A stretch of DNA of 64,000 bases from a bacterium. GTDB lineage: Bacteria > SZUA-79 > Acidulodesulfobacterales > Acidulodesulfobacteraceae. The notes below the pieces were generated by a model. It was given only the letters and a program-made list of their open reading frames with translations, had not been told where the DNA came from and made no database searches. Position 1 is the stretch's first letter; each line of letters starts with the position of its first letter. A program made the translations under genes and the position numbers. This document shows, one piece after another, positions 1 through 64,000 of this stretch. Location: the NCBI GenBank assembly GCA_021845685.1, contig JAJZVN010000006.1, positions 1-64,000 on the forward strand, written 5' to 3'.

Positions 1-2
1 GA

Positions 3-257
3 GCCGGCAATTTAAGCGCCGTCATTTCTGGAACTCTTCTTGGAGACTTTATATATGAAAGTTTAAAAACAGGAAGTAATTTATTGGAAGATTACAAAGA
101 AGAACTGTTTTCTATTTTTTATAAACCATTGTCTAAAGCTAAAGCAAAAAGAAATAATTTTTACACAACAAAAAGATATGAAGAATTCAGTGCAGATGAA
201 CTTGATGACATAGTAAAAAAATCATGGCCTTCCTTTAACGGTTATCACTCGGTATAG
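3..257 (+). CDS. C-terminal end of a probable FAD-dependent oxidoreductase (partial)
   Basis: An open frame runs from the window edge to a TAG at 255-257 and encodes the last 84 residues of a protein whose start lies outside. The visible stretch begins AGNLSAVISGTLLGDFIYES and continues with a charged, lysine-rich tail. A glycine followed by a small-residue 'AxxSGxxxGxxI' helix and a later 'DYKEEL' segment resembles the C-terminal FAD-contacting helix of geranylgeranyl-reductase-type flavoproteins (COG0644), where it is followed by 'L..Y...'. This assignment rests on a short fragment, so it is tentative. Any FAD-linked dehydrogenase of similar fold would look alike. Confidence 0.45.
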   Translation, partial: AGNLSAVISGTLLGDFIYESLKTGSNLLEDYKEELFSIFYKPLSKAKAKRNNFYTTKRYEEFSADELDDIVKKSWPSFNGYHSV

Positions 258-765
258 CGCGCAGCATAAATAAATAAACAAATACGCCGCAACCCCATTT
301 GTCAAGGCAATTTTTAATCCTTAATCATGCAATAGAAAATAATCTTATTTCACATACTTAAAATAGCCGAATTTATTATGTACCTAACTTTTCCTTATTT
401 TTTATGCAGGACATTTGAACTTCCTATTTTTATTAAATATTTTTATATATTATCTTTATTTGTCCTGTATATCAATATACAGGACATTATCTATTTTATA
501 AAATAAGTAACATAATAATATCGCATAGTTATAATGTAATGTATAAAATTGATAGAAAAGTTAGGTATGTAATAAGTATATTAAAATAGCCACCAATTGT
601 GGCGTAAAATTTTCTATCGGCAATTTTTGACGCATATTTAATATATCTTTAGTATAAATTTTGGTATATAATAATAAAATAAATGCTAATTTAATTTAAT
701 TTAATTAGTATTTATTTTATTATTTATTATTTTTTTATTATTAATAATAAGGAGGTTTATTTAAA
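258..765. other. Intergenic region with a MITE copy and a repeat-end relic
   Basis: This 508 bp gap contains a relic at 316-335 (AATCCTTAATCATGCAATAG) matching the left end of the REP-bearing element at 23197, and MITE family A copy 1 at 381-567. The remainder is A/T-only-like sequence leading to a strong ribosome binding site (AAGGAGG, about 749-755) for the next gene. I see no additional coding frame. Confidence 0.6.
381..567 (-). mobile_element. MITE family A, copy 1 (inverted relative to the others)
   Basis: This ~187 bp element starts TACCTAACTTTTC and ends GATAGAAAAGTTAGGTA, so its ends are inverted repeats flanked by TA on both sides. Its interior carries the palindrome TGTCCTGTATATCAATATAC followed by AGGACA. 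The reverse complement aligns along its full length with the copies at 17765, 51065 and 62844. TA flanks on all copies are the expected target duplication of IS630/Tc1-mariner transposition. There is no open frame of note inside, so movement would need a transposase from elsewhere. Confidence 0.8.
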
Positions 766-1296
766 ATGGCTTCCCAAATGCATCTTAAGGATTTTGTCAG
801 TATTGAAGAAAGAGATAAAAAAAAAGCTCTTAAAGTCGGGATATTTTCCGACAAAGACAGCTTTTTCTTTAAAGAAAAAATAGGGATATTTCTTGATACT
901 CAGTGGACAAGTCTTTATGATTTAGGTCCTTCAAGAATAGATCAGCATAAAGATATTTTAAAAATGGCGGATAAAATGGCTGAAGCAATATCCGTCGGCA
1001 AACTTGAATATGGAATAGCGCTATTAAATGAAAATTATGAAATAATGAATGTTTTATTTAATAAATATAAAAATGTAAGAGCTATTTTTGCCGTAAACGA
1101 AGACTATATCGTAAATTCAAGAAGACAATTCAATGCCAATGTTTTGATTGTTAAAAATAATAGTATTACGGGAGATACAAATACAAGAGGTTATGAAAAA
1201 GAAGTTAAATTATTTCTTGAGACGGAATTTGACGAAGAAGATGAAGAAAACAATAAATTATTAAAAATGATCAGCAATATAGAAAATAAAAACTAA
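766..1296 (+). CDS. RpiB/LacAB-family protein lacking the catalytic residues
   Basis: This 176-residue protein follows the ribose-5-phosphate isomerase B fold in order: 'VGIFSDKDSFFFKEKI' at residues 24-39 corresponds to the family's 'IGSDHAGFxLKExI', 'LGP' at 53-55, 'ADKMAEAISVGKLEYGIALL' at 68-87 to 'AEKVAEAVASGEADxGILIC', and 'VRAIFAVNEDYIVNSRRQFN' plus 'ANVLIV' at 104-129 to the C-terminal 'IRAA...A..SR.HNNANVL'. The active-site cysteine and the GTGIG loop are replaced by LLNENYEIM (residues 86-94), and the HAG histidine by lysine. Enzyme activity as an isomerase is therefore unlikely. The C-terminus is an acidic extension. It has a strong AAGGAGG site 11 bp before the ATG and lies just before radA. 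Its role is unknown. Confidence 0.7.
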   Translation: MASQMHLKDFVSIEERDKKKALKVGIFSDKDSFFFKEKIGIFLDTQWTSLYDLGPSRIDQHKDILKMADKMAEAISVGKLEYGIALLNENYEIMNVLFNKYKNVRAIFAVNEDYIVNSRRQFNANVLIVKNNSITGDTNTRGYEKEVKLFLETEFDEEDEENNKLLKMISNIENKN

Positions 1297-1448
1297 AAAA
1301 TTTAAAATAAACTGCAAATATAACTTATTAATAAATAATAACATTATAAATAAGTATAATTTCAATAATAAATAATAAATATAATAAAATTAAATTATCT
1401 TAAAAATATAATTTAAATAATTTAAATAAAATCTAAATAATTAATTTA

Positions 1449-2801
1449 ATGTATCAATGTTCTGCTTGCGGCGCTCAATCAATAAGATGGGTAGGTAAAT
1501 GCTCCGAATGCCATAGTTTTAACACTATGGCAGAGGTTGTAGGGCAAGTTTCCTCAGAGAAGAAAACTAAATATGGATATGAAAAAGCGCCGGCAGCCGT
1601 TGCAGTATCTGCCGAGTCAGCTCCTCTTCAGGAGTCGCATAAAAGAATATCTACGGGGATTAAAGAATTTGATCTTGCAATAGGTACAGGCGTTATAGAA
1701 GCTCAAAGCATATTGATAGGAGGCGAGCCGGGTATCGGCAAATCGACGTTGATGCTTCAAGTATCAAGTCAATTGGCGCAATCAGGTCTTAAAATTTTAT
1801 ATATTTCGACGGAAGAATCCATAAGTCAGCTTCTTTCAAGAGCTAAAAGATTAAAAACCGTTTCGCCTAATATGTTTTTGCTTGCCATTAATGAAATAGG
1901 CGAGATTTTATATATTATCAACAATAACAATTATGATTTTATTATTATTGATTCAATTCAGAGAGTTACTTCCCCTGAATCTGATAAAGCATATGGAAGT
2001 CCAAATTCTCTAAGGCAAATTTCCCATGAAATTATAACTGCATGTCTTGAAAAAGGATGCGGTGTTTTTTTAGTTGGGCATGTAACTAAAGAAGGTTTGT
2101 TTGCAGGTCCTAAAACATTAGAACATATAGTGGATACTGTTTTATATTTTGATTCAAATAAGAGCGATTCTTACCGCGTGTTAAGATGTTATAAAAACAG
2201 ATTCGGTTCTACAAACGAAATTGGAATTTTTGAAATGACCGAAAGCGGGCTTTCAGGAGTAAAAAACCCGTCGGGATATTTTATTAATCAAAGGCAGGAA
2301 GGTTCAGCCGGTTCCGTTATTTCAGCATGTCTTGAAGGGAGCAGGTCATTGCTTGTAGAAGTGCAGGCCCTTATAGTTCATTCCTATATGCCTGTGCCTA
2401 AAAGAGTTTGTCTTGGGATTGACGGCGGAAGAGTGTCTATTATTGCTGCTGTTTTAGAAAAAAAAGAAGGTATTAAATTGTCCTCAAAAGAGATATATAT
2501 TAAAATTGCAGGCGGTTTAAGCATACAGGAGCCTTCAATAGATTTGCCGCTTGCTCTTGCTATTCTTTCAAGCTATAACGAGAAACCTCTTCCTTCAAAC
2601 TTTATTGCTTTCGGAGAAATAGGTCTTACGGGAGAAATCAGAGGCGTAAATAATCCTTCTTCAAGAGTCAGAGAAGCCAAAAATTTAGGGTTTACCGATG
2701 TTATTTTGCCCGATGTAAATACTAAAGAGGTTAAAGTAATAAAAGGTATTAATTTTCATCCTGTTTCAAAATTAAAAAAAATCATTGAATATTTAACTTA
2801 A
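1449..2801 (+). CDS. radA: DNA repair protein RadA (Sms)
   Basis: RadA is a RecA-like ATPase that assists branch migration during recombinational repair. The 450-residue length is normal. The protein begins with a four-cysteine zinc finger (Cys4, 7, 18, 21), followed by a Walker A motif GEPGIGKST near residue 92, a Walker B segment 'YDFIIIDSIQ', the RadA-specific KNRFGSTNE motif near residue 249, and a C-terminal Lon-protease-like domain ('GEIGLTGEIRGV'). The start is the ATG of MYQCSACG, because the zinc finger begins at residue 4. There is little Shine-Dalgarno sequence upstream. Confidence 0.97.
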   Translation: MYQCSACGAQSIRWVGKCSECHSFNTMAEVVGQVSSEKKTKYGYEKAPAAVAVSAESAPLQESHKRISTGIKEFDLAIGTGVIEAQSILIGGEPGIGKSTLMLQVSSQLAQSGLKILYISTEESISQLLSRAKRLKTVSPNMFLLAINEIGEILYIINNNNYDFIIIDSIQRVTSPESDKAYGSPNSLRQISHEIITACLEKGCGVFLVGHVTKEGLFAGPKTLEHIVDTVLYFDSNKSDSYRVLRCYKNRFGSTNEIGIFEMTESGLSGVKNPSGYFINQRQEGSAGSVISACLEGSRSLLVEVQALIVHSYMPVPKRVCLGIDGGRVSIIAAVLEKKEGIKLSSKEIYIKIAGGLSIQEPSIDLPLALAILSSYNEKPLPSNFIAFGEIGLTGEIRGVNNPSSRVREAKNLGFTDVILPDVNTKEVKVIKGINFHPVSKLKKIIEYLT

Positions 2802-2927
2802 GTAAAATAAAATAATAAGAATTTAACTTTTAATTAATTATGGAGGCGTTTAAGTTTGAATTTATAGATTTTTGCAGATTTAACTTTTGCAGATTTAATT
2901 TTTATAGATTTAAACTGACGGGCTAAC

Positions 2928-3899
2928 TTGTTTGATATCAATTTTATAGAAGATGATTTAAATAAAGTAGAAAAACAATTTGATATTTATTTAATGTCTG
3001 AAACCCCTTTAATTAATAAAGTTTCAAAATACGTTATATCAAGCGGAGGTAAAAGAATAAGACCTTCATTAGTTTTGCTTTGTGCAAAACTATGCGGATA
3101 TACGGGCGAAGATCATATATTGCTTGCTACCGTTATAGAATTTATCCATACAGCGACGCTTCTTCACGACGATGTTGTTGACAGCGCTCTTTTAAGAAGA
3201 GGACAGAGTTCAGCCAATATAGTGTTTGGCAGTGAAGCATCAGTTTTAGTAGGGGATTATTTATTTGCCAAATCTTTTGAGATACTTTCAAAAATAAATA
3301 ATCTAAAAATAATATCGGCTTATGCAAATGCTACGACATTGATGGCCGAAGGCGAAGTTAAAGAATTAGTTAAAACAGCAGATATTAATACTACCGAAGA
3401 TGAATATTTAGATATAATTATTAAAAAAACAGCCGTTCTTTTTGCATGCGCTTCACAGGCAGGAGCTATTATATCAGGCAAAGACGCGGAATCGGAATAT
3501 GAAGAAGATCTTTATGATTACGGTTTAAATATCGGCATAGCTTTTCAGTTAATGGACGATACTTTAGACTATACTTCTAAAAATAAAGAATTTGGAAAAT
3601 TTATAGGAAACGATTTAAAAGAAGGTAAAATTACATTACCTGTTATTCATACTCTTGAAAGATGCACCGACCAAGAAAAAGAAGATTTTAAAGAGATAAT
3701 ATTCAAAAAAAAGATTACGAAAAACGATTTAAATAATGTATTAAAACTTATTAACAAATATAATGCTATTGAATATACTATCGAAAAAGCTAATCAATCA
3801 ATAGAAAAAGCAAAATATAATTTGAGAAAATTTGAAAATTCAATAACGAAAGAAAGCTTAATAGAACTTGCAGATTATGTGGTAGAAAGAAAATTGTAA
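2928..3899 (+). CDS. ispB: Trans-polyprenyl diphosphate synthase (octaprenyl/heptaprenyl type)
   Basis: This enzyme condenses isopentenyl diphosphate units onto an allylic diphosphate to make the long isoprenoid chain of respiratory quinones. Both aspartate-rich motifs are present: HDDVVD near residue 82 and LMDDTLDYT near residue 209. 'GGKRIRP' near residue 40 and 'GDYLFAKSFE' are also family signatures. At 323 residues it has the usual length of IspB-type synthases rather than the shorter farnesyl synthases. Chain length cannot be read from sequence alone. The start appears to be TTG (2928-2930), since the next ATG falls about 26 residues in, within the conserved N-terminal helix. Confidence 0.9.
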   Translation: MFDINFIEDDLNKVEKQFDIYLMSETPLINKVSKYVISSGGKRIRPSLVLLCAKLCGYTGEDHILLATVIEFIHTATLLHDDVVDSALLRRGQSSANIVFGSEASVLVGDYLFAKSFEILSKINNLKIISAYANATTLMAEGEVKELVKTADINTTEDEYLDIIIKKTAVLFACASQAGAIISGKDAESEYEEDLYDYGLNIGIAFQLMDDTLDYTSKNKEFGKFIGNDLKEGKITLPVIHTLERCTDQEKEDFKEIIFKKKITKNDLNNVLKLINKYNAIEYTIEKANQSIEKAKYNLRKFENSITKESLIELADYVVERKL

Positions 3900-4088
3900 T
3901 TAATTTTTTTAAATTATTATTTGAGTTATTAATTTATTTATTAAGTTATTAAGTCATTATATTATTAAATTATTATTTATTAAGTTATAAGTTAAAGTTA
4001 TAAGCTGAATATACTTAACAAATTCACATATAATTAAGAGAAAAGACAAAAATTAATAATTATTATACGAAAAAAGGAATTGCTTAAT

Positions 4089-5345
4089 ATGAACGATTTT
4101 ATTTTTAAAGATAATGAACTTTATTGCGAATCTATTCCCGTAAAAAAAATAGCGGAAGAAATAGGGACGCCTTTTTACTTATATTCATTAGCTACTATTA
4201 AAAGACATTTTAAAGCTTTTAATGAAAGTTCAAAAATTATGGATTCTATTGTGTGTTTTAGCGTTAAAGCTAATTCTAATATAGCAATTTTAAATGTTTT
4301 GTTTAAATTAGGCTGGGGAGCCGATATTGTATCGGGAGGAGAATTATTCAGATCAATAAAGGCAGGCGTTGATACGTCTAAAGTTGTTTATTCAGGCGTA
4401 GGCAAAACAGCAGGTGAAATAGAATTTGCATTAAATTCCGATATTTTAATGTTTAATATTGAATCTATGTCCGAGCTGCATCTTATAAATAAAATTGCAG
4501 AAAATATGGGGAAAAAAGCAAGAATTTCTTTTAGAGTCAATCCCGACGTAGATCCTAAAACGCATCCTTATATATCTACAGGAATGAAGAAAAATAAATT
4601 CGGTATTAATATTAAGCATGCATTAGAAAGCTATGAAGAAGCCAAAAAATTAAACAATATTGAAGCCGTCGGTCTTGATTGTCACATAGGCTCTCAGTTA
4701 ACCGAAGTTGCTCCTTTTGATGACGCGGTAAAAATTATTAAAGATTTACTGCTGAAATTAAATAAAAAAGGTTTTAATATACAATTTATAGATCTTGGCG
4801 GAGGACTCGGTATAACTTACGAAAATGAAATGCCCCCGCATCCTTCTACATATATGAATTCTATTAAAGATATTCTCGGAGGATATAAAGGCAAGGTTAT
4901 TTTTGAACCCGGCAGGGTTATTGTAGGCAACTGCGGAGCATTTATAACAAAAGTCATATACAATAAAAGCACCGGACATAAAAATTTTATCATAGTGGAC
5001 GGCGGAATGAATGACCTGATACGTCCTGCTCTGTATGAAGCTTACCATGAAATTATCCCTGTAATTAAAAAAACAGGTTCCAGAGTAAAAGCCGATGTTG
5101 TCGGTCCTATATGCGAATCCGCAGATTTTCTTGGAAAAGAAAGAACTTTTCATTCTGTTGACGAAGGCGATTTTTTAGCCGTTCTCAGCGCAGGAGCATA
5201 TGGATTTTCTATGTCTTCAAATTATAATTCGCGTCCGAGAGCGGCGGAAATTTTGGTAGACGGCGATAAGTATTATATAATAAGAAAACGTGAAACGTAT
5301 GAGGATTTAATAGAAAAAGAAAATATTCCTGACTTAAAATTATGA
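4089..5345 (+). CDS. lysA: Diaminopimelate decarboxylase
   Basis: LysA is a PLP-dependent fold-III decarboxylase that converts meso-diaminopimelate to L-lysine. Visible motifs are the PLP lysine in SVKANSN (about residue 60), the 'FRVNPDVDP' and 'LDCHIGSQL' segments, 'LGGGLGI', the phosphate-binding EPGRVIVGNCG, and GPICESADFLG with the substrate-contacting cysteine. I prefer the ATG at 4089 over the in-frame TTG at 4080, because AAAAAGGA sits a normal distance before the ATG but almost abuts the TTG. It is followed within 90 bp by dapA and dapB, forming a lysine/peptidoglycan precursor cluster. Confidence 0.96.
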   Translation: MNDFIFKDNELYCESIPVKKIAEEIGTPFYLYSLATIKRHFKAFNESSKIMDSIVCFSVKANSNIAILNVLFKLGWGADIVSGGELFRSIKAGVDTSKVVYSGVGKTAGEIEFALNSDILMFNIESMSELHLINKIAENMGKKARISFRVNPDVDPKTHPYISTGMKKNKFGINIKHALESYEEAKKLNNIEAVGLDCHIGSQLTEVAPFDDAVKIIKDLLLKLNKKGFNIQFIDLGGGLGITYENEMPPHPSTYMNSIKDILGGYKGKVIFEPGRVIVGNCGAFITKVIYNKSTGHKNFIIVDGGMNDLIRPALYEAYHEIIPVIKKTGSRVKADVVGPICESADFLGKERTFHSVDEGDFLAVLSAGAYGFSMSSNYNSRPRAAEILVDGDKYYIIRKRETYEDLIEKENIPDLKL

Positions 5346-5435
5346 ATAATATTAATAAAATAGTAGTTTATACACATTGTTATTGTTTTAATTATTATTT
5401 TATTGCCAAATTAATTAATTATCGGGAGAAAAGAT

Positions 5436-6308
5436 ATGTTTAAAGGAGTTTATACGGCTATCGTTACACCTTTTAAATCAAATAAGATAGATGAAAATTC
5501 CCTTGAAAAATTAATTGAATTTCAAATAAAAAACGGAGTGAGCGGGATTGTAGCATGCGGAAGCACAGGGGAATCGGCTACCCTTTCATTTAAAGAGCAT
5601 ATCAGAGTTATTGAGCTGGCGGCAAAATTTGCTTCAGGACGGGTTAAGGTTATTGCAGGAACAGGGTCTAATAACACAAATGAAGCGGTTGAACTTGTAA
5701 AAGAAGCTGAAAAACTTCATATAGACGGGCATTTACAAATTACTCCATATTATAATAAGCCGACGCAGGAAGGTCTTTATCTTCATTTTAAGAAGATAGC
5801 AGAATATGCAAAATTGCCTATAATTTTATATAATGTTCCTACAAGAACCGCGGTTAATATTTTACCTGAAACAGTTCTAATGCTTGCTAAGATTGACAAT
5901 ATTAAAGGAATTAAAGAAGCAAGCGGCTCAATTGAGCAGGTTACCGCAATTTTAAGAAGCGCGCCTGAAGATTTTTATTTGCTGTCGGGTGACGATGCAA
6001 TGACGCTGCCTATAATTGCAATAGGCGGACACGGCGTAATATCTACCGTTTCAAATGTTGCTCCGAAAGATATGTCGCTTATGGCAGATTATTGCTTTAA
6101 AGGCGATTATAAAAGCGCAAGAAAATTAAATTTTAAATTATTGCCTTTAATACATGCTATGTTTATAGAAACAAACCCTATTCCAGTTAAAAAAGCTTTA
6201 AATATTATGGGGTTTATTGAGAATGAAATAAGACTGCCTTTATCGGAGCCCGCAGGTTCAACAATTGAGAAGATAAATCAGGCTTTAAAGGATTATGGAA
6301 TAATCTAA
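5436..6308 (+). CDS. dapA: 4-hydroxy-tetrahydrodipicolinate synthase
   Basis: DapA condenses pyruvate with aspartate semialdehyde, the first committed step of the diaminopimelate pathway. The 290-residue TIM-barrel protein shows the 'GVSGIVACGSTGESATLS' substrate loop near residue 36, the tyrosine in ILYNVPTRT, and the Schiff-base lysine in GIKEASGS near residue 161. A GGGAGA ribosome binding site precedes the ATG by 8 bp. It lies between lysA and dapB on the same strand. Confidence 0.96.
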   Translation: MFKGVYTAIVTPFKSNKIDENSLEKLIEFQIKNGVSGIVACGSTGESATLSFKEHIRVIELAAKFASGRVKVIAGTGSNNTNEAVELVKEAEKLHIDGHLQITPYYNKPTQEGLYLHFKKIAEYAKLPIILYNVPTRTAVNILPETVLMLAKIDNIKGIKEASGSIEQVTAILRSAPEDFYLLSGDDAMTLPIIAIGGHGVISTVSNVAPKDMSLMADYCFKGDYKSARKLNFKLLPLIHAMFIETNPIPVKKALNIMGFIENEIRLPLSEPAGSTIEKINQALKDYGII

Positions 6309-6350
6309 GCTATTTTTAAATTAATTTTTTAAAGGGTTAAAATAAAATAA

Positions 6351-7199
6351 ATGGATAAAACAGCGGTAATAGTATGCGGCAGCAGCGGTAAAATGGGACA
6401 ATCCATAATTTCTCTGATTGAAGAAGATCAATATCAAGAACTTATATTTATCGGCGGCGTTGATATTAATTATTCGGAAAATATAACTAAAAAACCGATA
6501 AATATTAAAGATATAGAAGATAAAAAAATATCTTTCGGCAAATTTATTACCTTAAAAGAAGCTCTTCATTTTACGTCGTCCGTAAAAAACAGGGTTATTA
6601 TCGATTTTACTTCAAGGCAGTCTTCATTAGTTCATGCTGAAGAAGCTATGTTGTATAATGTTCCTATAGTTATAGGCTCAACAGGATTTAACGAAGAAGA
6701 TATTGCTAAAATAACAGGCTATTCAAAACATATGCCGGTTGTTTTATCGGGGAATATGAGTCTCGGAATTAATGTTTTATTAAATATTATCTATAATACT
6801 TCTAAATATTTAGGCAAGGATTATGACTGCGAAATAATAGAAATGCATCACAGACATAAAAAAGATGCTCCGAGCGGAACGGCGTTAATGCTTGCCAATG
6901 CGGTGGCAGAGGAAAGAAAACTTGACCTCAAAGAATCTGCCGTTTATGGAAGATGCGGAGAAATAGGCGAAAGATTTAAAAATGAAATAGGTATATCTTC
7001 CGTAAGGGCGGGCGATATAATAGGCGAACATAAAGTAATTTTTGCAGGCAATGATGAAGTTATAGAAATAACACATAAAGCAATATCTCGAAATAATTTT
7101 GCAAGGGGAGCGATTAAAGCGGCTTTATGGATTAAAGGCAAAAAAGCAGGATTTTATGATATGAGAGACGTATTAGGTTTAGAAAATACTCATGAATAG
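6351..7199 (+). CDS. dapB: 4-hydroxy-tetrahydrodipicolinate reductase
   Basis: DapB reduces the DapA product with NAD(P)H. The N-terminal nucleotide-binding motif is [11 protein letters not shown] (residues 9-19), and the catalytic signature [15 protein letters not shown] is present near residue 163. At 282 residues it is slightly longer than the common ~270. The final 8 bp overlap the start of pyrG, so the two genes are probably translationally coupled. Confidence 0.95.
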
Positions 7200-8877
7200 T
7201 AAAACAAAATATATATTTGTAACAGGAGGAGTCGTCTCAAGTCTCGGTAAGGGTATAGCTTCGTCTTCTATAGGCGCTCTTCTGGAAGCAAGAGGTTTGA
7301 ATATTACGATACAGAAACTTGATCCGTATATAAATGTTGACCCTGGTACAATGAATCCTTTTCAGCATGGAGAAGTCTTTGTAACAGACGACGGAGCAGA
7401 AACAGACCTTGATTTAGGACATTACGAAAGGTTCACTTCTCTGTCTTTGACAAAAATAAATAATTTTACCAGCGGACAGGTATATGATACCGTTATAAAT
7501 AACGAAAGAAAAGGAATTTATCTTGGAAAAACAGTGCAGGTTATTCCGCATATTACAGACCAGATTAAAAAAAATATCATTAAGGTTTCAGAAAAAAAAG
7601 ATGTTGCAATAATAGAAATAGGCGGAACTGTCGGAGATATTGAAAGTTTACCTTTTCTTGAAGCAATAAGGCAATTTAAATTAGATAAAGGCAGAGAGAA
7701 TGTTCTTTATGTGCATCTTACTCTTGTGCCGTATATTAATACCGCGGATGAGTTAAAAACAAAACCTACCCAGCATTCCGTGAAAGAACTCAGGGCAATA
7801 GGGATAGAGCCTAATATAATAATATGCAGAGCAGATAGGCTTCTTCCGGACGATATTAGAGCTAAAATAGCTTTATTCTGTAATGTCGAGCAGGATGCCG
7901 TTATTACCGCAAAAGACGAAAAAAGCATTTACGATGTTCCTTTAAGTTTGCATAAACAGGGACTTGATACAAAAATCATCGAATATTTGAATATTTGGGC
8001 TAAATCTCCCGATTTAAGCGCATGGTCAAAAATTTCAAAGAGTCTTAAAAATGCCAAAAGCTCTGTGATAATTGGCATTATAGGAAAATATGTCGACCTT
8101 AAAGAATCTTATAAAAGTTTAAATGAAAGTTTGATTCATGGAGGTCTTGCAAATAATGTCTCGGTAGATATTATGTATTTTAATTCCGAAGATTTTGAAG
8201 GAGACTGCGATAAAGTTGAAGAAGCGCTTAAAAAATTATCTTGCTGCGACGGTATCTTAGTCCCGGGCGGTTTTGGTTTAAGAGGTATTGCGGGTATGAT
8301 TAACGCTATAGCATATGCGCGAACTAACGATATTCCTTATTTCGGTATTTGTCTCGGAATGCAGCTTATGACTGTTGAATATGCCAGAAATGTTTTAGGT
8401 CTTAAAGAGGCAGATTCTTTAGAGTTTAATGAAAATACGCCTGATCCCGTTATCAGTTTAATGGAAAGCCAAAAAAATATAGGCAAAATGGGCGGAACTA
8501 TGCGTCTTGGCGCTTACCCCTGTGTTCTTAAGAAAAATACGCTTGCCTATAATATTTATTATAAAAATTCTAAGGCGCTAAATAACGGCAATAATAAGAA
8601 TATTATAAAGACAAATCAGGACGGTTCGGTTTATATTTCTGAAAGACACAGGCATAGATTTGAATTTAATAATAAATATAAAGAAATATTCAATGACGGA
8701 AAGTTTATATTTTCAGGAATTTCCCCTGACGGCAGATTGGTTGAAATATGTGAATTATCCGATTTCAGGTGGTTTCTTGGCTGCCAATTTCATCCTGAAT
8801 TTAAATCGTCCCCATTGTCGCCTCATCCATTATTTAAAGAATTTGTTGCGGCGGCTGTTAAATATAAAAAACAATAA
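7192..8877 (+). CDS. pyrG: CTP synthase
   Basis: PyrG makes CTP from UTP with ATP and glutamine. The N-terminal synthetase domain begins with [13 protein letters not shown], and the C-terminal class I glutamine amidotransferase domain has the nucleophile motif GICLGMQLM and the terminal [11 protein letters not shown] with catalytic His and Glu. The length is 561 residues. It overlaps dapB by 8 bp and is followed by kdsA after 38 bp. CTP is also the co-substrate for activating Kdo, which explains the common pyrG-kdsA order. Confidence 0.98.
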
Positions 8878-8915
8878 AAATATTGTTAAAAATAGATATA
8901 ATAAATATATAACGT

Positions 8916-9773
8916 ATGAATTTATTAAAAAATGCTTTCACAAAAAATGATTTAATAGAACATTTAGGGTTTAAAAGTATTAATAAAGATTATCCTTTTA
9001 TCATAGCAGGTCCGTGCGTGATAGAAAATTTTGAATTAGTTGATTTATGCGCCTCTTTTTTAAAAAAACTCTCCAAAGATATTGGTTTTAATTTAATATT
9101 TAAAGCATCTTACGATAAAGCAAACAGGACTTCCATTGATTCTTTCAGAGGTCCCGGCGTTGAAAAAGGAATTGAAATTCTTGCAGAAATAAAGAGTAAA
9201 TATAATATTCCGGTGCTAAGCGATGTTCATAGAATCTCGGAAATAGAAAAAGTAAAAGATATTATCGATATTATTCAAATACCTGCTTTTTTATCCCGTC
9301 AAACCGATCTGATAGTCGAAGCTTCTAAGACTGATAAAATAATTAATATAAAGAAAGGACAATTTTTGGCGCCATGGGATGCGGCAAATATTATTCAAAA
9401 AATTAGAAATACGGGGAACAATAAAATATTGCTGACGGAAAGAGGCGTGAGTTTTGGATACAACAATCTTGTGGTAGACTTCAGGTCTATTATTATAATG
9501 AAAGAACTTGGAGTGCCTGTCGTTTATGATGCTACGCACAGCGTTCAGCTGCCAGGAGGTTCAGGTTCTTGTTCAAGCGGCGATAGAAAATACGTAATAC
9601 CTCTTGCAAAAGCCGCGACCGCCGTGGGCGCAGACGGTTTGTTTTTTGAAGTTCACCCCGACCCCCCGAAAGCAAAGAGCGATTCCGCTAATTCTTTATA
9701 CTTATCTTCATTAGAAGACGATTTAAAGTCAATTTTTGCAATTGCGGAAAAGCACGCTGATAGCCGATTATAA
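8916..9773 (+). CDS. kdsA: 3-deoxy-8-phosphooctulonate synthase
   Basis: KdsA condenses arabinose-5-phosphate with phosphoenolpyruvate to give Kdo-8-phosphate. Signatures are AGPCVIEN (residue 30 onward), 'KASYDKANRTSIDSFRGPG', 'PVLSDVH', 'LTERG.SFGYNNLVVD' and 'VYDATHSVQLPGG'. The length is 285 residues. The metal ligand position after AGP is cysteine (AGPCVIE), which in this family usually marks the metal-dependent form; that reading is an inference. It opens the Kdo genes that continue with kdsD and kdsC. Confidence 0.96.
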   Translation: MNLLKNAFTKNDLIEHLGFKSINKDYPFIIAGPCVIENFELVDLCASFLKKLSKDIGFNLIFKASYDKANRTSIDSFRGPGVEKGIEILAEIKSKYNIPVLSDVHRISEIEKVKDIIDIIQIPAFLSRQTDLIVEASKTDKIINIKKGQFLAPWDAANIIQKIRNTGNNKILLTERGVSFGYNNLVVDFRSIIIMKELGVPVVYDATHSVQLPGGSGSCSSGDRKYVIPLAKAATAVGADGLFFEVHPDPPKAKSDSANSLYLSSLEDDLKSIFAIAEKHADSRL

Positions 9774-9960
9774 AAATCCTTTTATAAAAAATTATAATAT
9801 TAGCTGATTAATTTGTTATAATATTAAATTGTTTTAAAATTTAAAAATAAAATACAATATAATTTGCTTCAATATCAATATATTGTTAAATTTATTTAAT
9901 TTAAATTTATATATTATTATAATATAAATAATACTTTGAGCTGAATATTTAAATATTACT

Positions 9961-10980
9961 ATGAAAAAATTAAACATTGATAAAATTGATAAATTGAATA
10001 GCTTAAATACAGAAATAATCGTCACAGCTTCCGAAGTTCTTAAAATAGAGGCTGATTCTATTATGAATCTTATCGGCAGACTTGACGGCAATTTTCAAAA
10101 GGCTGTGGACTATCTTTATAATATTAAAGGAAAAGTTATACTTACGGGCATGGGTAAGTCTGGTATTATTGCTAAGAAAATTTCTTCTACTCTTGCAAGC
10201 ACAGGCACGCCGTCTTTTTTTATGCATCCTGCCGAAGCTTCGCATGGAGATCTCGGCATGGTATCGTCTGACGACGCAATTATTGCACTGTCAAACAGCG
10301 GATATACAAAAGAACTTCTTTCTATATTGCCGGGAATTAAACTTATAGGAGCAGGGATAATATCTTTTTGCGGAAATAAAAATTCTCCTCTTTTTGAACT
10401 TTCCGATTACTATTTTGATGTTTCCGTCGATAAGGAGGCATGTCCGTATAATATAGCCCCTACCGCAAGTACTGCGGCGCAGCTTGCAATAGGCGATGCG
10501 CTTGCTATGTGTTTGTTAAAAAAAAGAAATTTTCTTGAAGAAGATTTTGCAAGGCTGCATCCCGGCGGCTCAATAGGAAAAAAATTTTTAAAAGTTAAAG
10601 ATGTAATGCATAAAGGAGATGATATTCCTTTAGTAAAAGAAACAAGTATGATTAATGAAACGGTTATGGAAATGACTTCAAAAAGATTAGGTTTAACCGG
10701 CGTAGTCGATTCGCGCGGAAACTTAAAAGGCATAATAGTAGATGGTGATTTGCGAAGGGCGATTATATCTAAACAGGATGTATGGCAAAAAACCGCAAAG
10801 GAAATAATGACTCCTAATCCTAAAGTTATACTTGCGGAAGCATTATTGTCAACCGCATTAAAAAAAATGGAAGATTTAAAAATTACCTCTCTTTTTACAA
10901 TAGAATCTCAAGACAATATGAAACCAGTCGGGGTAATACATATACATGATATTATTAAAGCAGGTATAACATCTTATTAA
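9961..10980 (+). CDS. kdsD: Arabinose-5-phosphate isomerase (KdsD/KpsF family)
   Basis: KdsD interconverts ribulose-5-phosphate and arabinose-5-phosphate, supplying KdsA. An N-terminal SIS sugar-isomerase domain ('VILTGMGKSGIIAKKISSTL', 'HGDLGM', 'SNSGYTKEL') is followed by two CBS domains from about residue 210 ('VKDVMHKGDDIP', 'IMTPNPKVI'). The 339-residue length is typical. LHPGGSIGKKFL is a strong family signature. The start is ATG, and the region upstream is nearly pure A+T without a clear ribosome binding site. Confidence 0.95.
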   Translation: MKKLNIDKIDKLNSLNTEIIVTASEVLKIEADSIMNLIGRLDGNFQKAVDYLYNIKGKVILTGMGKSGIIAKKISSTLASTGTPSFFMHPAEASHGDLGMVSSDDAIIALSNSGYTKELLSILPGIKLIGAGIISFCGNKNSPLFELSDYYFDVSVDKEACPYNIAPTASTAAQLAIGDALAMCLLKKRNFLEEDFARLHPGGSIGKKFLKVKDVMHKGDDIPLVKETSMINETVMEMTSKRLGLTGVVDSRGNLKGIIVDGDLRRAIISKQDVWQKTAKEIMTPNPKVILAEALLSTALKKMEDLKITSLFTIESQDNMKPVGVIHIHDIIKAGITSY

Positions 10981-11145
10981 CTTATTAATTAAGCAAATAA
11001 GCAATGAATCAGCAAGTTAGCAAGCAGACTATATAGATATACTTGATTAAAAAATGAGTTAGCTTTAAATAAAATTAAATTATTAAAAAATATAATATAA
11101 GATTTAAAAAAAGATTAAAACAAAAAATTAACTATAAAAAAATCT

Positions 11146-11688
11146 ATGAATAAGAATAATGCAAATAATATAAAAAATTTTAATTATTCGGATATTAAAA
11201 TTTTAATTTTTGATATTGACGGTATATTGACGGACGGTAAAATATATATGTCCGAATCGGGAGAAGAAGAAATAAAATGTTTTTTTGCCCATGACGGAGC
11301 AGGTATAAAATTGGCAAAAAAATTCAATCTTATTGTCGGATTTATATCGGCAAGGAAAAGCTTAGCAGCAAAAAAAAGAAGCGAGGAGTTAGGTATTGAT
11401 TTTTATATAGAAGGCTGCACAGACAAATTTAACAGCGTAAAAACTATTTTGATTAATTACGGTTTAAATTTTCAAAATGTTTTTTATATGGGCGATGATA
11501 TAGTAGATATAGAACTTTTGAAATACGCAGGTCTTTCTGCAAGTGTTCCTGAAGCCCCCGTTTACGTGAAAAATTTTGCTTCAATAACTGCAAAAAACCG
11601 CGGCGGACAGGGCGCTGTCAGGGAAATGATAGATTTTATACTTGAGAAAAAAGGTTTCTTGGATGAATTATTAAAAGAATTTTCTTAA
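11146..11688 (+). CDS. kdsC: 3-deoxy-D-manno-octulosonate 8-phosphate phosphatase
   Basis: KdsC is the HAD-family phosphatase that releases Kdo from Kdo-8-phosphate. HAD motif I is FDIDGILTDGKIY (residues 22-34), and motif III/IV is YMGDDIVDIELL. The protein is a 180-residue capless (C0) HAD as expected for KdsC. It completes three consecutive Kdo steps with kdsA and kdsD. The cytidylyltransferase kdsB is not in the window. Confidence 0.94.
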   Translation: MNKNNANNIKNFNYSDIKILIFDIDGILTDGKIYMSESGEEEIKCFFAHDGAGIKLAKKFNLIVGFISARKSLAAKKRSEELGIDFYIEGCTDKFNSVKTILINYGLNFQNVFYMGDDIVDIELLKYAGLSASVPEAPVYVKNFASITAKNRGGQGAVREMIDFILEKKGFLDELLKEFS

Positions 11689-11759
11689 TTAAATAATTAA
11701 GAAAACCGATTATATCAAATAATTAATTATTTTAGACATATTTTAGATACAATAAACGA

Positions 11760-11820
11760 TTACATGTTAACTACCCTACCCGCCTATAAAAACGAAGGGC
11801 TTAAAAAAGTCGGTTGATAA
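11760..11820. repeat. Isolated C-rich segment, possible insertion-sequence end
   Basis: In the kdsC-lptC gap the sequence GTTAACTACCCTACCCGCC and a following GAAGGGCTT stand out from the A+T-rich surroundings. It resembles the hairpin-bearing ends of IS200/IS605 elements. No transposase is nearby and no second copy was seen, so this is a weak call. Confidence 0.25.
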
Positions 11821-11905
11821 GGGAAATTAAATTATGTTTAATCAGAAGTTATAGAAATTATTACTTTACTATTGATAAAAATTTACATAATTTAAGACAA
11901 TAATA

Positions 11906-12478
11906 ATGATTAAAAATAATAATATTATAAAAAAAGTTTCATTATCTATAGGTATATTTTTTATTGCAGTTCTTGTATTTTTTTTAATTCTTCATTATAT
12001 AGACTTAAAAAATAAATCGTTTTTACAATTAAAAATATCTAAGAATTACATAAAATTGAAAAAAATAAATTATAAATTTTTTAAACATGGAAAATTAGCA
12101 TATGAAATATTTTCAAAAAGCTTAAATTATTTAACCCCCAAAAAAAACACCATTAAACTTAAAGCAGTAAGGGTTTTGATATTCAATTCAAAAAAACAGC
12201 CAAAATATACTATTACAGGGAATTCAGGCATACTTAATACGGCAACTAAAAACGTAAGTTTTTCCGGAAATGTTATAGTTAAGAGTAGAAAAGGGTCTTA
12301 TTTTAAAACGGATTTACTATTCTATTTTAGGCATAATCAAAAAATTATAGCTCCGAACAGTATCAAATTGTCAGGCAAAAAATATTTTATTACAGGTATA
12401 GGATTAACTCTGTATGTAAAAAAAAGCATTTTTATTATAGATAAAGATGTAAATTTTAATGCTGAAATGATAAAATAA
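11906..12478 (+). CDS. lptC: LPS export ABC transporter periplasmic protein LptC
   Basis: This 190-residue protein has one N-terminal membrane anchor (about residues 12-31) and then a beta-rich periplasmic domain with 'SGILNTATKNVSFSGNVIVK' near residue 104, matching the LptC/DUF1239 beta-jellyroll. LptC links the LptBFG transporter to LptA in the periplasmic bridge carrying lipopolysaccharide to the outer membrane. Overall sequence similarity in this family is low, so position between kdsC and lptA-lptB supports the call. No convincing ribosome binding site precedes the ATG. Confidence 0.85.
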   Translation: MIKNNNIIKKVSLSIGIFFIAVLVFFLILHYIDLKNKSFLQLKISKNYIKLKKINYKFFKHGKLAYEIFSKSLNYLTPKKNTIKLKAVRVLIFNSKKQPKYTITGNSGILNTATKNVSFSGNVIVKSRKGSYFKTDLLFYFRHNQKIIAPNSIKLSGKKYFITGIGLTLYVKKSIFIIDKDVNFNAEMIK

Positions 12479-12725
12479 AAAATATAGTATTTAACGGAAG
12501 AGAAAATCAGCACTTTTGTTAAATATATTATAAACATAAATTAAAGCTGATAGAACCGTTTAGAACTTAGAATGTAGCCCTCTCTTATCTATATATAAAT
12601 ATAAATATAAATATAGAGGTATACGATAATATTCTTATTAAATTATTAAAAAGGATAAAAAGTATAACCCCTTATCTATATAAATATAGTAGTGTGCGAA
12701 CTATGAGAGCAGCCATGAGGTTTTG

Positions 12726-13421
12726 ATGAAAACTTTAAAAACTGAAAAAAAAATAACAGGATGTATTATAGAGCGTTGCAGGTTTAAGTCAAACAGCGTC
12801 CGCATTTCAAGTATATTTAGGATTTGTATACTGATAATGTTATTTTTATTGCCGTTAAACATATTAGCCGCAAATTATACATATGCGGCGGCAGCGGCTA
12901 ATACATCTGTAAAAGCAGGGACAACACAATCAAAAACAAAAATTCACATAACGTCAAATTCCCTCATTGTAAATAATAAAAAAAAATTTGCTATTTTTAC
13001 AGGAAAGGTAATAGCTATAAAAGGAAATCTTAAAATATTTTCACAAAATCTAAAAGTTTTTTATAATGGAAAAAATAAAATTAAAACACTGTTAGCTACA
13101 GGTAATGTTCACATTATAAAAGGAACGGATAATATAACGGGACAGAAAGCCGTGTTTAACAATATTGATAAAATAGTAACAATAACAGGGCATCCTATAG
13201 CATGGTCAGGAAAAAACAGAATAACCGGAAAAATAATAGAAATGAATCTTAAGACCGGAGTTTCGCACATACTGTCAGGACCAGGGAAACGTGTTAATGC
13301 CGTTATATATTCAAAAAAATCTTTATCTATACAAAAAAGACCGTCGAATTCTATACAAAAAAAGCCGTTGAATTCTATACAAAAACAAAAAAAGCCGTTG
13401 AAGCAAAGTAAAGCAAAATAA
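12726..13421 (+). CDS. lptA: LPS transport periplasmic protein LptA (OstA-like)
   Basis: A signal-like hydrophobic stretch at about residues 33-51 is followed by an OstA/LptA beta-jellyroll: 'ITSNSLIVNNKKKFAIFTGK', then 'TLLATGNVHIIKGTDNITGQ' and 'RITGKIIEMNL'. LptA bridges LptC and LptD. The N-terminal part before the hydrophobic stretch is unusually long for a signal peptide. The C-terminus is a basic repeat tail (SIQKRPSN, SIQKKPLN, SIQKQKKPLK) encoded by a ~24-27 bp tandem repeat (about 13325-13400). The ATG at 12726 has GAGG just upstream; a TTG immediately before it is an alternative. Confidence 0.88.
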   Translation: MKTLKTEKKITGCIIERCRFKSNSVRISSIFRICILIMLFLLPLNILAANYTYAAAAANTSVKAGTTQSKTKIHITSNSLIVNNKKKFAIFTGKVIAIKGNLKIFSQNLKVFYNGKNKIKTLLATGNVHIIKGTDNITGQKAVFNNIDKIVTITGHPIAWSGKNRITGKIIEMNLKTGVSHILSGPGKRVNAVIYSKKSLSIQKRPSNSIQKKPLNSIQKQKKPLKQSKAK

Positions 13422-13535
13422 TAATAAATTAAGCTAATAACCAAACTAATAACTATACTAATAAACTAAATATAATATGAAGAACGCTGACTAAAAATTT
13501 AATAAAATTAATTTAAATAAATAAATAAATAAAAA

Positions 13536-14258
13536 TTGTTAAAAGCTGATAATTTAATAAAAACATTTAAAAAAAGAACCGTCGTCAATGATATAAGTCT
13601 TGAAATAACAATAGGCGAAATAACCGGTTTGCTAGGTCCTAACGGCGCAGGCAAAACAACTACGTTTAATATGATTTCCGGAATGATCAAACCTAATAAG
13701 GGGACTATATCTATTAATGGTTTGAATATTACCAAAGAACCTATGTATAAAAGAGCAAGGCTCGGCATAAGTTATTTACCTCAGGAATCTTCCGTTTTTA
13801 GAAAACTTACTGCGGAAGAAAATTTACTTGCTATTTTTGAACTTTTAAAGATTTCAAAAACTGAAATAAATAAACGATTAGATAATTTAATTGAAAGATT
13901 CGGATTAGGAAATGTAAGAAAATCAAATGTAATGAGTTTGTCCGGCGGCGAAAGAAGAAGAGTTGAAGTGGCAAGGTCATTGATTCTTGCCCCTAAGTTC
14001 ATTTTATTGGACGAACCGTTTTCAGGCATAGATCCGATAGCCGTTGAAGATATGCAGGATATTTTATTAGAATTGAAAAAAGAATCTATCGGTATATTAA
14101 TAACCGATCATAATGTAAGAGAAGCTCTAAGAATATGCGACAGCGCTTATATTATAAATGACGGGCAAATAATAGAAAAAGGCAAGCCTTCGCAAATAAT
14201 CACCAGCAATGTCGTGAGAAGATTTTTTCTTGGCGAAAAATTCAGTTTAGGCAATTAA
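13536..14258 (+). CDS. lptB: LPS export ABC transporter ATP-binding protein
   Basis: LptB is the ATPase that powers extraction of LPS by LptF and LptG. The 240-residue protein has Walker A GPNGAGKTTT, the Q-loop 'YLPQESSVFRKL' characteristic of LptB, signature LSGGERRRVEVAR, Walker B FILLDEPFSGIDPIAV and the H-loop 'LITDHNVREAL'. The start is TTG (13536): the family start 'MLKA.NL.K.F' fits exactly there and no upstream ATG exists in frame. It is 3 bp from rpoN. Confidence 0.96.
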   Translation: MLKADNLIKTFKKRTVVNDISLEITIGEITGLLGPNGAGKTTTFNMISGMIKPNKGTISINGLNITKEPMYKRARLGISYLPQESSVFRKLTAEENLLAIFELLKISKTEINKRLDNLIERFGLGNVRKSNVMSLSGGERRRVEVARSLILAPKFILLDEPFSGIDPIAVEDMQDILLELKKESIGILITDHNVREALRICDSAYIINDGQIIEKGKPSQIITSNVVRRFFLGEKFSLGN

Positions 14259-14261
14259 AAT

Positions 14262-15788
14262 ATGTCGCAAATAGAATTAAAGCAAAATCTTAAATTAAGC
14301 CAGCAGCTTATAATGACCCCACGCCTCCAGCTTGCAATAAAAATGCTGGCAATGAATAATATAGAATTGTCTGAATTAATAAATCAGCAAATTGTAGAGA
14401 ATCCTATCATTGACGCGGATATTATAATGAACGGCAATGAAGAAAATTCTAATGGAAGCAATAATGCCGATAACAGCGTTGCAGACATTAAAAAAGAATT
14501 TATTAATGATAACGGCGCGGATAATTTTAATTTGGAAAATCACAATCCTGAAAGCATAGGCATATCTGAAAATATACAAAATTTGAATAATGCAGACGGT
14601 ATAAGTCCAATAAATGATTATATAGTCAATTATGATGAGCAATTATATGATTTATCCGTTAATACAAATATAGATTGGAAGCAGGATAAGAATTATATAA
14701 TAGAAAATACTATCGCCGGTACGGAAACACTTTATGAATTTATTATGAAGCAGGTAAGGACGGGTGATTTTAGCGATGATGAAATTAAGCTTGCGGAATA
14801 CATCGCTGGAAATTTAAATTCCGATGGATTCTTAAGAATATCTGAGGATGAGTTAGAAAAATATGCCGGCAATTTAGCCCCTCTTTTAGATAATGTTTTG
14901 CTTAAAATCCGCAAATTGGAACCGGTAGGGATTGCAACTTACGATGCCTTGTCGTGCCTTTTAGTGCAAGCAGATTATTTTTTTCCCGAGGATGATGTAT
15001 TAAAAAATATTATAAAAAATTATATTAAAGATGTTGCCAACAGGAATTATAGCAGGATTGCAAAGGAAACAGGAATACCGTTAGACAATATTGTTGAATC
15101 GGTTAACCGTCTTAAATCGCTTACTCCTAAACCCGCCGTAAATCTTGAAAGCCGCGATAATAATTATATTATTCCTGATTTATATGTTGAGAAAATTAAT
15201 GACAAATATATAGTTTTCATGGAAGATGATTATCTGCCGCCGATTAAAATAAATTCGTACTATAAGAAAATATTGAACGGCGAAATCATATCAAATGCGG
15301 CTACAAAAGATTATGTAGAAGAAAAATTAAAATCAGCCGTGTGGCTTATTAAAAGTATTAAAAACAGAAAAGAAACAATATTAAAAATTGCGCAGTTAAT
15401 TATTGACAAACAGCATGAATTTTTTGAAAAAGGGAACGGACATCTAAATCCGATAATATTAAAAACAATTGCCGATGAATTAAATTTGCATGAATCTACA
15501 GTTTCACGGGCAACATCAAATAAATATATAAGTACTCATCTCGGTGTTTTTGAACTTAAAAGTTTTTTTTCTAATTTTTCATACGGAGACATTTCACCTA
15601 ATAATATTATGTCTAAAATAAAACATATCATTGAAAATGAAAAAAAATATGGTAAAATTTATTCAGATAATGATATAGTAAATTTATTAAAGACTAAAAA
15701 TATCATAATAGCAAGAAGGACTATTGCAAAATACAGAGAAATTTTAAATATACCTTCTTCGGCTAAGAGAAAAAACTACGTCATATAG
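14262..15788 (+). CDS. rpoN: RNA polymerase sigma-54 factor
   Basis: RpoN directs RNA polymerase to -24/-12 promoters that need AAA+ activators. Region I is recognisable (LKLSQQLIMTPRLQLAIKML near the N-terminus), region II is an acidic Asn-rich linker (about residues 60-125), the core-binding region follows, and the C-terminal RpoN box is ARRTIAKYREIL near residue 487. The length is 508 residues. An activator (ntrX) and a matching promoter lie further along in this window at 30792 and 32658. Confidence 0.97.
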   Translation: MSQIELKQNLKLSQQLIMTPRLQLAIKMLAMNNIELSELINQQIVENPIIDADIIMNGNEENSNGSNNADNSVADIKKEFINDNGADNFNLENHNPESIGISENIQNLNNADGISPINDYIVNYDEQLYDLSVNTNIDWKQDKNYIIENTIAGTETLYEFIMKQVRTGDFSDDEIKLAEYIAGNLNSDGFLRISEDELEKYAGNLAPLLDNVLLKIRKLEPVGIATYDALSCLLVQADYFFPEDDVLKNIIKNYIKDVANRNYSRIAKETGIPLDNIVESVNRLKSLTPKPAVNLESRDNNYIIPDLYVEKINDKYIVFMEDDYLPPIKINSYYKKILNGEIISNAATKDYVEEKLKSAVWLIKSIKNRKETILKIAQLIIDKQHEFFEKGNGHLNPIILKTIADELNLHESTVSRATSNKYISTHLGVFELKSFFSNFSYGDISPNNIMSKIKHIIENEKKYGKIYSDNDIVNLLKTKNIIIARRTIAKYREILNIPSSAKRKNYVI

Positions 15789-16058
15789 ATATAACAAGAT
15801 GTCGGCAATTATGGTCTGATAAAATAATTTGCATACGTAAATTATTTTTAAAAAATTCATATAAAGCCGGAAATATTTTATAAAAATATTTATAAATTTA
15901 TTTTTTAAGTTTTTAAGCCGATAAGTCTGTTTATATAATTATGTAAGGAAATAATAAAAGGCTAACAGTTATTAAATAAGCTATAAAACGGTTTTTAAGA
16001 TTGGATTAATTGTTGATTGATTGTTAAGTTAAATTTAAAATTAAAGGAGAATAAACAC

Positions 16059-16583
16059 ATGGATATTGTCGTCACGTTTAAACATCTTGAACCGACGGAG
16101 GCTATAAAAAAATATGCCGAAAGTAAAATTTCGAAGATTGAGAAGTATTTAAGCAATATTATAGAAGCCCATGTGATATTGAGTATGGAAAGAATCCAGC
16201 ACAAGGAATCTGGCGTTGCATCAATTAAGTTAGTGGCTAAAAATATTACAATAAATGCACAGGAAGAATCTCCCGATATATATGCGGCGATAGATCTTTT
16301 GACGGATAAAGTAGAAGCTCAAATAAAGAAACATAAAGAAAAAACACGGGAAAAATTTCAAGATAGCGAACCGATAGATATATTTTCTGAACAAATGTCA
16401 ATTCCCGATGTAGATATTATAAGCAATTATGAAATAAAACAGATGGATTTAAATGAGGCTATAAATAAATTAAATAAAAAAAATGAAAATTTTATAATTT
16501 TTAAAAATAAAGAATCATCAAAAAATTCCGTGCTTTATGTAAAAAATAACGGGGAATACGCTATGATAGAAATTAATTCTTAA
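16059..16583 (+). CDS. hpf: Ribosome hibernation promoting factor, long form
   Basis: This 174-residue protein has an N-terminal S30AE domain ('MDIVVTFKHLEPTEAIKKYA', 'MERIQHKESGVASIKLVAKN', 'DIYAAIDLLTDKVEAQIKKH') and a C-terminal dimerisation domain ('MDLNEAINKLNKKNENFIIF'). Long HPFs pair 70S ribosomes into inactive dimers in slow growth. I choose the ATG at 16059 because AAAGGAGA lies 8 bp upstream; a longer frame from 16017 has no ribosome binding site. It sits after rpoN as in many proteobacteria. Confidence 0.93.
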   Translation: MDIVVTFKHLEPTEAIKKYAESKISKIEKYLSNIIEAHVILSMERIQHKESGVASIKLVAKNITINAQEESPDIYAAIDLLTDKVEAQIKKHKEKTREKFQDSEPIDIFSEQMSIPDVDIISNYEIKQMDLNEAINKLNKKNENFIIFKNKESSKNSVLYVKNNGEYAMIEINS

Positions 16584-16792
16584 ACAATAATCAAATAATA
16601 AAAATAAGTTATATGCAAGTCCGATTTAAGAATTATCATTGTATTTGCGTATTAGCGTATTAATCAAATATAATAATTAATAAATTAGAATAGACAAGTT
16701 TTATTAAGAAATTTTTTATATGTGATATGTGCGGTTATATTAATATCATATAAATTTTAATTTTAATTTTATTTTTTTATATATATGCAGTT

Positions 16793-17674
16793 ATGGCAGA
16801 AGATTTAAAGAGTTATTTTAATATTGTTTTGATTAGCGGCATTTCCGGTTCTGGCAAATCTTCGGCTTTGAAAATTTTAGAAGATAAAGGATTTTTTTGC
16901 GTAGATAATATGCCTGTGTTGCTTCTTCCTAAATTTTTGGAAGTTGTGTTTGCAGCAAGAATAAAAAATATCCTTTTTGTCATAGATATCAGAGAAAAAA
17001 ACTTTCTTTCAGGATTAGAAGAATATATAAGATTTTTGAAAGATAAATCAAATTTTTTTAAATTTATTTTTTTCGATGCCCGCGATGACGCAGTTGTAAA
17101 AAGATATTCAGAAAGCAGAAGAAAGCACCCTCTTTCGGAAGAAAAAAGCATTCATGAATCTATTAAAAAGGAGAGATCGCTCTTAGAGAATATCAAAAAA
17201 CTTTCGGATGTTATTATAGATACTTCTGATATACCTATACATGAATTAAATTCAATAATTTTGCCGCATATTGAGCATATCGGCAATAACCATATTTTTA
17301 GCGTCAGAATAATATCTTTCGGGTTCAAATTCGGTATACCGTTAGAATCCGATACTTTATTCGATGCAAGATTTTTGCCTAACCCTTTTTTTATACCCAG
17401 TTTGAAAGATTTTACCGGATTAAATGAGAATGTGGCTTGCTATCTCAGACAGTTTGAGGAAACTAATATATTTTTAAAATATATATATGATTTTTTAGTA
17501 TTTTATCTTCCTCTGTATAAAAAAGAAAATAAGTCGTATTTTACGGCAGCAGTAGGATGCACAGGCGGTGTTCACAGGTCTGTTTTTATGGTAAACGAGT
17601 TAAAAAGTATGCTTTCCGAGGAAAATGAGGCGTATAATATATCATATTTTCATAGAGATATAGACAAAATTTAA
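16793..17674 (+). CDS. rapZ: RapZ-family nucleotide-binding protein
   Basis: RapZ (YhbJ/YvcJ) is a P-loop protein; in enterobacteria it guides RNase E to the small RNA GlmZ, and in other bacteria it has less defined regulatory roles. Walker A is GISGSGKSSALK (about residue 15), with the downstream 'FCVDNMP' and 'FFDARDD' segments. The C-terminal signature is GCTGGVHRSVFM. The length of 293 residues is typical. It ends the rpoN block. Confidence 0.94.
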   Translation: MAEDLKSYFNIVLISGISGSGKSSALKILEDKGFFCVDNMPVLLLPKFLEVVFAARIKNILFVIDIREKNFLSGLEEYIRFLKDKSNFFKFIFFDARDDAVVKRYSESRRKHPLSEEKSIHESIKKERSLLENIKKLSDVIIDTSDIPIHELNSIILPHIEHIGNNHIFSVRIISFGFKFGIPLESDTLFDARFLPNPFFIPSLKDFTGLNENVACYLRQFEETNIFLKYIYDFLVFYLPLYKKENKSYFTAAVGCTGGVHRSVFMVNELKSMLSEENEAYNISYFHRDIDKI

Positions 17675-17764
17675 TAATTTACCTTAAAGATTTATAGTAA
17701 TTAAACTTGAAAATAATTTAATTTTGTATTATTATGATGTATAAAATAGTATAAATAGTATATA

Positions 17765-17949
17765 TACCTAACTTTTCTATGAATTTTATACAGGACATTA
17801 TAACTATGCGATATTATTATGCTGCTTATTTTATAAAATAGATAATGTCCTGTATATTAATATACAGGACAAATAAAAATAATATAAAAATATTTAATAA
17901 AAATAGAAAGTTCAAATGTTCTGCATAAAAACTAAGGAAAAGTTAGGTA
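17765..17949 (+). mobile_element. MITE family A, copy 2
   Basis: The element starts TACCTAACTTTTC and ends AAAAGTTAGGTA. It contains the central palindrome TGTCCTGTATATTAATATAC plus AGGACA and the terminal ATACAGGACA repeat. It fills most of the 344 bp rapZ-metK gap and ends 70 bp before metK, so the metK promoter either lies in the last ~70 bp or within the element. Apart from it the gap holds only A+T-rich sequence. Confidence 0.85.
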
Positions 17950-18018
17950 AATTATAAATATTATAAATAATTGATAATATGCATTATAATTAAATTATGC
18001 ATATTCGGAGGCATAAAA

Positions 18019-19212
18019 ATGGATCATAAAAGCGGTAATTATATTTTTACTTCAGAATCTGTAACAGAAGGGCATCCCGATAAAATATGCGATAAGATAT
18101 CGGATTCTATCCTTGATAACTTTATAGCTCAAGATAAAAATTCTAAAGTTGCAATGGAAACCATGGTTACTACAGGTTTAGTGGCAGTTGCAGGTGAAGT
18201 TAAATCAAATGCTTCAGTTAATTATCAGGAAATAATCAGAAAAACGATACAAGACATAGGCTATGATGATTCTCATATTGGTTTTGATTACAAAAGCTGC
18301 GGAATTATTGTTGCGGTAGGTTCTCAGTCTGCAGATATAAGAATGGGCGTTGAAAGGGAAAAAGAAGAAGATCAGGGTGCAGGAGATCAGGGTCTTATGT
18401 TTGGATACGCCACTTCAGAAACCGATGAATTTATGCCTATGCCTATATATTATGCCCATAAGCTTACAAAAAGACTTGCTGAAGTCAGAAAAAATAAATT
18501 ATTAGATTTTATTAGACCCGACGGCAAATCGCAAGTTTCAGTAAGATATGAAAAATCTCATCCGGTAGAAATAACTTCAATAGTTGTATCCACGCAGCAT
18601 TCGGAGGATGTTTCCCAAGAATGTCTTACGGATGCGGTTATAGACGAAGTGATAAAAAAAGTTATTCCTGCCGAACTTATAAATAATAATACAAAATTTT
18701 TTATTAACCCTACGGGAAGATTTGTTATAGGCGGTCCAAACGGAGATACCGGACTTACCGGAAGAAAAATAATTGTTGATACATACGGCGGGATGGGAAG
18801 ACACGGGGGAGGAGCTTTCTCCGGCAAAGATCCGTCAAAGGTTGACAGAAGCGGCTCGTATATGGCAAGATTTATTGCCAAGAATATTGTTGCGTCTGGT
18901 CTTGCAAAAAAATGCGAAGTTCAAATTGCCTATGCAATCGGAGTTGCGGACCCTGTCTCTGTAATGGCTAATACTTTCGGAACAGGCATATATAATGACG
19001 AAGTAATTTCTAAAGCCGTAAGCGGTGTTTTTAATCTAAGACCTTATACTATTGTTAAAACCCTCGATCTGCTTAAACCTATTTATGCCAGAACGTCTAA
19101 TTATGGACATTTTGGAAGAATGGAAGACGGTTTTACATGGGAACAGACGATAAAAATCGGCGAACTTAAAGAAACGGCTAATGAATTAAATAACTCTATG
19201 GTTTCGGTATAG
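18019..19212 (+). CDS. metK: S-adenosylmethionine synthase
   Basis: MetK makes S-adenosylmethionine from ATP and methionine. Family motifs are '[20 protein letters not shown]' at the N-terminus, '[12 protein letters not shown]', [14 protein letters not shown] and [16 protein letters not shown]. The protein is 397 residues from the ATG at 18019, which has GGAGG 7 bp upstream; a longer frame from 17971 adds a hydrophobic stretch not found in MetK. It is followed by ahcY, joining synthesis and recycling of the methyl donor. Confidence 0.98.
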
Positions 19213-19338
19213 GTATTAATAACATAGTAAATAGATTAAGTTTTAAAAATTATTTTAGATTGTCCGTTTCATTTAGTATATAATTTTACATTTTATTAAG
19301 TATTTTATTAAGTTATAAAATTATAAGGAGGTTATATT

Positions 19339-20589
19339 TTGGCTGATGTAAAGGATATAAAACTTGCAAAACAAGGCAAAGAGAGAATACTGTGGGCAGA
19401 ACACGATATGCCTGTTTTGTCTCTTATAAAAGAGCAATTTTCTGAAAAAAAACCTTTTAAAGGCAAAAAAGCAGGATTGTGTCTTCATGTAACAGCTGAG
19501 ACCGCTAATCTTGCTAGAACTCTCAAAGAAGGCGGAGCAGAAGTAGTATTATGCGCATCAAATCCGCTTTCTACGCAAGACGATGTTGCCGCTTCATTAG
19601 TCAAGGATTTTGGAATAGACGTGTATGCTATAAAAGGCGAAGACTCAGAAACTTATTACAGTCACATAGAAAGCGTGTTAAAATATGAACCTAATTTTAC
19701 TTTAGACGATGGAGCCGATTTAATATCCACGATACATAAAAAACATAAAAATCTAATAAAAAATATTAAAGCTTCAATGGAAGAAACTACTACCGGCGTA
19801 ATAAGACTGCGCTCAATGGAGTCTGCAGGCGAGTTAAAAATTCCGGTTATTGCCGTTAACGATGCCGATACGAAGCATTTATTCGACAACAGGTATGGAA
19901 CGGGGCAATCCACTATTGACGGTATCATAAGAGCTACGGATATGCTTCTTGCAGGCAAAAATTTTGTTGTTTGCGGTTACGGATGGTGCGGAAAAGGACT
20001 TGCAATGAGAGCTAGAGGAATAGGGTCTAACGTCATAGTCACGGAAGTTGATCCTATTAAAGCATTAGAAGCCGTTATGGAAGGTTTCAGGGTAATGAAA
20101 GGCGTTGAAGCTGCTAAAATAGGCGATATTTTTTGTACTGTAACCGGCGATATAAATGTTATAGACGAAAACCATTTTGAAGTTATGAAAGACGGGGCTA
20201 TTATTTCAAATTCAGGACATTTTGATGTTGAAATTAATATTAAAAAATTGAAAAAAATGGCTAAATCTGCAAAGAATGTCAAAGACTTTATTGAAGAGTT
20301 TACTATGAAAGACGGGAGAAGATTATATGTGCTGGCCGAAGGCAGACTCATTAACCTTGCCAGCGCTCATGGACACCCTGCCAGCGTCATGGATATGAGT
20401 TTTTCCGTTCAGGCGCTTTCCGCCGAGTTTGCATTATATAGTAATAATATGTTGCCTAAAGTTTACGGCGTGCCTAGAGAAATTGACGAAAGAATAGCTT
20501 TTTTAAAACTTAAATCTTTAGGAATAAATATAGACACATTAACTGAGGAACAGGCTAAATATTTGCGCTCCTGGCAAGAAGGAACATAG
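19339..20589 (+). CDS. ahcY: Adenosylhomocysteinase
   Basis: AhcY hydrolyses S-adenosylhomocysteine to adenosine and homocysteine, using bound NAD. Motifs are '[20 protein letters not shown]', 'TTTGVIRL', the NAD-binding [17 protein letters not shown], and '[14 protein letters not shown]'. The start is TTG at 19339, with AAGGAGG seven bases upstream deciding it. At 416 residues it lacks the ~40-residue insertion found in many eukaryotic and proteobacterial homologues. It probably forms a unit with metK. Confidence 0.97.
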
Positions 20590-20655
20590 TATCCGATTTA
20601 TTTATTTACTTACTCCTTATTGAGTTTGATTAAGCTTTAAATTATAAAACATAGA

Positions 20656-20736
20656 GTATCCGATTTATTTTCCGCAAATAAATAATTATTAATAAGACAA
20701 TCTGTAGCTGCGGAAAATAAATCGGATACCTTTTTT
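20656..20736 (+). terminator. Long perfect hairpin downstream of ahcY
   Basis: A 21 bp arm at 20656-20676 (starting GTATCCGATTTATTTTCCG) is perfectly complemented at 20709-20729 and is followed by TTTTTT. The first 15 bp of the arm also occur at 20589-20603, overlapping the ahcY stop codon. The structure would terminate ahcY and also lies at the convergent junction with lptG. Confidence 0.8.
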
Positions 20737-20811
20737 CAAATACATAGCAGGCGTAATATTATAGCAACAATATATTAGATGGAAAGAAATTTCGCCACTT
20801 TTTTATATCAA

Positions 20812-21909
20812 TTAATCTAAATCAGAAATAAGATATATTGCAATAAATAAGAAAACTATATCTGCCGTAAATGCGGCTAAAACTGGATTAAGTTGGGAGC
20901 TTACCCCTAAAGATATTGCAATTGAATTTATTATCCAGTAGCCGAATGCTAAAATTATACTAATTCCTATGGCGGCAGAAGTCCCCGATTTTTTGCCTAC
21001 GATAATACCTATGGATATTCCTATAAGAACTAAAACTAAATTTATTAAAGGAAATGCAAATTTTGAATATATAAATGTCTCAATTAAACTTAAATTTGAG
21101 CCTGATTTTTTAGCTACGTTAAACATTTTAAAAAGATTAAATATTGTTAAAAATTCTAATTTTAAATCATAAGATTTAAAAAAATTTATATTAAGATTTA
21201 TAGGAAGACTTGTTATTTTAAGATTTTTTGCAAATGATGGATAATGCCGTTTTTGATTAAAATTATTTATTATTACATTGTTTAACTTTAATATTCCTTC
21301 AGAAAAATATCCGTTTGCAGCATTATATCTTTTAGTAAGTTTAAATTTATTATTAAACTTATATATACTTAAGCCCGTTAATTGTTTTTTAGATATATTT
21401 AAGGTTTTGGCAGTTATAATATATTTTTGATAATGTATCGCTATATTTCTTGTTTTAAATTTATAAATAGATTGTGCGCTGTAATTATTGTTTTTATTTA
21501 TATATTTTTGCATAACTATTCTTCTTTCTATATTTGTTTTTACTGCTATAAAATTTGAAAGCGCAAAAGAAAATATTGATAGTCCTAACGCAGTTGCAAT
21601 TAATGGAGATGTGAATTTCAGCATACTTATGCCGGAAGATTTTATGGCTATAATTTCATTATTTTTATTAAATGAAATAATTACCAGCATTGTTGATAAC
21701 AAAATTGATAAAGGTAAGATTCTATATATTATTTCAGGAGATTTAAGAAGAAAATACAGAATAATATAGCTTAAATCTGGAGAGTGTTTAGTGAATGTTG
21801 CCATATTAGATATGAAATCAACAATGATATAAAAAAAAGACAAAGAAACTATTGAGATAAATAATACTTTAAAAAATTCTTTAAGCAGATAATTTCTTAA
21901 TATTTTCAT
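20812..21909 (-). CDS. lptG: LPS export permease, LptG-like (YjgP/YjgQ family)
   Basis: This is a 365-residue inner-membrane protein with three N-terminal and three C-terminal membrane segments around a periplasmic beta-rich domain (roughly residues 120-260), the layout of LptF/LptG. 'NNEIIAIKSSGISMLKFTSP' near residue 80 is the cytoplasmic coupling helix that contacts LptB. Its ATG overlaps the stop of the upstream lptF gene by 4 bp. I assign LptG by gene order; the two paralogues are hard to tell apart by sequence alone. Confidence 0.87.
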   Translation of the reverse strand: MKILRNYLLKEFFKVLFISIVSLSFFYIIVDFISNMATFTKHSPDLSYIILYFLLKSPEIIYRILPLSILLSTMLVIISFNKNNEIIAIKSSGISMLKFTSPLIATALGLSIFSFALSNFIAVKTNIERRIVMQKYINKNNNYSAQSIYKFKTRNIAIHYQKYIITAKTLNISKKQLTGLSIYKFNNKFKLTKRYNAANGYFSEGILKLNNVIINNFNQKRHYPSFAKNLKITSLPINLNINFFKSYDLKLEFLTIFNLFKMFNVAKKSGSNLSLIETFIYSKFAFPLINLVLVLIGISIGIIVGKKSGTSAAIGISIILAFGYWIINSIAISLGVSSQLNPVLAAFTADIVFLFIAIYLISDLD

Positions 21910-22997
21910 TTTATAGATGCCTTTATATATAATATAGCACTCGCGGCGAGAAGAATAATATCCGCCCCGAAAACTCCTATAATAGGATTAAAGCCGGTTT
22001 TAATTGAAAAGTATAGACCTGAAGTAAATAAAATATAATATAAAACAACGATAGCTATAGTATAAAATATAGCCATAAACATACTTCTTTTTTCCGACAG
22101 CATTGCAAGAGGCAAACCGATAAATACAAAAAGTATTACGGCGATTGGGATGGCAATTTTTTTAAGTATGTATATTAAATAAATATTTTTAGCATTGTTT
22201 TTATCACTTGCAGAATTATATTTAGAAATAAGCTGTGAAATAGTCATAAAATGCACCGAATCATTTTTAGAAGGAAATGAAAGCCCCTTTAATCTTATAT
22301 TTATCCTGTAAGTTTTAAAATTCAATAGCCAGAAATTTTTTTTAGATCTGTATTTGTTTTGAATCTGACCATTTTTTAAATAAAAAGAAATTAAATTTTG
22401 TTTTTTATTGTAAACAATATATCCTTTATTTGCTATTAAAACCATAGCATTATTTTTAATTTTATATAATATAAAGATACCTTTTATAGACGATTTGGCA
22501 GGATTTACATGTTTTATAAATATTTTATAGTTTCCAAATTTATTAGAAAAAGTATTTTTTTTTAAAGCTGAGAGCACAGCTTGTTTTATTTCTTTAACAG
22601 CCATCACTCTAAAAAAATAATTAAACCTTGGAGCAATATAAAAAGAAAAAAGAATTGAAGCAAGCAGAGGTATTAATGAAAACAGCAGCGCAGGCTTCGT
22701 TAATCTCCAGATACTGACGCCCGAAGCTTTTAACGCCATTATTTCATTGTCCTGAGTCATTTTGCCGAACACTACTAAAACTGCAAGCAAAAACGAAATA
22801 GGCAATGTTATTATCATAAAATCAGGTAAAGTTAAGCTAGCAAGTTTAATTACCGAAGTAATGCTCACACCTTTGTTTATAACCATTTCAGTGAGCATTA
22901 AAATTCTGTTGGTAATTATACTGAAAGTAAATATTATAAGTCCGAAAATAAAAGGAGGAATAAATTGTTTAAATATGTGTCTATCTATTAAAGACAT
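21906..22997 (-). CDS. lptF: LPS export permease, LptF-like (YjgP/YjgQ family)
   Basis: This 363-residue protein has the same architecture as its neighbour: 'MSLIDRHIFKQFIPPFIFGL' start, coupling helix 'DNEIMALKASGVSIWRLTKP' near residue 80, a periplasmic domain and three C-terminal membrane helices. It overlaps lptG by 4 bp (ATGA), so both are translated together as expected for subunits of one heterodimeric transporter. lptB and lptC/lptA are 7-11 kb away on the other strand. Confidence 0.88.
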   Translation of the reverse strand: MSLIDRHIFKQFIPPFIFGLIIFTFSIITNRILMLTEMVINKGVSITSVIKLASLTLPDFMIITLPISFLLAVLVVFGKMTQDNEIMALKASGVSIWRLTKPALLFSLIPLLASILFSFYIAPRFNYFFRVMAVKEIKQAVLSALKKNTFSNKFGNYKIFIKHVNPAKSSIKGIFILYKIKNNAMVLIANKGYIVYNKKQNLISFYLKNGQIQNKYRSKKNFWLLNFKTYRINIRLKGLSFPSKNDSVHFMTISQLISKYNSASDKNNAKNIYLIYILKKIAIPIAVILFVFIGLPLAMLSEKRSMFMAIFYTIAIVVLYYILFTSGLYFSIKTGFNPIIGVFGADIILLAASAILYIKASIK

Positions 22998-23554
22998 AAT
23001 TTTTTCAAAATATAATTTAAAAATATATTAAATAATATATTAAATAAGAAGATAATTTTAGTATATAATAATAAATTATTGACTACTTATAATAATAATA
23101 TTAAAATTATAATTGTAAGTAATAAAATATTATTTAGCTATACCGTCAATTTTATAAGTATATCAAAATTATACTTTAATTTAAAGCTATGATTTAAACC
23201 TTAATCATGCGATAGGCTTTTATATTCTGGATTCCTGCCTGCGCAGGAATGACTTTGAGATATTTTATCTTTTTACCCATTTGGTGTCATTCCCGCGAAA
23301 GCGGGAATCCAGAGTTCTTAAAATATTGCTGTATATTTAATAATTTCTATTGCAGGATTAAGGTTAAAGCTATGATTATTATGATATTTTGTTATATTAT
23401 GTATATTTATATATAATTTAATATTTATAATTTTAGTATTAATGATAGCAGTTGATAATTATAAATAGAATAGCAAGATAAAATCAATTTAAATAACTAA
23501 ATTTAAATTTATATATTTAGTTTTGCCTTTTATATTATATAAGGAGAAACTGCT
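22998..23554. other. Divergent intergenic region holding a REP-bearing element
   Basis: This 557 bp gap between divergent lptF and the pseudo-receiver gene contains the composite palindromic element at 23197-23365. The rest is A+T-rich and must contain both promoters, though no confident -35/-10 pair stands out. A GGAGAAA ribosome binding site precedes the gene at 23555. Confidence 0.6.
23181..23377. mobile_element. REP-bearing palindromic element flanked by a 14 bp direct repeat
   Basis: The element has imperfect terminal inverted repeats: AACCTTAATCATGCGATAG (23197-23215) and CTATTGCAGGATTAAGGTT (23347-23365). Inside are two REP-like hairpins, ATTCCTGC-CTGC-GCAGGAAT and ATTCCCGC-GAAA-GCGGGAAT. 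Outside the ends, TTAAAGCTATGATT occurs on both sides (23181-23194 and 23364-23377), overlapping the right end by 2 bp. A 14 bp flanking repeat looks like a target duplication. Decayed relatives are at 316, 32499, 36053 and 61951. Confidence 0.72.
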
Positions 23555-25081
23555 ATGGCTTATGAAATATTATATGTAGATGATAGCGACGCAATGCAAA
23601 AAACGGTATCGATGATTTTTTTGGATAACGCTGAATTTAAAATAACTCCTCTTTATGACGGTTCTTCCCTGATTGCAGTACTCAATAAAAGCATTCCGTC
23701 AATTATTATTGTTAATTATAATATAAGTAATGCGATTAGCTATAATATGCTAAAGGAAATAAAAAACAACAGCTTGTATTATAACATACCTATTTTGCTG
23801 GCTGCCCCTTCAGATTTGCCTAATAGAGAACGGGAACTTTTTGTTGAAGCAGGTTTAAACGGTTTTATATATAGACCTTTTGATAAAGAAACTTTTATTA
23901 ATAAAATAAAACGGTCTTTAGGTTTAAATATCAATGAAGATAAAATTTATGATATTGCTGAATTTGAAAAAAAGACTGAAGATGATAATAACAAAAATAT
24001 TGAATCTAAAAACCTCGAAAATTTTGCAAATGATAACAATACTCCGATAAATACAGGTCAGGAACAGTATTTTGAAAATATGGAAAATGATAGTAGCGAT
24101 GCTGCTATAAATAAAGACACAAAACAGGATTCTGCCGAATTAAGCGAAGCGTTCGAGAATCTTTTTAAAGATGATAATATTTTTAAAGAATTTCAAGATT
24201 TAAATAAAGAAAATGATAAAATAAACAATAGCACCATAGATAATTTTAATGATGACAGACTAAGCGCTTCAGAGGATATTTCTGCCGATAGCAATAATGC
24301 CGCAGAGATAATAAGCGACGCACATGATAATTCTTCCGACTATAGTAATAATGCCGCAGAGATAATAGGCACATCGGAGGTTATTCAGCCTGAATTTGAA
24401 AGCGTTAGAAATATTGAAGCAGGAATTAACTATGAAGATAAAGAAATGTTAAAAAATCGACAGGCAGATTCAGATGATGTAATTATTGAAACAGAAACAG
24501 AAGAATATAATGAAAACGGTATAAACCAAAATGCAGTTAATGATACAAAAATATCAGTTGAAGCCGAAGGATATAATAAAGACAACGGCGATAATGATAA
24601 TGATAATGATAATAAAATTAACGAATATATGTCTAAAATTATTATAAATGAAGATATTGGAGTTGGCGATAATATCCGCAGTATAAATTTTATAAATAAT
24701 AATAGCGAAGAAAATACAAATGCGGAAGTTGAGGATACTTCAGATATAAGTATATTGGAGCTTAATTCGGCAAATGAAGCAGAATTTAATATAAATACAC
24801 CTGAAGTTTATGATATTCAAGAATCTAACCGCTATAATGACAATAGCATTGTTAATTTTACAGATAATACTAATGAAAAATATAAAGGAGGGGAAATAAA
24901 ATTGGAGTTTCTAAATGATGAATTTTTTGGTAAAATGGATGAATATTTAAAAAAATCAATAGATGATATGATTAAAGATATGAAGCCTGAAATAATTGAA
25001 AATATTAAAAACATATTGCCTGAAATTGCAGAAAAATTAATAAAAGAAGAAATAAATAAAATTAAAAATGAAAATATTTGA
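23555..25081 (+). CDS. Degenerate response-regulator receiver protein with long acidic tail
   Basis: This 508-residue protein starts with a receiver domain (residues 1-123): 'ILYVDDSDAMQKTVSMIF' keeps the acidic pair Asp9/Asp10, but the phospho-acceptor position is asparagine (IIIVNYN, Asn54) and the conserved KP lysine is arginine (YRPFDKE). It is unlikely to be phosphorylated in the usual way. Residues ~130-450 are low-complexity and rich in Asn, Asp and Glu with little predicted fold. The last ~50 residues form an amphipathic helix-rich segment (MKPEIIENIKNILPEIAEKL) similar to C-termini of some deltaproteobacterial receiver proteins. The final 14 bp overlap nadC. Function is unknown. Confidence 0.75.
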   Translation: MAYEILYVDDSDAMQKTVSMIFLDNAEFKITPLYDGSSLIAVLNKSIPSIIIVNYNISNAISYNMLKEIKNNSLYYNIPILLAAPSDLPNRERELFVEAGLNGFIYRPFDKETFINKIKRSLGLNINEDKIYDIAEFEKKTEDDNNKNIESKNLENFANDNNTPINTGQEQYFENMENDSSDAAINKDTKQDSAELSEAFENLFKDDNIFKEFQDLNKENDKINNSTIDNFNDDRLSASEDISADSNNAAEIISDAHDNSSDYSNNAAEIIGTSEVIQPEFESVRNIEAGINYEDKEMLKNRQADSDDVIIETETEEYNENGINQNAVNDTKISVEAEGYNKDNGDNDNDNDNKINEYMSKIIINEDIGVGDNIRSINFINNNSEENTNAEVEDTSDISILELNSANEAEFNINTPEVYDIQESNRYNDNSIVNFTDNTNEKYKGGEIKLEFLNDEFFGKMDEYLKKSIDDMIKDMKPEIIENIKNILPEIAEKLIKEEINKIKNENI

Positions 25082-25916
25082 TGCCTCGGTAATTTCTTTA
25101 GTTTCAAATGCATTAGCCGAAGATATAAAGGGTTCGGACATTACTACGGACGCTATTGCAAGCAGATACAATCCGCAGATTAAATGCGAGGTTATTACAA
25201 AAGAAGAAGGTATAATCTGCGGTTTAAATATTTTTTCATTGGTTTTTGACATATTAAGCAAAAACAATTATGAAATTAATTATTTCGCAAAAGAAGGCGA
25301 AAAATTAACCAAATTTCAAAAAGTTATTTCTATTAAAGCCAAATCCGATATTATATTATACGGCGAAAGAACCGCGCTTAATTTTCTTCAATTTCTTTCA
25401 GGGATTGCAACAGCTTCTAATCTTGCTGCGAATGAATTGTCAGGTCTTAAAACAAAAGTTCTTGACACAAGAAAAACGCTTCCCGGATTGCGTTCTCTCC
25501 AAAAATATGCGATAAATGTGGGCGGAGCAAGTAACCATAGATTTGATTTGTCGTCAGGCATTTTAATTAAAGACAATCATATCAAGCTTGCAGGCGGAAT
25601 TAAAAATGCTTTAGAAATGATTAGGAGCTATAATGCAGGATTTAATCAAAAGATAGAAGTTGAAGTAAGCTCAATTGAACAGGTCATAGAAGCTCTAGAA
25701 GGAAAAGCGGATATTATAATGCTCGATAATATGAGTATTGCAGAAATGCAAAAAGCAGTAAAATTAATTAATGGAAATACTATTGTTGAAATTTCAGGAA
25801 ATGTTACTATGAAAAATTTAAGGGAAATAGCTGAAAAAACTCAGGCAGATTTTATTTCTATGGGTTCTTTAACCAATGCCGTTAAACCGATTGACTTTTC
25901 TTTAAATTTTATTTAA
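25068..25916 (+). CDS. nadC: Nicotinate-nucleotide pyrophosphorylase (carboxylating)
   Basis: NadC converts quinolinate and PRPP to nicotinate mononucleotide in de novo NAD synthesis. Signatures are 'ERTALNFLQFLSGIAT', 'LDTRKTLPGLRSLQKYA', 'VGGASNHRFDLSSGILIKDN' and 'IMLDNM'. The length is 282 residues. It starts inside the last codons of the upstream gene. nadA and nadB are not in the window. Confidence 0.96.
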   Translation: MKIFDASVISLVSNALAEDIKGSDITTDAIASRYNPQIKCEVITKEEGIICGLNIFSLVFDILSKNNYEINYFAKEGEKLTKFQKVISIKAKSDIILYGERTALNFLQFLSGIATASNLAANELSGLKTKVLDTRKTLPGLRSLQKYAINVGGASNHRFDLSSGILIKDNHIKLAGGIKNALEMIRSYNAGFNQKIEVEVSSIEQVIEALEGKADIIMLDNMSIAEMQKAVKLINGNTIVEISGNVTMKNLREIAEKTQADFISMGSLTNAVKPIDFSLNFI

Positions 25917-25964
25917 TTTCTTTAAATTTTAATTTAATTGTTAGTTGGAGGATAATTTATAATT

Positions 25965-26804
25965 ATGGATGTTGTTAATGATTTAGATTATATTGATATT
26001 TTTGAGATAAAAAAACATCTTAAGACTAATTTCATCGGTAAAAATATATTTTATGAAGAAAAAGTAGGTTCAACAAATTCAATGGCGAGAGAACTTGCCG
26101 TAAAAAACGCTAAAAACGGCAGCGTAGTCATTGCAGATACTCAGGATAAAGGAAAAGGCAGAAACGGGAAAATATGGACTTCGCCTAAGGCTTGCAATAT
26201 ATATATGTCTATTATATTAAAACCTAAGTTTAGTCCTGAAATTGCTCATGGTATGACTATTCTGGCAGCAGTAGCCGGTGCCGAATCTATAGAAGAAATT
26301 TCTTCTATTACTCCGCAAATCAAATGGCCTAACGATATTCTAATAAACTCAAAAAAAATTTCCGGAATTTTAACGGAAATGAGTACCCAGAATAAAATAA
26401 TAGAATATATTATCGTAGGAATAGGCATCAATGTAAATCTTAAAGAAGAAGATATTCCCGAAGGTATAAAACATGTTGCGACGTCTTTACATATTGAAAA
26501 AATGAAAATAAAGAGGATTAATGAAGATAATAATATATTAATAAACAGAAATAATTTAATAGCGAGTTTTATTAATAAATTTGAGAGATACTATGAAACA
26601 TTTCTATCCACAGGCTTATCGTCAGTTTTACAATCTTATCAAAAATATTTTGGAATGATAGGAAAAGATGTAGAAATAAATAATGAAAATAATAAAATTA
26701 AAGGTCAGGTTGTGGGTATAGATTCTAAGGGCGCACTATTGGTAAAAACAGGAGAAAATGAATTGGAAAAAGTGATTTCAGGTGAGCTGACGGCATTAAT
26801 ATGA
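25965..26804 (+). CDS. birA: Biotin--[acetyl-CoA-carboxylase] ligase
   Basis: The enzyme activates biotin as biotinyl-AMP and attaches it to carboxyl carrier proteins. Catalytic segments are 'VGSTNSMARELA', 'DTQDKGKGRNGKIWTSPKA' (the GRGRxG motif appears as GKGRNG) and 'IKWPNDILINSKKISGILTE'. The 279-residue protein has the catalytic and small C-terminal domains but no N-terminal helix-turn-helix, so it should be a monofunctional ligase, not a biotin-operon repressor. GGAGG lies upstream of the ATG. Confidence 0.94.
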   Translation: MDVVNDLDYIDIFEIKKHLKTNFIGKNIFYEEKVGSTNSMARELAVKNAKNGSVVIADTQDKGKGRNGKIWTSPKACNIYMSIILKPKFSPEIAHGMTILAAVAGAESIEEISSITPQIKWPNDILINSKKISGILTEMSTQNKIIEYIIVGIGINVNLKEEDIPEGIKHVATSLHIEKMKIKRINEDNNILINRNNLIASFINKFERYYETFLSTGLSSVLQSYQKYFGMIGKDVEINNENNKIKGQVVGIDSKGALLVKTGENELEKVISGELTALI

Positions 26805-26864
26805 TTTATAATTTAATCAATAAAAATTAATAAAATTTATTATTTATTAAATAATAATTAATAT

Positions 26865-27719
26865 ATGTTTTTATCTTGCGATATAGGTAATACTAATACG
26901 GTATTAGGGATATATAAGAATTTAAACGGCGATTATGATGACGATGAAGATATATTTAAGGTTTATAGAATTTCAACTCCGCAGATATATTCAGATAAAG
27001 ATATTTTTTACGTATTAAGCAAATTGTTTTCAGACGACGGCATTAACATTAATGATGTAAAAAATGCCTGTATTTCATCGGTAGTTCCTCCTCAAAATAA
27101 ATTTTACAAGTCATTTTGCAAATTATTGGATTGTAATGCAATTTTTATTTCTTCAGCTTCTAAAACTGATATTAATATACTTGTTGAAAATCCCGAAAAA
27201 TTAGGCTCCGATCGTCTTGTTAACGCAGGTTATGCTTATCATTTACATAAAGAATTTCAAATTATAGTTGATATAGGAACCGCATTAACAATTGATATTA
27301 TTGATGAAAATGGAAATTTTAAAGGCGGCGTTATATTTCCGGGAATAAAAACGCTTGCTGTTTGTTTAAATGAAAAAACAGCCGCTCTCCCTTTGATAGA
27401 TGTAGACGCAGTTATTTATAACTCAGACAACGATAAAAACATTATTACGCCTATCTCTTCTGCCCCTACTATTCCTTTAATTGGAAACAATACAGTTGAA
27501 TCAATTCAGTCGGGCTTATTATATGGGACTATTTTTCTTATAGAAGGTTTTATAAAAGAAATACAGGCGCAGTATAACAAAAAAGAATGCAAAGTTATTT
27601 TTACGGGAGGACTGTCTAATATTATTGCCGATAAATGTAAAATAAAAGGTTTAAAAATAATTGACGATTTATGGACGATAAAAGGTTTAAAATTTTTATA
27701 TCAGTTAAACACTTTTTAA
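26865..27719 (+). CDS. coaX: Type III pantothenate kinase
   Basis: CoaX phosphorylates pantothenate, the first step to coenzyme A. The N-terminal 'DIGNTNTVLGIY' phosphate loop, 'ISSVVPP', 'NPEKLGSDRLVNAGYAYHL' and 'VDIGTALTIDIIDENGNFKG' are diagnostic. The length of 284 residues is slightly above average because of a short acidic insert near residue 27. It follows birA, an association common in many bacteria. Its last codons belong to a repeated segment (27707-27733). Confidence 0.95.
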   Translation: MFLSCDIGNTNTVLGIYKNLNGDYDDDEDIFKVYRISTPQIYSDKDIFYVLSKLFSDDGININDVKNACISSVVPPQNKFYKSFCKLLDCNAIFISSASKTDINILVENPEKLGSDRLVNAGYAYHLHKEFQIIVDIGTALTIDIIDENGNFKGGVIFPGIKTLAVCLNEKTAALPLIDVDAVIYNSDNDKNIITPISSAPTIPLIGNNTVESIQSGLLYGTIFLIEGFIKEIQAQYNKKECKVIFTGGLSNIIADKCKIKGLKIIDDLWTIKGLKFLYQLNTF

Positions 27720-27803
27720 ATTTCAAATTTAAGCCAATTTTTACAAATAGAGAAATTAATTTTTTAATAAACATTTAAACACTTTTTAAATTTCAAATTC
27801 AAG
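27707..27803. repeat. 70 bp-offset direct repeat at a convergent gene junction
   Basis: The 27 bp beginning AAACACTTTTTAAATTTC occurs at 27707-27733 and again at 27777-27803 with one mismatch. The first copy holds the end of coaX, and the second holds the end of the opposing hydrolase gene. A tandem duplication followed by divergence of the spacer would explain it. Confidence 0.7.
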
Positions 27804-28544
27804 ACCGTCAAAAGACGGGACAATGTTAGGCGGCAAATCGGCAGACAGTTTTTCGTATTCAATTTTATGTCCCATATGCATTAAGTATGTAGTCTCTGAT
27901 TTTAGCATATTTGATATTTTAATAGCGTCGTCTACCGTTAAATGCGTAGGATGTTCGTTATATCTTAGAGCATCAATCATAAGAACCTTAACCCCGCGCA
28001 GTAATTCTAAAGATTCGTCCGGTATTTTTGAAACATCGGTTAAGTATGCCATATCTTTAATTCTATAGCCGTTTATAATTTGATTGCCGTGAAATACGGG
28101 TATTGCCTGAATTTTTATATTATCAAAATTAATTTTATTATTTATTATAATATTTGGTATTAAATCAGGTTTGCTTGATTGTGTTTTCTTTTTAAAAATA
28201 TAGTCAAATCTTGTCGTTATAGTGTTTATATCCTTTTCTGATGCATATATCGGTATAGGTCCTTTTTTAATATAGTTAAACATTCTTAAATCATCAATGC
28301 CGAATAAATGGTCGGCATGTGTATGAGTATATAAAACAAGGTCTATTTTAAGAATGTTATATTTTAACGCTTGAGCTCTTAAATCCGGAGTAGTATCTAT
28401 AAGACAATTTACGCCATCTTCCTGTATAAATATAGAAGGTCTTAATCTTTTGTTTTTAGGATTATTAGAAGTGCATACTTCGCAATTGCAACCTATTAAG
28501 GGTACCCCCGTGGATGTTCCGCTGCCAAGCACAAGTATTTTCAT
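27786..28544 (-). CDS. Metallo-beta-lactamase-fold hydrolase, PhnP-like
   Basis: This 252-residue protein has an N-terminal 'LGSGTSTGVPLIGCNCEVCT' segment with a cysteine cluster, the metal-binding motif HTHADHLFGIDDLR near residue 75, and later histidines in 'HGNQI', 'LTDVSK' and 'LMHMGHKIEYE'. PhnP and related phosphodiesterases act on cyclic phosphates and related substrates; the N-terminal cysteines can hold a structural zinc. No phosphonate genes are near, so the substrate is undetermined. It converges on coaX. Confidence 0.88.
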   Translation of the reverse strand: MKILVLGSGTSTGVPLIGCNCEVCTSNNPKNKRLRPSIFIQEDGVNCLIDTTPDLRAQALKYNILKIDLVLYTHTHADHLFGIDDLRMFNYIKKGPIPIYASEKDINTITTRFDYIFKKKTQSSKPDLIPNIIINNKINFDNIKIQAIPVFHGNQIINGYRIKDMAYLTDVSKIPDESLELLRGVKVLMIDALRYNEHPTHLTVDDAIKISNMLKSETTYLMHMGHKIEYEKLSADLPPNIVPSFDGLEFEI

Positions 28545-28798
28545 TTATATAGTATAGTAATAGTAATATTCAGATTTATTGTATGTATTAATTATTGTAT
28601 AATGATTAAATAAGCTATATTTTATTACAAGTTTATTTATTTGGCAAGTTTTTAAGATGCTAAAATATAAATTGTATATAATATTTGTATAATAGCGCAA
28701 GTTCGCGATTTTTATATTATGAAGGATATAAAATAGTATTATAATATTTTAATATATTACTGAAAAATTCATAAAAAAATTAATATTATTTATAATTA

Positions 28799-30742
28799 AT
28801 GAAAAAGAACGATAAAAATAAGCTGGTCGAAACATTGCGTATTAAAAGAGAAATAATTTTTACATTTATAAGTATTATTTTAATCATTGTTTCTACTTTT
28901 ATAGAAACAAGAATGCTTTCGTTTTCAGGTGTTTCCGTAACTTCAAAAATTATAGTTTATGCATATATAAATATAACTATAATTTTATTTCTTTTAATGC
29001 TGTTTTTGATTATAAGAAATATTATAAAACTTTTTTTAGATAAACGAAGAAATATACCCGGCTCAAAATTACGTTCCAAGCTTGTTGCTTTGTTTGTATT
29101 AGTGAGCCTCATCCCGTCTTTTTTTATGTTTGCGGTTATAATTGCCGCAGGATTTTTTGCCAACGGAATTAACAAATGGTATGTTCCAAGTATCGAAAAA
29201 ATTATAGGATATTCATTAAGAATAGCAAATTATGTAAATAATCGCAAAAATATTAAAAATACCGCGAAACATAACACACATGAATCATTATACAAAATAA
29301 ACAAAATGGCTGAATACATCAGGCATTTTTATATTAAATATTGGCAGGTAGGATTCTTAAAAAATCCTATAGAAACGACTTATTTTATTTTATTCTCTAC
29401 CTTTACCCTTCTTATTTTATTTATTTCTATATGGGTCGGATTTTATCTTTCCAAGAAAATAACAGAGCCGGTGATAGACCTTGTTAAAGGTACAGAAAAA
29501 ATAGCTTCAGGCGAATTAGATATAAGTATTAATTCCGAGTCTAACGATGAAATAGGGATGCTTATAAGTTCATTTAATAATATGGCTAAAGATCTTAAGA
29601 AAAATAAGGAGATTATTGAAGATGCTAATCTAAATCTTAAGAATATTAATATAGAAATAGAAAGAAGAAGAAAATATATGGAAATTATTTTAAAAAATAT
29701 AGGCACGGGTGTTATTACTATTGACTATTCAGGAAAGATTAAGACTATAAACAATGCAGCCGAGTATATGTTTCAAGTGAACTTTCAAGAAGCGGTAAAT
29801 AAAAATTATAAAGATGTTTTTAGCAAAATTACCTTTTCGGAGATAAGAGAAATTATAAAAAATCTTGCTAAAAACAATAAAGAAGAAAGTATTACGAAAG
29901 AAATAAAATTAAATATAAACGATAAGCTGCATGTTTATATTATTAATGTCACAATAATGAAAGATGAAAAAGACGACTATATAGGTTTTATTATTGTTAT
30001 TAATGATACGACAGATATGATGAAAGCTCAAAGAATAGCGGCATGGGAAGAAGTTGCTAAAAGAATGGCGCATGAAATAAAAAATCCTTTAACGCCGATA
30101 AAATTATCTGCTCAAAGATTAAAAAGAAAATTCGGAGACAAACTTGAACATGGCAATAAAATATTTAATGATTCTATTGATATTATAATAAAGGAAGTAG
30201 ATGATTTAAAAGGTCTTGTAGATGAATTTTCTTTATACGCACGGTTGCCCAAGGCAAATTTTAACTATACCGATATAAATTTATTAATTGAAGAATCTTT
30301 TTCTTTTTACAGAAATGCTCATAAAAATATAAAATTTATTGAAAATTTTAGTAAAGATATGCCGCCGATTTACATAGACAAATTACAAATTAAAAGGGCT
30401 ATAGTAAATATTTTAGATAATGCAGTTTATAGTATTAATATGAATAGTAAAGACGGAAAGAAAAATTGCAATAATTTTATTAAGGCAGAAACTTTGTTTG
30501 AACATATAGGACAAATTGTAATAATTAAAATATCCGATACAGGACCAGGTATTGAAGAAGAAAATATTACAAATATATTTGAACCTTACTTTTCTACAAA
30601 AAGAGGCGGAACAGGGCTTGGACTTGCCATAACGAAAAATATTATTACAGAAAATAACGGAACAATATATGCGGAAAATATTCAAGACGGCGGTGCAGAG
30701 TTTATTATAGAATTAAAACTAATAAGCGATAAAAATATATAA
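28799..30742 (+). CDS. ntrY: NtrY-like sensor histidine kinase
   Basis: This 647-residue membrane kinase has N-terminal hydrophobic segments (about residues 18-37, 50-72 and 94-118) and another near 195-222, a HAMP domain ('KKITEPVIDLVKGTEKIASG'), a PAS domain, the phosphorylated histidine in MAHEIKNPLTPIKLSAQRL, and an HATPase domain with N-box 'ILDNAVYSI' and 'GTGLGLAI'. This domain order is that of NtrY, a nitrogen- or redox-linked sensor. ntrX follows after 49 bp, so they form a two-component pair. Confidence 0.93.
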   Translation: MKKNDKNKLVETLRIKREIIFTFISIILIIVSTFIETRMLSFSGVSVTSKIIVYAYINITIILFLLMLFLIIRNIIKLFLDKRRNIPGSKLRSKLVALFVLVSLIPSFFMFAVIIAAGFFANGINKWYVPSIEKIIGYSLRIANYVNNRKNIKNTAKHNTHESLYKINKMAEYIRHFYIKYWQVGFLKNPIETTYFILFSTFTLLILFISIWVGFYLSKKITEPVIDLVKGTEKIASGELDISINSESNDEIGMLISSFNNMAKDLKKNKEIIEDANLNLKNINIEIERRRKYMEIILKNIGTGVITIDYSGKIKTINNAAEYMFQVNFQEAVNKNYKDVFSKITFSEIREIIKNLAKNNKEESITKEIKLNINDKLHVYIINVTIMKDEKDDYIGFIIVINDTTDMMKAQRIAAWEEVAKRMAHEIKNPLTPIKLSAQRLKRKFGDKLEHGNKIFNDSIDIIIKEVDDLKGLVDEFSLYARLPKANFNYTDINLLIEESFSFYRNAHKNIKFIENFSKDMPPIYIDKLQIKRAIVNILDNAVYSINMNSKDGKKNCNNFIKAETLFEHIGQIVIIKISDTGPGIEEENITNIFEPYFSTKRGGTGLGLAITKNIITENNGTIYAENIQDGGAEFIIELKLISDKNI

Positions 30743-30791
30743 TATATTATATATAATATAAATATAAAAGGATATTAAAAAGGTTGTTTAA

Positions 30792-32267
30792 ATGAAATCT
30801 ATACTTATAATAGATGATGAGGAAAGCATAAGGAAATCTCTCGAGGGTATTTTTATTGATGAGGGATACAGCGTAATTTCCGAAGAGTTCGGAGAAGAAG
30901 GACTTAAAATTTTTTCAGAAAAATTGCCTAATACGGTATTGCTTGATATTTGGCTGCCTGACAGCGACGGGATTAATATTTTGAATTCTATGGCTAAAAT
31001 TAATAAAAATATTCCCGTAATAATGATATCGGGACATTCCGATATTGATACGGCAATTAAAACAATAAAAATGGGCGCCTATGATTTTATAGAAAAACCT
31101 CTTTCTTTGGATAGAGTTCTTATAACCGTTGAAAATGCGCTAAAATTTAATGAATTAAATGAAAAAAAAATCACTCTGGCACAAAGCACATTAAGATATG
31201 AAGATGAATTAATAGGCAATTCCGATAAAATTAAAGATTTGAAAAACAGAATATTAAAAGCGGCAGTTTCTGATGCACCTATTTTAATCACTGGGGAAAA
31301 TGGGACTGGAAAAGAATTAGTTGCCAAATCTCTGCATTTTAACAGTTCAAGGCGGGAAGAACCGTTTATTGCCATTAATTGTGCCGCAGTTCCGGAAGAC
31401 TTAATAGAAAGCGAGTTGTTTGGTCACGAAAAAGGTGCTTTTACAGGTGCTTTAGCGCGTAAAAAAGGCAAGTTTGAACTTGCGGACGGAGGAACTCTTT
31501 TTCTTGATGAAATAGGCGATATGAGTCTAAGAATGCAGTCAAAGATTTTAAGAGTTTTGCAGGACAATAGATTTCAGCGGGTCGGAGGAGAATCTACCGT
31601 AGAAGTTAACGCTAGAATTATCGCGGCAACAAATAAGAATCTTGAAGATGAGATAAAAAAAGGCAATTTCAGGAGCGATTTATTTTTCAGGCTGAACGTC
31701 ATACCGTTTTTTATCTCGCCGCTGAGAGAAAGAAAAGAGGACATACCCGTGCTTGTTGATTATTTTATTGACAAATTTAATCTTGGTAATAAACAAAAAT
31801 TATATATAACCATTGAAGATGATGCAATGGAGCTTTTTAAAAATTATTTATGGATGGGCAACGTAAGGGAATTAAAAAATATTATAGAAAGATTTGCAAT
31901 AATGCATTACGGCAGTAAAATAACAAAACAGGATATTGCGGATGAATTAAAAATAGGCATAGAAGAGTGCGGTAATAACAATGGCGATAATAACGACGAT
32001 GATAGAATAAATAGCAAATTAGAAAGTAATATATCTGTATATCAAGACAATAAGACAATAAGCAAATATATTAATATCAATTCTTTAAGGAAAGCAAAAG
32101 AAGCATTTGAGAGAGATTATATAATATTAAAATTAAAAGAAAATAATTTTAATATTTCGAACACTGCCAAAAAAATAGGAATGTCCCGCAGAAATCTTCA
32201 TAATAGAATAATTTTACTGAATATCGATAGTCATATCCATAATATTAGTACTGAAATTAGAGAATGA
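30792..32267 (+). CDS. ntrX: NtrX-like sigma-54-dependent response regulator
   Basis: This 491-residue protein has a receiver domain (phospho-acceptor Asp in LLDIWLPDSDG), an AAA+ ATPase domain (Walker A GENGTGKELVAKS, sigma-54 contact loop GAFTGA, 'LFLDEIGDM') and a C-terminal Fis-type helix-turn-helix (NISNTAKKIGMSRRNLHNRI). Such proteins activate sigma-54 promoters. The Asn/Asp-rich linker near residues 396-430 is an expansion typical of this A+T-rich genome. The partner kinase is the preceding ntrY, and a sigma-54 promoter lies 390 bp downstream. Confidence 0.94.
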   Translation: MKSILIIDDEESIRKSLEGIFIDEGYSVISEEFGEEGLKIFSEKLPNTVLLDIWLPDSDGINILNSMAKINKNIPVIMISGHSDIDTAIKTIKMGAYDFIEKPLSLDRVLITVENALKFNELNEKKITLAQSTLRYEDELIGNSDKIKDLKNRILKAAVSDAPILITGENGTGKELVAKSLHFNSSRREEPFIAINCAAVPEDLIESELFGHEKGAFTGALARKKGKFELADGGTLFLDEIGDMSLRMQSKILRVLQDNRFQRVGGESTVEVNARIIAATNKNLEDEIKKGNFRSDLFFRLNVIPFFISPLRERKEDIPVLVDYFIDKFNLGNKQKLYITIEDDAMELFKNYLWMGNVRELKNIIERFAIMHYGSKITKQDIADELKIGIEECGNNNGDNNDDDRINSKLESNISVYQDNKTISKYININSLRKAKEAFERDYIILKLKENNFNISNTAKKIGMSRRNLHNRIILLNIDSHIHNISTEIRE

Positions 32268-32498
32268 ATGCCTAAAATCTATGCAATAATTTTTTAAAAA
32301 AATAAAATGATTATTTTTTATGCAATATTTTTAATAAAAAAATGATTAAATTTAGTTTAATTTAGCATATAATTTTTATTTTTAAATTTTATATTTATTA
32401 TTTTTAGCATTATTTTAAAATAAATCTGAATAATTTTTTGCCGACCTTCGTCTTCAAATAATATATATTTTATCCATCAAAGCAAAGCAAAGCAAAGC

Positions 32499-32571
32499 CA
32501 TTCCCGCTAAAGAGGGAATTCAGCGTCCGTTAACTCTGAAATACCTCAATATTTTCTCATGCAGAATTAAA
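32499..32571. repeat. REP-element relic
   Basis: CATTCCCGCTAAAGAGGGAA forms the REP hairpin with one imperfection. The segment ends in TGCAGAATTAAAG, which matches the right end of the element at 23197-23365 (TGCAGGATTAAGG). The left end is missing. Confidence 0.6.
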
Positions 32572-32657
32572 GATATAAATCAGTATTGAAAATAAAAAAT
32601 AAATATAAAGAAATATAAAGACAATGACGAATATTGTTAAGTATTAAAATTATAAAT

Positions 32658-32674
32658 TTGGCATTATTATTGCA
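32658..32674 (+). promoter_or_regulatory. Sigma-54 (-24/-12) promoter for glnB-amtB
   Basis: TTGGCATTATTATTGCA has GG at -24 and GC at -12 separated by exactly 10 bp, matching the sigma-54 consensus TGGCAC-N5-TTGC. It lies 84 bp before the glnB start. PII and ammonium transporter genes are classical sigma-54 targets, and rpoN and ntrX are both present in this window. Confidence 0.82.
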
Positions 32675-32739
32675 AAGATATAAAAAATATATTTAAATTA
32701 GCTGCTATTTTTAAAAATTATAAAATTATAAAATTATAA

Positions 32740-33096
<357 letters not shown>

Positions 33097-33315
33097 TACA
33101 AATACAAATATAATTAAACAATTTCAATTAAGTTAATTTATCAGTTTAATAATTTATTATTTTATATATTTGTTTTATTTAGTCAAAAATTAAGAAAATG
33201 TTAAATTCTAACTAATTGAACCATCGTTTGATAATTTATGATTAACTGCTTATAGTCATTATGATTATAAGTCATAATATTTAATTATATTATATAATTA
33301 ATCTGGAGAATAATA

Positions 33316-34644
33316 ATGAATAAAATTAACAGGATTTTAACGGTTTTAGGAGGGCTGTTTTTAGTTCTATTCAGCTGGGTTACGCCGGTATTTGCGGCAG
33401 CTGCCAAAACACCCAAGTTTGTCCCCGGTAATATAGCATGGGTTTTAGCATCTACAGCTCTTGTATTGATAATGACCCCTGCATTAGGGTTTTATTACGG
33501 CGGTATGGTAAGGAAAAAAAATGTTTTAAATACAATATCTTTAAGTTTTATAACAATATGCACAGTCAGTGTCGTATGGATATTATGGGATTATTCGATG
33601 GCTTTCGGACCTGACGCTTTTTTAGGCATTATAGGTAATCTTAAATATTTAGGTTTAGCTGCAATGGGTGTAAATCAGCATTCAAGATATGACGGAACAA
33701 TTCCTTCTTTTATTTATGTTATGTTCCAGCTAATGTTCGCTATAATAACAGTTGCATTGATAAGCGGTTCGTTAGTGGAAAGAATAAAATTTTCTTCGTG
33801 GGTAGTTTTTACTATAATATGGGTTACAATAGTGTATGCTCCTGTGGCGCAATCCGTGTGGGGTATCGGCGGATTATTTCAAAAGATGGGTGCTTTGGAT
33901 TTCGCTGGCGGAACGGTTGTTCATATAAACTCCGGCGTGGCAGGTCTTGCAGGAGCCTTAGTTCTCGGTAAGAGAAAAGGATACATGAAAGAAAATATTG
34001 TTCAGCCTAATCAGCTGGCATATACAATATTAGGAGGCGCTTTATTATGGTTCGGATGGTTTGGTTTTAATGCAGGCAGCGCATTGGAGGCTAGCGGTCT
34101 TGCCGCGTCAGCTTTCTTAGTTACAAACACTGCTACTGCAGCAGCGGCTATTAGCTGGATGCTTGCAGAATGGATTCATAGCGGAAAACCTACGACATTA
34201 GGTATGATTTCCGGTGCTGTTGCAGGTCTTGTTGCTATAACGCCTGCTTCTGGTTTTGTTAATCCTTTAGCCGCTATCGTTATAGGGCTTGTAGTGGGTG
34301 TTTTGTGTTATTCTATGGTAGTATTTGTCAAACCCAAATTGGGTTACGACGACTCTTTAGATGCTTTTAATGTTCATGCTATCGGAGGAGCTTGGGGAGC
34401 GCTTGCAACGGGTTTATTTGCGGATCCTCTTATAAATCCTGCAGGCAGAGGATTGTTTTACGGAAATCCTCATCAGGTTGTGATACAATTGATAACAATT
34501 CTTTCAGTAGCAGGTTATTCTTTTGTAATGAGTTTTATAATATTTACATTAATAGATAAATTTATGGGTTTAAGAGTAAGCAAAGAACAAGAAGCAATGG
34601 GTCTTGATATTACCCAGCATGAAGAATCCGGTTATAATTTATAG
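33316..34644 (+). CDS. amtB: Ammonium transporter
   Basis: AmtB is a trimeric inner-membrane ammonium channel/transporter. A signal-like N-terminus (about 26 residues ending VFAAA) is followed by eleven membrane segments. Signatures include 'YYGGMVRKKNVLNTI', 'WFGFNAGSALEASGLAASAF' and 'DAFNVHAIGGAWGALATGLF' with a pore histidine. The length of 442 residues is typical. It follows glnB after 219 bp and probably shares the sigma-54 promoter. A hairpin terminator lies downstream. Confidence 0.97.
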   Translation: MNKINRILTVLGGLFLVLFSWVTPVFAAAAKTPKFVPGNIAWVLASTALVLIMTPALGFYYGGMVRKKNVLNTISLSFITICTVSVVWILWDYSMAFGPDAFLGIIGNLKYLGLAAMGVNQHSRYDGTIPSFIYVMFQLMFAIITVALISGSLVERIKFSSWVVFTIIWVTIVYAPVAQSVWGIGGLFQKMGALDFAGGTVVHINSGVAGLAGALVLGKRKGYMKENIVQPNQLAYTILGGALLWFGWFGFNAGSALEASGLAASAFLVTNTATAAAAISWMLAEWIHSGKPTTLGMISGAVAGLVAITPASGFVNPLAAIVIGLVVGVLCYSMVVFVKPKLGYDDSLDAFNVHAIGGAWGALATGLFADPLINPAGRGLFYGNPHQVVIQLITILSVAGYSFVMSFIIFTLIDKFMGLRVSKEQEAMGLDITQHEESGYNL

Positions 34645-34710
34645 TAATAATTTGCAATAAGGATTCAATTGTTTATTAAAATATAAATTTATTATTGTTT
34701 ATTAAAATAT

Positions 34711-34790
34711 AATATCCTTTATGGTTTGATGAAAACATTAATTAAAAAATTTGTTTTTTAAATCATAAAGGATATTTTATATATTTTTTA
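34711..34790 (+). terminator. Terminator hairpin after amtB
   Basis: AATATCCTTTATG (34711-34723) is complemented by CATAAAGGATATT (34764-34776), extending to 17 bp with one mismatch, and is followed by TTATATATTTTTT. The loop is about 40 bp, so it may be bidirectional or fold with an internal A/T stem. Confidence 0.65.
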
Positions 34791-34895
34791 TGTATAATAC
34801 AACATTGATGCTATACAATGTAATGCATAATTATATTTTATTTATATGCTATTAAATCTATATGTTATTTTATTAATATATTATTTGGTTAAATT

Positions 34896-35996
34896 ATGGA
34901 AAATAAATTTCATCTTATTTTAAATAACATAAATTATTCAATAATTCTTTTTAACGAAGAATTAACTATTGAATTCTTAAATATTGCTGCGCAAGAATTT
35001 ACCGGATATTCAGATTCTTATGCTAATCACTTAAATGCGGGCCAATTTTTTCATAATAATAAATATATTATAGCTAAGATTAACGAAGTTGCTAAAACAG
35101 GAGAAGGTTTTATTGATTTTGATTTTGAATTTTATAACAACAATAGACAAAATAATAAACGGTCAATAATAATTGAGATAGCTAAGATTAATTATGACGA
35201 GCAATATTATATTCTTATATCCATGAAAGATATAACAAGGTTTAAAGAAATGGATAATATTATTAGAAATGAAGAAAAATCGCAGAATTTTTCAAGATTT
35301 ATCGCGGAAATTTCACATGAAATCAGAAATCCTTTAAGCGGAGTAAAGGCTTCCGCTTCATATTTGAAGAAAAAAATTATTGAAGAACAAGATTCGCTTC
35401 CTGAAAGTTTAAAAGAATTAACGCAATTTACAGAAATAATTGTTAAAGAAATAAATAGGATTAATTTTTTAATAGAAGATTTATTAGCTTTATCTAAAAA
35501 TCATAAAATAAATGCAGAAATGATAAATGTTAATAAGATTATAAATGAAATAATTGAGATAGAAGCTACTATGAATTCAGATAAAAATATAAAATTTATT
35601 AAAGAATTTGACCCAAGTCTGCCTGAAATATTTGCTTCAGACGGTGCTTTAAAGCAAGTTTTTTTAAATATAATAAAAAATTCTATCGTTGCTATTCAAA
35701 ATAAAAATAAAGGATTTATCAGAATAACCACAAGAATTGATGCTGAAAGAAACAGTCCCAAATTTATCAAAATTATTTTATCCGATAATGGCGCGGGGAT
35801 CAGCAAAAAAGATTTAGATAAATTATTTGAACCGTTTTTTACTACTAAAGAAAAAGGAACAGGTCTTGGACTTGCAATTTCTCAAAAAATTATTTTTGAA
35901 CATAACGGCTTTATAGATATTAAATCAATAAAAAATAGGGGTACGGATGTAGTAGTTTATTTACCTATAGGAAAAAATAAAAAAATCGGAAATTAG
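34896..35996 (+). CDS. NtrB-like PAS sensor histidine kinase
   Basis: This 366-residue cytosolic kinase has an N-terminal PAS domain (residues ~1-115), a dimerisation/phosphoacceptor helix with ISHEIRNPLSGVKASASYL near residue 140, and an HATPase domain ending 'GTGLGLAISQKIIFEHNG'. Domain order and size match NtrB (GlnL), whose activity is controlled by PII. No membrane segment is visible. No adjacent response regulator follows, so its partner is encoded elsewhere or is NtrX. The amtB terminator separates it from glnB-amtB. Confidence 0.85.
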   Translation: MENKFHLILNNINYSIILFNEELTIEFLNIAAQEFTGYSDSYANHLNAGQFFHNNKYIIAKINEVAKTGEGFIDFDFEFYNNNRQNNKRSIIIEIAKINYDEQYYILISMKDITRFKEMDNIIRNEEKSQNFSRFIAEISHEIRNPLSGVKASASYLKKKIIEEQDSLPESLKELTQFTEIIVKEINRINFLIEDLLALSKNHKINAEMINVNKIINEIIEIEATMNSDKNIKFIKEFDPSLPEIFASDGALKQVFLNIIKNSIVAIQNKNKGFIRITTRIDAERNSPKFIKIILSDNGAGISKKDLDKLFEPFFTTKEKGTGLGLAISQKIIFEHNGFIDIKSIKNRGTDVVVYLPIGKNKKIGN

Positions 35997-36052
35997 TTAT
36001 TAAAAAATTATAATTTTTTAAATAATATATTACTCTTTAGTTGAAATAATAA

Positions 36053-36129
36053 AACCCCGCAAAGTCGTTTCCGCAAAGTGTGAATCCAGTATATAAAATT
36101 CTATTGCAGAATTAAATGCAGAATTAAAG
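36053..36129. repeat. REP-element relic between convergent genes
   Basis: AACCCCGCAAAGTCGTTTCC and GTGAATCCAG are decayed forms of the REP hairpin region seen at 23280-23310, followed by CTATTGCAGAATTAAA matching the right end of that element, with TGCAGAATTAAA duplicated once more. It occupies half of the 156 bp convergent gap. Confidence 0.6.
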
Positions 36130-36152
36130 CAATGTATAATTTTTTAATTGTA

Positions 36153-37127
36153 TTATAATATCGGCGTTGAACCAGGCGTTGCGTAAGAATGTAATCCTGG
36201 AATAATTAAATCAACGCCTAAGTAGCAAAATATCACCACTGCAAACCCTATTACCGCAATCCATGCCATTTTCTTTTCATTCCAGCCTTTAGTTAATCTT
36301 GCATGAATAAATATCGCATAAGTAATCCATGTAATTAACGACCACGTTTCTTTAGGATCCCAGCTCCAGTATCCGCCCCATGCATTATCTGCCCATGCTG
36401 CCCCGATAACAATTCCTATCGAAAGAAATAGGAATCCGAATACTACGACTTTATAAATAGCTTCATCTAACGTTTCAATCGGAGGACTAAGTTTTAAGAA
36501 CTGCCTGTAAAGCAATATAAAAGGATAATATAAAATTGACAAAAACTTTAAAGGATTACCTTTATTTGCAGCTTTATTTATATTTTTGTTTTGCTCAATA
36601 TTGTCTATTTGTTTATATTTTATTAAAAATAGTATGGCTATGCCGAATGATGCGGCAAAGGCTCCATAAGCTAAAAACAATGATATAATATGATATAGCA
36701 GCCAATAGCTTCTTAGCGCGGGTATAGAAGGTTCTATGGCGCTTGTTGCTAAAGGACTAATTGTCGCAAATGCCAGTGAAGCCGTAGCTATAAATGTCAT
36801 GATGAATCCGAGGGAATCAAAATTATAAAATAGCTTCAATAAAATAAAACCTAATAAAATAACATAGGCAAAAAAAACTAAAGAGTCGTATAAATCTGTT
36901 AATGGAGGTAAATCTATCCCAATGTGGTAGGAATAGCGCCATCTTACAATAAAAGCGAATGTCTGCAAAGCGAAGGCTGTTATTACTATAATAAAAGAAG
37001 CCATAGAGAACAATTTATTCTCAGTGAATATATATATAAAATATCCAAAAAAACTTAAAATTATCATAAAAAAAGATATGGTAAAATAAAAAGAGCCGTC
37101 CAATATTGAAGCGTTGATGTGAATCAT
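36153..37127 (-). CDS. ccsB: Cytochrome c biogenesis protein CcsB/CcsA (system II)
   Basis: This is the 324-residue polytopic haem-handling subunit of the system II cytochrome c synthase. The tryptophan-rich haem-binding motif WADNAWGGYWSWDPKETW near residue 245 is diagnostic, and eight membrane segments surround it, with conserved histidines in 'LLYHII' and 'IHARLTKGWN'. It attaches haem to CXXCH apocytochromes outside the cytoplasmic membrane together with ResB, whose gene lies 23 bp upstream on the same strand. Confidence 0.94.
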   Translation of the reverse strand: MIHINASILDGSFYFTISFFMIILSFFGYFIYIFTENKLFSMASFIIVITAFALQTFAFIVRWRYSYHIGIDLPPLTDLYDSLVFFAYVILLGFILLKLFYNFDSLGFIMTFIATASLAFATISPLATSAIEPSIPALRSYWLLYHIISLFLAYGAFAASFGIAILFLIKYKQIDNIEQNKNINKAANKGNPLKFLSILYYPFILLYRQFLKLSPPIETLDEAIYKVVVFGFLFLSIGIVIGAAWADNAWGGYWSWDPKETWSLITWITYAIFIHARLTKGWNEKKMAWIAVIGFAVVIFCYLGVDLIIPGLHSYATPGSTPIL

Positions 37128-37150
37128 GTTTTATAAATCCCCGATTAATG

Positions 37151-38542
37151 TCATATATTTTTTTTAAATTCCCCTATGTTTTTATCAATCATAGAATAAA
37201 ATGAAGCAAATTTTTTATGCGGAATAGCTAATATTTCAATTTTATTTGTTTTATCTTTTCCTGAAGGTTCAGAGGGGGTAACTCTAATCCATAATGACTG
37301 CTGGTTAAAGAAAAAAGAAAAAAATAAAGCGAAAATCAAAATTGCCGAGCCAATCCATACAATATCGGTGTCAACATTTTTTGTAATTTCAACGCCGCTA
37401 TAGTAGTATGTCTTTACTCCAGCAAAAATAAAAGCTATATTATTGTTATATTTTGTAAAAAACAAAGGCATATTCCCCTTTTTTGTTTTATATGGTAATT
37501 CTTGAAAAATAAGCGGAGGACCAATTTTTTTATTATTTTTAATTATTGAAATATAAAACGGAATTGAATTTTTCTTTGGTTTTTTAAAAAAATTAAATGA
37601 AAACTTTATATTATTAATTTTTGAATTATATATTTTTCCGGGTGCGGCATACAGTAAAACTTTTTTATTTTTATTTTTTAAATTTAATACTAATATTTGT
37701 GCAGCAGTCGGTTTGTAATGGCCGAAACTCGCCTGGTAAATAGTAATGCCGTCATAAGTAAGCGGATGATTTACCCTTATAGTTTTAGTCAAAACGCCGA
37801 TATGTTTTTTCACGATGGTCAATGTGCTTATGTAGGCTTTCGGCATTCCGTTCTTATAATATTTTGACACATAATTGTCTAATTTAATTTTGAAAGGGAG
37901 AAGCACCGGTTTGTTATTTTTTAAAAGGTATGAATGCTGAATAGTTTGTCCTACTTTTATATTTGTGTATGACCTGTATCCTAAGACTGCGCTGAGTATC
38001 ACCCCTGCAAGGATAACCATTGCTCCTAAATGGGCAATGATTGGTGATATTCTGAAGATTGAATTTTTTGAATAAAATAATAAGCCGGTTTTGTTATCTT
38101 TTTTATTTCTCATATCTTTAACGGGTTTCCCGAAATTTTTTCTGAATGCTTTTTCTGCTAAGGTTAGTAATTCTTCAGGATTTTTAGATGATTGTAAAGA
38201 TATATATTTTGCTTTAAATCTTTTTTTCTGCAACGCAGTATCAAAAGATAAGTCGGGATTTATAATTTCTTTAATTATTTTAGGCGTTCTATTTGCCGAT
38301 GAAACTATCAAAGTTAGTATAAGCAGGGCGGCAAGTCCGATAAAATACCAGGAATTATAAATATTTAAAAATCCTAACCAATATAAAATATGAAAGACAT
38401 TATTGCCGTATATAGTTTTATATTGGAATATAGTATCACCTTGATCTATTATTGTTCCGATTATTGAAACTGCCGCGATTAGTATGAATAAAATAATTGC
38501 TAATTTGACCGAAGAAAAGAATTTGTTTAATTTTGACAGCAT
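37151..38542 (-). CDS. resB: Cytochrome c biogenesis protein ResB (system II)
   Basis: This 463-residue protein has three N-terminal membrane segments ('FFSSVKLAIILFILIAAVSI' start; about residues 12-30, 62-82 and 165-190), a large periplasmic domain (about 195-395) and a final membrane helix near 400. ResB chaperones apocytochrome and haem for CcsB. The periplasmic domain has extra lysine/asparagine-rich loops. It forms an operon with ccsB. Confidence 0.92.
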   Translation of the reverse strand: MLSKLNKFFSSVKLAIILFILIAAVSIIGTIIDQGDTIFQYKTIYGNNVFHILYWLGFLNIYNSWYFIGLAALLILTLIVSSANRTPKIIKEIINPDLSFDTALQKKRFKAKYISLQSSKNPEELLTLAEKAFRKNFGKPVKDMRNKKDNKTGLLFYSKNSIFRISPIIAHLGAMVILAGVILSAVLGYRSYTNIKVGQTIQHSYLLKNNKPVLLPFKIKLDNYVSKYYKNGMPKAYISTLTIVKKHIGVLTKTIRVNHPLTYDGITIYQASFGHYKPTAAQILVLNLKNKNKKVLLYAAPGKIYNSKINNIKFSFNFFKKPKKNSIPFYISIIKNNKKIGPPLIFQELPYKTKKGNMPLFFTKYNNNIAFIFAGVKTYYYSGVEITKNVDTDIVWIGSAILIFALFFSFFFNQQSLWIRVTPSEPSGKDKTNKIEILAIPHKKFASFYSMIDKNIGEFKKNI

Positions 38543-38686
38543 AAAATTTTGTGTTTTTTATTTATTAAAAAATTTAATTGAAAAATTAAGTTTATTATTT
38601 TAAATTATATGTTTATAGATTATATTGCTTTTAATTTTGATTGTAAAGCAAAATTGTCAATTCAAAATTAAAGAAAGCATATAAAA

Positions 38687-38716
38687 CTTGACAAAAAACA
38701 AATTTATTGTTTTAAT
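38687..38716 (+). promoter_or_regulatory. Sigma-70-type promoter of the hrcA operon
   Basis: TTGACA (38687-38692) and TTTAAT (38711-38716) are separated by 18 bp. The CIRCE operator begins 5 bp after the -10, so repressor binding would cover the transcription start. Confidence 0.6.
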
Positions 38717-38721
38717 TATAA

Positions 38722-38748
38722 TTAGCACTCAATATTAGTGAGTGCTAA
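38722..38748 (+). promoter_or_regulatory. CIRCE operator (HrcA binding site)
   Basis: TTAGCACTC and GAGTGCTAA flank a 9 bp spacer, an exact match to the CIRCE consensus. HrcA binds it to repress heat-shock operons and is encoded by the first gene downstream, giving autoregulation. Confidence 0.97.
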
Positions 38749-38861
38749 TATTTTATAACTTTAATAATAATTTTAACTTTAACAACTTTAATAACTTTAA
38801 ATTAAAATTATATTCATTATATTATATTATGTATCATATGTTAAATATAAGTTAAATTAAT

Positions 38862-39893
38862 ATGGAAGAACTTAACGAACGGTATCAGGAAGTATTATAT
38901 TATATAATTGAAGAATATATTGTTACGGCTAGTCCTGTAGGGTCTAAATTTATTGCAGGCAAGTGCTCTTTAAATTTAAGCCCTGCTTCAATAAGAAATA
39001 TTATGGCATCGCTTGAAGAAAAGGGATATATATACCAGCCTTATTTTTCGGCAGGCAGGGTGCCTACATCCTCAGGGTATAAATTTTACATAAATAGTAT
39101 TTTAAAAACAAAAAAAATATCAAAACAGCAGAAAGCAGACATGAGGAGCAGTTTTAATATTTCGGGCAAGGATATAAAAAAAATATTATGGCAGGCAATT
39201 AATTTATTATCGGAAATTTCGCATTATATGCCTATTGTGCTTGCACCTGAGAGAACTTATGCGAATTTATTGCATATTGAGTTTATAAAATTAGATAAAT
39301 TAAATATTCTTGTAATAATGGTATTCGAAGGCGGATTTGTTGAAAATAAGATAATTAGCGCCGATAGAGATTATAAACAGATTGAACTTAGCAAATATTC
39401 AATAAAACTAAATGAAATAATTAACGGACATAATATTGACGAATTAAAAGATATTATAATAGAAGATATAGATAAAGAGAGGGAAAGTTTTTTTTCGTTA
39501 TTAAACGGTATTATTTTTAATTTTGATTTAGTAAAAAACGAAATTGATAACGAAAATGATTATCTTTTTATTGGTTCAAGAATGAACTTATTTGATGAGC
39601 CTGAGTTTTCAAACTATGAAAAGATTAAATCTCTCATCAAAGCTTTTGAAGATAAAAGAACTATAATAAAGTTGTTAGAACTTACCAAACGAAAAGAAGG
39701 CATTCATATATTTATAGGTTCGGATACTGAATGGTCAGATATTAACGGTTTATCGGTAATTACGGCATCTTATCGCAGCAAAAAAGGATTTGCAGGAGGT
39801 TCTATAGGACTTATAGGACCTTCAAGAATGAATTATGCTCTGGCTATTCCTACGGTAAATTATATAGCAAAGCTTTTATGTGATATAATTTAA
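38862..39893 (+). CDS. hrcA: Heat-inducible transcription repressor HrcA
   Basis: HrcA represses CIRCE-bearing operons until heat stress withdraws GroEL support. The N-terminal winged helix is clear: 'LNERYQEVLYYIIEEYIVTA', 'SPVGSKFIAGKCSLNLSPAS', 'IRNIMASLEEKGYIYQP.FSAGRVPT'. The C-terminal 'GLIGPSRMNYALAIPTVNYI' is a family signature. The length is 343 residues. It is preceded by a perfect CIRCE and followed closely by grpE. Confidence 0.97.
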   Translation: MEELNERYQEVLYYIIEEYIVTASPVGSKFIAGKCSLNLSPASIRNIMASLEEKGYIYQPYFSAGRVPTSSGYKFYINSILKTKKISKQQKADMRSSFNISGKDIKKILWQAINLLSEISHYMPIVLAPERTYANLLHIEFIKLDKLNILVIMVFEGGFVENKIISADRDYKQIELSKYSIKLNEIINGHNIDELKDIIIEDIDKERESFFSLLNGIIFNFDLVKNEIDNENDYLFIGSRMNLFDEPEFSNYEKIKSLIKAFEDKRTIIKLLELTKRKEGIHIFIGSDTEWSDINGLSVITASYRSKKGFAGGSIGLIGPSRMNYALAIPTVNYIAKLLCDII

Positions 39894-39942
39894 ATATTTA
39901 ATGAATAAAAATAAAATAAATAAAAATCAGGAGAATTTAAGT

Positions 39943-40611
39943 ATGGATGACGATAAAAAGAATGAAAATGATTTTGATAACACAGATAATACAAATGAGG
40001 CAAACGATATTATTAATGATTCGGCAGAAAATGAATCATTGCTTGATATTGCCGACTTGGATCAAATATCCGAACCATCATCTTTGCCTGAAGCAAGAGA
40101 AAGTTTAAATTATATAAAAAATGCATTTACAAATTTAAAGAAAGAATTTGATGGATTAAACGAAAAATATCTTAAAATTTTAGCCGATTCCGAGAATTTC
40201 AGAAAAAGAATTAACAGAGAAAAAGAAGAGTCGTTAAAATATTCTAATGAGAATTTAGTTAAAGATTTATTGCCGATTTTGGATTATTTAGATCTTGCTA
40301 TTAATCATTCCGCATCTTACATTAATGATGATACTTCAGGGAATCTTAAGATTTTTGTTGACGGTATTAAGATGGCAAACAATGAATTTATAAAAACTCT
40401 ATTAAACCATGGTGTTAAAATTATAGAAACCGAAAATAAAAATTTTGACCCTAATTTTCATGAAGTTGTTGAAATGGTTAAAGATTCGGCTGAACCGGAA
40501 GGAAAGATAATAGAAGAAAAAAGAAAAGGTTATATATATAAAGACAGATTATTGCGACCGTCTTTAATATGTATTTCTAAGCCAGGTGAAAATTGTGAAG
40601 ATAATAATTGA
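39943..40611 (+). CDS. grpE: Nucleotide exchange factor GrpE
   Basis: GrpE releases ADP from DnaK. After an acidic N-terminus, the long coiled coil ('LKKEFDGLNEKYLKILADSE') leads to the conserved 'NFRKRINREKEE' and the C-terminal 'NPNFHEVVEM'-like segment (here DPNFHEVVEM) and 'GYIYKDRLLRPSLI'. I place the start at ATG 39943, where AGGAG lies 9 bp upstream; the frame is open to an ATG at 39901 that lacks a ribosome binding site. The protein is 222 residues. Confidence 0.93.
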   Translation: MDDDKKNENDFDNTDNTNEANDIINDSAENESLLDIADLDQISEPSSLPEARESLNYIKNAFTNLKKEFDGLNEKYLKILADSENFRKRINREKEESLKYSNENLVKDLLPILDYLDLAINHSASYINDDTSGNLKIFVDGIKMANNEFIKTLLNHGVKIIETENKNFDPNFHEVVEMVKDSAEPEGKIIEEKRKGYIYKDRLLRPSLICISKPGENCEDNN

Positions 40612-40681
40612 TTAATTAGAATAACAAATATAAAATAAGATTAAATAAAAATATATTGAATAAATAAGGAGAGATAAAATT

Positions 40682-42601
40682 ATGGGAAAAGTTATTGGAA
40701 TTGATCTCGGCACTACTAATTCTTGTGTTGCAATTATGGAAGGAAAAGAACCTATAGTTATTGCAAATTCTGAAGGAGCAAGAACTACTCCTTCTATTGT
40801 TTCTATTACCGACAGCGGTGAAAGATTAGTCGGACAGGCGGCTAAAAGGCAGGCAGTCACCAATCCTGAAAACACTATTTATGCTGTTAAAAGGCTTATA
40901 GGAAGAAAATATAATTCGCCCGAGGTGCAGGCTTTTAAGAAAGTATGTCCGTATAAAATTATAGAAAACGACAACGGCGATGCATGGGTAGAAGTTAAAG
41001 GCAGAAAATACAGCCCCGCAGAAATATCTTCAATGATTCTAATGAAAATGAAAAAAACTGCTGAAGATTATCTCGGAGAAACTGTTACCGAAGCCGTTAT
41101 CACCGTCCCCGCTTATTTTAATGATTCGCAGAGACAGGCGACTAAAGATGCAGGCAAAATATCGGGATTGAATGTTTTAAGGATTATTAACGAACCTACG
41201 GCTTCTTCTTTGGCTTACGGTTTAGATAAAAAAAAGGAAGAAAAAATTGCCGTTTATGATTTAGGCGGAGGAACTTTTGATATTTCTATACTTGAACTCG
41301 GAGAGGGAGTATTTGAAGTTAAATCTACTAACGGCGATACCTTTCTTGGAGGAGAGGATTTTGACCAGCGTGTATTGGATTATATAGCCGATGAATTTAA
41401 AAAAGATTACGGAATTAATTTAAGAAATGATAAAATGGCATTGCAGAGGTTAAAAGAGGCTGCGGAAAAAGCAAAAATAGAACTTTCTTCAGCGCTTGAA
41501 ACAGACGTGAATTTGCCTTTTATTACTGCCGATGCAAGCGGTCCAAAACATTTAAATTTGAAAATCACGAGAGCCAAGCTTGAACAGCTTACGGGCGATT
41601 TAATAGAAAAAACTATACATCCAGTAGTAACTGCTTTAAAAGATGCAGCTTTATCTACTTCAAAAATAGATGAAGTTGTCCTTGTAGGCGGTCAAACGAG
41701 AATGCCTAAAGTACAGGAAAAAGTTAAAGAATTTTTTGGCAAAGAACCTCATAGAGGAGTTAATCCAGATGAAGTTGTCGCTGTAGGAGCGGCAATTCAA
41801 GGGGCTGTTCTTAAGGGAGACGTTAAAGATGTATTACTCCTTGATGTAACCCCGTTATCTTTAGGTATCGAAACATTAGGCAGCGTTTCAACAAAACTTA
41901 TTGAAAAGAACACTACAATACCGACAAGAAAGAGTCAGATTTTTTCGACGGCGGCAGATAATCAGCCTGCCGTTACAATTAATGTATTGCAGGGCGAAAG
42001 AGAAATGTCGGCTGACAATAAGAGTTTAGGCAGGTTTGAACTCACGGGAATACCCCCTGCGCCTAGAGGAGTTCCGCAAATTGAAGTTACATTTGATATA
42101 GATGCTAACGGTATCGTGCATGTTTCAGCTAAAGATTTAGGGACGGGGAAAGAACAATCTATTAAAATAACGGCTTCCAGCGGTTTATCTAAAGAAGAGA
42201 TAGATAAAATGATAAAAGAAGCAGAGCTTCATAAAGATGAGGATAGTAAAAAGAAAGAATTAATAGAAGCCAAAAATCATCTTGATACTTTAATGTATTC
42301 TGTTGAAAAGCTTTTAAAAGACAATTCTGATAAAATAGAATCCGGCGAAAAAATGACTGCCGAGGAAAAAGTTTCAAATGCAAAAAAAGCTTTAGAATCA
42401 GGCACTATTGAAGAAATAAAATCTGCTGCCGAAGAATTAGAAAAAATTTCGCATTCAATAACCGAAGCTATGTATAAAAAGACAGCCGAACAGCAATCCG
42501 AAGCCTCTTCTCAAAACGCTGAAGAAGAACAGACGAAAAAACCGACTGATGAAAATGTAGTAGATGCTGAATTTGAAGAAGTAAAGGATAAAAATAATTA
42601 A
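40682..42601 (+). CDS. dnaK: Chaperone protein DnaK
   Basis: DnaK is the ATP-dependent Hsp70 chaperone. Signatures: [16 protein letters not shown] at the N-terminus, '[14 protein letters not shown]' near residue 192, '[14 protein letters not shown]', the linker '[18 protein letters not shown]' and the substrate-binding domain. The C-terminus ends in an acidic tail. The length is 639 residues. GGAGA precedes the ATG. A strong hairpin after the gene probably separates much of its mRNA from dnaJ. Confidence 0.99.
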
Positions 42602-42686
42602 TAAGTAATAAATATTTAAAAATTTAAATAAATAATTATAAAAAATATGTTACGCAAGCGCTATATCAAAGATTTAAAATAGTTTG

Positions 42687-42724
42687 CCTCCGTCCGCTTC
42701 TTATAGTAGCGGACGGAGGTTTTG
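42687..42724 (+). terminator. Rho-independent terminator between dnaK and dnaJ
   Basis: CCTCCGTCCGC (42687-42697) pairs perfectly with GCGGACGGAGG (42709-42719) across an 11 bp loop and is followed by TTTT. This is the most G+C-rich hairpin nearby and should reduce read-through into dnaJ, allowing more DnaK than DnaJ. Confidence 0.85.
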
Positions 42725-42771
42725 CAATGTAATTTTAATAAAAATAAAAAAAATAATTATAATAATATAAT

Positions 42772-43872
42772 ATGACTACAAAAAGAGATTACTATGAAAT
42801 TTTAGAGATTGATAAAAATGCAACGACGGCTGAAATTAAAAAAGCTTATAGAAAGTTGGCCATCAAGTATCATCCTGATAAAAACCAAGGCGATAAAGAG
42901 TTTGAAGAAAAATTTAAAGAAATAAGCGAAGCTTATGAAATTCTTTCAGATGATGAAAAAAGAGCTGCCTATGATAGATTCGGACATGAAGGTGTTTCTC
43001 AAGGAGCAGGCGCAGGGTTTAGCGGCGGGTTTGGCGATATTTTCAGCGATTTTTTCGGCGATATGTTCGGTTCTCGACAAAATAAGCGTACGAGGCAAAG
43101 AAGAGGGGACGATCTTCGTTATGAGCTTAAAATAAAATTTGAGGAGGCTATATTCGGTGCTTCTAAAGAGATAAAATTTAAAAGATACGAAAAGTGTGAA
43201 TCGTGTGAAGGGACAGGCGCAAAAAAAGGGACAAAGCCTGTTGTTTGCCCTGTCTGTAAAGGTACAGGAGAGATAAGACAGCAGCAAGGTTTTTTTACTA
43301 TTACAAGAACTTGCTATAAATGCAGCGGCGAAGGAGAAATAATAGAAAACCCCTGTCCTGTATGTTCCGGACGAGGCAGGGTTGTAAAAGAAAAAAAACT
43401 TGAAATAAAGATTCCTGCGGGTGTTGACGATGGCAATAGGTTAAGAGTATCAGGCGAAGGCGCATCCGGAATTTATGGCGGTCCTCCCGGTGATCTTTAT
43501 GTTGATATCACAGTTGAACCCCATCATTTATTTAAAAGAAACAATGAGGATATTTACGTTTCCGTGCCTATAAGTTTTCCGCAGGCGGCAATAGGATGTG
43601 ATATTGAAGTACCTACATTAGAAGGTAAAACAAATTTAAAAGTTCCTTCGGGAACTCAAAGCGGAACGCAGTTTACTTTCAAAGGCAAAGGAGTTTATAG
43701 ATTAAACAGCCAATCAAGAGGTAACGAATATATTAACATTGTTGTTGAAACGCCTACTAATCTAACTATAAAACAAAAAAAAATATTAGAAGAATTTATA
43801 CAAGAAAGCGGTGAAGATTCGCATCCTATTAAAAAATCATTTTTTGAAAAAATATTTTCAATAGGAAAATAA
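42772..43872 (+). CDS. dnaJ: Chaperone protein DnaJ
   Basis: DnaJ stimulates DnaK ATPase and presents substrates. The J domain is at residues 1-70 with the HPD motif in '[20 protein letters not shown]', followed by a Gly/Phe-rich linker, a zinc domain with four CxxCxGxG-type repeats ([32 protein letters not shown]; about residues 143-201) and C-terminal substrate-binding domains. The length is 366 residues, type I DnaJ. Confidence 0.98.
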
Positions 43873-44274
43873 AATAATAGAATATTGGGTTATACTGCAT
43901 ACATTTGTTAGTTAGAACGAAGATGCTATATAACCCAATTATACCGTTAATATTAAGAAACTATTAAGATAAATAAGATAAACCTTATTTTAATATTATT
44001 TATAATTAAATAAATAATTATTAATAATTATTTTAATGTACTCTTAACTCAGTGTCTATTATATTATAGCAGGTCCAAAGGCTTATTTGTTTTATATTGT
44101 TATATTTTAAATAATAAATGGCAAACCCGGATTAATTTTGACGAAGTTCATTCAATTGAAATAAGTAAAAAAATACTTCCGCATTTATTTAAAAATTGCG
44201 GAATTTTCTTTAGATTTTGCATTTGATTTATTGTAAAAAAAATACTTCCCGCATTTATTTAATTAAAAAGGTTA
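43873..44274. other. Convergent intergenic region with two hairpins and a short direct repeat
   Basis: This 402 bp gap has a hairpin at 43883-43939 (ATTGGGTTATA pairing with TATAACCCAAT) just after dnaJ and a second hairpin TTCCGCA/TGCGGAA at 44177-44203 followed by TTTTCTTT. The sequence AAATACTTCC(C)GCATTTATTTA is present twice (about 44172 and 44240). No coding frame is convincing. Confidence 0.55.
44177..44211 (+). terminator. Candidate terminator hairpin
   Basis: TTCCGCA (44177-44183) pairs with TGCGGAA (44197-44203), followed by a T-rich run. It lies about 300 bp beyond dnaJ and also downstream of the convergent DciA-like gene. The stem is short. Confidence 0.4.
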
Positions 44275-44643
44275 TTAATAATCTATATATTTAAATTTAA
44301 TATTTATTATATTATCGCTTTCTTTATGATTTTCATTTGATATGATTAAATAATTATTTATTTTCTGAACAAATTCATCTTTAAGAAAATTAAGTTCAAA
44401 AGATAAAACCGGATTATCTGCTATTATAGTTAATGTTCTGCCCTTAATACATTTAGGTTTTGTTTTCTCCCCTAAATCTTTCCCGCAAATATTAATCCAA
44501 TTATTATTATTAGCCAAAAGTAAAGCATCATAATCGGAAGTATTTAACTTATTTTTTAAAACATTTAATAAAATATCTTTTAAGTTTTGTGGTAAGTTTT
44601 GTGGTAAGTTTTGTGGTAAGTTTTGCGATTGCTGAATTTTCAT
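44275..44643 (-). CDS. DciA-like DUF721 protein with an N-terminal repeat
   Basis: This 122-residue protein has the DUF721/DciA core: 'NNWINICGKDLGEKTKPKCI' then 'KGRTLTIIADNPVLSFELNF' and 'LKDEFVQKINNYL', matching the family's 'W..ivG..la..t.P..l..g.L.V.v....w..eL..lk..ll..iN'. DciA proteins help load the replicative helicase in bacteria lacking DnaC. The N-terminus contains the peptide repeat NLPQ three times, encoded by a 12 bp tandem repeat, which is not part of the family. Confidence 0.75.
   Translation of the reverse strand: MKIQQSQNLPQNLPQNLPQNLKDILLNVLKNKLNTSDYDALLLANNNNWINICGKDLGEKTKPKCIKGRTLTIIADNPVLSFELNFLKDEFVQKINNYLIISNENHKESDNIINIKFKYIDY
44582..44630. repeat. 12 bp tandem repeat inside the DciA-like gene
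   Basis: The unit AAGTTTTGTGGT is present about three and a half times on the plus strand (44582-44630), encoding NLPQ repeats near the protein N-terminus on the minus strand. The unit length is a multiple of three, so copy-number change would keep the frame. Confidence 0.8.
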
Positions 44644-44929
44644 AATTTTTTTAAATTATATTGATTTATTTTTATAATTTAAGTATTATTAAAAATATAA
44701 AAATAATATTGATTAATTCCTATGTTTTTTATTGATTTATTTTATATTTTAAATAATGTATTATGATATTATATTATATAATATAAAATAAAAACATAAA
44801 AAGATATATGTTTATATTTTATATGTTTTACATGTTATATGTTTTACATGCAGCTTATTTGCTTATTTATATAGTTATGTTTATAATATTATAAATATAA
44901 ATTGTTAATTATACGGAATTAAAATAATT

Positions 44930-45532
44930 ATGCATATATATTGTCCATTTTGTATGGTCTCTTATGATATTGAGGAATCTTTACTGCCGGAAGGCAATAT
45001 TAAGGTGAGATGCAAACATTGCAAAAATATTTTTATTATAAATAGCAAAACAGGTGTAATTAACGATAAAAATATTAATGAATTTGATAGTGTAGTAGAA
45101 AAAGAAGACAATGATTTAAATGAAAATAAAATAACTGACAAAGAAGAAATTGAAGAAAATAGCGAAAGTTATGTTATGCAAAAAGAAGACGAAGAATTAA
45201 CAACTCAGAATAATATTTTTGAATCCGAAGAAATAAAAACAATTTTTAAAGAAATAACGGATGATGTAGAGAGATCAGCTACCAAGCTTAATGATGATAA
45301 TAAAAAAATAAGAATAAAGAATAACGGCGACAATATTTCAAATCGGCAAAAAAAACAAAAAACATATAAAAACAATCCAATAAAAAAATTATTTTTAATA
45401 TTATTAATACTTATTATTATTATAATAATACCGTATATGTTAGATTTCTTCGGAATTATTTATATCCCGCATTTGGCTTATATAAGCAAAAATATAAATG
45501 AAAATTTTTTTAAATTAATATCTAAATTATAA
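44930..45532 (+). CDS. Zinc-ribbon (MJ0042-type) membrane-anchored protein
   Basis: This 200-residue protein begins with a zinc ribbon: 'IYCPFCMVSYDIEESLLPEG' followed by 'VRCKHCKNIF', giving two CxxC pairs (Cys5/8 and Cys29/32) as in the MJ0042 family. A long acidic low-complexity region follows, and one membrane helix is predicted at about residues 155-175 (LFLILLILIIIIIIPYML). Proteins of this form are common in deltaproteobacteria, usually of unknown role. No ribosome binding site is obvious. Confidence 0.75.
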   Translation: MHIYCPFCMVSYDIEESLLPEGNIKVRCKHCKNIFIINSKTGVINDKNINEFDSVVEKEDNDLNENKITDKEEIEENSESYVMQKEDEELTTQNNIFESEEIKTIFKEITDDVERSATKLNDDNKKIRIKNNGDNISNRQKKQKTYKNNPIKKLFLILLILIIIIIIPYMLDFFGIIYIPHLAYISKNINENFFKLISKL

Positions 45533-45560
45533 ATAAAATAAAAAGATTATATTTATATAA

Positions 45561-45926
45561 ATGAATGATAAATTACTAAATAATAAAGATAATAATTGTG
45601 TGTTTTGTAAAATTATAAGCGGAACAATTAAAAGCGATATTATAAAAGAAACAAACTGTTTTATTGTAATAAAAGATATAAATGCAGTAGCCCCCCTGCA
45701 TTTTCTTATAATATCTAAAACCCATTATGATTCTATTATAAATACCGATGCATTATTTAATGGAAACGAATTTACGCAGTTAATAAAAGAAATATCTAAA
45801 GAATATAATTTGGATTCTAAAGGTTTCAGGATTGTTATTAATACAGGTTTTGACGGCGGACAAACAGTTTTACATTTTCACGCGCATTTTATGGCGGGAA
45901 GGAGTTTCACCTGGCCGCCAGGTTGA
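45561..45926 (+). CDS. HIT family protein (HinT-like)
   Basis: This 121-residue protein has 'CVFCKIISGTIKSDIIKETN' at the N-terminus and the histidine triad in 'GGQTVLHFHAHFMAGRSFTW' at the C-terminus (His-x-His-x-His order H-F-H-A-H). HinT proteins hydrolyse nucleoside phosphoramidates. The length and the terminal WPPG are typical. It lies 28 bp after the zinc-ribbon gene and may be co-transcribed. Confidence 0.9.
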   Translation: MNDKLLNNKDNNCVFCKIISGTIKSDIIKETNCFIVIKDINAVAPLHFLIISKTHYDSIINTDALFNGNEFTQLIKEISKEYNLDSKGFRIVINTGFDGGQTVLHFHAHFMAGRSFTWPPG

Positions 45927-46150
45927 TTTAATTAATTATTTTTTTATTTAAATAAATATTGATTTAATCTAAAATTATTGATTAAATAATTTTATTAAAA
46001 TTAAATTTTATTAAAAAAATGACCTTTAATAATAATTGCTATCCGTTGCCGTAAATTCATTTAAGTTAAAAACTTTATAGTTAAAAACCTTAATTAATAA
46101 TAATATATTATAATATAATTAAAAAACTTTTTTAGGAGAAAATAAAATTA

Positions 46151-46990
46151 ATGGAAACATGGTTTTTTGAAAACCAGACAGGAAATTTTGGAATTAAAAT
46201 TAGAATTAAATCAATTTTGTATCATGGAAAATCCGATTTTCAGGAAATATCGGTTTATGATACTTATGAATTTGGCAAAATGCTTGTTCTTGATAATGCA
46301 GTTATGTTCACAGACGACAATGAATTTATTTATCATGAGATGTTATCTTTCATTCCTCTTTTTGCGCATAAAAAACCCGAGAATATTTTGATTATAGGAG
46401 GAGGAGACGGAGGTATTATTAGAGAATGTTTAAAAAATAATTTTGTAAAACATATTGACCTTGTTGAAATTGATGGCGAAGTTATTGAAGTATCTAAAAA
46501 ATTTTTTCCTCAAATTGCTTTTCAGATAGACAATAAAAAAGTATCGGTTAAACTTGAAGACGGCATCAAATATTTAAAAACCGTTAATAATATATACGAC
46601 ATTATTATTATTGACTCTACCGACCCCGTAGGTCCTGCGGAAGGTTTATTTACTAAAGACTTCTATGAATCGGCATACAATGCATTAAAAGAGGACGGAA
46701 TATTTGTCGCTCAAACAGAATCCCCTTTTTTTAATAAAAAACTTATAAAAGATGTTAATCATATTATTAATAATATTTATAAAATTTCAATGATGTATTA
46801 TGCTATGATACCTGTTTATCCAAGCGGTCTTTGGAGCTTTACTGTGGGTTCCAAAAAATATCAACCTAATAAAATAAATGAAGTGTATAAAAATATAGAT
46901 TTATCTTCATTAGATCTTAAATATTATTCACATGAAATACATATATCTTCATTTATTTTGCCTAAATTTATAAAGGAGCTATTAAATTAA
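46151..46990 (+). CDS. speE: Polyamine aminopropyltransferase (spermidine synthase)
   Basis: SpeE transfers the aminopropyl group of decarboxylated S-adenosylmethionine to putrescine. Motifs are 'YDTYEFGKMLVLDNAVMFTD', the nucleotide-binding IIGGGDGGIIRECLKN and IIIDSTDPVGPAEGLF. The length is 279 residues. TAGGAGA precedes the ATG. speB starts 4 bp after its stop codon, and a pyruvoyl arginine decarboxylase follows, so three steps from arginine to spermidine are encoded in one unit. Confidence 0.95.
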   Translation: METWFFENQTGNFGIKIRIKSILYHGKSDFQEISVYDTYEFGKMLVLDNAVMFTDDNEFIYHEMLSFIPLFAHKKPENILIIGGGDGGIIRECLKNNFVKHIDLVEIDGEVIEVSKKFFPQIAFQIDNKKVSVKLEDGIKYLKTVNNIYDIIIIDSTDPVGPAEGLFTKDFYESAYNALKEDGIFVAQTESPFFNKKLIKDVNHIINNIYKISMMYYAMIPVYPSGLWSFTVGSKKYQPNKINEVYKNIDLSSLDLKYYSHEIHISSFILPKFIKELLN

Positions 46991-46993
46991 GCC

Positions 46994-47908
46994 ATGAACA
47001 ACGAAAATGAATTTGCAGGAATAGGAATACAAGAATTAGATTACTATGATAGTAAATTAATCGTAAAAACTTCATCTTTTTTTAACGACAATACTTCTTA
47101 TGGAAATTCCGATATTGTTATTTTGGGTATTCCAATGGATTATACCGCAAGTAACATTCCAGGCTCGAGATTTGCTCCAAAAAGGGTCAGAGAGCTTTCT
47201 CTTACCTTAGAAAACTACAGTCCGATATTAAACGGCACTATTGATTCAAAATTTCATGATGCGGGCGATTTGGTTTTGCCTTGGGGTAATTTCAATAAGA
47301 GTCTTGAATTAATAGAAAATATTTCAAATAAATTTATAATAGACGGTAAAAAAATAATAAGTATAGGAGGAGATCATCTTATAACATTGCCGCTTGTAAG
47401 CCAATATGTTAAAAAATACCCCGATCTTACGGTTATTCATATTGATGCTCATACCGATTTAAGGGATGAATGGAGCAATGAAACATATTCTCACGCAACT
47501 GTAATTAAAAGAGTCTATGAATTAATAGAAGAAGGAAATTTATATCAATTCGGTATCAGATCAGGTTCTTTTGAAGAGTTTGAATTTGCAAAAGAACATA
47601 CTCACTTATTCAAAAATGATGTTCTTGAGCCTCTGAAAAAAGTTATCGGCTCATTGAAAAATAAACCTATATATTTGACTATAGATATAGATATTTTAGA
47701 TCCTGCATTTGCTCCGGGGACTGGTTATCTTGAAGCTGGAGGAATATCTTCAAGAGAACTTCTAGACTCTGTATATTTAATAATCTCGCAGCTTGATGTA
47801 GTAGGGGTTGATTTAGTAGAAGTATGTCCGCCTACGGATATCTCAGACAGGACGTCGGCTATTGCCGCAAAACTGCTTAGAGAAATTATTATAGGTATGG
47901 GCAAATAG
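46994..47908 (+). CDS. speB: Agmatinase
   Basis: This 304-residue ureohydrolase has the binuclear manganese ligands in 'SIGGDHLITLP', 'IHIDAHTDLRDEW' and 'TIDIDILDPAFAPGTGYLEA'. The 'GTGYLEAGG' form is typical of agmatinases, not arginases. It would hydrolyse agmatine to putrescine and urea, using the product of the arginine decarboxylase encoded immediately downstream. Confidence 0.93.
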   Translation: MNNENEFAGIGIQELDYYDSKLIVKTSSFFNDNTSYGNSDIVILGIPMDYTASNIPGSRFAPKRVRELSLTLENYSPILNGTIDSKFHDAGDLVLPWGNFNKSLELIENISNKFIIDGKKIISIGGDHLITLPLVSQYVKKYPDLTVIHIDAHTDLRDEWSNETYSHATVIKRVYELIEEGNLYQFGIRSGSFEEFEFAKEHTHLFKNDVLEPLKKVIGSLKNKPIYLTIDIDILDPAFAPGTGYLEAGGISSRELLDSVYLIISQLDVVGVDLVEVCPPTDISDRTSAIAAKLLREIIIGMGK

Positions 47909-47949
47909 AAAATTTATTATTTTATATATAAATAAGGAGCAAATAAAGC

Positions 47950-48426
47950 ATGTTATTAAATACGCCGGATATATATACAATGGTTAGCGGAGATTCCGAA
48001 GGAATTTCTAAATTAAACGCTTTTGACATAGCTATTTTAAACGCAGGGGTCGGTAATACTAATCTTATAAAGCTGAGTTCAATACTGCCTTCAAACGCTA
48101 AGTTTATGAGTAAAATTAATTATAGCAGAGGATCTTTAGTACCTATTGCATACGGCTCTATCGTCAGCGATAAAAAAAATGAAATTATTGCAGCATCTGT
48201 TGCTATTGCCATAACAGAAGAAGACGGTTTCGGGGTAATTATGGAATATTCGGGAATATGCTCTGCAGACGAAGCTAAGGCTATTGTTAGCAAAATGGCG
48301 GAAGATGCCATAAAATATAGAAAAATGGTTTTAAAAGAAATTAAATCTATTGCAATAGAGCATAAGGTGGAAAACATAGGATGCGCTTTTTGCGGTGTTC
48401 CTATGTGGTATTCTGAAAAACTGTGA
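47950..48426 (+). CDS. Pyruvoyl-dependent arginine decarboxylase
   Basis: This 158-residue protein matches the PvlArgDC family: 'DIAILNAGVGNTNLIKLSSI', then 'LPSNAKFM', 'LVPIAYGSIVSD' and 'GCAFCGVPMWY'. These proenzymes self-cleave at the serine pair (LSS, residues 42-44 region) to generate a pyruvoyl cofactor. It would turn arginine into agmatine for SpeB. AAGGAG precedes the ATG by 11 bp. Confidence 0.92.
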   Translation: MLLNTPDIYTMVSGDSEGISKLNAFDIAILNAGVGNTNLIKLSSILPSNAKFMSKINYSRGSLVPIAYGSIVSDKKNEIIAASVAIAITEEDGFGVIMEYSGICSADEAKAIVSKMAEDAIKYRKMVLKEIKSIAIEHKVENIGCAFCGVPMWYSEKL

Positions 48427-48900
48427 AGATTGTCTTTAAGATAATACTTTGATAAGATAGTATTAATGTATTACTTATATCATTAACTTTAAAATAAAAT
48501 TTTTATATTTTTTTGAGAATCATAGAAACTCTTATGTCTTATTTGTAATTTAACTCAACTTTACCGTTTTTATTATTATAAAATTATAACTTATTGATAT
48601 TGTGGCATTTTATTTTTTATTTTGCAGTCCCCATAGATATTTTTATTGCTCCCATAAATATAGTAATATCAATATGCTGCTGTTAATTATGGTGAAGTCG
48701 GGTTAAGATAAATAAAACTTTTTTTATTCTTTAACAACATATTGTGCAGAAGAGGTCGGCAATTTGAATTAAATTTTACAATTTGAATTAAATTTTAATT
48801 GATGAGCATTTACAATATTGTTGTTTATATAAAATATAAGAGAGGAGATCTAAGGATTTCAATAGCTATAAAAGCTATAAACTTTTAAGGAGATTATTTA
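48427..48900. other. Intergenic region with a MITE family B copy
   Basis: This 474 bp gap contains MITE family B copy 1 (48550-48706). The rest is A+T-rich with a GGAGATT ribosome binding site at its right end. No coding frame is convincing. Confidence 0.6.
48550..48706 (+). mobile_element. MITE family B, copy 1
   Basis: This ~157 bp element starts TTAACTCAACTTTACC and ends GGTGAAGTCGGGTTAA, imperfect inverted repeats of 16 bp. The interior (for example GTAATATCAATATGCTGCTG and TTATAACTTATTGATATTGT) matches the reverse complement of 58326-58486 along its length. There is no coding capacity. Confidence 0.75.
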
Positions 48901-49917
48901 TTGAATAAGACTTTTATGATATCCGGAGTAGTTAGTTTGGTTCTAATAGCTATTCTTATTCTAATAATAGGTCCTGCAAGTATTTTAAGAACAATTGATC
49001 ATATAAGCATTGAAGACTGTTTCATTTTAGTCTTTCTTTCTTTGCTTGCTTTATTTTTTTCTGCCCTATCTATAAACAATGCTCTTAATGTATATAATGT
49101 GAAGATTGATTTATTAAATTTGTTGTTTATTAAAATTATAGGATTTAGCGCTAATTATATTGCTCCTTCAGGTTTATTGGCAGGATTTATAGGCGGCGAT
49201 GCCGTCATGGCTCTGATACTTAAGAAAAAAAAAGGATTGGAATTTAAGCAGGGATTTTCTGCAGGACTTGCATCAAAAGTTGTAGAATTTTCGGTTTTTT
49301 TAGTATTTATTTATCTTGGACTTATTTTAGGATTCAAATATTTTTATCTGCCACCGGAAATATGGGTTTTTTTATTTATTGCAGGTATTTTTATCGGTAT
49401 AATGACATTATTTTTTTTATTAAATCCTATAATAGATAATAGATTTTTTACAAAAATTCTAATTAATTTATCAAAAATTAAATTTTTAAATAAAATAATA
49501 ACTAAGATTACATCGCACATTAACGAATTAGAAAAAGAAATGCATTTTTTTTTTACAAAAGGTGTCAAATATCTTTTGCTCAGTGTATTTCTAAGTCTAT
49601 TGGTTACAATAATTCTTATTTTGCAGATATGGCTTCTTGTCCATTATCTTGGAATAGATATGGGTTTTTCTAAAACATTGCTTGTGTTTTCGGTGTCGAT
49701 GCTTGTTTTTGCTTTGCCTTTGGCGCCAGGTTCTGCAGGAACTTATGAACTTTCGCAAGTAGGATTATTTGATTTGCTCGGCATGGGTTCTGACGTAGGG
49801 CTTACATTTAGTCTTATTATGAGGATTATAAATCTTGCTATTGTAGGATTTTCATTTATTATTTTACCTCATTATGGAATACGTCTTTTTAAAAAAGATA
49901 ATATAGAAAAAATATGA
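48901..49917 (+). CDS. YbhN/LPG-synthase-TM-like membrane protein
   Basis: This 338-residue integral membrane protein has about eight hydrophobic segments and the family patterns 'IGFSANYIAPSGLLAGFIGG' and 'FALPLAPGSAGTYELSQVGL'. It belongs to the lysylphosphatidylglycerol synthase transmembrane (UPF0104/YbhN/AglD) superfamily, which includes probable lipid flippases and lipid-sugar proteins. The start is TTG at 48901, supported by AAGGAG upstream. The stop overlaps the next gene by 4 bp (ATGA), pointing to a common role with a glycosyltransferase. Confidence 0.82.
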   Translation: MNKTFMISGVVSLVLIAILILIIGPASILRTIDHISIEDCFILVFLSLLALFFSALSINNALNVYNVKIDLLNLLFIKIIGFSANYIAPSGLLAGFIGGDAVMALILKKKKGLEFKQGFSAGLASKVVEFSVFLVFIYLGLILGFKYFYLPPEIWVFLFIAGIFIGIMTLFFLLNPIIDNRFFTKILINLSKIKFLNKIITKITSHINELEKEMHFFFTKGVKYLLLSVFLSLLVTIILILQIWLLVHYLGIDMGFSKTLLVFSVSMLVFALPLAPGSAGTYELSQVGLFDLLGMGSDVGLTFSLIMRIINLAIVGFSFIILPHYGIRLFKKDNIEKI

Positions 49918-50987
49918 AAATATTTTATTCTTTGTGCAGCTGGGGTTTAGGGCATGCTACCAGATCGCTGCCCGTGATAAGGCGTTTGGTTGATGAATCA
50001 AATGAGGTTATTGTATATACCGACGGAAGAAGCCTTGCCCTTTTAAAATCTGAACTTCATAATAATTGTGAGTTTATAGTCTCAACGGAATACCCCTCAC
50101 CTTTTTCAGAGAAAATAGGTTTTGCTTTAAGATTTTTAAAAACCGCACCTGCTATTTTAAATGTAATAAAGCAAGAAAATATTGAAGTAGCAAATTTAGT
50201 TAAAGAAAGAAAAATTGATTTAATAATTTCAGATTCAAGATTCGGTTCTTATTCAAATGATGCCCCTTCATATTTGATATTTCATCAACCGCGATTTATC
50301 GCCCCTTTTAGAATATTGCCTGCTGAAATTATTACTGAATACTTAAATCATTTTCTTTTAAATAAATTTAATAAAATAATAATTCCAGATTATGAAAATA
50401 ATTCTTTATCAGGTGATTTGTCCCATAATTTGCGCTTTTTTAATAGTGATAAAGTAAAATATATAGGGATTTTATCCGATTTTGAACAAATTGACATTAA
50501 AGAAGATATTGATTATCTTTTTTCTATATCAGGTCCAGAACCCACAAGAACTATATTGGAGAATCAAATCTTGCCCCAGTTGAAACATTTAAAGGGTAAT
50601 ATTGCGGTATCATTAGGTAAACCGGGAGAATATAAAAAGGAAACTTACGGTAATACCGTTATTTATTCTTTTCTTGAAAAAAAAAGAAGAGATGAATTAA
50701 TGAACAGGTCAAAAATGGTAATTTCAAGATCCGGTTATACGACAATAATGGATGTTGCAGAAATAGGAAAAAAAGCTTTTTTTATACCGACTCCGGGTCA
50801 AACCGAGCAGCTATATCTTGCTCATCATTTAAAAAAAACAGGCAAATTTTTTTCGCAAAAGCAGAGAAATATTGATATAAATCAAGATTTAGAAACGGCT
50901 AAGAATTATTTAGGATTTGCGCCTCCATGGAAGACTGATGAAAGTGTAGAAAATTTATTTAGAGAGATAGGGTTGAGCCATAATTAA
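49914..50987 (+). CDS. MurG/MJ1255-like glycosyltransferase
   Basis: This 357-residue protein starts with 'MKIFYSLCSWGLGHATRSLP', the glycine-rich acceptor-side loop of GT-B enzymes, and has 'MVISRSGYTTIMDVAEIGKK' and 'PTPGQTEQLYLAHHLKKTGK' near residue 265-305, the sugar-nucleotide binding end found in MurG-like families. Its acceptor is unknown. Coupling to the YbhN-like membrane gene suggests transfer to a lipid-linked or envelope molecule. Confidence 0.82.
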   Translation: MKIFYSLCSWGLGHATRSLPVIRRLVDESNEVIVYTDGRSLALLKSELHNNCEFIVSTEYPSPFSEKIGFALRFLKTAPAILNVIKQENIEVANLVKERKIDLIISDSRFGSYSNDAPSYLIFHQPRFIAPFRILPAEIITEYLNHFLLNKFNKIIIPDYENNSLSGDLSHNLRFFNSDKVKYIGILSDFEQIDIKEDIDYLFSISGPEPTRTILENQILPQLKHLKGNIAVSLGKPGEYKKETYGNTVIYSFLEKKRRDELMNRSKMVISRSGYTTIMDVAEIGKKAFFIPTPGQTEQLYLAHHLKKTGKFFSQKQRNIDINQDLETAKNYLGFAPPWKTDESVENLFREIGLSHN

Positions 50988-51064
50988 TAATATATAATAA
51001 ATTTTATTTTAAGAAATTAAGAAATTAATTAGGTAAATAAACCAATTAGAATTAGATAATTAAT

Positions 51065-51249
51065 TACCTAACTTTTCTATGATTTTTATACAGGACATTA
51101 TAACTATTAGATATTATTATGCTGCTTATTTTATAAAATAGATAATATCCTGTATATTAATATACAGGACAAATAAAAATAATATAAAAATATTTAATAA
51201 AAATAGGAAGTTCAAATGTCCTGTATAAAAAATAAGGAAAAGTTAGGTA
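51065..51249 (+). mobile_element. MITE family A, copy 3
   Basis: The ends are TACCTAACTTTTC and AAAAGTTAGGTA, and the central palindrome TATCCTGTATATTAATATAC has one change from the other copies. It is nearly identical to copies 2 and 4 and fills more than half of the 336 bp gap 50988-51323. The rest of that gap is A+T-rich. Confidence 0.85.
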
Positions 51250-51323
51250 AATAATAAAATAGTTAATAAATTAAATAAAAATAAATAAATTAAATAACAT
51301 AAAAATTTTAAAAAATTAAAATC

Positions 51324-52037
51324 ATGGTTTCTATAATTATACCTGCTCATGAAGAGGAAAAATATATAGGTGTTTCTTTAGAGAAAATTTTAAATCAGAA
51401 CGATATAGTATATGTAGATAAAAATACAGATTTAAAAGCCATCTCCACAGACCAAACTCTATGCGAAATAATTGTGGTTGTAAGCAAAGGTAAAGATAAA
51501 ACAGAGTTTATAGTAAGCCGCTATCCTAAAGTAAATTTAATTGCAGGCAATTTTTGCGGGGTATCTGAAGCCAGAAATATAGGAGCAAAATTATCGAGAG
51601 GCGATGTTTTATTATTTTTAGATGCCGACACTCTGTTAAATGGCGGTTTTATTAAGAAATTAGATTCATTAAAAAATAAACCAAATAGCATTGGAACTTC
51701 TAAACTTTATCCTGATATTCAATCATTAAAACCAAGAATTTTTATGTTTTGTAATAACATTGCGCATATAATTTCAAAAACTTCTATGGCCCTTATATTT
51801 TGCCATAAAGAAATATATAATAAAGTTAAAGGCTTTGATGAAAAGATGCCTGTAGGCGAAGATCTGAAATTTATCAAGTTAGCTTTAAAAAATCATGCTA
51901 AATTTAAGTATATTGGAGATATTAGTGCTATTACCTCAATGAGAAGGTTTGAAACAGCAGGTTATTTAAAAATAACCTTAGAGTGGACGAAAGGCTACTT
52001 TATAAAACCGCCGTCATATTATGATGTAGTAAGATAA
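51324..52037 (+). CDS. Family 2 glycosyltransferase
   Basis: This 237-residue protein begins 'MVSIIIPAHEEEKYIGVSLE' and has the DXD-type motif in 'FLDADTLLNGGFI' near residue 97, both typical of GT-A fold family 2 enzymes. 'SEARNIGAKLSRGDVLL' is the associated nucleotide-sugar segment. 'GFDEKMPVGEDLKFIKLALK' is the catalytic ED motif. There are no membrane segments. It is close to the YbhN-like/glycosyltransferase pair and may modify the same envelope product. Confidence 0.87.
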   Translation: MVSIIIPAHEEEKYIGVSLEKILNQNDIVYVDKNTDLKAISTDQTLCEIIVVVSKGKDKTEFIVSRYPKVNLIAGNFCGVSEARNIGAKLSRGDVLLFLDADTLLNGGFIKKLDSLKNKPNSIGTSKLYPDIQSLKPRIFMFCNNIAHIISKTSMALIFCHKEIYNKVKGFDEKMPVGEDLKFIKLALKNHAKFKYIGDISAITSMRRFETAGYLKITLEWTKGYFIKPPSYYDVVR

Positions 52038-52362
52038 AAAGATAGAATTGAAATAAACGTCATAAGATTTGGTTTAATACAGTAAATCCCGGAAATATAA
52101 AAATAGATTAAAATAATAGAGGCAGCTGCCGTTTTATTATTTATTTAAGCATTATTTATTTATTATTATCAATTAAAATTAATAATAATACATTATATAA
52201 GATAGTATATTAACAATAATAAAACGGCAATTGAACATGTTTATGTCTATTTTTAAAAATGGCGTCCCTATTTATCTGCTTATAGATAATAATAAAACGG
52301 CAGCTGCCTCTATTTATCACTATTTATTAAAATTTGAATCTAATATTTAAATTTATCAAAAA
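52038..52362. other. Intergenic region with an inverted-end element
   Basis: This 325 bp gap is mostly occupied by the inverted-repeat element at 52117-52313. I see no coding frame, and no strong ribosome binding site precedes ispG. Confidence 0.6.
52117..52313. repeat. 197 bp element with 26 bp perfect inverted ends
   Basis: The 26 bp at 52117-52142 (beginning ATAGAGGCAGCTGCCGTTTT) are the exact reverse complement of 52288-52313. A third, shorter copy of the inner part (AATAATAAAACGGCA) is at 52215-52229. It looks like a MITE or decayed insertion sequence, but it is the only copy seen in the window. Transcribed, it would form a long hairpin ahead of ispG. Confidence 0.65.
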
Positions 52363-53433
52363 ATGATTAGAAGAAAGCACACTAAAACAATTAAAGTCGG
52401 AAATGTCTCTATCGGCGGAGATAATCCTATCTCTGTGCAGACGATGACCAATACATATACAGAAGATGCCGAATCAACAATTTCTCAAATACAAGAAATA
52501 GAAAAATACAGATGCGACATAGTTCGGGTAACCGTTAATACAGATGAAGCAGCCGAATCTCTTAAAACAATAATTAAAAATGTTAAAATTCCCGTCATTG
52601 CAGATATTCATTTTAATCATATTTTAGCATTAAAATCTATTAAAGCAGGTATTGCAGGCTTAAGAATAAATCCCGGAAATATAGGTGATAAGATAAAAGT
52701 CAAAGAAGTAATTAAAGCTTGCAAAGACAATGAAATTCCTATTAGAATAGGCGTTAATTCAGGTTCTATTGAAAAAGGTTTGCTTGATAAATATAACGGG
52801 GATTTTTCGCAGGCTATGTTAGAGAGTGCTCTTAATCATATTAATATATTAGAAAAAGAATCATTTTACGATATTAAAATATCTTTAAAATCGACCGATG
52901 TATTGACTACGGTTAAAGCTTATGAATTATTAAGCGATAAAATAGAATATCCTTTACATGTAGGTATTACCGAAGCAGGAACGGTATTCTCCGGAGCGAT
53001 AAAGTCAGGTATAGGTATAGGCATTTTGCTTTATAAAGGAATAGGAGACACTATAAGGGTTTCGCTAAGCGATAATCCTGTGACTGAAGTAATAGCAGCT
53101 TTTCATATTTTAAGAGATTTAGGCTTAAGAAAAGAAGGTGTAGAACTTATTTCCTGTCCTACATGCGGCAGAGCAGAAATTGATATTGTCGGTTTTGCAA
53201 AGGAAGCGGAAAGAAAAACTTCGTCAATGAAATCTAATATTAAAGTTGCAATTATGGGATGTGTCGTTAACGGTCCAGGCGAATCAATGCATGCCGATGT
53301 GGGCATAGCAGGCGGAAAAGAAAAATCAGTATTATTTTCAAAAGGAAAAATTGTAGGAAAATATAATAATAATGAAGTGATGAATGCTTTAATAAATGAA
53401 ATTGAAAAGATAACGGGAGAAAAGATTATATGA
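52363..53433 (+). CDS. ispG: 4-hydroxy-3-methylbut-2-en-1-yl diphosphate synthase
   Basis: IspG (GcpE) is the iron-sulfur enzyme of the penultimate step of the MEP isoprenoid pathway. It has 'VSIGGDNPISVQTMTNTYTE' near the N-terminus, 'IADIHFNHILAL', and cluster-binding cysteines in SCPTCGRAEID and GCVVNGPGES. The 356-residue length matches the bacterial form without the plant insertion. It overlaps proS by 4 bp. Its product feeds the polyprenyl synthase encoded at 2928. Confidence 0.97.
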   Translation: MIRRKHTKTIKVGNVSIGGDNPISVQTMTNTYTEDAESTISQIQEIEKYRCDIVRVTVNTDEAAESLKTIIKNVKIPVIADIHFNHILALKSIKAGIAGLRINPGNIGDKIKVKEVIKACKDNEIPIRIGVNSGSIEKGLLDKYNGDFSQAMLESALNHINILEKESFYDIKISLKSTDVLTTVKAYELLSDKIEYPLHVGITEAGTVFSGAIKSGIGIGILLYKGIGDTIRVSLSDNPVTEVIAAFHILRDLGLRKEGVELISCPTCGRAEIDIVGFAKEAERKTSSMKSNIKVAIMGCVVNGPGESMHADVGIAGGKEKSVLFSKGKIVGKYNNNEVMNALINEIEKITGEKII

Positions 53434-55160
53434 GATATTCGCAATTTTTCATACCTTCTTTAAAAGAAGACCCTAAAGAAGCAGTGCTGCAAAGCCATAA
53501 ACTTATGCTGAGAGCAGGCTATGTAAGACAGTTTTCGGGCGGAATTTACGCTTATCTTCCTTTAGGATATAAATCATTAAAAAAATTAGAAAATATAATA
53601 AGAGAAGAAATGAATAATGCCGGAGCAATTGAACTTTCAATGCCGTTTGTTCAGCCTCTTGAGTTATGGAAACAATCAGGCAGAGATAAAGATTACGGCA
53701 AAGAATTATTAAGATTCAAAGACAGACAGGATAGAGATTTTTGTCTTGCTCCTACTTATGAAGAGGCTATTACCGATTTAGTGGGCAAAAATGTGCATTC
53801 TTACAAAGAACTTCCGCTTACATTATATCAGATACATTTAAAATTTAGAGATGAAATGCGTCCGAGATATGGGCTTATGCGGGCTAAAGAGTTTATCATG
53901 AAAGATGCTTACAGTTTTGACATTGATAGCGAAGGATTAGATGAAAGCTATAGAAAGATGAAAAAAGCCTATACTAATTTATTTAAACGTCTTGGTTTTG
54001 ATTTTATTTTTATTAAAGCCGATTCAGGTGAAATAGGAGGCTCATATTCAGAAGAACTTATGGTTATAAGCGAATACGGAGAAGATAAAATTGCAATATG
54101 CAATAATTGCGGATATAGCGCTTCTTTAGAATCAGCGGTATCTGCCGGTAATTTCCCCGAGCCTTTAAAATCATGCAGGCAGCCAAAAATGACTAAACTT
54201 GCAACACCTGATAAAAAAACTATTGAAGAGGTAAGCGGCTATTTAAAAATTGATGCAGAAAGTTTTGCAAAAACAATAATTTATGAAAGCGAGATAGGTT
54301 TTATAGCTGCTATGGTAAGAGGCGATAGGGAAATTAATGAACATAAACTTAAAAAAATAGCAGAAGTTAAAGAGCTTAATCTTGCCAAAGAGAAAGATAT
54401 TGAAAATATAACTTGCGCGCCTTGCGGTTTTGCAGGACCGTTCGGACTTCAAAATATTAAGCTTATAATTATTGATGAAGAGATACAGGCTCAGGAATAC
54501 TGGATAACTGGAGCGAATGAAAAAGATTTTCATATGGCAAATGTTAAACCCGGCAGGGATTTTATAGCCGATATAACGGCAGACATCAGGACTGTCAAAG
54601 ACGGCGATATATGCTTAAGATGTGCCGGACGTTTAAATGTTAAAAATACGATAGAGTTGGGGCATATTTTTAAATTAGAAGAAAAATATTCATCTGTTAT
54701 GGACGCCGGATTTTTAGACGAAAAAGGCATAAATAAGCATTTTGTTATGGGATGTTATGGCATAGGAGTCGGAAGAACCTTTCAAGCGTTGATAGAGATT
54801 TTTTCCGATGAAAACGGTATTAACTTGCCTGTTTCAGTTAGTCCATTTGCAGTTTCCGTCGTTTCTTTAAATCCTAACGACGAAAATATAAAAAATATTG
54901 CAGATAAAATATACAGCGATTTATTAAAATCAGGAATAGATGTTTTATATGACGATAGAAAATTGTCGGCAGGAGTTAAATTAAAAGACAATGATCTGAT
55001 TGGGATTCCTATGAAAATAATAATAGGGAACAAGACTATAAAAGAAAATAAATTTGAACTTTCTATAAGAAAAACCGGCGAAAAAGAATTTTATGATAAC
55101 TTAGAAGATTTATACGCAAGAATAAAAGAATTTTCTTTAATTGACGGATTTATAAAATAA
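53430..55160 (+). CDS. proS: Proline--tRNA ligase (bacterial type)
   Basis: ProS charges tRNA-Pro. Class II motifs are 'FSGGIYAYLPLGYKSLKKLE' and 'EIGGSYSEELM', with motif 2 in 'IHLKFRDEMRPRYGLMRAKE' and motif 3 'MGCYGIGVGRTFQALIE'. An inserted YbaK-like editing domain (about residues 230-390) marks the bacterial type, which removes mischarged alanine. The length of 576 residues is typical. It overlaps ispG by 4 bp, so both are translationally coupled. Confidence 0.98.
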   Translation: MRYSQFFIPSLKEDPKEAVLQSHKLMLRAGYVRQFSGGIYAYLPLGYKSLKKLENIIREEMNNAGAIELSMPFVQPLELWKQSGRDKDYGKELLRFKDRQDRDFCLAPTYEEAITDLVGKNVHSYKELPLTLYQIHLKFRDEMRPRYGLMRAKEFIMKDAYSFDIDSEGLDESYRKMKKAYTNLFKRLGFDFIFIKADSGEIGGSYSEELMVISEYGEDKIAICNNCGYSASLESAVSAGNFPEPLKSCRQPKMTKLATPDKKTIEEVSGYLKIDAESFAKTIIYESEIGFIAAMVRGDREINEHKLKKIAEVKELNLAKEKDIENITCAPCGFAGPFGLQNIKLIIIDEEIQAQEYWITGANEKDFHMANVKPGRDFIADITADIRTVKDGDICLRCAGRLNVKNTIELGHIFKLEEKYSSVMDAGFLDEKGINKHFVMGCYGIGVGRTFQALIEIFSDENGINLPVSVSPFAVSVVSLNPNDENIKNIADKIYSDLLKSGIDVLYDDRKLSAGVKLKDNDLIGIPMKIIIGNKTIKENKFELSIRKTGEKEFYDNLEDLYARIKEFSLIDGFIK

Positions 55161-55258
55161 TTTAAATACCGAATATCTTGCAATATTGTTATATAGATAG
55201 GTTTTTATATATAATTTGTACATTATTTATTTTATTTTTTAATATGGAGATTTCAATC

Positions 55259-55732
55259 ATGATACAATTAAATATTCCCGGAAACGCCGATGCTGTAATA
55301 AAAAATGTTGTTTTTGATATGAACGGAACAATTGCAGAAGACGGCATAATCAGAGATTCGGTCATACAATTATTAAATGAACTATCTAAAAAAGTAAATA
55401 TTCATATAATAACGTCCGATACATTCGGAACAGCGTCGGAATCGGTAAAAGATTTAATTAAATGTAAATTATATATTATAAAAGGTAAAAATTCTGCCGA
55501 AAAGAAAAAAGATATAGTTTATAAATTAGGATATTCAGAAACTGTTGTAATAGGCAATGGGCATAATGATTATGCTATGTTTAAACAAGGCTTTATAGGC
55601 ATTGGCATTATGGGCGTAGAAGGACTTTCTTTAAAAGCAGCTCTTCACTGTGATATTATAATAGGAAAAATAGAAGATGCGATTAATCTTTTATTAAAGC
55701 CTAAAAGATTAATCGCAACATTAAGATATTGA
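55259..55732 (+). CDS. HAD-family soluble P-type-ATPase-like phosphatase
   Basis: This protein of about 157 residues has HAD motif I 'VVFDMNGTIAEDG', motif II 'IITSDTFGTA', and motif IV 'VIGNGHNDYAMF', followed by 'ALHCDIIIGKIEDAINLLL' and a terminal 'KPKRLIATLRY'. This set matches COG4087, soluble relatives of P-type ATPase phosphorylation domains. I use the ATG at 55259, with GGAG 10 bp upstream; the frame is open to 55178 through a hydrophobic leader that looks spurious. Substrate is unknown. Confidence 0.82.
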   Translation: MIQLNIPGNADAVIKNVVFDMNGTIAEDGIIRDSVIQLLNELSKKVNIHIITSDTFGTASESVKDLIKCKLYIIKGKNSAEKKKDIVYKLGYSETVVIGNGHNDYAMFKQGFIGIGIMGVEGLSLKAALHCDIIIGKIEDAINLLLKPKRLIATLRY

Positions 55733-56158
55733 GTTGATAAGATATTAATAAGAGATTAATAGTATACTAAATTTAAATCACCGTTAGAAATTATTAAAAC
55801 TGATTCAACATATGATAAATACTGGATTCCTGCGTTGGCAGGAATCCAGAAAAAGAAATTTCTAACGGTGATTTAAGGACTAAAAATAATTTATTTAAAA
55901 ATTAAATAAATTAAATATTTTAATTAATTTAAATTAACTATTTATTAAATTTATTATTTATTAAAAGATAATTAAACAATATTATTATTATTTATATTTA
56001 ATTAAGCTATAAGTAATTTCTAAATTATTTCATTATTTTATAATAATAGCTTTATATTTTATAATAATATATTAATAAATATAAAAATACTTAAATTATA
56101 TCCTAAATTTTAATTTACTTTAATTTTAATTTAAAGGCAACCTGCCTTTAAATTAACT
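55733..56158. other. Convergent intergenic region with a nested inverted repeat
   Basis: This 426 bp gap contains the nested palindrome at 55773-55876. The remaining ~280 bp are almost only A and T. Confidence 0.6.
55773..55876. repeat. Nested inverted repeat carrying a REP hairpin
   Basis: TTAAATCACCGTTAGAAATT (55773-55792) is perfectly complemented at 55857-55876. Inside, CTGGATTCCTGC and GCAGGAATCCAG form a perfect 12 bp stem with loop GTTG (55822-55849). The inner hairpin is the same REP motif as at 23229 and 62011, but the outer ends differ. It could be an independent element or a bidirectional terminator between the HAD gene and the FmdB-like gene. Confidence 0.7.
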
Positions 56159-56380
56159 TCAGCCAAACCCGCTGCTATGTCCTCCCGAAGAACAGGAACC
56201 TCCACCTGCATAACCGCTTGAACTGCTGCTTGTTCCGCAACTGCTAAAGGCGCTAATCTTCCTCTCAGGATCTTCAGCTCCGCAAGCAGGACATTTAACA
56301 TCTTTGGCTGTTTCGGTAATCCTTTGATAAACCTCAAAAGTTATACCGCATTTCTTGCACTCATATTCATGAATAGGCAT
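56159..56380 (-). CDS. FmdB-family zinc-ribbon protein
   Basis: This 73-residue protein has 'MPIHEYECKKCGITFEVYQR' and 'VKCPACGAEDPERKISAF', two CxxC pairs as in FmdB/YkuJ-type zinc ribbons, followed by a Cys/Ser/Gly-rich tail with three further cysteines. Such small proteins are widespread and mostly uncharacterised; the name comes from a putative regulator of formamidase or formylmethanofuran dehydrogenase genes. GGAGG precedes the start on the minus strand. Confidence 0.85.
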   Translation of the reverse strand: MPIHEYECKKCGITFEVYQRITETAKDVKCPACGAEDPERKISAFSSCGTSSSSSGYAGGGSCSSGGHSSGFG

Positions 56381-56537
56381 CTTATTATAAAACCTCCGTA
56401 TATAATTTATTTAATAAATTAGTGTATATTATATATATAGCATACAGTAATTATAGTAATTTTTCAATGTCTTAATTTACTTTAATCCCGTTTTGTAAAT
56501 ATCAATTAACTCCCCACCATATTAGTCCCCTCCCGTA

Positions 56538-56666
56538 AGGTGACGGGAGCTATAAAAAATAATTTTATGGGTAACGGAATTAGACAATTTTAATCCAGAT
56601 GAACTTAAAGAGGTGACGGAAGTTATAGAAAATAATTTTATGGATAACCGCTTTAAGATATGCTAA
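56538..56666 (+). repeat. Duplicated 38 bp segment, probable gene remnant
   Basis: AGGTGACGGGAGCTATAAAA continues as a 38 bp segment (56538-56575) that recurs at 56611-56648 with four differences. The second copy lies in a short open frame reading about DELKEVTEVIENNFMDNR before a stop at 56664-56666; the first is frame-shifted relative to it. There is no start or full domain, so this looks like the remains of a small gene next to the end of the TolC gene. Confidence 0.45.
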
Positions 56667-58102
56667 ATTGTTCCGGTAACTAATTTAATATAATATTTGT
56701 CTAAATTAAGTTTATATAAACTGTTAATATAATTTAATTTTGCTTTCTTATAATCATCAAGCGTTCTATCAAGATTAATTAATGTAGTAATTCCAGCTTT
56801 ATATCTATTCTTTGTAATTTTTAAAGTTTTTTTTGCATTCAATGATGCTAATTTAGCAACTTTAGTATTTATTATATCCGTTTTATATTTTAGGTAAGCA
56901 TTCCGCACCTGCATTTCAATTTTATTTTTAAATAAACCTTTGTACGCGGCAATTGTATTTAAAGCTGTTCTGGATTTCTCCAGATTATTGTAGTCATATA
57001 ATCCCGAAAATATATTAAAATGAAGCATAATCATAAAACTATAACTGTAAGAATCTCCAGGATGAAAAGTAGGAGCATTACTGTAATAATTATAGGCAGC
57101 GGATATTTTTGGCAAAAATTTTCCTTCCGCTTCCGTAACACCTATGGCTATATTTTTTTTGTTTAATGCCATAGCTTTATAATCAGGACGGTATTTTAGG
57201 GCTTCATTTTGCAACACCTTAATCGAAATTGGATTAACAAAAGGTTTAAATTTAAAGTTAGTTGATAAATTAAATTTGGTGTCTATCGGCACTCCCATTG
57301 TAATGTTTAAATAATAAAGAGCGATCTTGTAGTTTTTTTTAGCAGTTGCAAATTTTTCTTTCATGGAAGCAAGGGCAACTTTTGCTCTTAAAACATCGGA
57401 AGAAACAACCTGACCTTCTTTGTAAAGATTAGCAGTTAAATTTTTATATACTTGCATAGTTTTAACTAAATTTTTCATCAAGTTAACATATCTTAATGCT
57501 AAATTGGCAGAATAATAAGCCTTCGCAACATCGTATAATACTTTTTGCTGAGATTCACTAAGATTTTTTTTTAAAGCATCTTTATGAAGAGCTGCTCGTT
57601 GATACCCTAAATAAATTTTTCCACCCATAAATATTGGTTCTTCAATTTGAAAATTAGATTCGTAATTTTGAATCATTCCGGGGTTATCTAAGAAAGAAGG
57701 ACTAAAATAATATTGAGCATTTTGATTTGTAAGAACTCTTTGGTTTAAAATATTCCCAAAAGCATATAAAGGATTGTTTGTATTCATATAAATTTCATTA
57801 AAATTAATTTTCGGCAAAAATCCGCTAAAAGCTTCGTTCTCGTCATACTTAGAATCTTGAAGTTTATACTTAGCAATTTTAATAAGTTTATTATATTTTA
57901 ATGCATAAAAAAAAGCTTTTTTTATTGAAAGCGAATTTTTTGAAGAAAAATTAAAAAGCGTAACAGTTTTTAATTTTGTAATTGCATGGGAATTATTTAT
58001 GAAATTAAATAATGTTATTGAAAATGTGCTTAATATTATAATTAAAAATAATATCAAATTATTTTTAATGCCAAATATTTTTTTAATATTTTTTATTTTC
58101 AT
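56663..58102 (-). CDS. TolC-family outer membrane efflux protein
   Basis: This 479-residue protein has an N-terminal signal-type hydrophobic segment (about residues 16-39) and two outer-membrane-factor repeats: 'EAFSGFLPKINFNEIYMNTN' and 'EAEGKFLPKISAAYNYYSNA', with long heptad-rich helices between. It would be the outer membrane duct of a tripartite pump or type I secretion system. No inner-membrane or adaptor genes are adjacent. It is preceded on its strand by an ArsR-type regulator 527 bp away. Confidence 0.9.
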   Translation of the reverse strand: MKIKNIKKIFGIKNNLILFLIIILSTFSITLFNFINNSHAITKLKTVTLFNFSSKNSLSIKKAFFYALKYNKLIKIAKYKLQDSKYDENEAFSGFLPKINFNEIYMNTNNPLYAFGNILNQRVLTNQNAQYYFSPSFLDNPGMIQNYESNFQIEEPIFMGGKIYLGYQRAALHKDALKKNLSESQQKVLYDVAKAYYSANLALRYVNLMKNLVKTMQVYKNLTANLYKEGQVVSSDVLRAKVALASMKEKFATAKKNYKIALYYLNITMGVPIDTKFNLSTNFKFKPFVNPISIKVLQNEALKYRPDYKAMALNKKNIAIGVTEAEGKFLPKISAAYNYYSNAPTFHPGDSYSYSFMIMLHFNIFSGLYDYNNLEKSRTALNTIAAYKGLFKNKIEMQVRNAYLKYKTDIINTKVAKLASLNAKKTLKITKNRYKAGITTLINLDRTLDDYKKAKLNYINSLYKLNLDKYYIKLVTGTI

Positions 58103-58628
58103 TTTTTATAATTTATTTAATTAAAACAGTTTTAAATTATAAAATTAAATAACATTTATATTATAATTTATATTATATATATTATATAAATATTATTTAA
58201 ATTATTAAATGATAAATTATAAGATTTTATAAATAAGTTTATATAAATTAATATATATTAATAATAAGATATATGCAAGCAAATTTTTCAATATTTTTAA
58301 TTGCATATTAAGAGTTTATAATTTCTTAACCCAACTTCACCATAATTAACAGCAGCATATTGATATTACTATATTTATAGGGCTATAAAAATGTCTTTGG
58401 GGACTACAAAATAAAAAACAAAATGCTACAATATCAATAAGTTATAATTTTATAATAATAAAATAAAAATGATGAAGTTGAGTTAAGGTAAATTAAAGAT
58501 AGTCGGTAAGCTGAATGATAGAGTTGAATATTATTGTAAAATAGACAATCATGAATGGAATATTAACGTAAGTAAGCTACATAATATAGATATAGTTAAA
58601 TATTAGAGATATATTGCAGAATAGTCGG
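58103..58628. other. Intergenic region with MITE family B copy 2
   Basis: This 526 bp gap between the TolC gene and the ArsR gene contains the element at 58326-58486. The remaining sequence is nearly all A and T. No other coding frame is seen. Confidence 0.6.
58326..58486 (-). mobile_element. MITE family B, copy 2 (inverted relative to copy 1)
   Basis: It starts TTAACCCAACTTCACC and ends GATGAAGTTGAGTTAA. Its reverse complement aligns with 48550-48706 end to end with scattered substitutions and small gaps. It lies downstream of the ArsR gene and upstream of the TolC gene on the minus strand. Confidence 0.75.
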
Positions 58629-58916
58629 TTATTTTTTTGTTTTATATTCTTTTAAAACGTTAAATATTTTTTCAATAGTATCATCATTTAACTTATAGCA
58701 CATCATAACTCCGTCCCTTTTAGCACTAACTATACCTTTGTTCTTTAAGGCGACAAGATGTTGTGAAACAGTTGCTTGCGGCAAACCAAGGCTACCCCAT
58801 ATATTTTTAACGCATGATTGATTAGTAATTAAAACTTCAATTATTTTTAATCTAACAGGATGGCCTAATGTTTTTAAAAGTTCCGCTTCCTCTTCAAAAG
58901 TTCTTACTGATTCCAT
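58629..58916 (-). CDS. ArsR-family winged-helix regulator
   Basis: This 95-residue protein has 'LLKTLGHPVRLKIIEVL' and the recognition helix 'LGLPQATVSQHLVALKNKGI' followed by the wing 'KRDGVMMCYKL'. The metal-site motif ELCVCDL of ArsR/SmtB is not present; two cysteines occur instead, Cys35 and Cys73. Pairs of cysteines in such proteins can sense thiols, persulfides or oxidants, which would fit the neighbouring DsrE-family gene, but that is an inference. Confidence 0.9.
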   Translation of the reverse strand: MESVRTFEEEAELLKTLGHPVRLKIIEVLITNQSCVKNIWGSLGLPQATVSQHLVALKNKGIVSAKRDGVMMCYKLNDDTIEKIFNVLKEYKTKK

Positions 58917-59148
58917 TTTATTTAATATTCCATAAAAGAATAATTTAATTTTAAATTAATTAAGTTTATTGTTTTATTTTATTTAATTAAATATTAAATT
59001 ATTTAATTAAATAAATAAATAAAAATTGTTAAATAATTATTTATAAATTTATAATTATTATTCAAAAATAAAACTTAATAAATATTATTTAAATAACTTA
59101 TTATTTAAATATATAAATAATTATATTTTAATATACTTATGCTGTCAA

Positions 59149-59325
59149 TGAATATTTAAATTATTGTTAATAACTTTTAAAATGTCTATAACTAAATAAC
59201 AATTAAATAACTTTCATTTTGTCTATTTCTTAACTAAAAATAATAATAAACGGGATATTATGACAAATTAAAAGTTAAATTTAATAGACAAATTAAAAGT
59301 TGACAATATGAATATTTAAATTATT
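59149..59325. repeat. Inverted motif cluster flanked by a 17 bp direct repeat
   Basis: TGAATATTTAAATTATT occurs at 59149-59165 and again at 59309-59325. Between them the motif AACTTTTAATTTGTC or close variants occur four times: AACTTTTAAAATGTC and AACTTTCATTTTGTC on the plus strand, then GACAAATTAAAAGTT twice in inverted orientation. This fits an inserted inverted-end element with a flanking duplication, or a multi-site operator. Confidence 0.55.
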
Positions 59326-59420
59326 TTAAAATATAACAAAAAAGAATTGTTTATAAATACATAATTATGAAGTATAAAGCGGATTTATCGGCTGATTAAT
59401 TTATCTAAAAAACAGCAAGA

Positions 59421-59447
59421 AGACCCCGTCTTCTATAAGGCGGGGAT
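59421..59447. repeat. GC-rich hairpin
   Basis: GACCCCGTCTTCTATAAGGC followed by GGGGATT forms a short stem between CCCCG and CGGGG. It is an isolated GC-rich island in A+T-rich DNA and resembles hairpins at IS200/IS605 ends, without any adjacent transposase. Confidence 0.4.
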
Positions 59448-59546
59448 TAATTGCAACCCCTTGCCATGTTTGATTAATATAATTAATTCTGTTTTAACAG
59501 GATTTTTTAAATAGCTTTAAAAATAAAATAAAATAAAATAAAAATC

Positions 59547-59679
59547 GGCGTATAAATATTTTTAATATTTTTAATAATTAGTATATTAAATTATAAATAA
59601 AACTGCATATTTATTGATATAAAATACGTAATAATTACAATTATTAATTAATAAAAAATATTTTAAATATTTATACGCC
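59547..59679 (-). terminator. Long inverted repeat downstream of the DsrE-family gene
   Basis: GGCGTATAAATATTT (59547-59561) is the exact complement of AAATATTTATACGCC (59665-59679). On the minus strand it follows the DsrE-family gene. The ~100 bp loop makes classical termination uncertain; it may instead mark an element boundary. Confidence 0.4.
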
Positions 59680-59710
59680 AACTGTAAAATATTAAATTGT
59701 ATTAATAATA

Positions 59711-60181
59711 TTAAAAAGCTAGAGTTATATCAGAAGTTGAAGCATCTTCCATATACATAGCGGCTCCGCCGTATTCAATACCGTCAATCAAATCTTCCTT
59801 TTTAAATCCAAAAAGATCAACCGTCATTTGACATGCTATAAACTTAACCCCTGTTTCTTGACATAAGCTGATTAATTCGGGAATAGTGGCGACCCCGTGT
59901 TTTTTAATCATTGATTTCATCATATAAGTAGCCATACCAGTCATGCCTGGAATTGCCCCTATAATATTAGGAACAGGCATCGGCATCGCAGGGTTGCCTA
60001 ACGGAGCAACTTTTAAAGAAGTAGCGGCATCTTTTCTTAAGATGTTTAATCCATAGAATGTAAAAAATATGGTTGTAGGAATATCAAGCGTTGCAGCTGT
60101 AGAAGCAAGAATAAGAGGCGGATAAGCCATATCTAAAGTCCCATGAATCGCAATAATTGACATTTTTTTTTGTTCAGGCAT
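59711..60181 (-). CDS. DsrE/DsrF-like (DsrE2-type) family protein
   Basis: This 156-residue protein has 'MSIIAIHGTLDMAYPPLILA', 'ILRKDAATSLKVAPLGNPAM' and the conserved cysteine in 'GVKFIACQMTVDLFGFKKED', ending near 'YGGAAMYMEDASTSDITLAF'. This matches the DsrE2/peroxiredoxin-like membrane-associated branch of the DsrEFH superfamily, which handles protein-bound sulfur in sulfur-metabolising bacteria. GGAGAG precedes the ATG on the minus strand. Partner genes (tusA, rhodanese) are not adjacent. Confidence 0.88.
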   Translation of the reverse strand: MPEQKKMSIIAIHGTLDMAYPPLILASTAATLDIPTTIFFTFYGLNILRKDAATSLKVAPLGNPAMPMPVPNIIGAIPGMTGMATYMMKSMIKKHGVATIPELISLCQETGVKFIACQMTVDLFGFKKEDLIDGIEYGGAAMYMEDASTSDITLAF

Positions 60182-60773
60182 TTTTCTCTCCTTACATTTT
60201 TATTAAATTTGAATTTAAATTACATTGAAAATTAAATGAAAATTGAAAATTTCTAAACAAAGAAAAAAAGATATAGAAATCCGATAAATTTACCGCTGTG
60301 CATCCACTATAATGTTCTATTAAATAATATAATTTAAGTTATGTCAATATATAAATTTACTCCCGTCATATTCCATTTATGATATGTAATGTCTATATAT
60401 CTGAAATAATATCTATACCTGTATATTATATATTATATTAATATTCTATGAAATAATATAATTTAATTTATATATTTATATAAATTTGATTAAAATAAAC
60501 AAAAATATTTTTAAAATTATGCGTCAAAACATTAATAAATAATGCATTTTATGGCATAAATTTGACATATTATAAAAAATATGTTATTTTTAAATGGAAA
60601 GTGATATTAATTTTATTATTATTATGTTTTTGATATACAATATAGATTATTTTTAATAAATAATCTATAAAATATTAATTTTTTCTGTATATTTTTGGTT
60701 AATTTATATTAATTTATATAATTTTTATTAATTTTATTTATATTTAATGTATTATTTAAAAACAAAAAAGTAA
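60182..60773. other. Divergent A+T-rich intergenic region
   Basis: This 592 bp gap between the divergent DsrE-family and transglycosylase genes must contain both promoters. It is extremely A+T-rich; I see no repeat element, operator or coding frame that can be supported. Confidence 0.5.
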
Positions 60774-61742
60774 ATGATTAAAAATTTTAAAAAAATAAAA
60801 TTTGGAAGCAATATTAGAAAATTATTAAAAAATGCATTACAGCTTAGATTAATATTTTCATCTATATTTTCTAAGATAAAAATTAAGTTATTAATACCTT
60901 ACATTGTATTAAGCTTTGTATTGATTATGACTGCTTTATTTATTAATAATTATTTTATTCCTATTTATTTTAATTATATTAAGGAGCAAAAAGAAATTAA
61001 TGTTCTTAAGGCAAAAATTAAAATTGATACGGAAAAAACCGCTATTTTTAATATTATTAATTCTTATAATTCAGGATTAACAAAAAAAACAGATATTAAA
61101 TTATCGAATCTTATATTTAATATAAGCAAGAAATATAAAATGAATCCTGCTCTGATACTTGCAGTTATAAGAGTCGAAAGTTCTTTTTATAATAATTCGT
61201 TTTCTAACATGGGAGCCGTAGGGCTCATGCAGGTAACTCCCGTTACTGCGCTTTATTTTATTAAGAAATATAGTATTAAAACCAAAATTGCGGGAGACTT
61301 ATATTATTTAAGCTATATTTCTGCGAGCAATCTATTGAATCCGATGTTAAACGTTAAATTAGGTTCTCTTTATCTTTTAAGCCTTATTTATAGATTTGGA
61401 AGTTTAAGGCTTGCACTTCTTGCTTACAATGCAGGACCGACATTTGTAGCAAATAGTATAAAAAATAACGGTATTAAATATAACGGTGCAAAACTTGAAA
61501 CCGTGTCTTATTCTAACTCAGGTTTTACAGATGCGCCATATTTATCTCTTACTAATATTAATAGACGTTTTGAATTAAAAAACGACGATAATCGCTCTAT
61601 CGGAGGCTATTCAATAAATTCTATATCAAATTATTTTTATTATAGTGATGTCATAAAATATTTTAAAATTTATAATAAAAAAATATTCAAAAATTCAAAA
61701 CATATTTTTATCTTTGATATTAATAATAAAAATATTAAATAA
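60774..61742 (+). CDS. Membrane-anchored lytic transglycosylase (SLT domain)
   Basis: This 322-residue protein has one membrane segment (about residues 42-65), then an SLT lysozyme-like domain: 'ISKKYKMNPALILAVIRVES' with the catalytic glutamate, 'NMGAVGLMQVTPVTA' and 'LALLAYNAGPTFVANSIKNN'. It would cleave peptidoglycan glycan strands with anhydromuramic ends in the periplasm. The last ~42 bp of the gene belong to a tandem duplication. Confidence 0.9.
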   Translation: MIKNFKKIKFGSNIRKLLKNALQLRLIFSSIFSKIKIKLLIPYIVLSFVLIMTALFINNYFIPIYFNYIKEQKEINVLKAKIKIDTEKTAIFNIINSYNSGLTKKTDIKLSNLIFNISKKYKMNPALILAVIRVESSFYNNSFSNMGAVGLMQVTPVTALYFIKKYSIKTKIAGDLYYLSYISASNLLNPMLNVKLGSLYLLSLIYRFGSLRLALLAYNAGPTFVANSIKNNGIKYNGAKLETVSYSNSGFTDAPYLSLTNINRRFELKNDDNRSIGGYSINSISNYFYYSDVIKYFKIYNKKIFKNSKHIFIFDINNKNIK

Positions 61743-61911
61743 ATATTAAATTGAATAGTTAAAATAAGGGAAATAAAATATTATAATATTTTATATTAAT
61801 CCTTACATATTTTTATCTTTGATATTAATAATAAAAATATTAAATAAATATTAAATTAAATAGTTCAAATAAGGGAAATAAAATCTTATAATATTTTATA
61901 TTAATCCTTTT
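61701..61911. repeat. 105 bp tandem duplication at the 3' end of the transglycosylase gene
   Basis: The segment beginning CATATTTTTATCTTTGATAT is at 61701 and again at 61806, with about 105 bp per unit and a few substitutions. The first unit contains the last 14 codons of the gene, and the second repeats them out of context beyond the stop codon. Confidence 0.85.
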
Positions 61912-62177
61912 ATAGGAAATGTTTTAGATATTTCAATACCAAATAACACTGAATTCCAGCATATGCGGGAATGGCACCCAAAGGGTGAAGGTTTAAATCC
62001 CCGCTAAGTCATTCCTGCCCACGCAGGAATTCAGAATGTAAATTTATATTGCAGGGGGACACCCCCCCCTTTGACCTCCCGAAAGTAATATATATAATTA
62101 AATTATATAATAATTCTTCGTAGGAGGATTAAAATTTTATAATAACAATAATATTATTAATGAGGTTTTCATTTAAT
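61743..62177. other. Intergenic region with duplication, REP pair and C-run
   Basis: This 435 bp gap holds the second duplication unit, a REP pair at 61951-62036, and an oddly GC-rich patch GGGGGACACCCCCCCC at about 62056. An orphan ribosome-binding-like AGGAGG (about 62122) is more than 30 bp from any start codon. Confidence 0.6.
61951..62036. repeat. REP pair (REPIN-like)
   Basis: GAATTCCAGCATATGCGGGA begins a decayed REP hairpin, and ATTCCTGCCCACGCAGGAAT is the second. The spacer CACCCAAAGGGTGAAG corresponds to ACCAAATGGGTAAAAAG in the reverse complement of 23229-23313, showing that the two-hairpin unit is shared. The TATTGCAGGG at 62048 is a decayed right end of the same element. Confidence 0.7.
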
Positions 62178-62840
62178 ATGGAATTAATTGAAGCTATCAC
62201 CGCAAGAGCATCTAAGAGAAAGTTTAAAGATCAGCCTATACCGCATGAAATAATTAATAAAATTTTGACAATTTCATTAAGGGCGCCTTCCTGGGCTAAT
62301 TCACAGCCGTGGGAAATCGCTGTTTCTACAGGCAAAACCAGCGATATAATAAAAAGCAGAATATATAAATCTGCATCCAATGACGATCCGGGAAATCCTG
62401 ATTTTCCATTTCCAGTATTGTGGCCGGAAAAACAGTCTAAAAATATATTTGAAACTGGAAAACACAGATACGAATCGCTAAAAATATCTCGAGACGATAA
62501 CGATAAAAGAAAAGAGATGACCCTATCAAATTATTTATTTTTTGGCTCCCAAACTGCTATATTTATATATATGGATGAAAACCTCGGATGCTGGTCAATG
62601 CTTGATTGCGGTATACTTCTCCAAAACATATTGCTATGCGTTAATGATTTCGGTCTCGGAGCATGTCCGCAGGCTTATCTTGTTAGATATCCCGATGTTT
62701 TAAGAGATGTTTTTAATTTATCCTCAAGCAAAAAATTTGTAGTCGGAATTTCTATCGGATATTATGATGAAAAGGAAGATGTAAATAATATTTATACTTC
62801 AAGAAATGATTTGAAAGAAATAGTAAAATTTTATGATTGA
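62178..62840 (+). CDS. Nitroreductase family protein
   Basis: This ~220-residue FMN-dependent protein has 'MELIEAITARASKRKFKDQP' at the start, 'SLRAPSWANSQPWEIAV' for FMN contact, and 'DCGILLQNILLCVNDFGLGA' with 'CPQAYLVRYPDVLRDVFNLS'. Nitroreductase-family members reduce nitro compounds, quinones or flavins; the substrate is not evident. I choose the ATG at 62178, with GAGG 12 bp upstream, over the ATG at 62160. A MITE copy begins 3 bp after the stop codon. Confidence 0.92.
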   Translation: MELIEAITARASKRKFKDQPIPHEIINKILTISLRAPSWANSQPWEIAVSTGKTSDIIKSRIYKSASNDDPGNPDFPFPVLWPEKQSKNIFETGKHRYESLKISRDDNDKRKEMTLSNYLFFGSQTAIFIYMDENLGCWSMLDCGILLQNILLCVNDFGLGACPQAYLVRYPDVLRDVFNLSSSKKFVVGISIGYYDEKEDVNNIYTSRNDLKEIVKFYD

Positions 62841-62843
62841 AAT

Positions 62844-63037
62844 TACCTAACTTTTCTATGAATTTTATACAGGACATTATAACTATGCGATATTATTATG
62901 CTGCTTATTTTATAAAATAGATAATGTCCTGTATATTGATATACAGGACATACAGGACAAATAAAAATAATATAAAAATATTTAATAAAAATAGGAAGTT
63001 CAAATGTCCTGCATAAAAAATAAGGAAAAGTTAGGTA
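62844..63037 (+). mobile_element. MITE family A, copy 4
   Basis: It has ends TACCTAACTTTTC and GAAAAGTTAGGTA with TA flanks. It carries a small insertion after the central palindrome (ACAGGACATACAGGACA), making it ~9 bp longer than copies 2 and 3. It lies directly behind the nitroreductase stop codon and before the convergent transporter gene. Confidence 0.85.
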
Positions 63038-63129
63038 AATATAATAGTAATGCTGAAAAAACATAATTTGCTAATTTTATTTGTAAAAATATAATAATAA
63101 TTATTATAATTAAATATTATTAATTTATT

Positions 63130-64000
63130 TTATCTGTTAAATCTTCTGTTTTTAATCAATATTGCAGCTATTAATCCAATTATGCATAAATATGCCGCGA
63201 TGACAAAAACATCTCCAAATGAACTAATCTCTGAATATAAATATATTATATTGTCAAAAAATTTAATTGTATAGGTTGGAAAATTATTGTATCTGAAATA
63301 AGAAGGCGCATTTTTTATTAAATCACTATGCAGAAAATTCATAATAGATTGCACTGAAGACGAATTTTGACTAATATCTCTTGCAAATTGATTCATATGA
63401 TATATTTGACGCGCAACAAGTTCATATCCTATTCCTGCTATACCGAACGATGCACCAACTTGAAACAGTACATTGTATAGAGCAGAGGCTTCAGGTATTA
63501 AATCCCAGCTGACAGAGTTTATTACGGTGCTCATAACGGGAGCATTTATCAAACCTATACCTATACCTCTTAAAACTTGATTCCACGCTATAAAATTCAT
63601 ACTAGTATTTAAAGACAAATTCCCTAAAGCTAAATTAGAATAGCCTAAAACAATCATTCCTGCCATCAGAAGATACTTCGGTCCTATTTTGTCAGAGATA
63701 GTTCCTGCAATAGGAGATACTACAGCGACAGACAAAGCTAACGGTATCATTAAAATACCGGCATGCATTGCGTTATAGCTTAATATATTTTCGATAAAAA
63801 GAGGCAGTATAAACATAGAACTGAATATTGCAGCAGAACGAACCATGCTGACGATGTTCCCCATTACAAAATTGTAATTTTTAAATATTCTAAAATCTAT
63901 AATTGGCGACTTAGTAAATATTTCATTAATAAAAAACAACAAAAGAGAGAAAAAGCTTATAATTTCAAAAATTATAATTATGCGGGAATTCCATTCCAAT
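63130..64000 (-). CDS. EmrB/QacA-type major facilitator transporter (partial)
   Basis: The gene enters from the right edge; only about the last 290 residues are visible. 'SPIIDFRIFKNYNFVMGNIV' is the loop of 14-helix DHA2 transporters, followed by 'ILSYNAMHAGILMIPLALSV' and 'PIAGTISDKIGPKYLLMAG', the second copy of the MFS motif A. 'GIGLINAPVMSTVINSV' is also family-typical. These proton-driven exporters often work with an adaptor and a TolC-type duct; the TolC gene lies 5 kb away but a link is not shown. It ends with a basic tail. Confidence 0.88.
   Translation of the reverse strand, partial: LEWNSRIIIIFEIISFFSLLLFFINEIFTKSPIIDFRIFKNYNFVMGNIVSMVRSAAIFSSMFILPLFIENILSYNAMHAGILMIPLALSVAVVSPIAGTISDKIGPKYLLMAGMIVLGYSNLALGNLSLNTSMNFIAWNQVLRGIGIGLINAPVMSTVINSVSWDLIPEASALYNVLFQVGASFGIAGIGYELVARQIYHMNQFARDISQNSSSVQSIMNFLHSDLIKNAPSYFRYNNFPTYTIKFFDNIIYLYSEISSFGDVFVIAAYLCIIGLIAAILIKNRRFNR

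Follow-up and report, generated by a model that had tools for sequence, protein, structure and literature searches.

A MITE carrying a pair of CGTC-like REP hairpins between ends that resemble those of IS1380-family elements

Introduction

REPINs consist of two REP sequences in inverted orientation, separated by a spacer, and are spread genome-wide. Among the insertion sequences, the IS1380 family is characterized by target duplications of 4-5 bp and the IS1634 family by duplications of 5-6 bp. In the sections of Di Nocera et al. (2013, PMC3733652) used here, CGTC-1 REPs are described as having an 8-bp stem beginning with AT, a 4-nt loop and a CCA tail, and as occurring mostly as HH dimers. 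According to the same sections, CGTC REPs seem to be without a dedicated transposase, and all CGTC-1 dimers of H. neapolitanus lie inside 41-bp palindromes, which were taken as targets (PMC3733652). A REP inside a MITE is already known, the precedent in the sections of PMC5896051 used here being QMITE2 of Coxiella burnetii, a MITE of 150-190 bp with a GTAG-type REP inside. Here we describe a REP-bearing element in a bacterial window, i.e. the whole stretch of 64,000 nucleotides that was analyzed, together with its relatives in the same genome and in other genomes of the bacterial family.

Results

Between the divergent open reading frames 21906-22997 (minus strand) and 23555-25081 (plus strand), the latter a response-regulator gene, the window contains a 165-bp non-autonomous element (MITE) with CC...GG ends and 17-bp terminal inverted repeats (Table 1). 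A sequence-only reading of this DNA had reported two REP hairpins enclosed by an outer inverted repeat and flanked by a 14-bp direct repeat. All of these parts were found. The direct repeat TTAAAGCTATGATT is exact on both sides, the outer inverted repeat spans 22 nt with 86% complementarity (23194-23215 and 23347-23368), and the two hairpins lie inside it, in 28-nt arms that are likewise 86% complementary to each other. As is characteristic of a MITE, the element is without a transposase gene, and its ends are paired and change together. The hairpins correspond to a CGTC-1 REP dimer in stem, loop, tail and facing tags, as far as these are given in the text of PMC3733652 used here. In the window copy the tags read TGTC in one REP and AGTC in the other. 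Each half of the element also gave a sub-threshold Rfam match to the Francisella sRNA FtrB (23171-23271 on the minus strand and 23249-23348 on the plus strand; 32.9 and 29.5 bits, gathering score 66); FtrB may itself contain a hairpin of this kind.

Table 1. Positions in the window of the element, its parts and its further copies
Feature	Position	Strand	Remark
Whole mini-transposon (MITE), 165 bp	23199..23363	-	family orientation, long arm first
Left 5-bp target duplication	23194..23198	.	sequence TTAAA
Right 5-bp target duplication	23364..23368	.	sequence TTAAA
Left terminal inverted repeat, type A	23199..23215	+	CCTTAATCATGCGATAG
Right terminal inverted repeat, type A	23347..23363	-	minus strand reads CCTTAATCCTGCAATAG
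REP hairpin 1	23227..23253	+	CTGGATTCCTGC-CTGC-GCAGGAATGAC, GTC tag inward
REP hairpin 2	23286..23312	-	GTCATTCCCGC-GAAA-GCGGGAATCCAG, GTC tag inward
Left copy of 14-bp flanking repeat	23181..23194	+	outside element, read as first 13-bp tandem unit
Right copy of 14-bp flanking repeat	23364..23377	+	overlapping 5-bp target duplication
Type A end without REP hairpins	319..338	+	
Decayed copy	32497..32570	.	one REP hairpin and one type A end
Decayed copy	36063..36117	.	degenerate REP and one type A end; approximate limits
Decayed copy	61899..62032	.	both REP hairpins, one of the two ends lost
Second two-ended copy	55771..55878	.	type B ends, single fused hairpin, ACTAA target duplication

Partial copies had been listed at positions 316, 32499, 36053 and 61951, and all four are present, each keeping a different portion of the element. 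The second two-ended copy was absent from that list; its site is empty in the sister genome G002.

Furthermore, the size of the family was assessed. A search of the home genome (3.04 Mb in 199 contigs) with the region gave at least 42 matches, and 40 of 240 first-look candidates were scored. With up to three mismatches, the type A end pattern TTAATCCTGCGATAGAAA, to which the window copy belongs, occurs 118 times in the genome and the type B pattern TTAAATCACCGTTAGAAAT 130 times. Since the reversed patterns gave only 4 and 3 matches, respectively, these numbers are not due to chance. Five end types, A to E, were distinguished in total. The elements typically start with CC or a near variant of it and end with GG; five type A copies are identical except for one outermost base in one of them.

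Two-ended elements were collected from stretches of five large contigs and one small contig of the home genome (825 kb including the window, about 27% of the genome), from 400 kb of the congener G003 and from 400 kb of G009, which belongs to another genus. Together with 21 loci the DNA examined yielded 86 such elements, i.e. 39 on the own contigs, 8 in G003, 18 in G009 and one for each locus. Most of the 21 loci, including L105, had been fetched for their resemblance to the window; the remaining 65 elements belong to stretches that were used in their entirety. The set includes L083, an ortholog of the window copy. The window-like locus L110 lies outside the stretches and is not among the 86; its flanks, compared by eye, are AAATA and AAATG and differ at one of five bases. 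Among 47 distinct elements the two ends change together, with 106 both-side changes against a shuffle maximum of 57, both counted without correction for relatedness. Nearly all own elements (38 of 39) avoid open reading frames of at least 120 aa, which cover 79% of the own sample.

Insertion duplicates 5 bp. An exact 5-bp repeat is found directly outside the ends of 50 of the 86 elements, where swapped flanks predict 1.49, and an exact 6-bp repeat in seven more. Taken together, 57 elements carry a repeat of one of these lengths as compared to 2.1 expected, and 29 carry neither. The duplicated target letters are mainly A and T. The family thus shows the 4-5-bp duplication of the IS1380 type, which in the window copy reads TTAAA/TTAAA.

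The sequence-only reading had also regarded a long flanking duplication as a property of the element. This view was not upheld, as flanking repeats of at least 12 bp are present in only four of the 86 copies, and the numbers of exact 5-bp and 6-bp repeats rule out a 14-bp target duplication as a family trait. Four such copies nevertheless exceed the 0.21 expected, and the long repeat of the window copy is not fully explained. Besides the window copy, the long repeats belong to L105, to an element at G003:C2:212494 and to an own copy at C108:175766, which lies in a microsatellite. L105 (G003:C3:393149-393295) has type A ends and a perfect 26-bp direct repeat that adjoins both ends and falls outside the 5-bp rule; it could have arisen by unequal recombination between two nearby insertions or by a wide staggered cut. 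The copy at G003:C2:212494-212674 is a type A MITE with a 23-bp direct repeat that starts 31 bp off.

In the window, the 14-bp repeat is longer than the TTAAA duplication and overlaps it, and its left copy is 4 bp away from the element. When the element and one TTAAA are removed, two adjoining 13-bp units TTAAAGCTATGAT result. Because TTAAA adjoins the window copy on both sides, the 14-bp repeat can probably be traced to a 13-bp tandem unit that contains the 5-bp target.

An alternative is that the 14 bp are the preserved part of a true target duplication of about 18 bp, the duplications of the family being variable and sometimes long. The excess of long repeats, all counted from the right end, and the perfect 26 bp of L105 would fit this explanation. 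It would also fit that the sister genome G002, which shares the window insertion, has 18 bp beside each end that match within 15%, while its 5 bp are not exact (left TTATA, right TTAAA). A further point in its favor is that the five congeners without the window insertion (G001, G003, G004, G005 and G006) have TTAAAGCTTTGATT only once, immediately preceding the ribosome site of the response-regulator gene downstream. However, a duplication of this length does not sit well with the distance of the left 14-bp copy from the element and with TTAAA adjoining both ends, nor with the majority of copies having exactly 5 or 6 bp and with one of the four long cases lying in a microsatellite. Moreover, the window lineage and the genomes with an empty site do not have the same sequence beside the gene: a stretch of about 170 bp that separates the element from the response-regulator gene (window 23378-23545) is also present in G002 and missing in the five congeners, so that the sequence before insertion is not readable from these genomes. 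We consider an 18-bp duplication unlikely and keep to the 13-bp tandem unit.

For a comparison with the sister genome, both flanks of 56 own elements were looked for in 400 kb of G002. Both flanks were found together for 13 insertions, of which 4 are present, 7 absent and 2 changed in G002. At four of the seven absent sites there is an overlap of exactly 5 bp between the flanks, which is what an empty site should show. These four include the window copy at 55771-55878, L011, whose left flank also aligned a second time, with a gap of 116, and C108:42629, whose 5-bp flanks are unequal (TATTA/TATGA). As read from the two genomes, this comparison shows recent movement.

That the outer ends and the inner REPs belong to one mobile unit, as had been concluded from the partial copies, is supported by the paired ends carrying 5-bp duplications and with the dispersed two-ended copies. 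A DDE transposase using these ends had also been envisaged, and such an enzyme was found at the level of the IS1380 family; no full-size copy whose ends are exactly of type A turned up in the home genome or among the loci examined, and the three IS1380 copies of the home genome have ends of types B, B and D. Two of them (C21 and C192) are elements of about 1.6 kb with type B ends on both sides and a DDE transposase gene. The pieces of this transposase match NF033539, the IS1380 family, with E values of 1.2e-48, 1.5e-14, 3.7e-48 and 4.1e-10, each piece staying below the whole-protein cut-off and both genes being frame-broken; the transposase also matches PF13701 (Pfam DDE_Tnp_1_4). The third copy, C161, is intact, encodes 416 aa and has type D ends. 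Assignment to the IS1634 family was rejected, the match being weak and partial (23.3 bits, cut-off 100).

The PF13701 transposase family was detected in 9 of 30 genomes of the bacterial family. Fourteen of 26 fetched IS1380 loci were examined, the remainder being short or overlapping pieces. MITE-like ends are present at 12 of the 14, namely type B at four, D at three, C at three, E at one and an end near type A at one; for one of these loci, L114, the matching pair is the second-best inverted repeat, and the type C match is clear over only about 13-17 bp. The other two loci, which are partial copies, gave no MITE-like ends. Full-size IS1380 elements thus have ends like those of the MITEs, types B and D in the own genome and types C, E and near A in the bacterial family. 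The IS1380-family transposases of L078 (type D) and L118 (type E) are intact. Flanking repeats were seen by eye in 5 of 11 printed IS copies and measure 5 bp in L118 and L121 and 6 bp in L079, L080 and L113. Short relics of an L118-like transposase are present in the own genome, G002 and G012. G009 and G024 contain many REP pairs, yet gave no match to PF13701 or to the L118 transposase; in these genomes the mover may have been lost, or another enzyme may be responsible. Judged by its ends and duplications, the window element is very probably a MITE that is moved in trans by an IS1380-family transposase.

A different enzyme would be involved if the element were a REPIN and a RAYT (REP-associated tyrosine transposase) its mover, with the outer repeats being incidental or palindromic targets of the REP pair. 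Like those of REPINs, the REPs do form inverted pairs whose spacer hardly varies, and some REPs stand alone, with no end nearby for 4 of 90 in the own sample and for 10 of 46 in that of G009. One RAYT-like protein is encoded in the genome (76.8 bits, cut-off 80), and RAYT matches were obtained in 12 of 30 family genomes, none of them above the cut-off. However, the 5-bp duplications adjoin the outer inverted repeats and not the REPs, so the mobile unit does not end at the REP hairpins; the two ends change together and resemble IS1380 ends, and elements with type A ends that are devoid of REPs still carry duplications. The search for a RAYT, which the sequence-only reading had suggested, led to the RAYT-like gene L032 (G000:C75:22490-22819), and no REP hairpins are present in the 3.3 kb around it. 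In G009 and G024 many REP pairs coexist with the lack of any RAYT match, and a RAYT gene flanked by the same REPs was found neither there nor at L032. On the basis of the duplication position, the paired change of the ends, the REP-less elements and the genome distribution we reject the RAYT-driven REPIN, the probability of which we regard as minimal.

The relation of the REPs to the IS1380-like ends was analyzed as well. Among the 90 REP hairpins of the own sample, 59 lie inside two-ended elements, 4 have neither end, and 27 have one end-like sequence within 130 bp, a distance within which 27.7% of random positions on one contig also have such a sequence. The 46 hairpins of the G009 sample are distributed over two-ended elements (30), sites with one end (6) and sites with neither (10). 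The sample of the congener G003 contains 8 elements, all of them with type A ends but devoid of REPs; 7 carry a 5-bp duplication. Because of these elements the REPs look like cargo. Three G003 loci (L102, L104 and L105) have a different interior between type A ends, with repeats of the AAGGTGTCAGATT kind instead of REPs. REPs were found in none of 12 IS1380 spans checked. At L128 (G045:C77), an IS1380 element that is broken into several pieces and has type D ends is flanked on both sides by a REP pair (149-231 and 2748-2830).

The interiors were compared in 54 of the 86 elements, those of 150-185 bp with both REPs; 4 of the 54 were dropped before both-side changes and core identities were counted. 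Most of the 54 share one geometry, and an 86-bp core is present in 47. Between elements with different end types, the sequence outside the REPs is 54% alike in the long arm and 59% in the spacer, as compared to 34% and 29% after shuffling of positions. Thus, the interiors are related. In the short arm there is little signal (74% versus 69% shuffled). Core identity between own and G009 elements is 0.70 for the same end type (37 pairs) and 0.73 for different end types (293 pairs); within a genome the values are 0.88 and 0.74, respectively. Copies with two different ends were also found, i.e. L004 (A/B), L011 (A/E), the own copy C191:6604 (C/B) and C1:123003 of G009 (A/D). From these comparisons we infer that the interior acquired new ends on more than one occasion.

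One could also assume that the element is kept by selection for a function of its hairpins, e.g. in transcription end, RNA stability or as a small RNA, mobility being secondary. The weak FtrB matches over the two halves are compatible with this, and so are the REP stems, whose pairing is retained in 13 and 15 both-side changes, where shuffling gave 9 at most for each (47 distinct elements). Constraint could account for the stem signal, but so could descent from two old stem types, and neither REP-REP pairing (14 both-side changes versus a shuffle mean of 18.2) nor spacer pairing (1 versus 0.7) shows an excess. The positions of the copies also count against this explanation: the neighbor genes of the 37 classified intergenic own copies are co-oriented in 21 cases, divergent in 13 and convergent in only 3. 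As decayed copies and REP-less elements exist in addition, we regard maintenance for a hairpin function as quite improbable, and transposition by an IS1380-family enzyme remains our preferred explanation.

Finally, the distribution of the REP pairs was determined. They are present in 18 of 30 genomes of the bacterial family and in 3 of 7 within the home genus, and the forward REP-pair pattern matches 59 times in G009 and 23 times in G024. The exact pattern gave no REP pairs in 17 genomes of the phylum of G027, and the single REPs in four G027 pieces, inspected by eye, lack such ends. No copies were found in phage records; the search of plasmid and phage records returned one partial match, to a Photobacterium record, covering 52% of the query at 76.5% identity.

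Discussion

In the mechanism that we propose for the window element, an IS1380-family transposase would bind both ends and move the 165-bp unit. Insertion would occur at a staggered 5-bp cut in AT-rich intergenic DNA, gap repair of which would give rise to the 5-bp duplication. The two CGTC-like REP hairpins would be carried along inside the unit as a passenger. As for the 14-bp repeat, its extra 9 bp would most likely be due to a local 13-bp tandem repeat around the target and not to transposition.

On a more tentative note, CGTC-type REP pairs might be a cargo cassette that was passed between IS1380 lineages by end exchange, its geometry being kept and mixed-end copies being left behind; REP pairs in long palindromes elsewhere, e.g. 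in H. neapolitanus, may then be MITEs of the same kind. We put the chances of this extended proposal at somewhat less than even. At the level of titles and the beginnings of abstracts, with few subscription journals covered, a CGTC REP pair as cargo of an IS1380 MITE was not found in the literature.

The element suggests how REP hairpins thought to be without a mover of their own could spread in these bacteria. In the sections used here, Di Nocera et al. (2013, PMC3733652) left the movement of CGTC REPs open; a candidate carrier is now visible and can be tested directly. The element also shows that, where longer ends enclose a REP pair, these should be examined as possible transposon ends before the name REPIN is applied.

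When compared with known systems, the element shares with REPINs and their RAYTs the paired inverted REPs with a spacer and the spread through the genome, whereas further ends follow beyond its REPs, the duplications are located outside these ends, and a link to a RAYT was not found. With IS1380-family insertion sequences and MITEs it has in common the CC-ended inverted repeats and, where seen, flanking repeats of 5-6 bp. In contrast to the full-size IS1380 copies, with which it shares, by eye, the ends only, its interior is a REP pair. QMITE2, according to the sections of PMC5896051 used here, is likewise a MITE of 150-190 bp containing a REP, but this REP is of the GTAG type and serves as the insertion target of IS1111, and the direct repeats measure 7-11 bp. 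The CGTC-1 dimers, as presented in the sections of PMC3733652 cited above, agree with the window element in the 8-bp stem starting with AT, the 4-nt loop, the inward GTC tag, the CCA tail and the spacer. The palindromes around them were taken as targets, whereas the hairpins described here are enclosed by transposon-like ends that carry duplications and resemble the ends of IS1380 elements.
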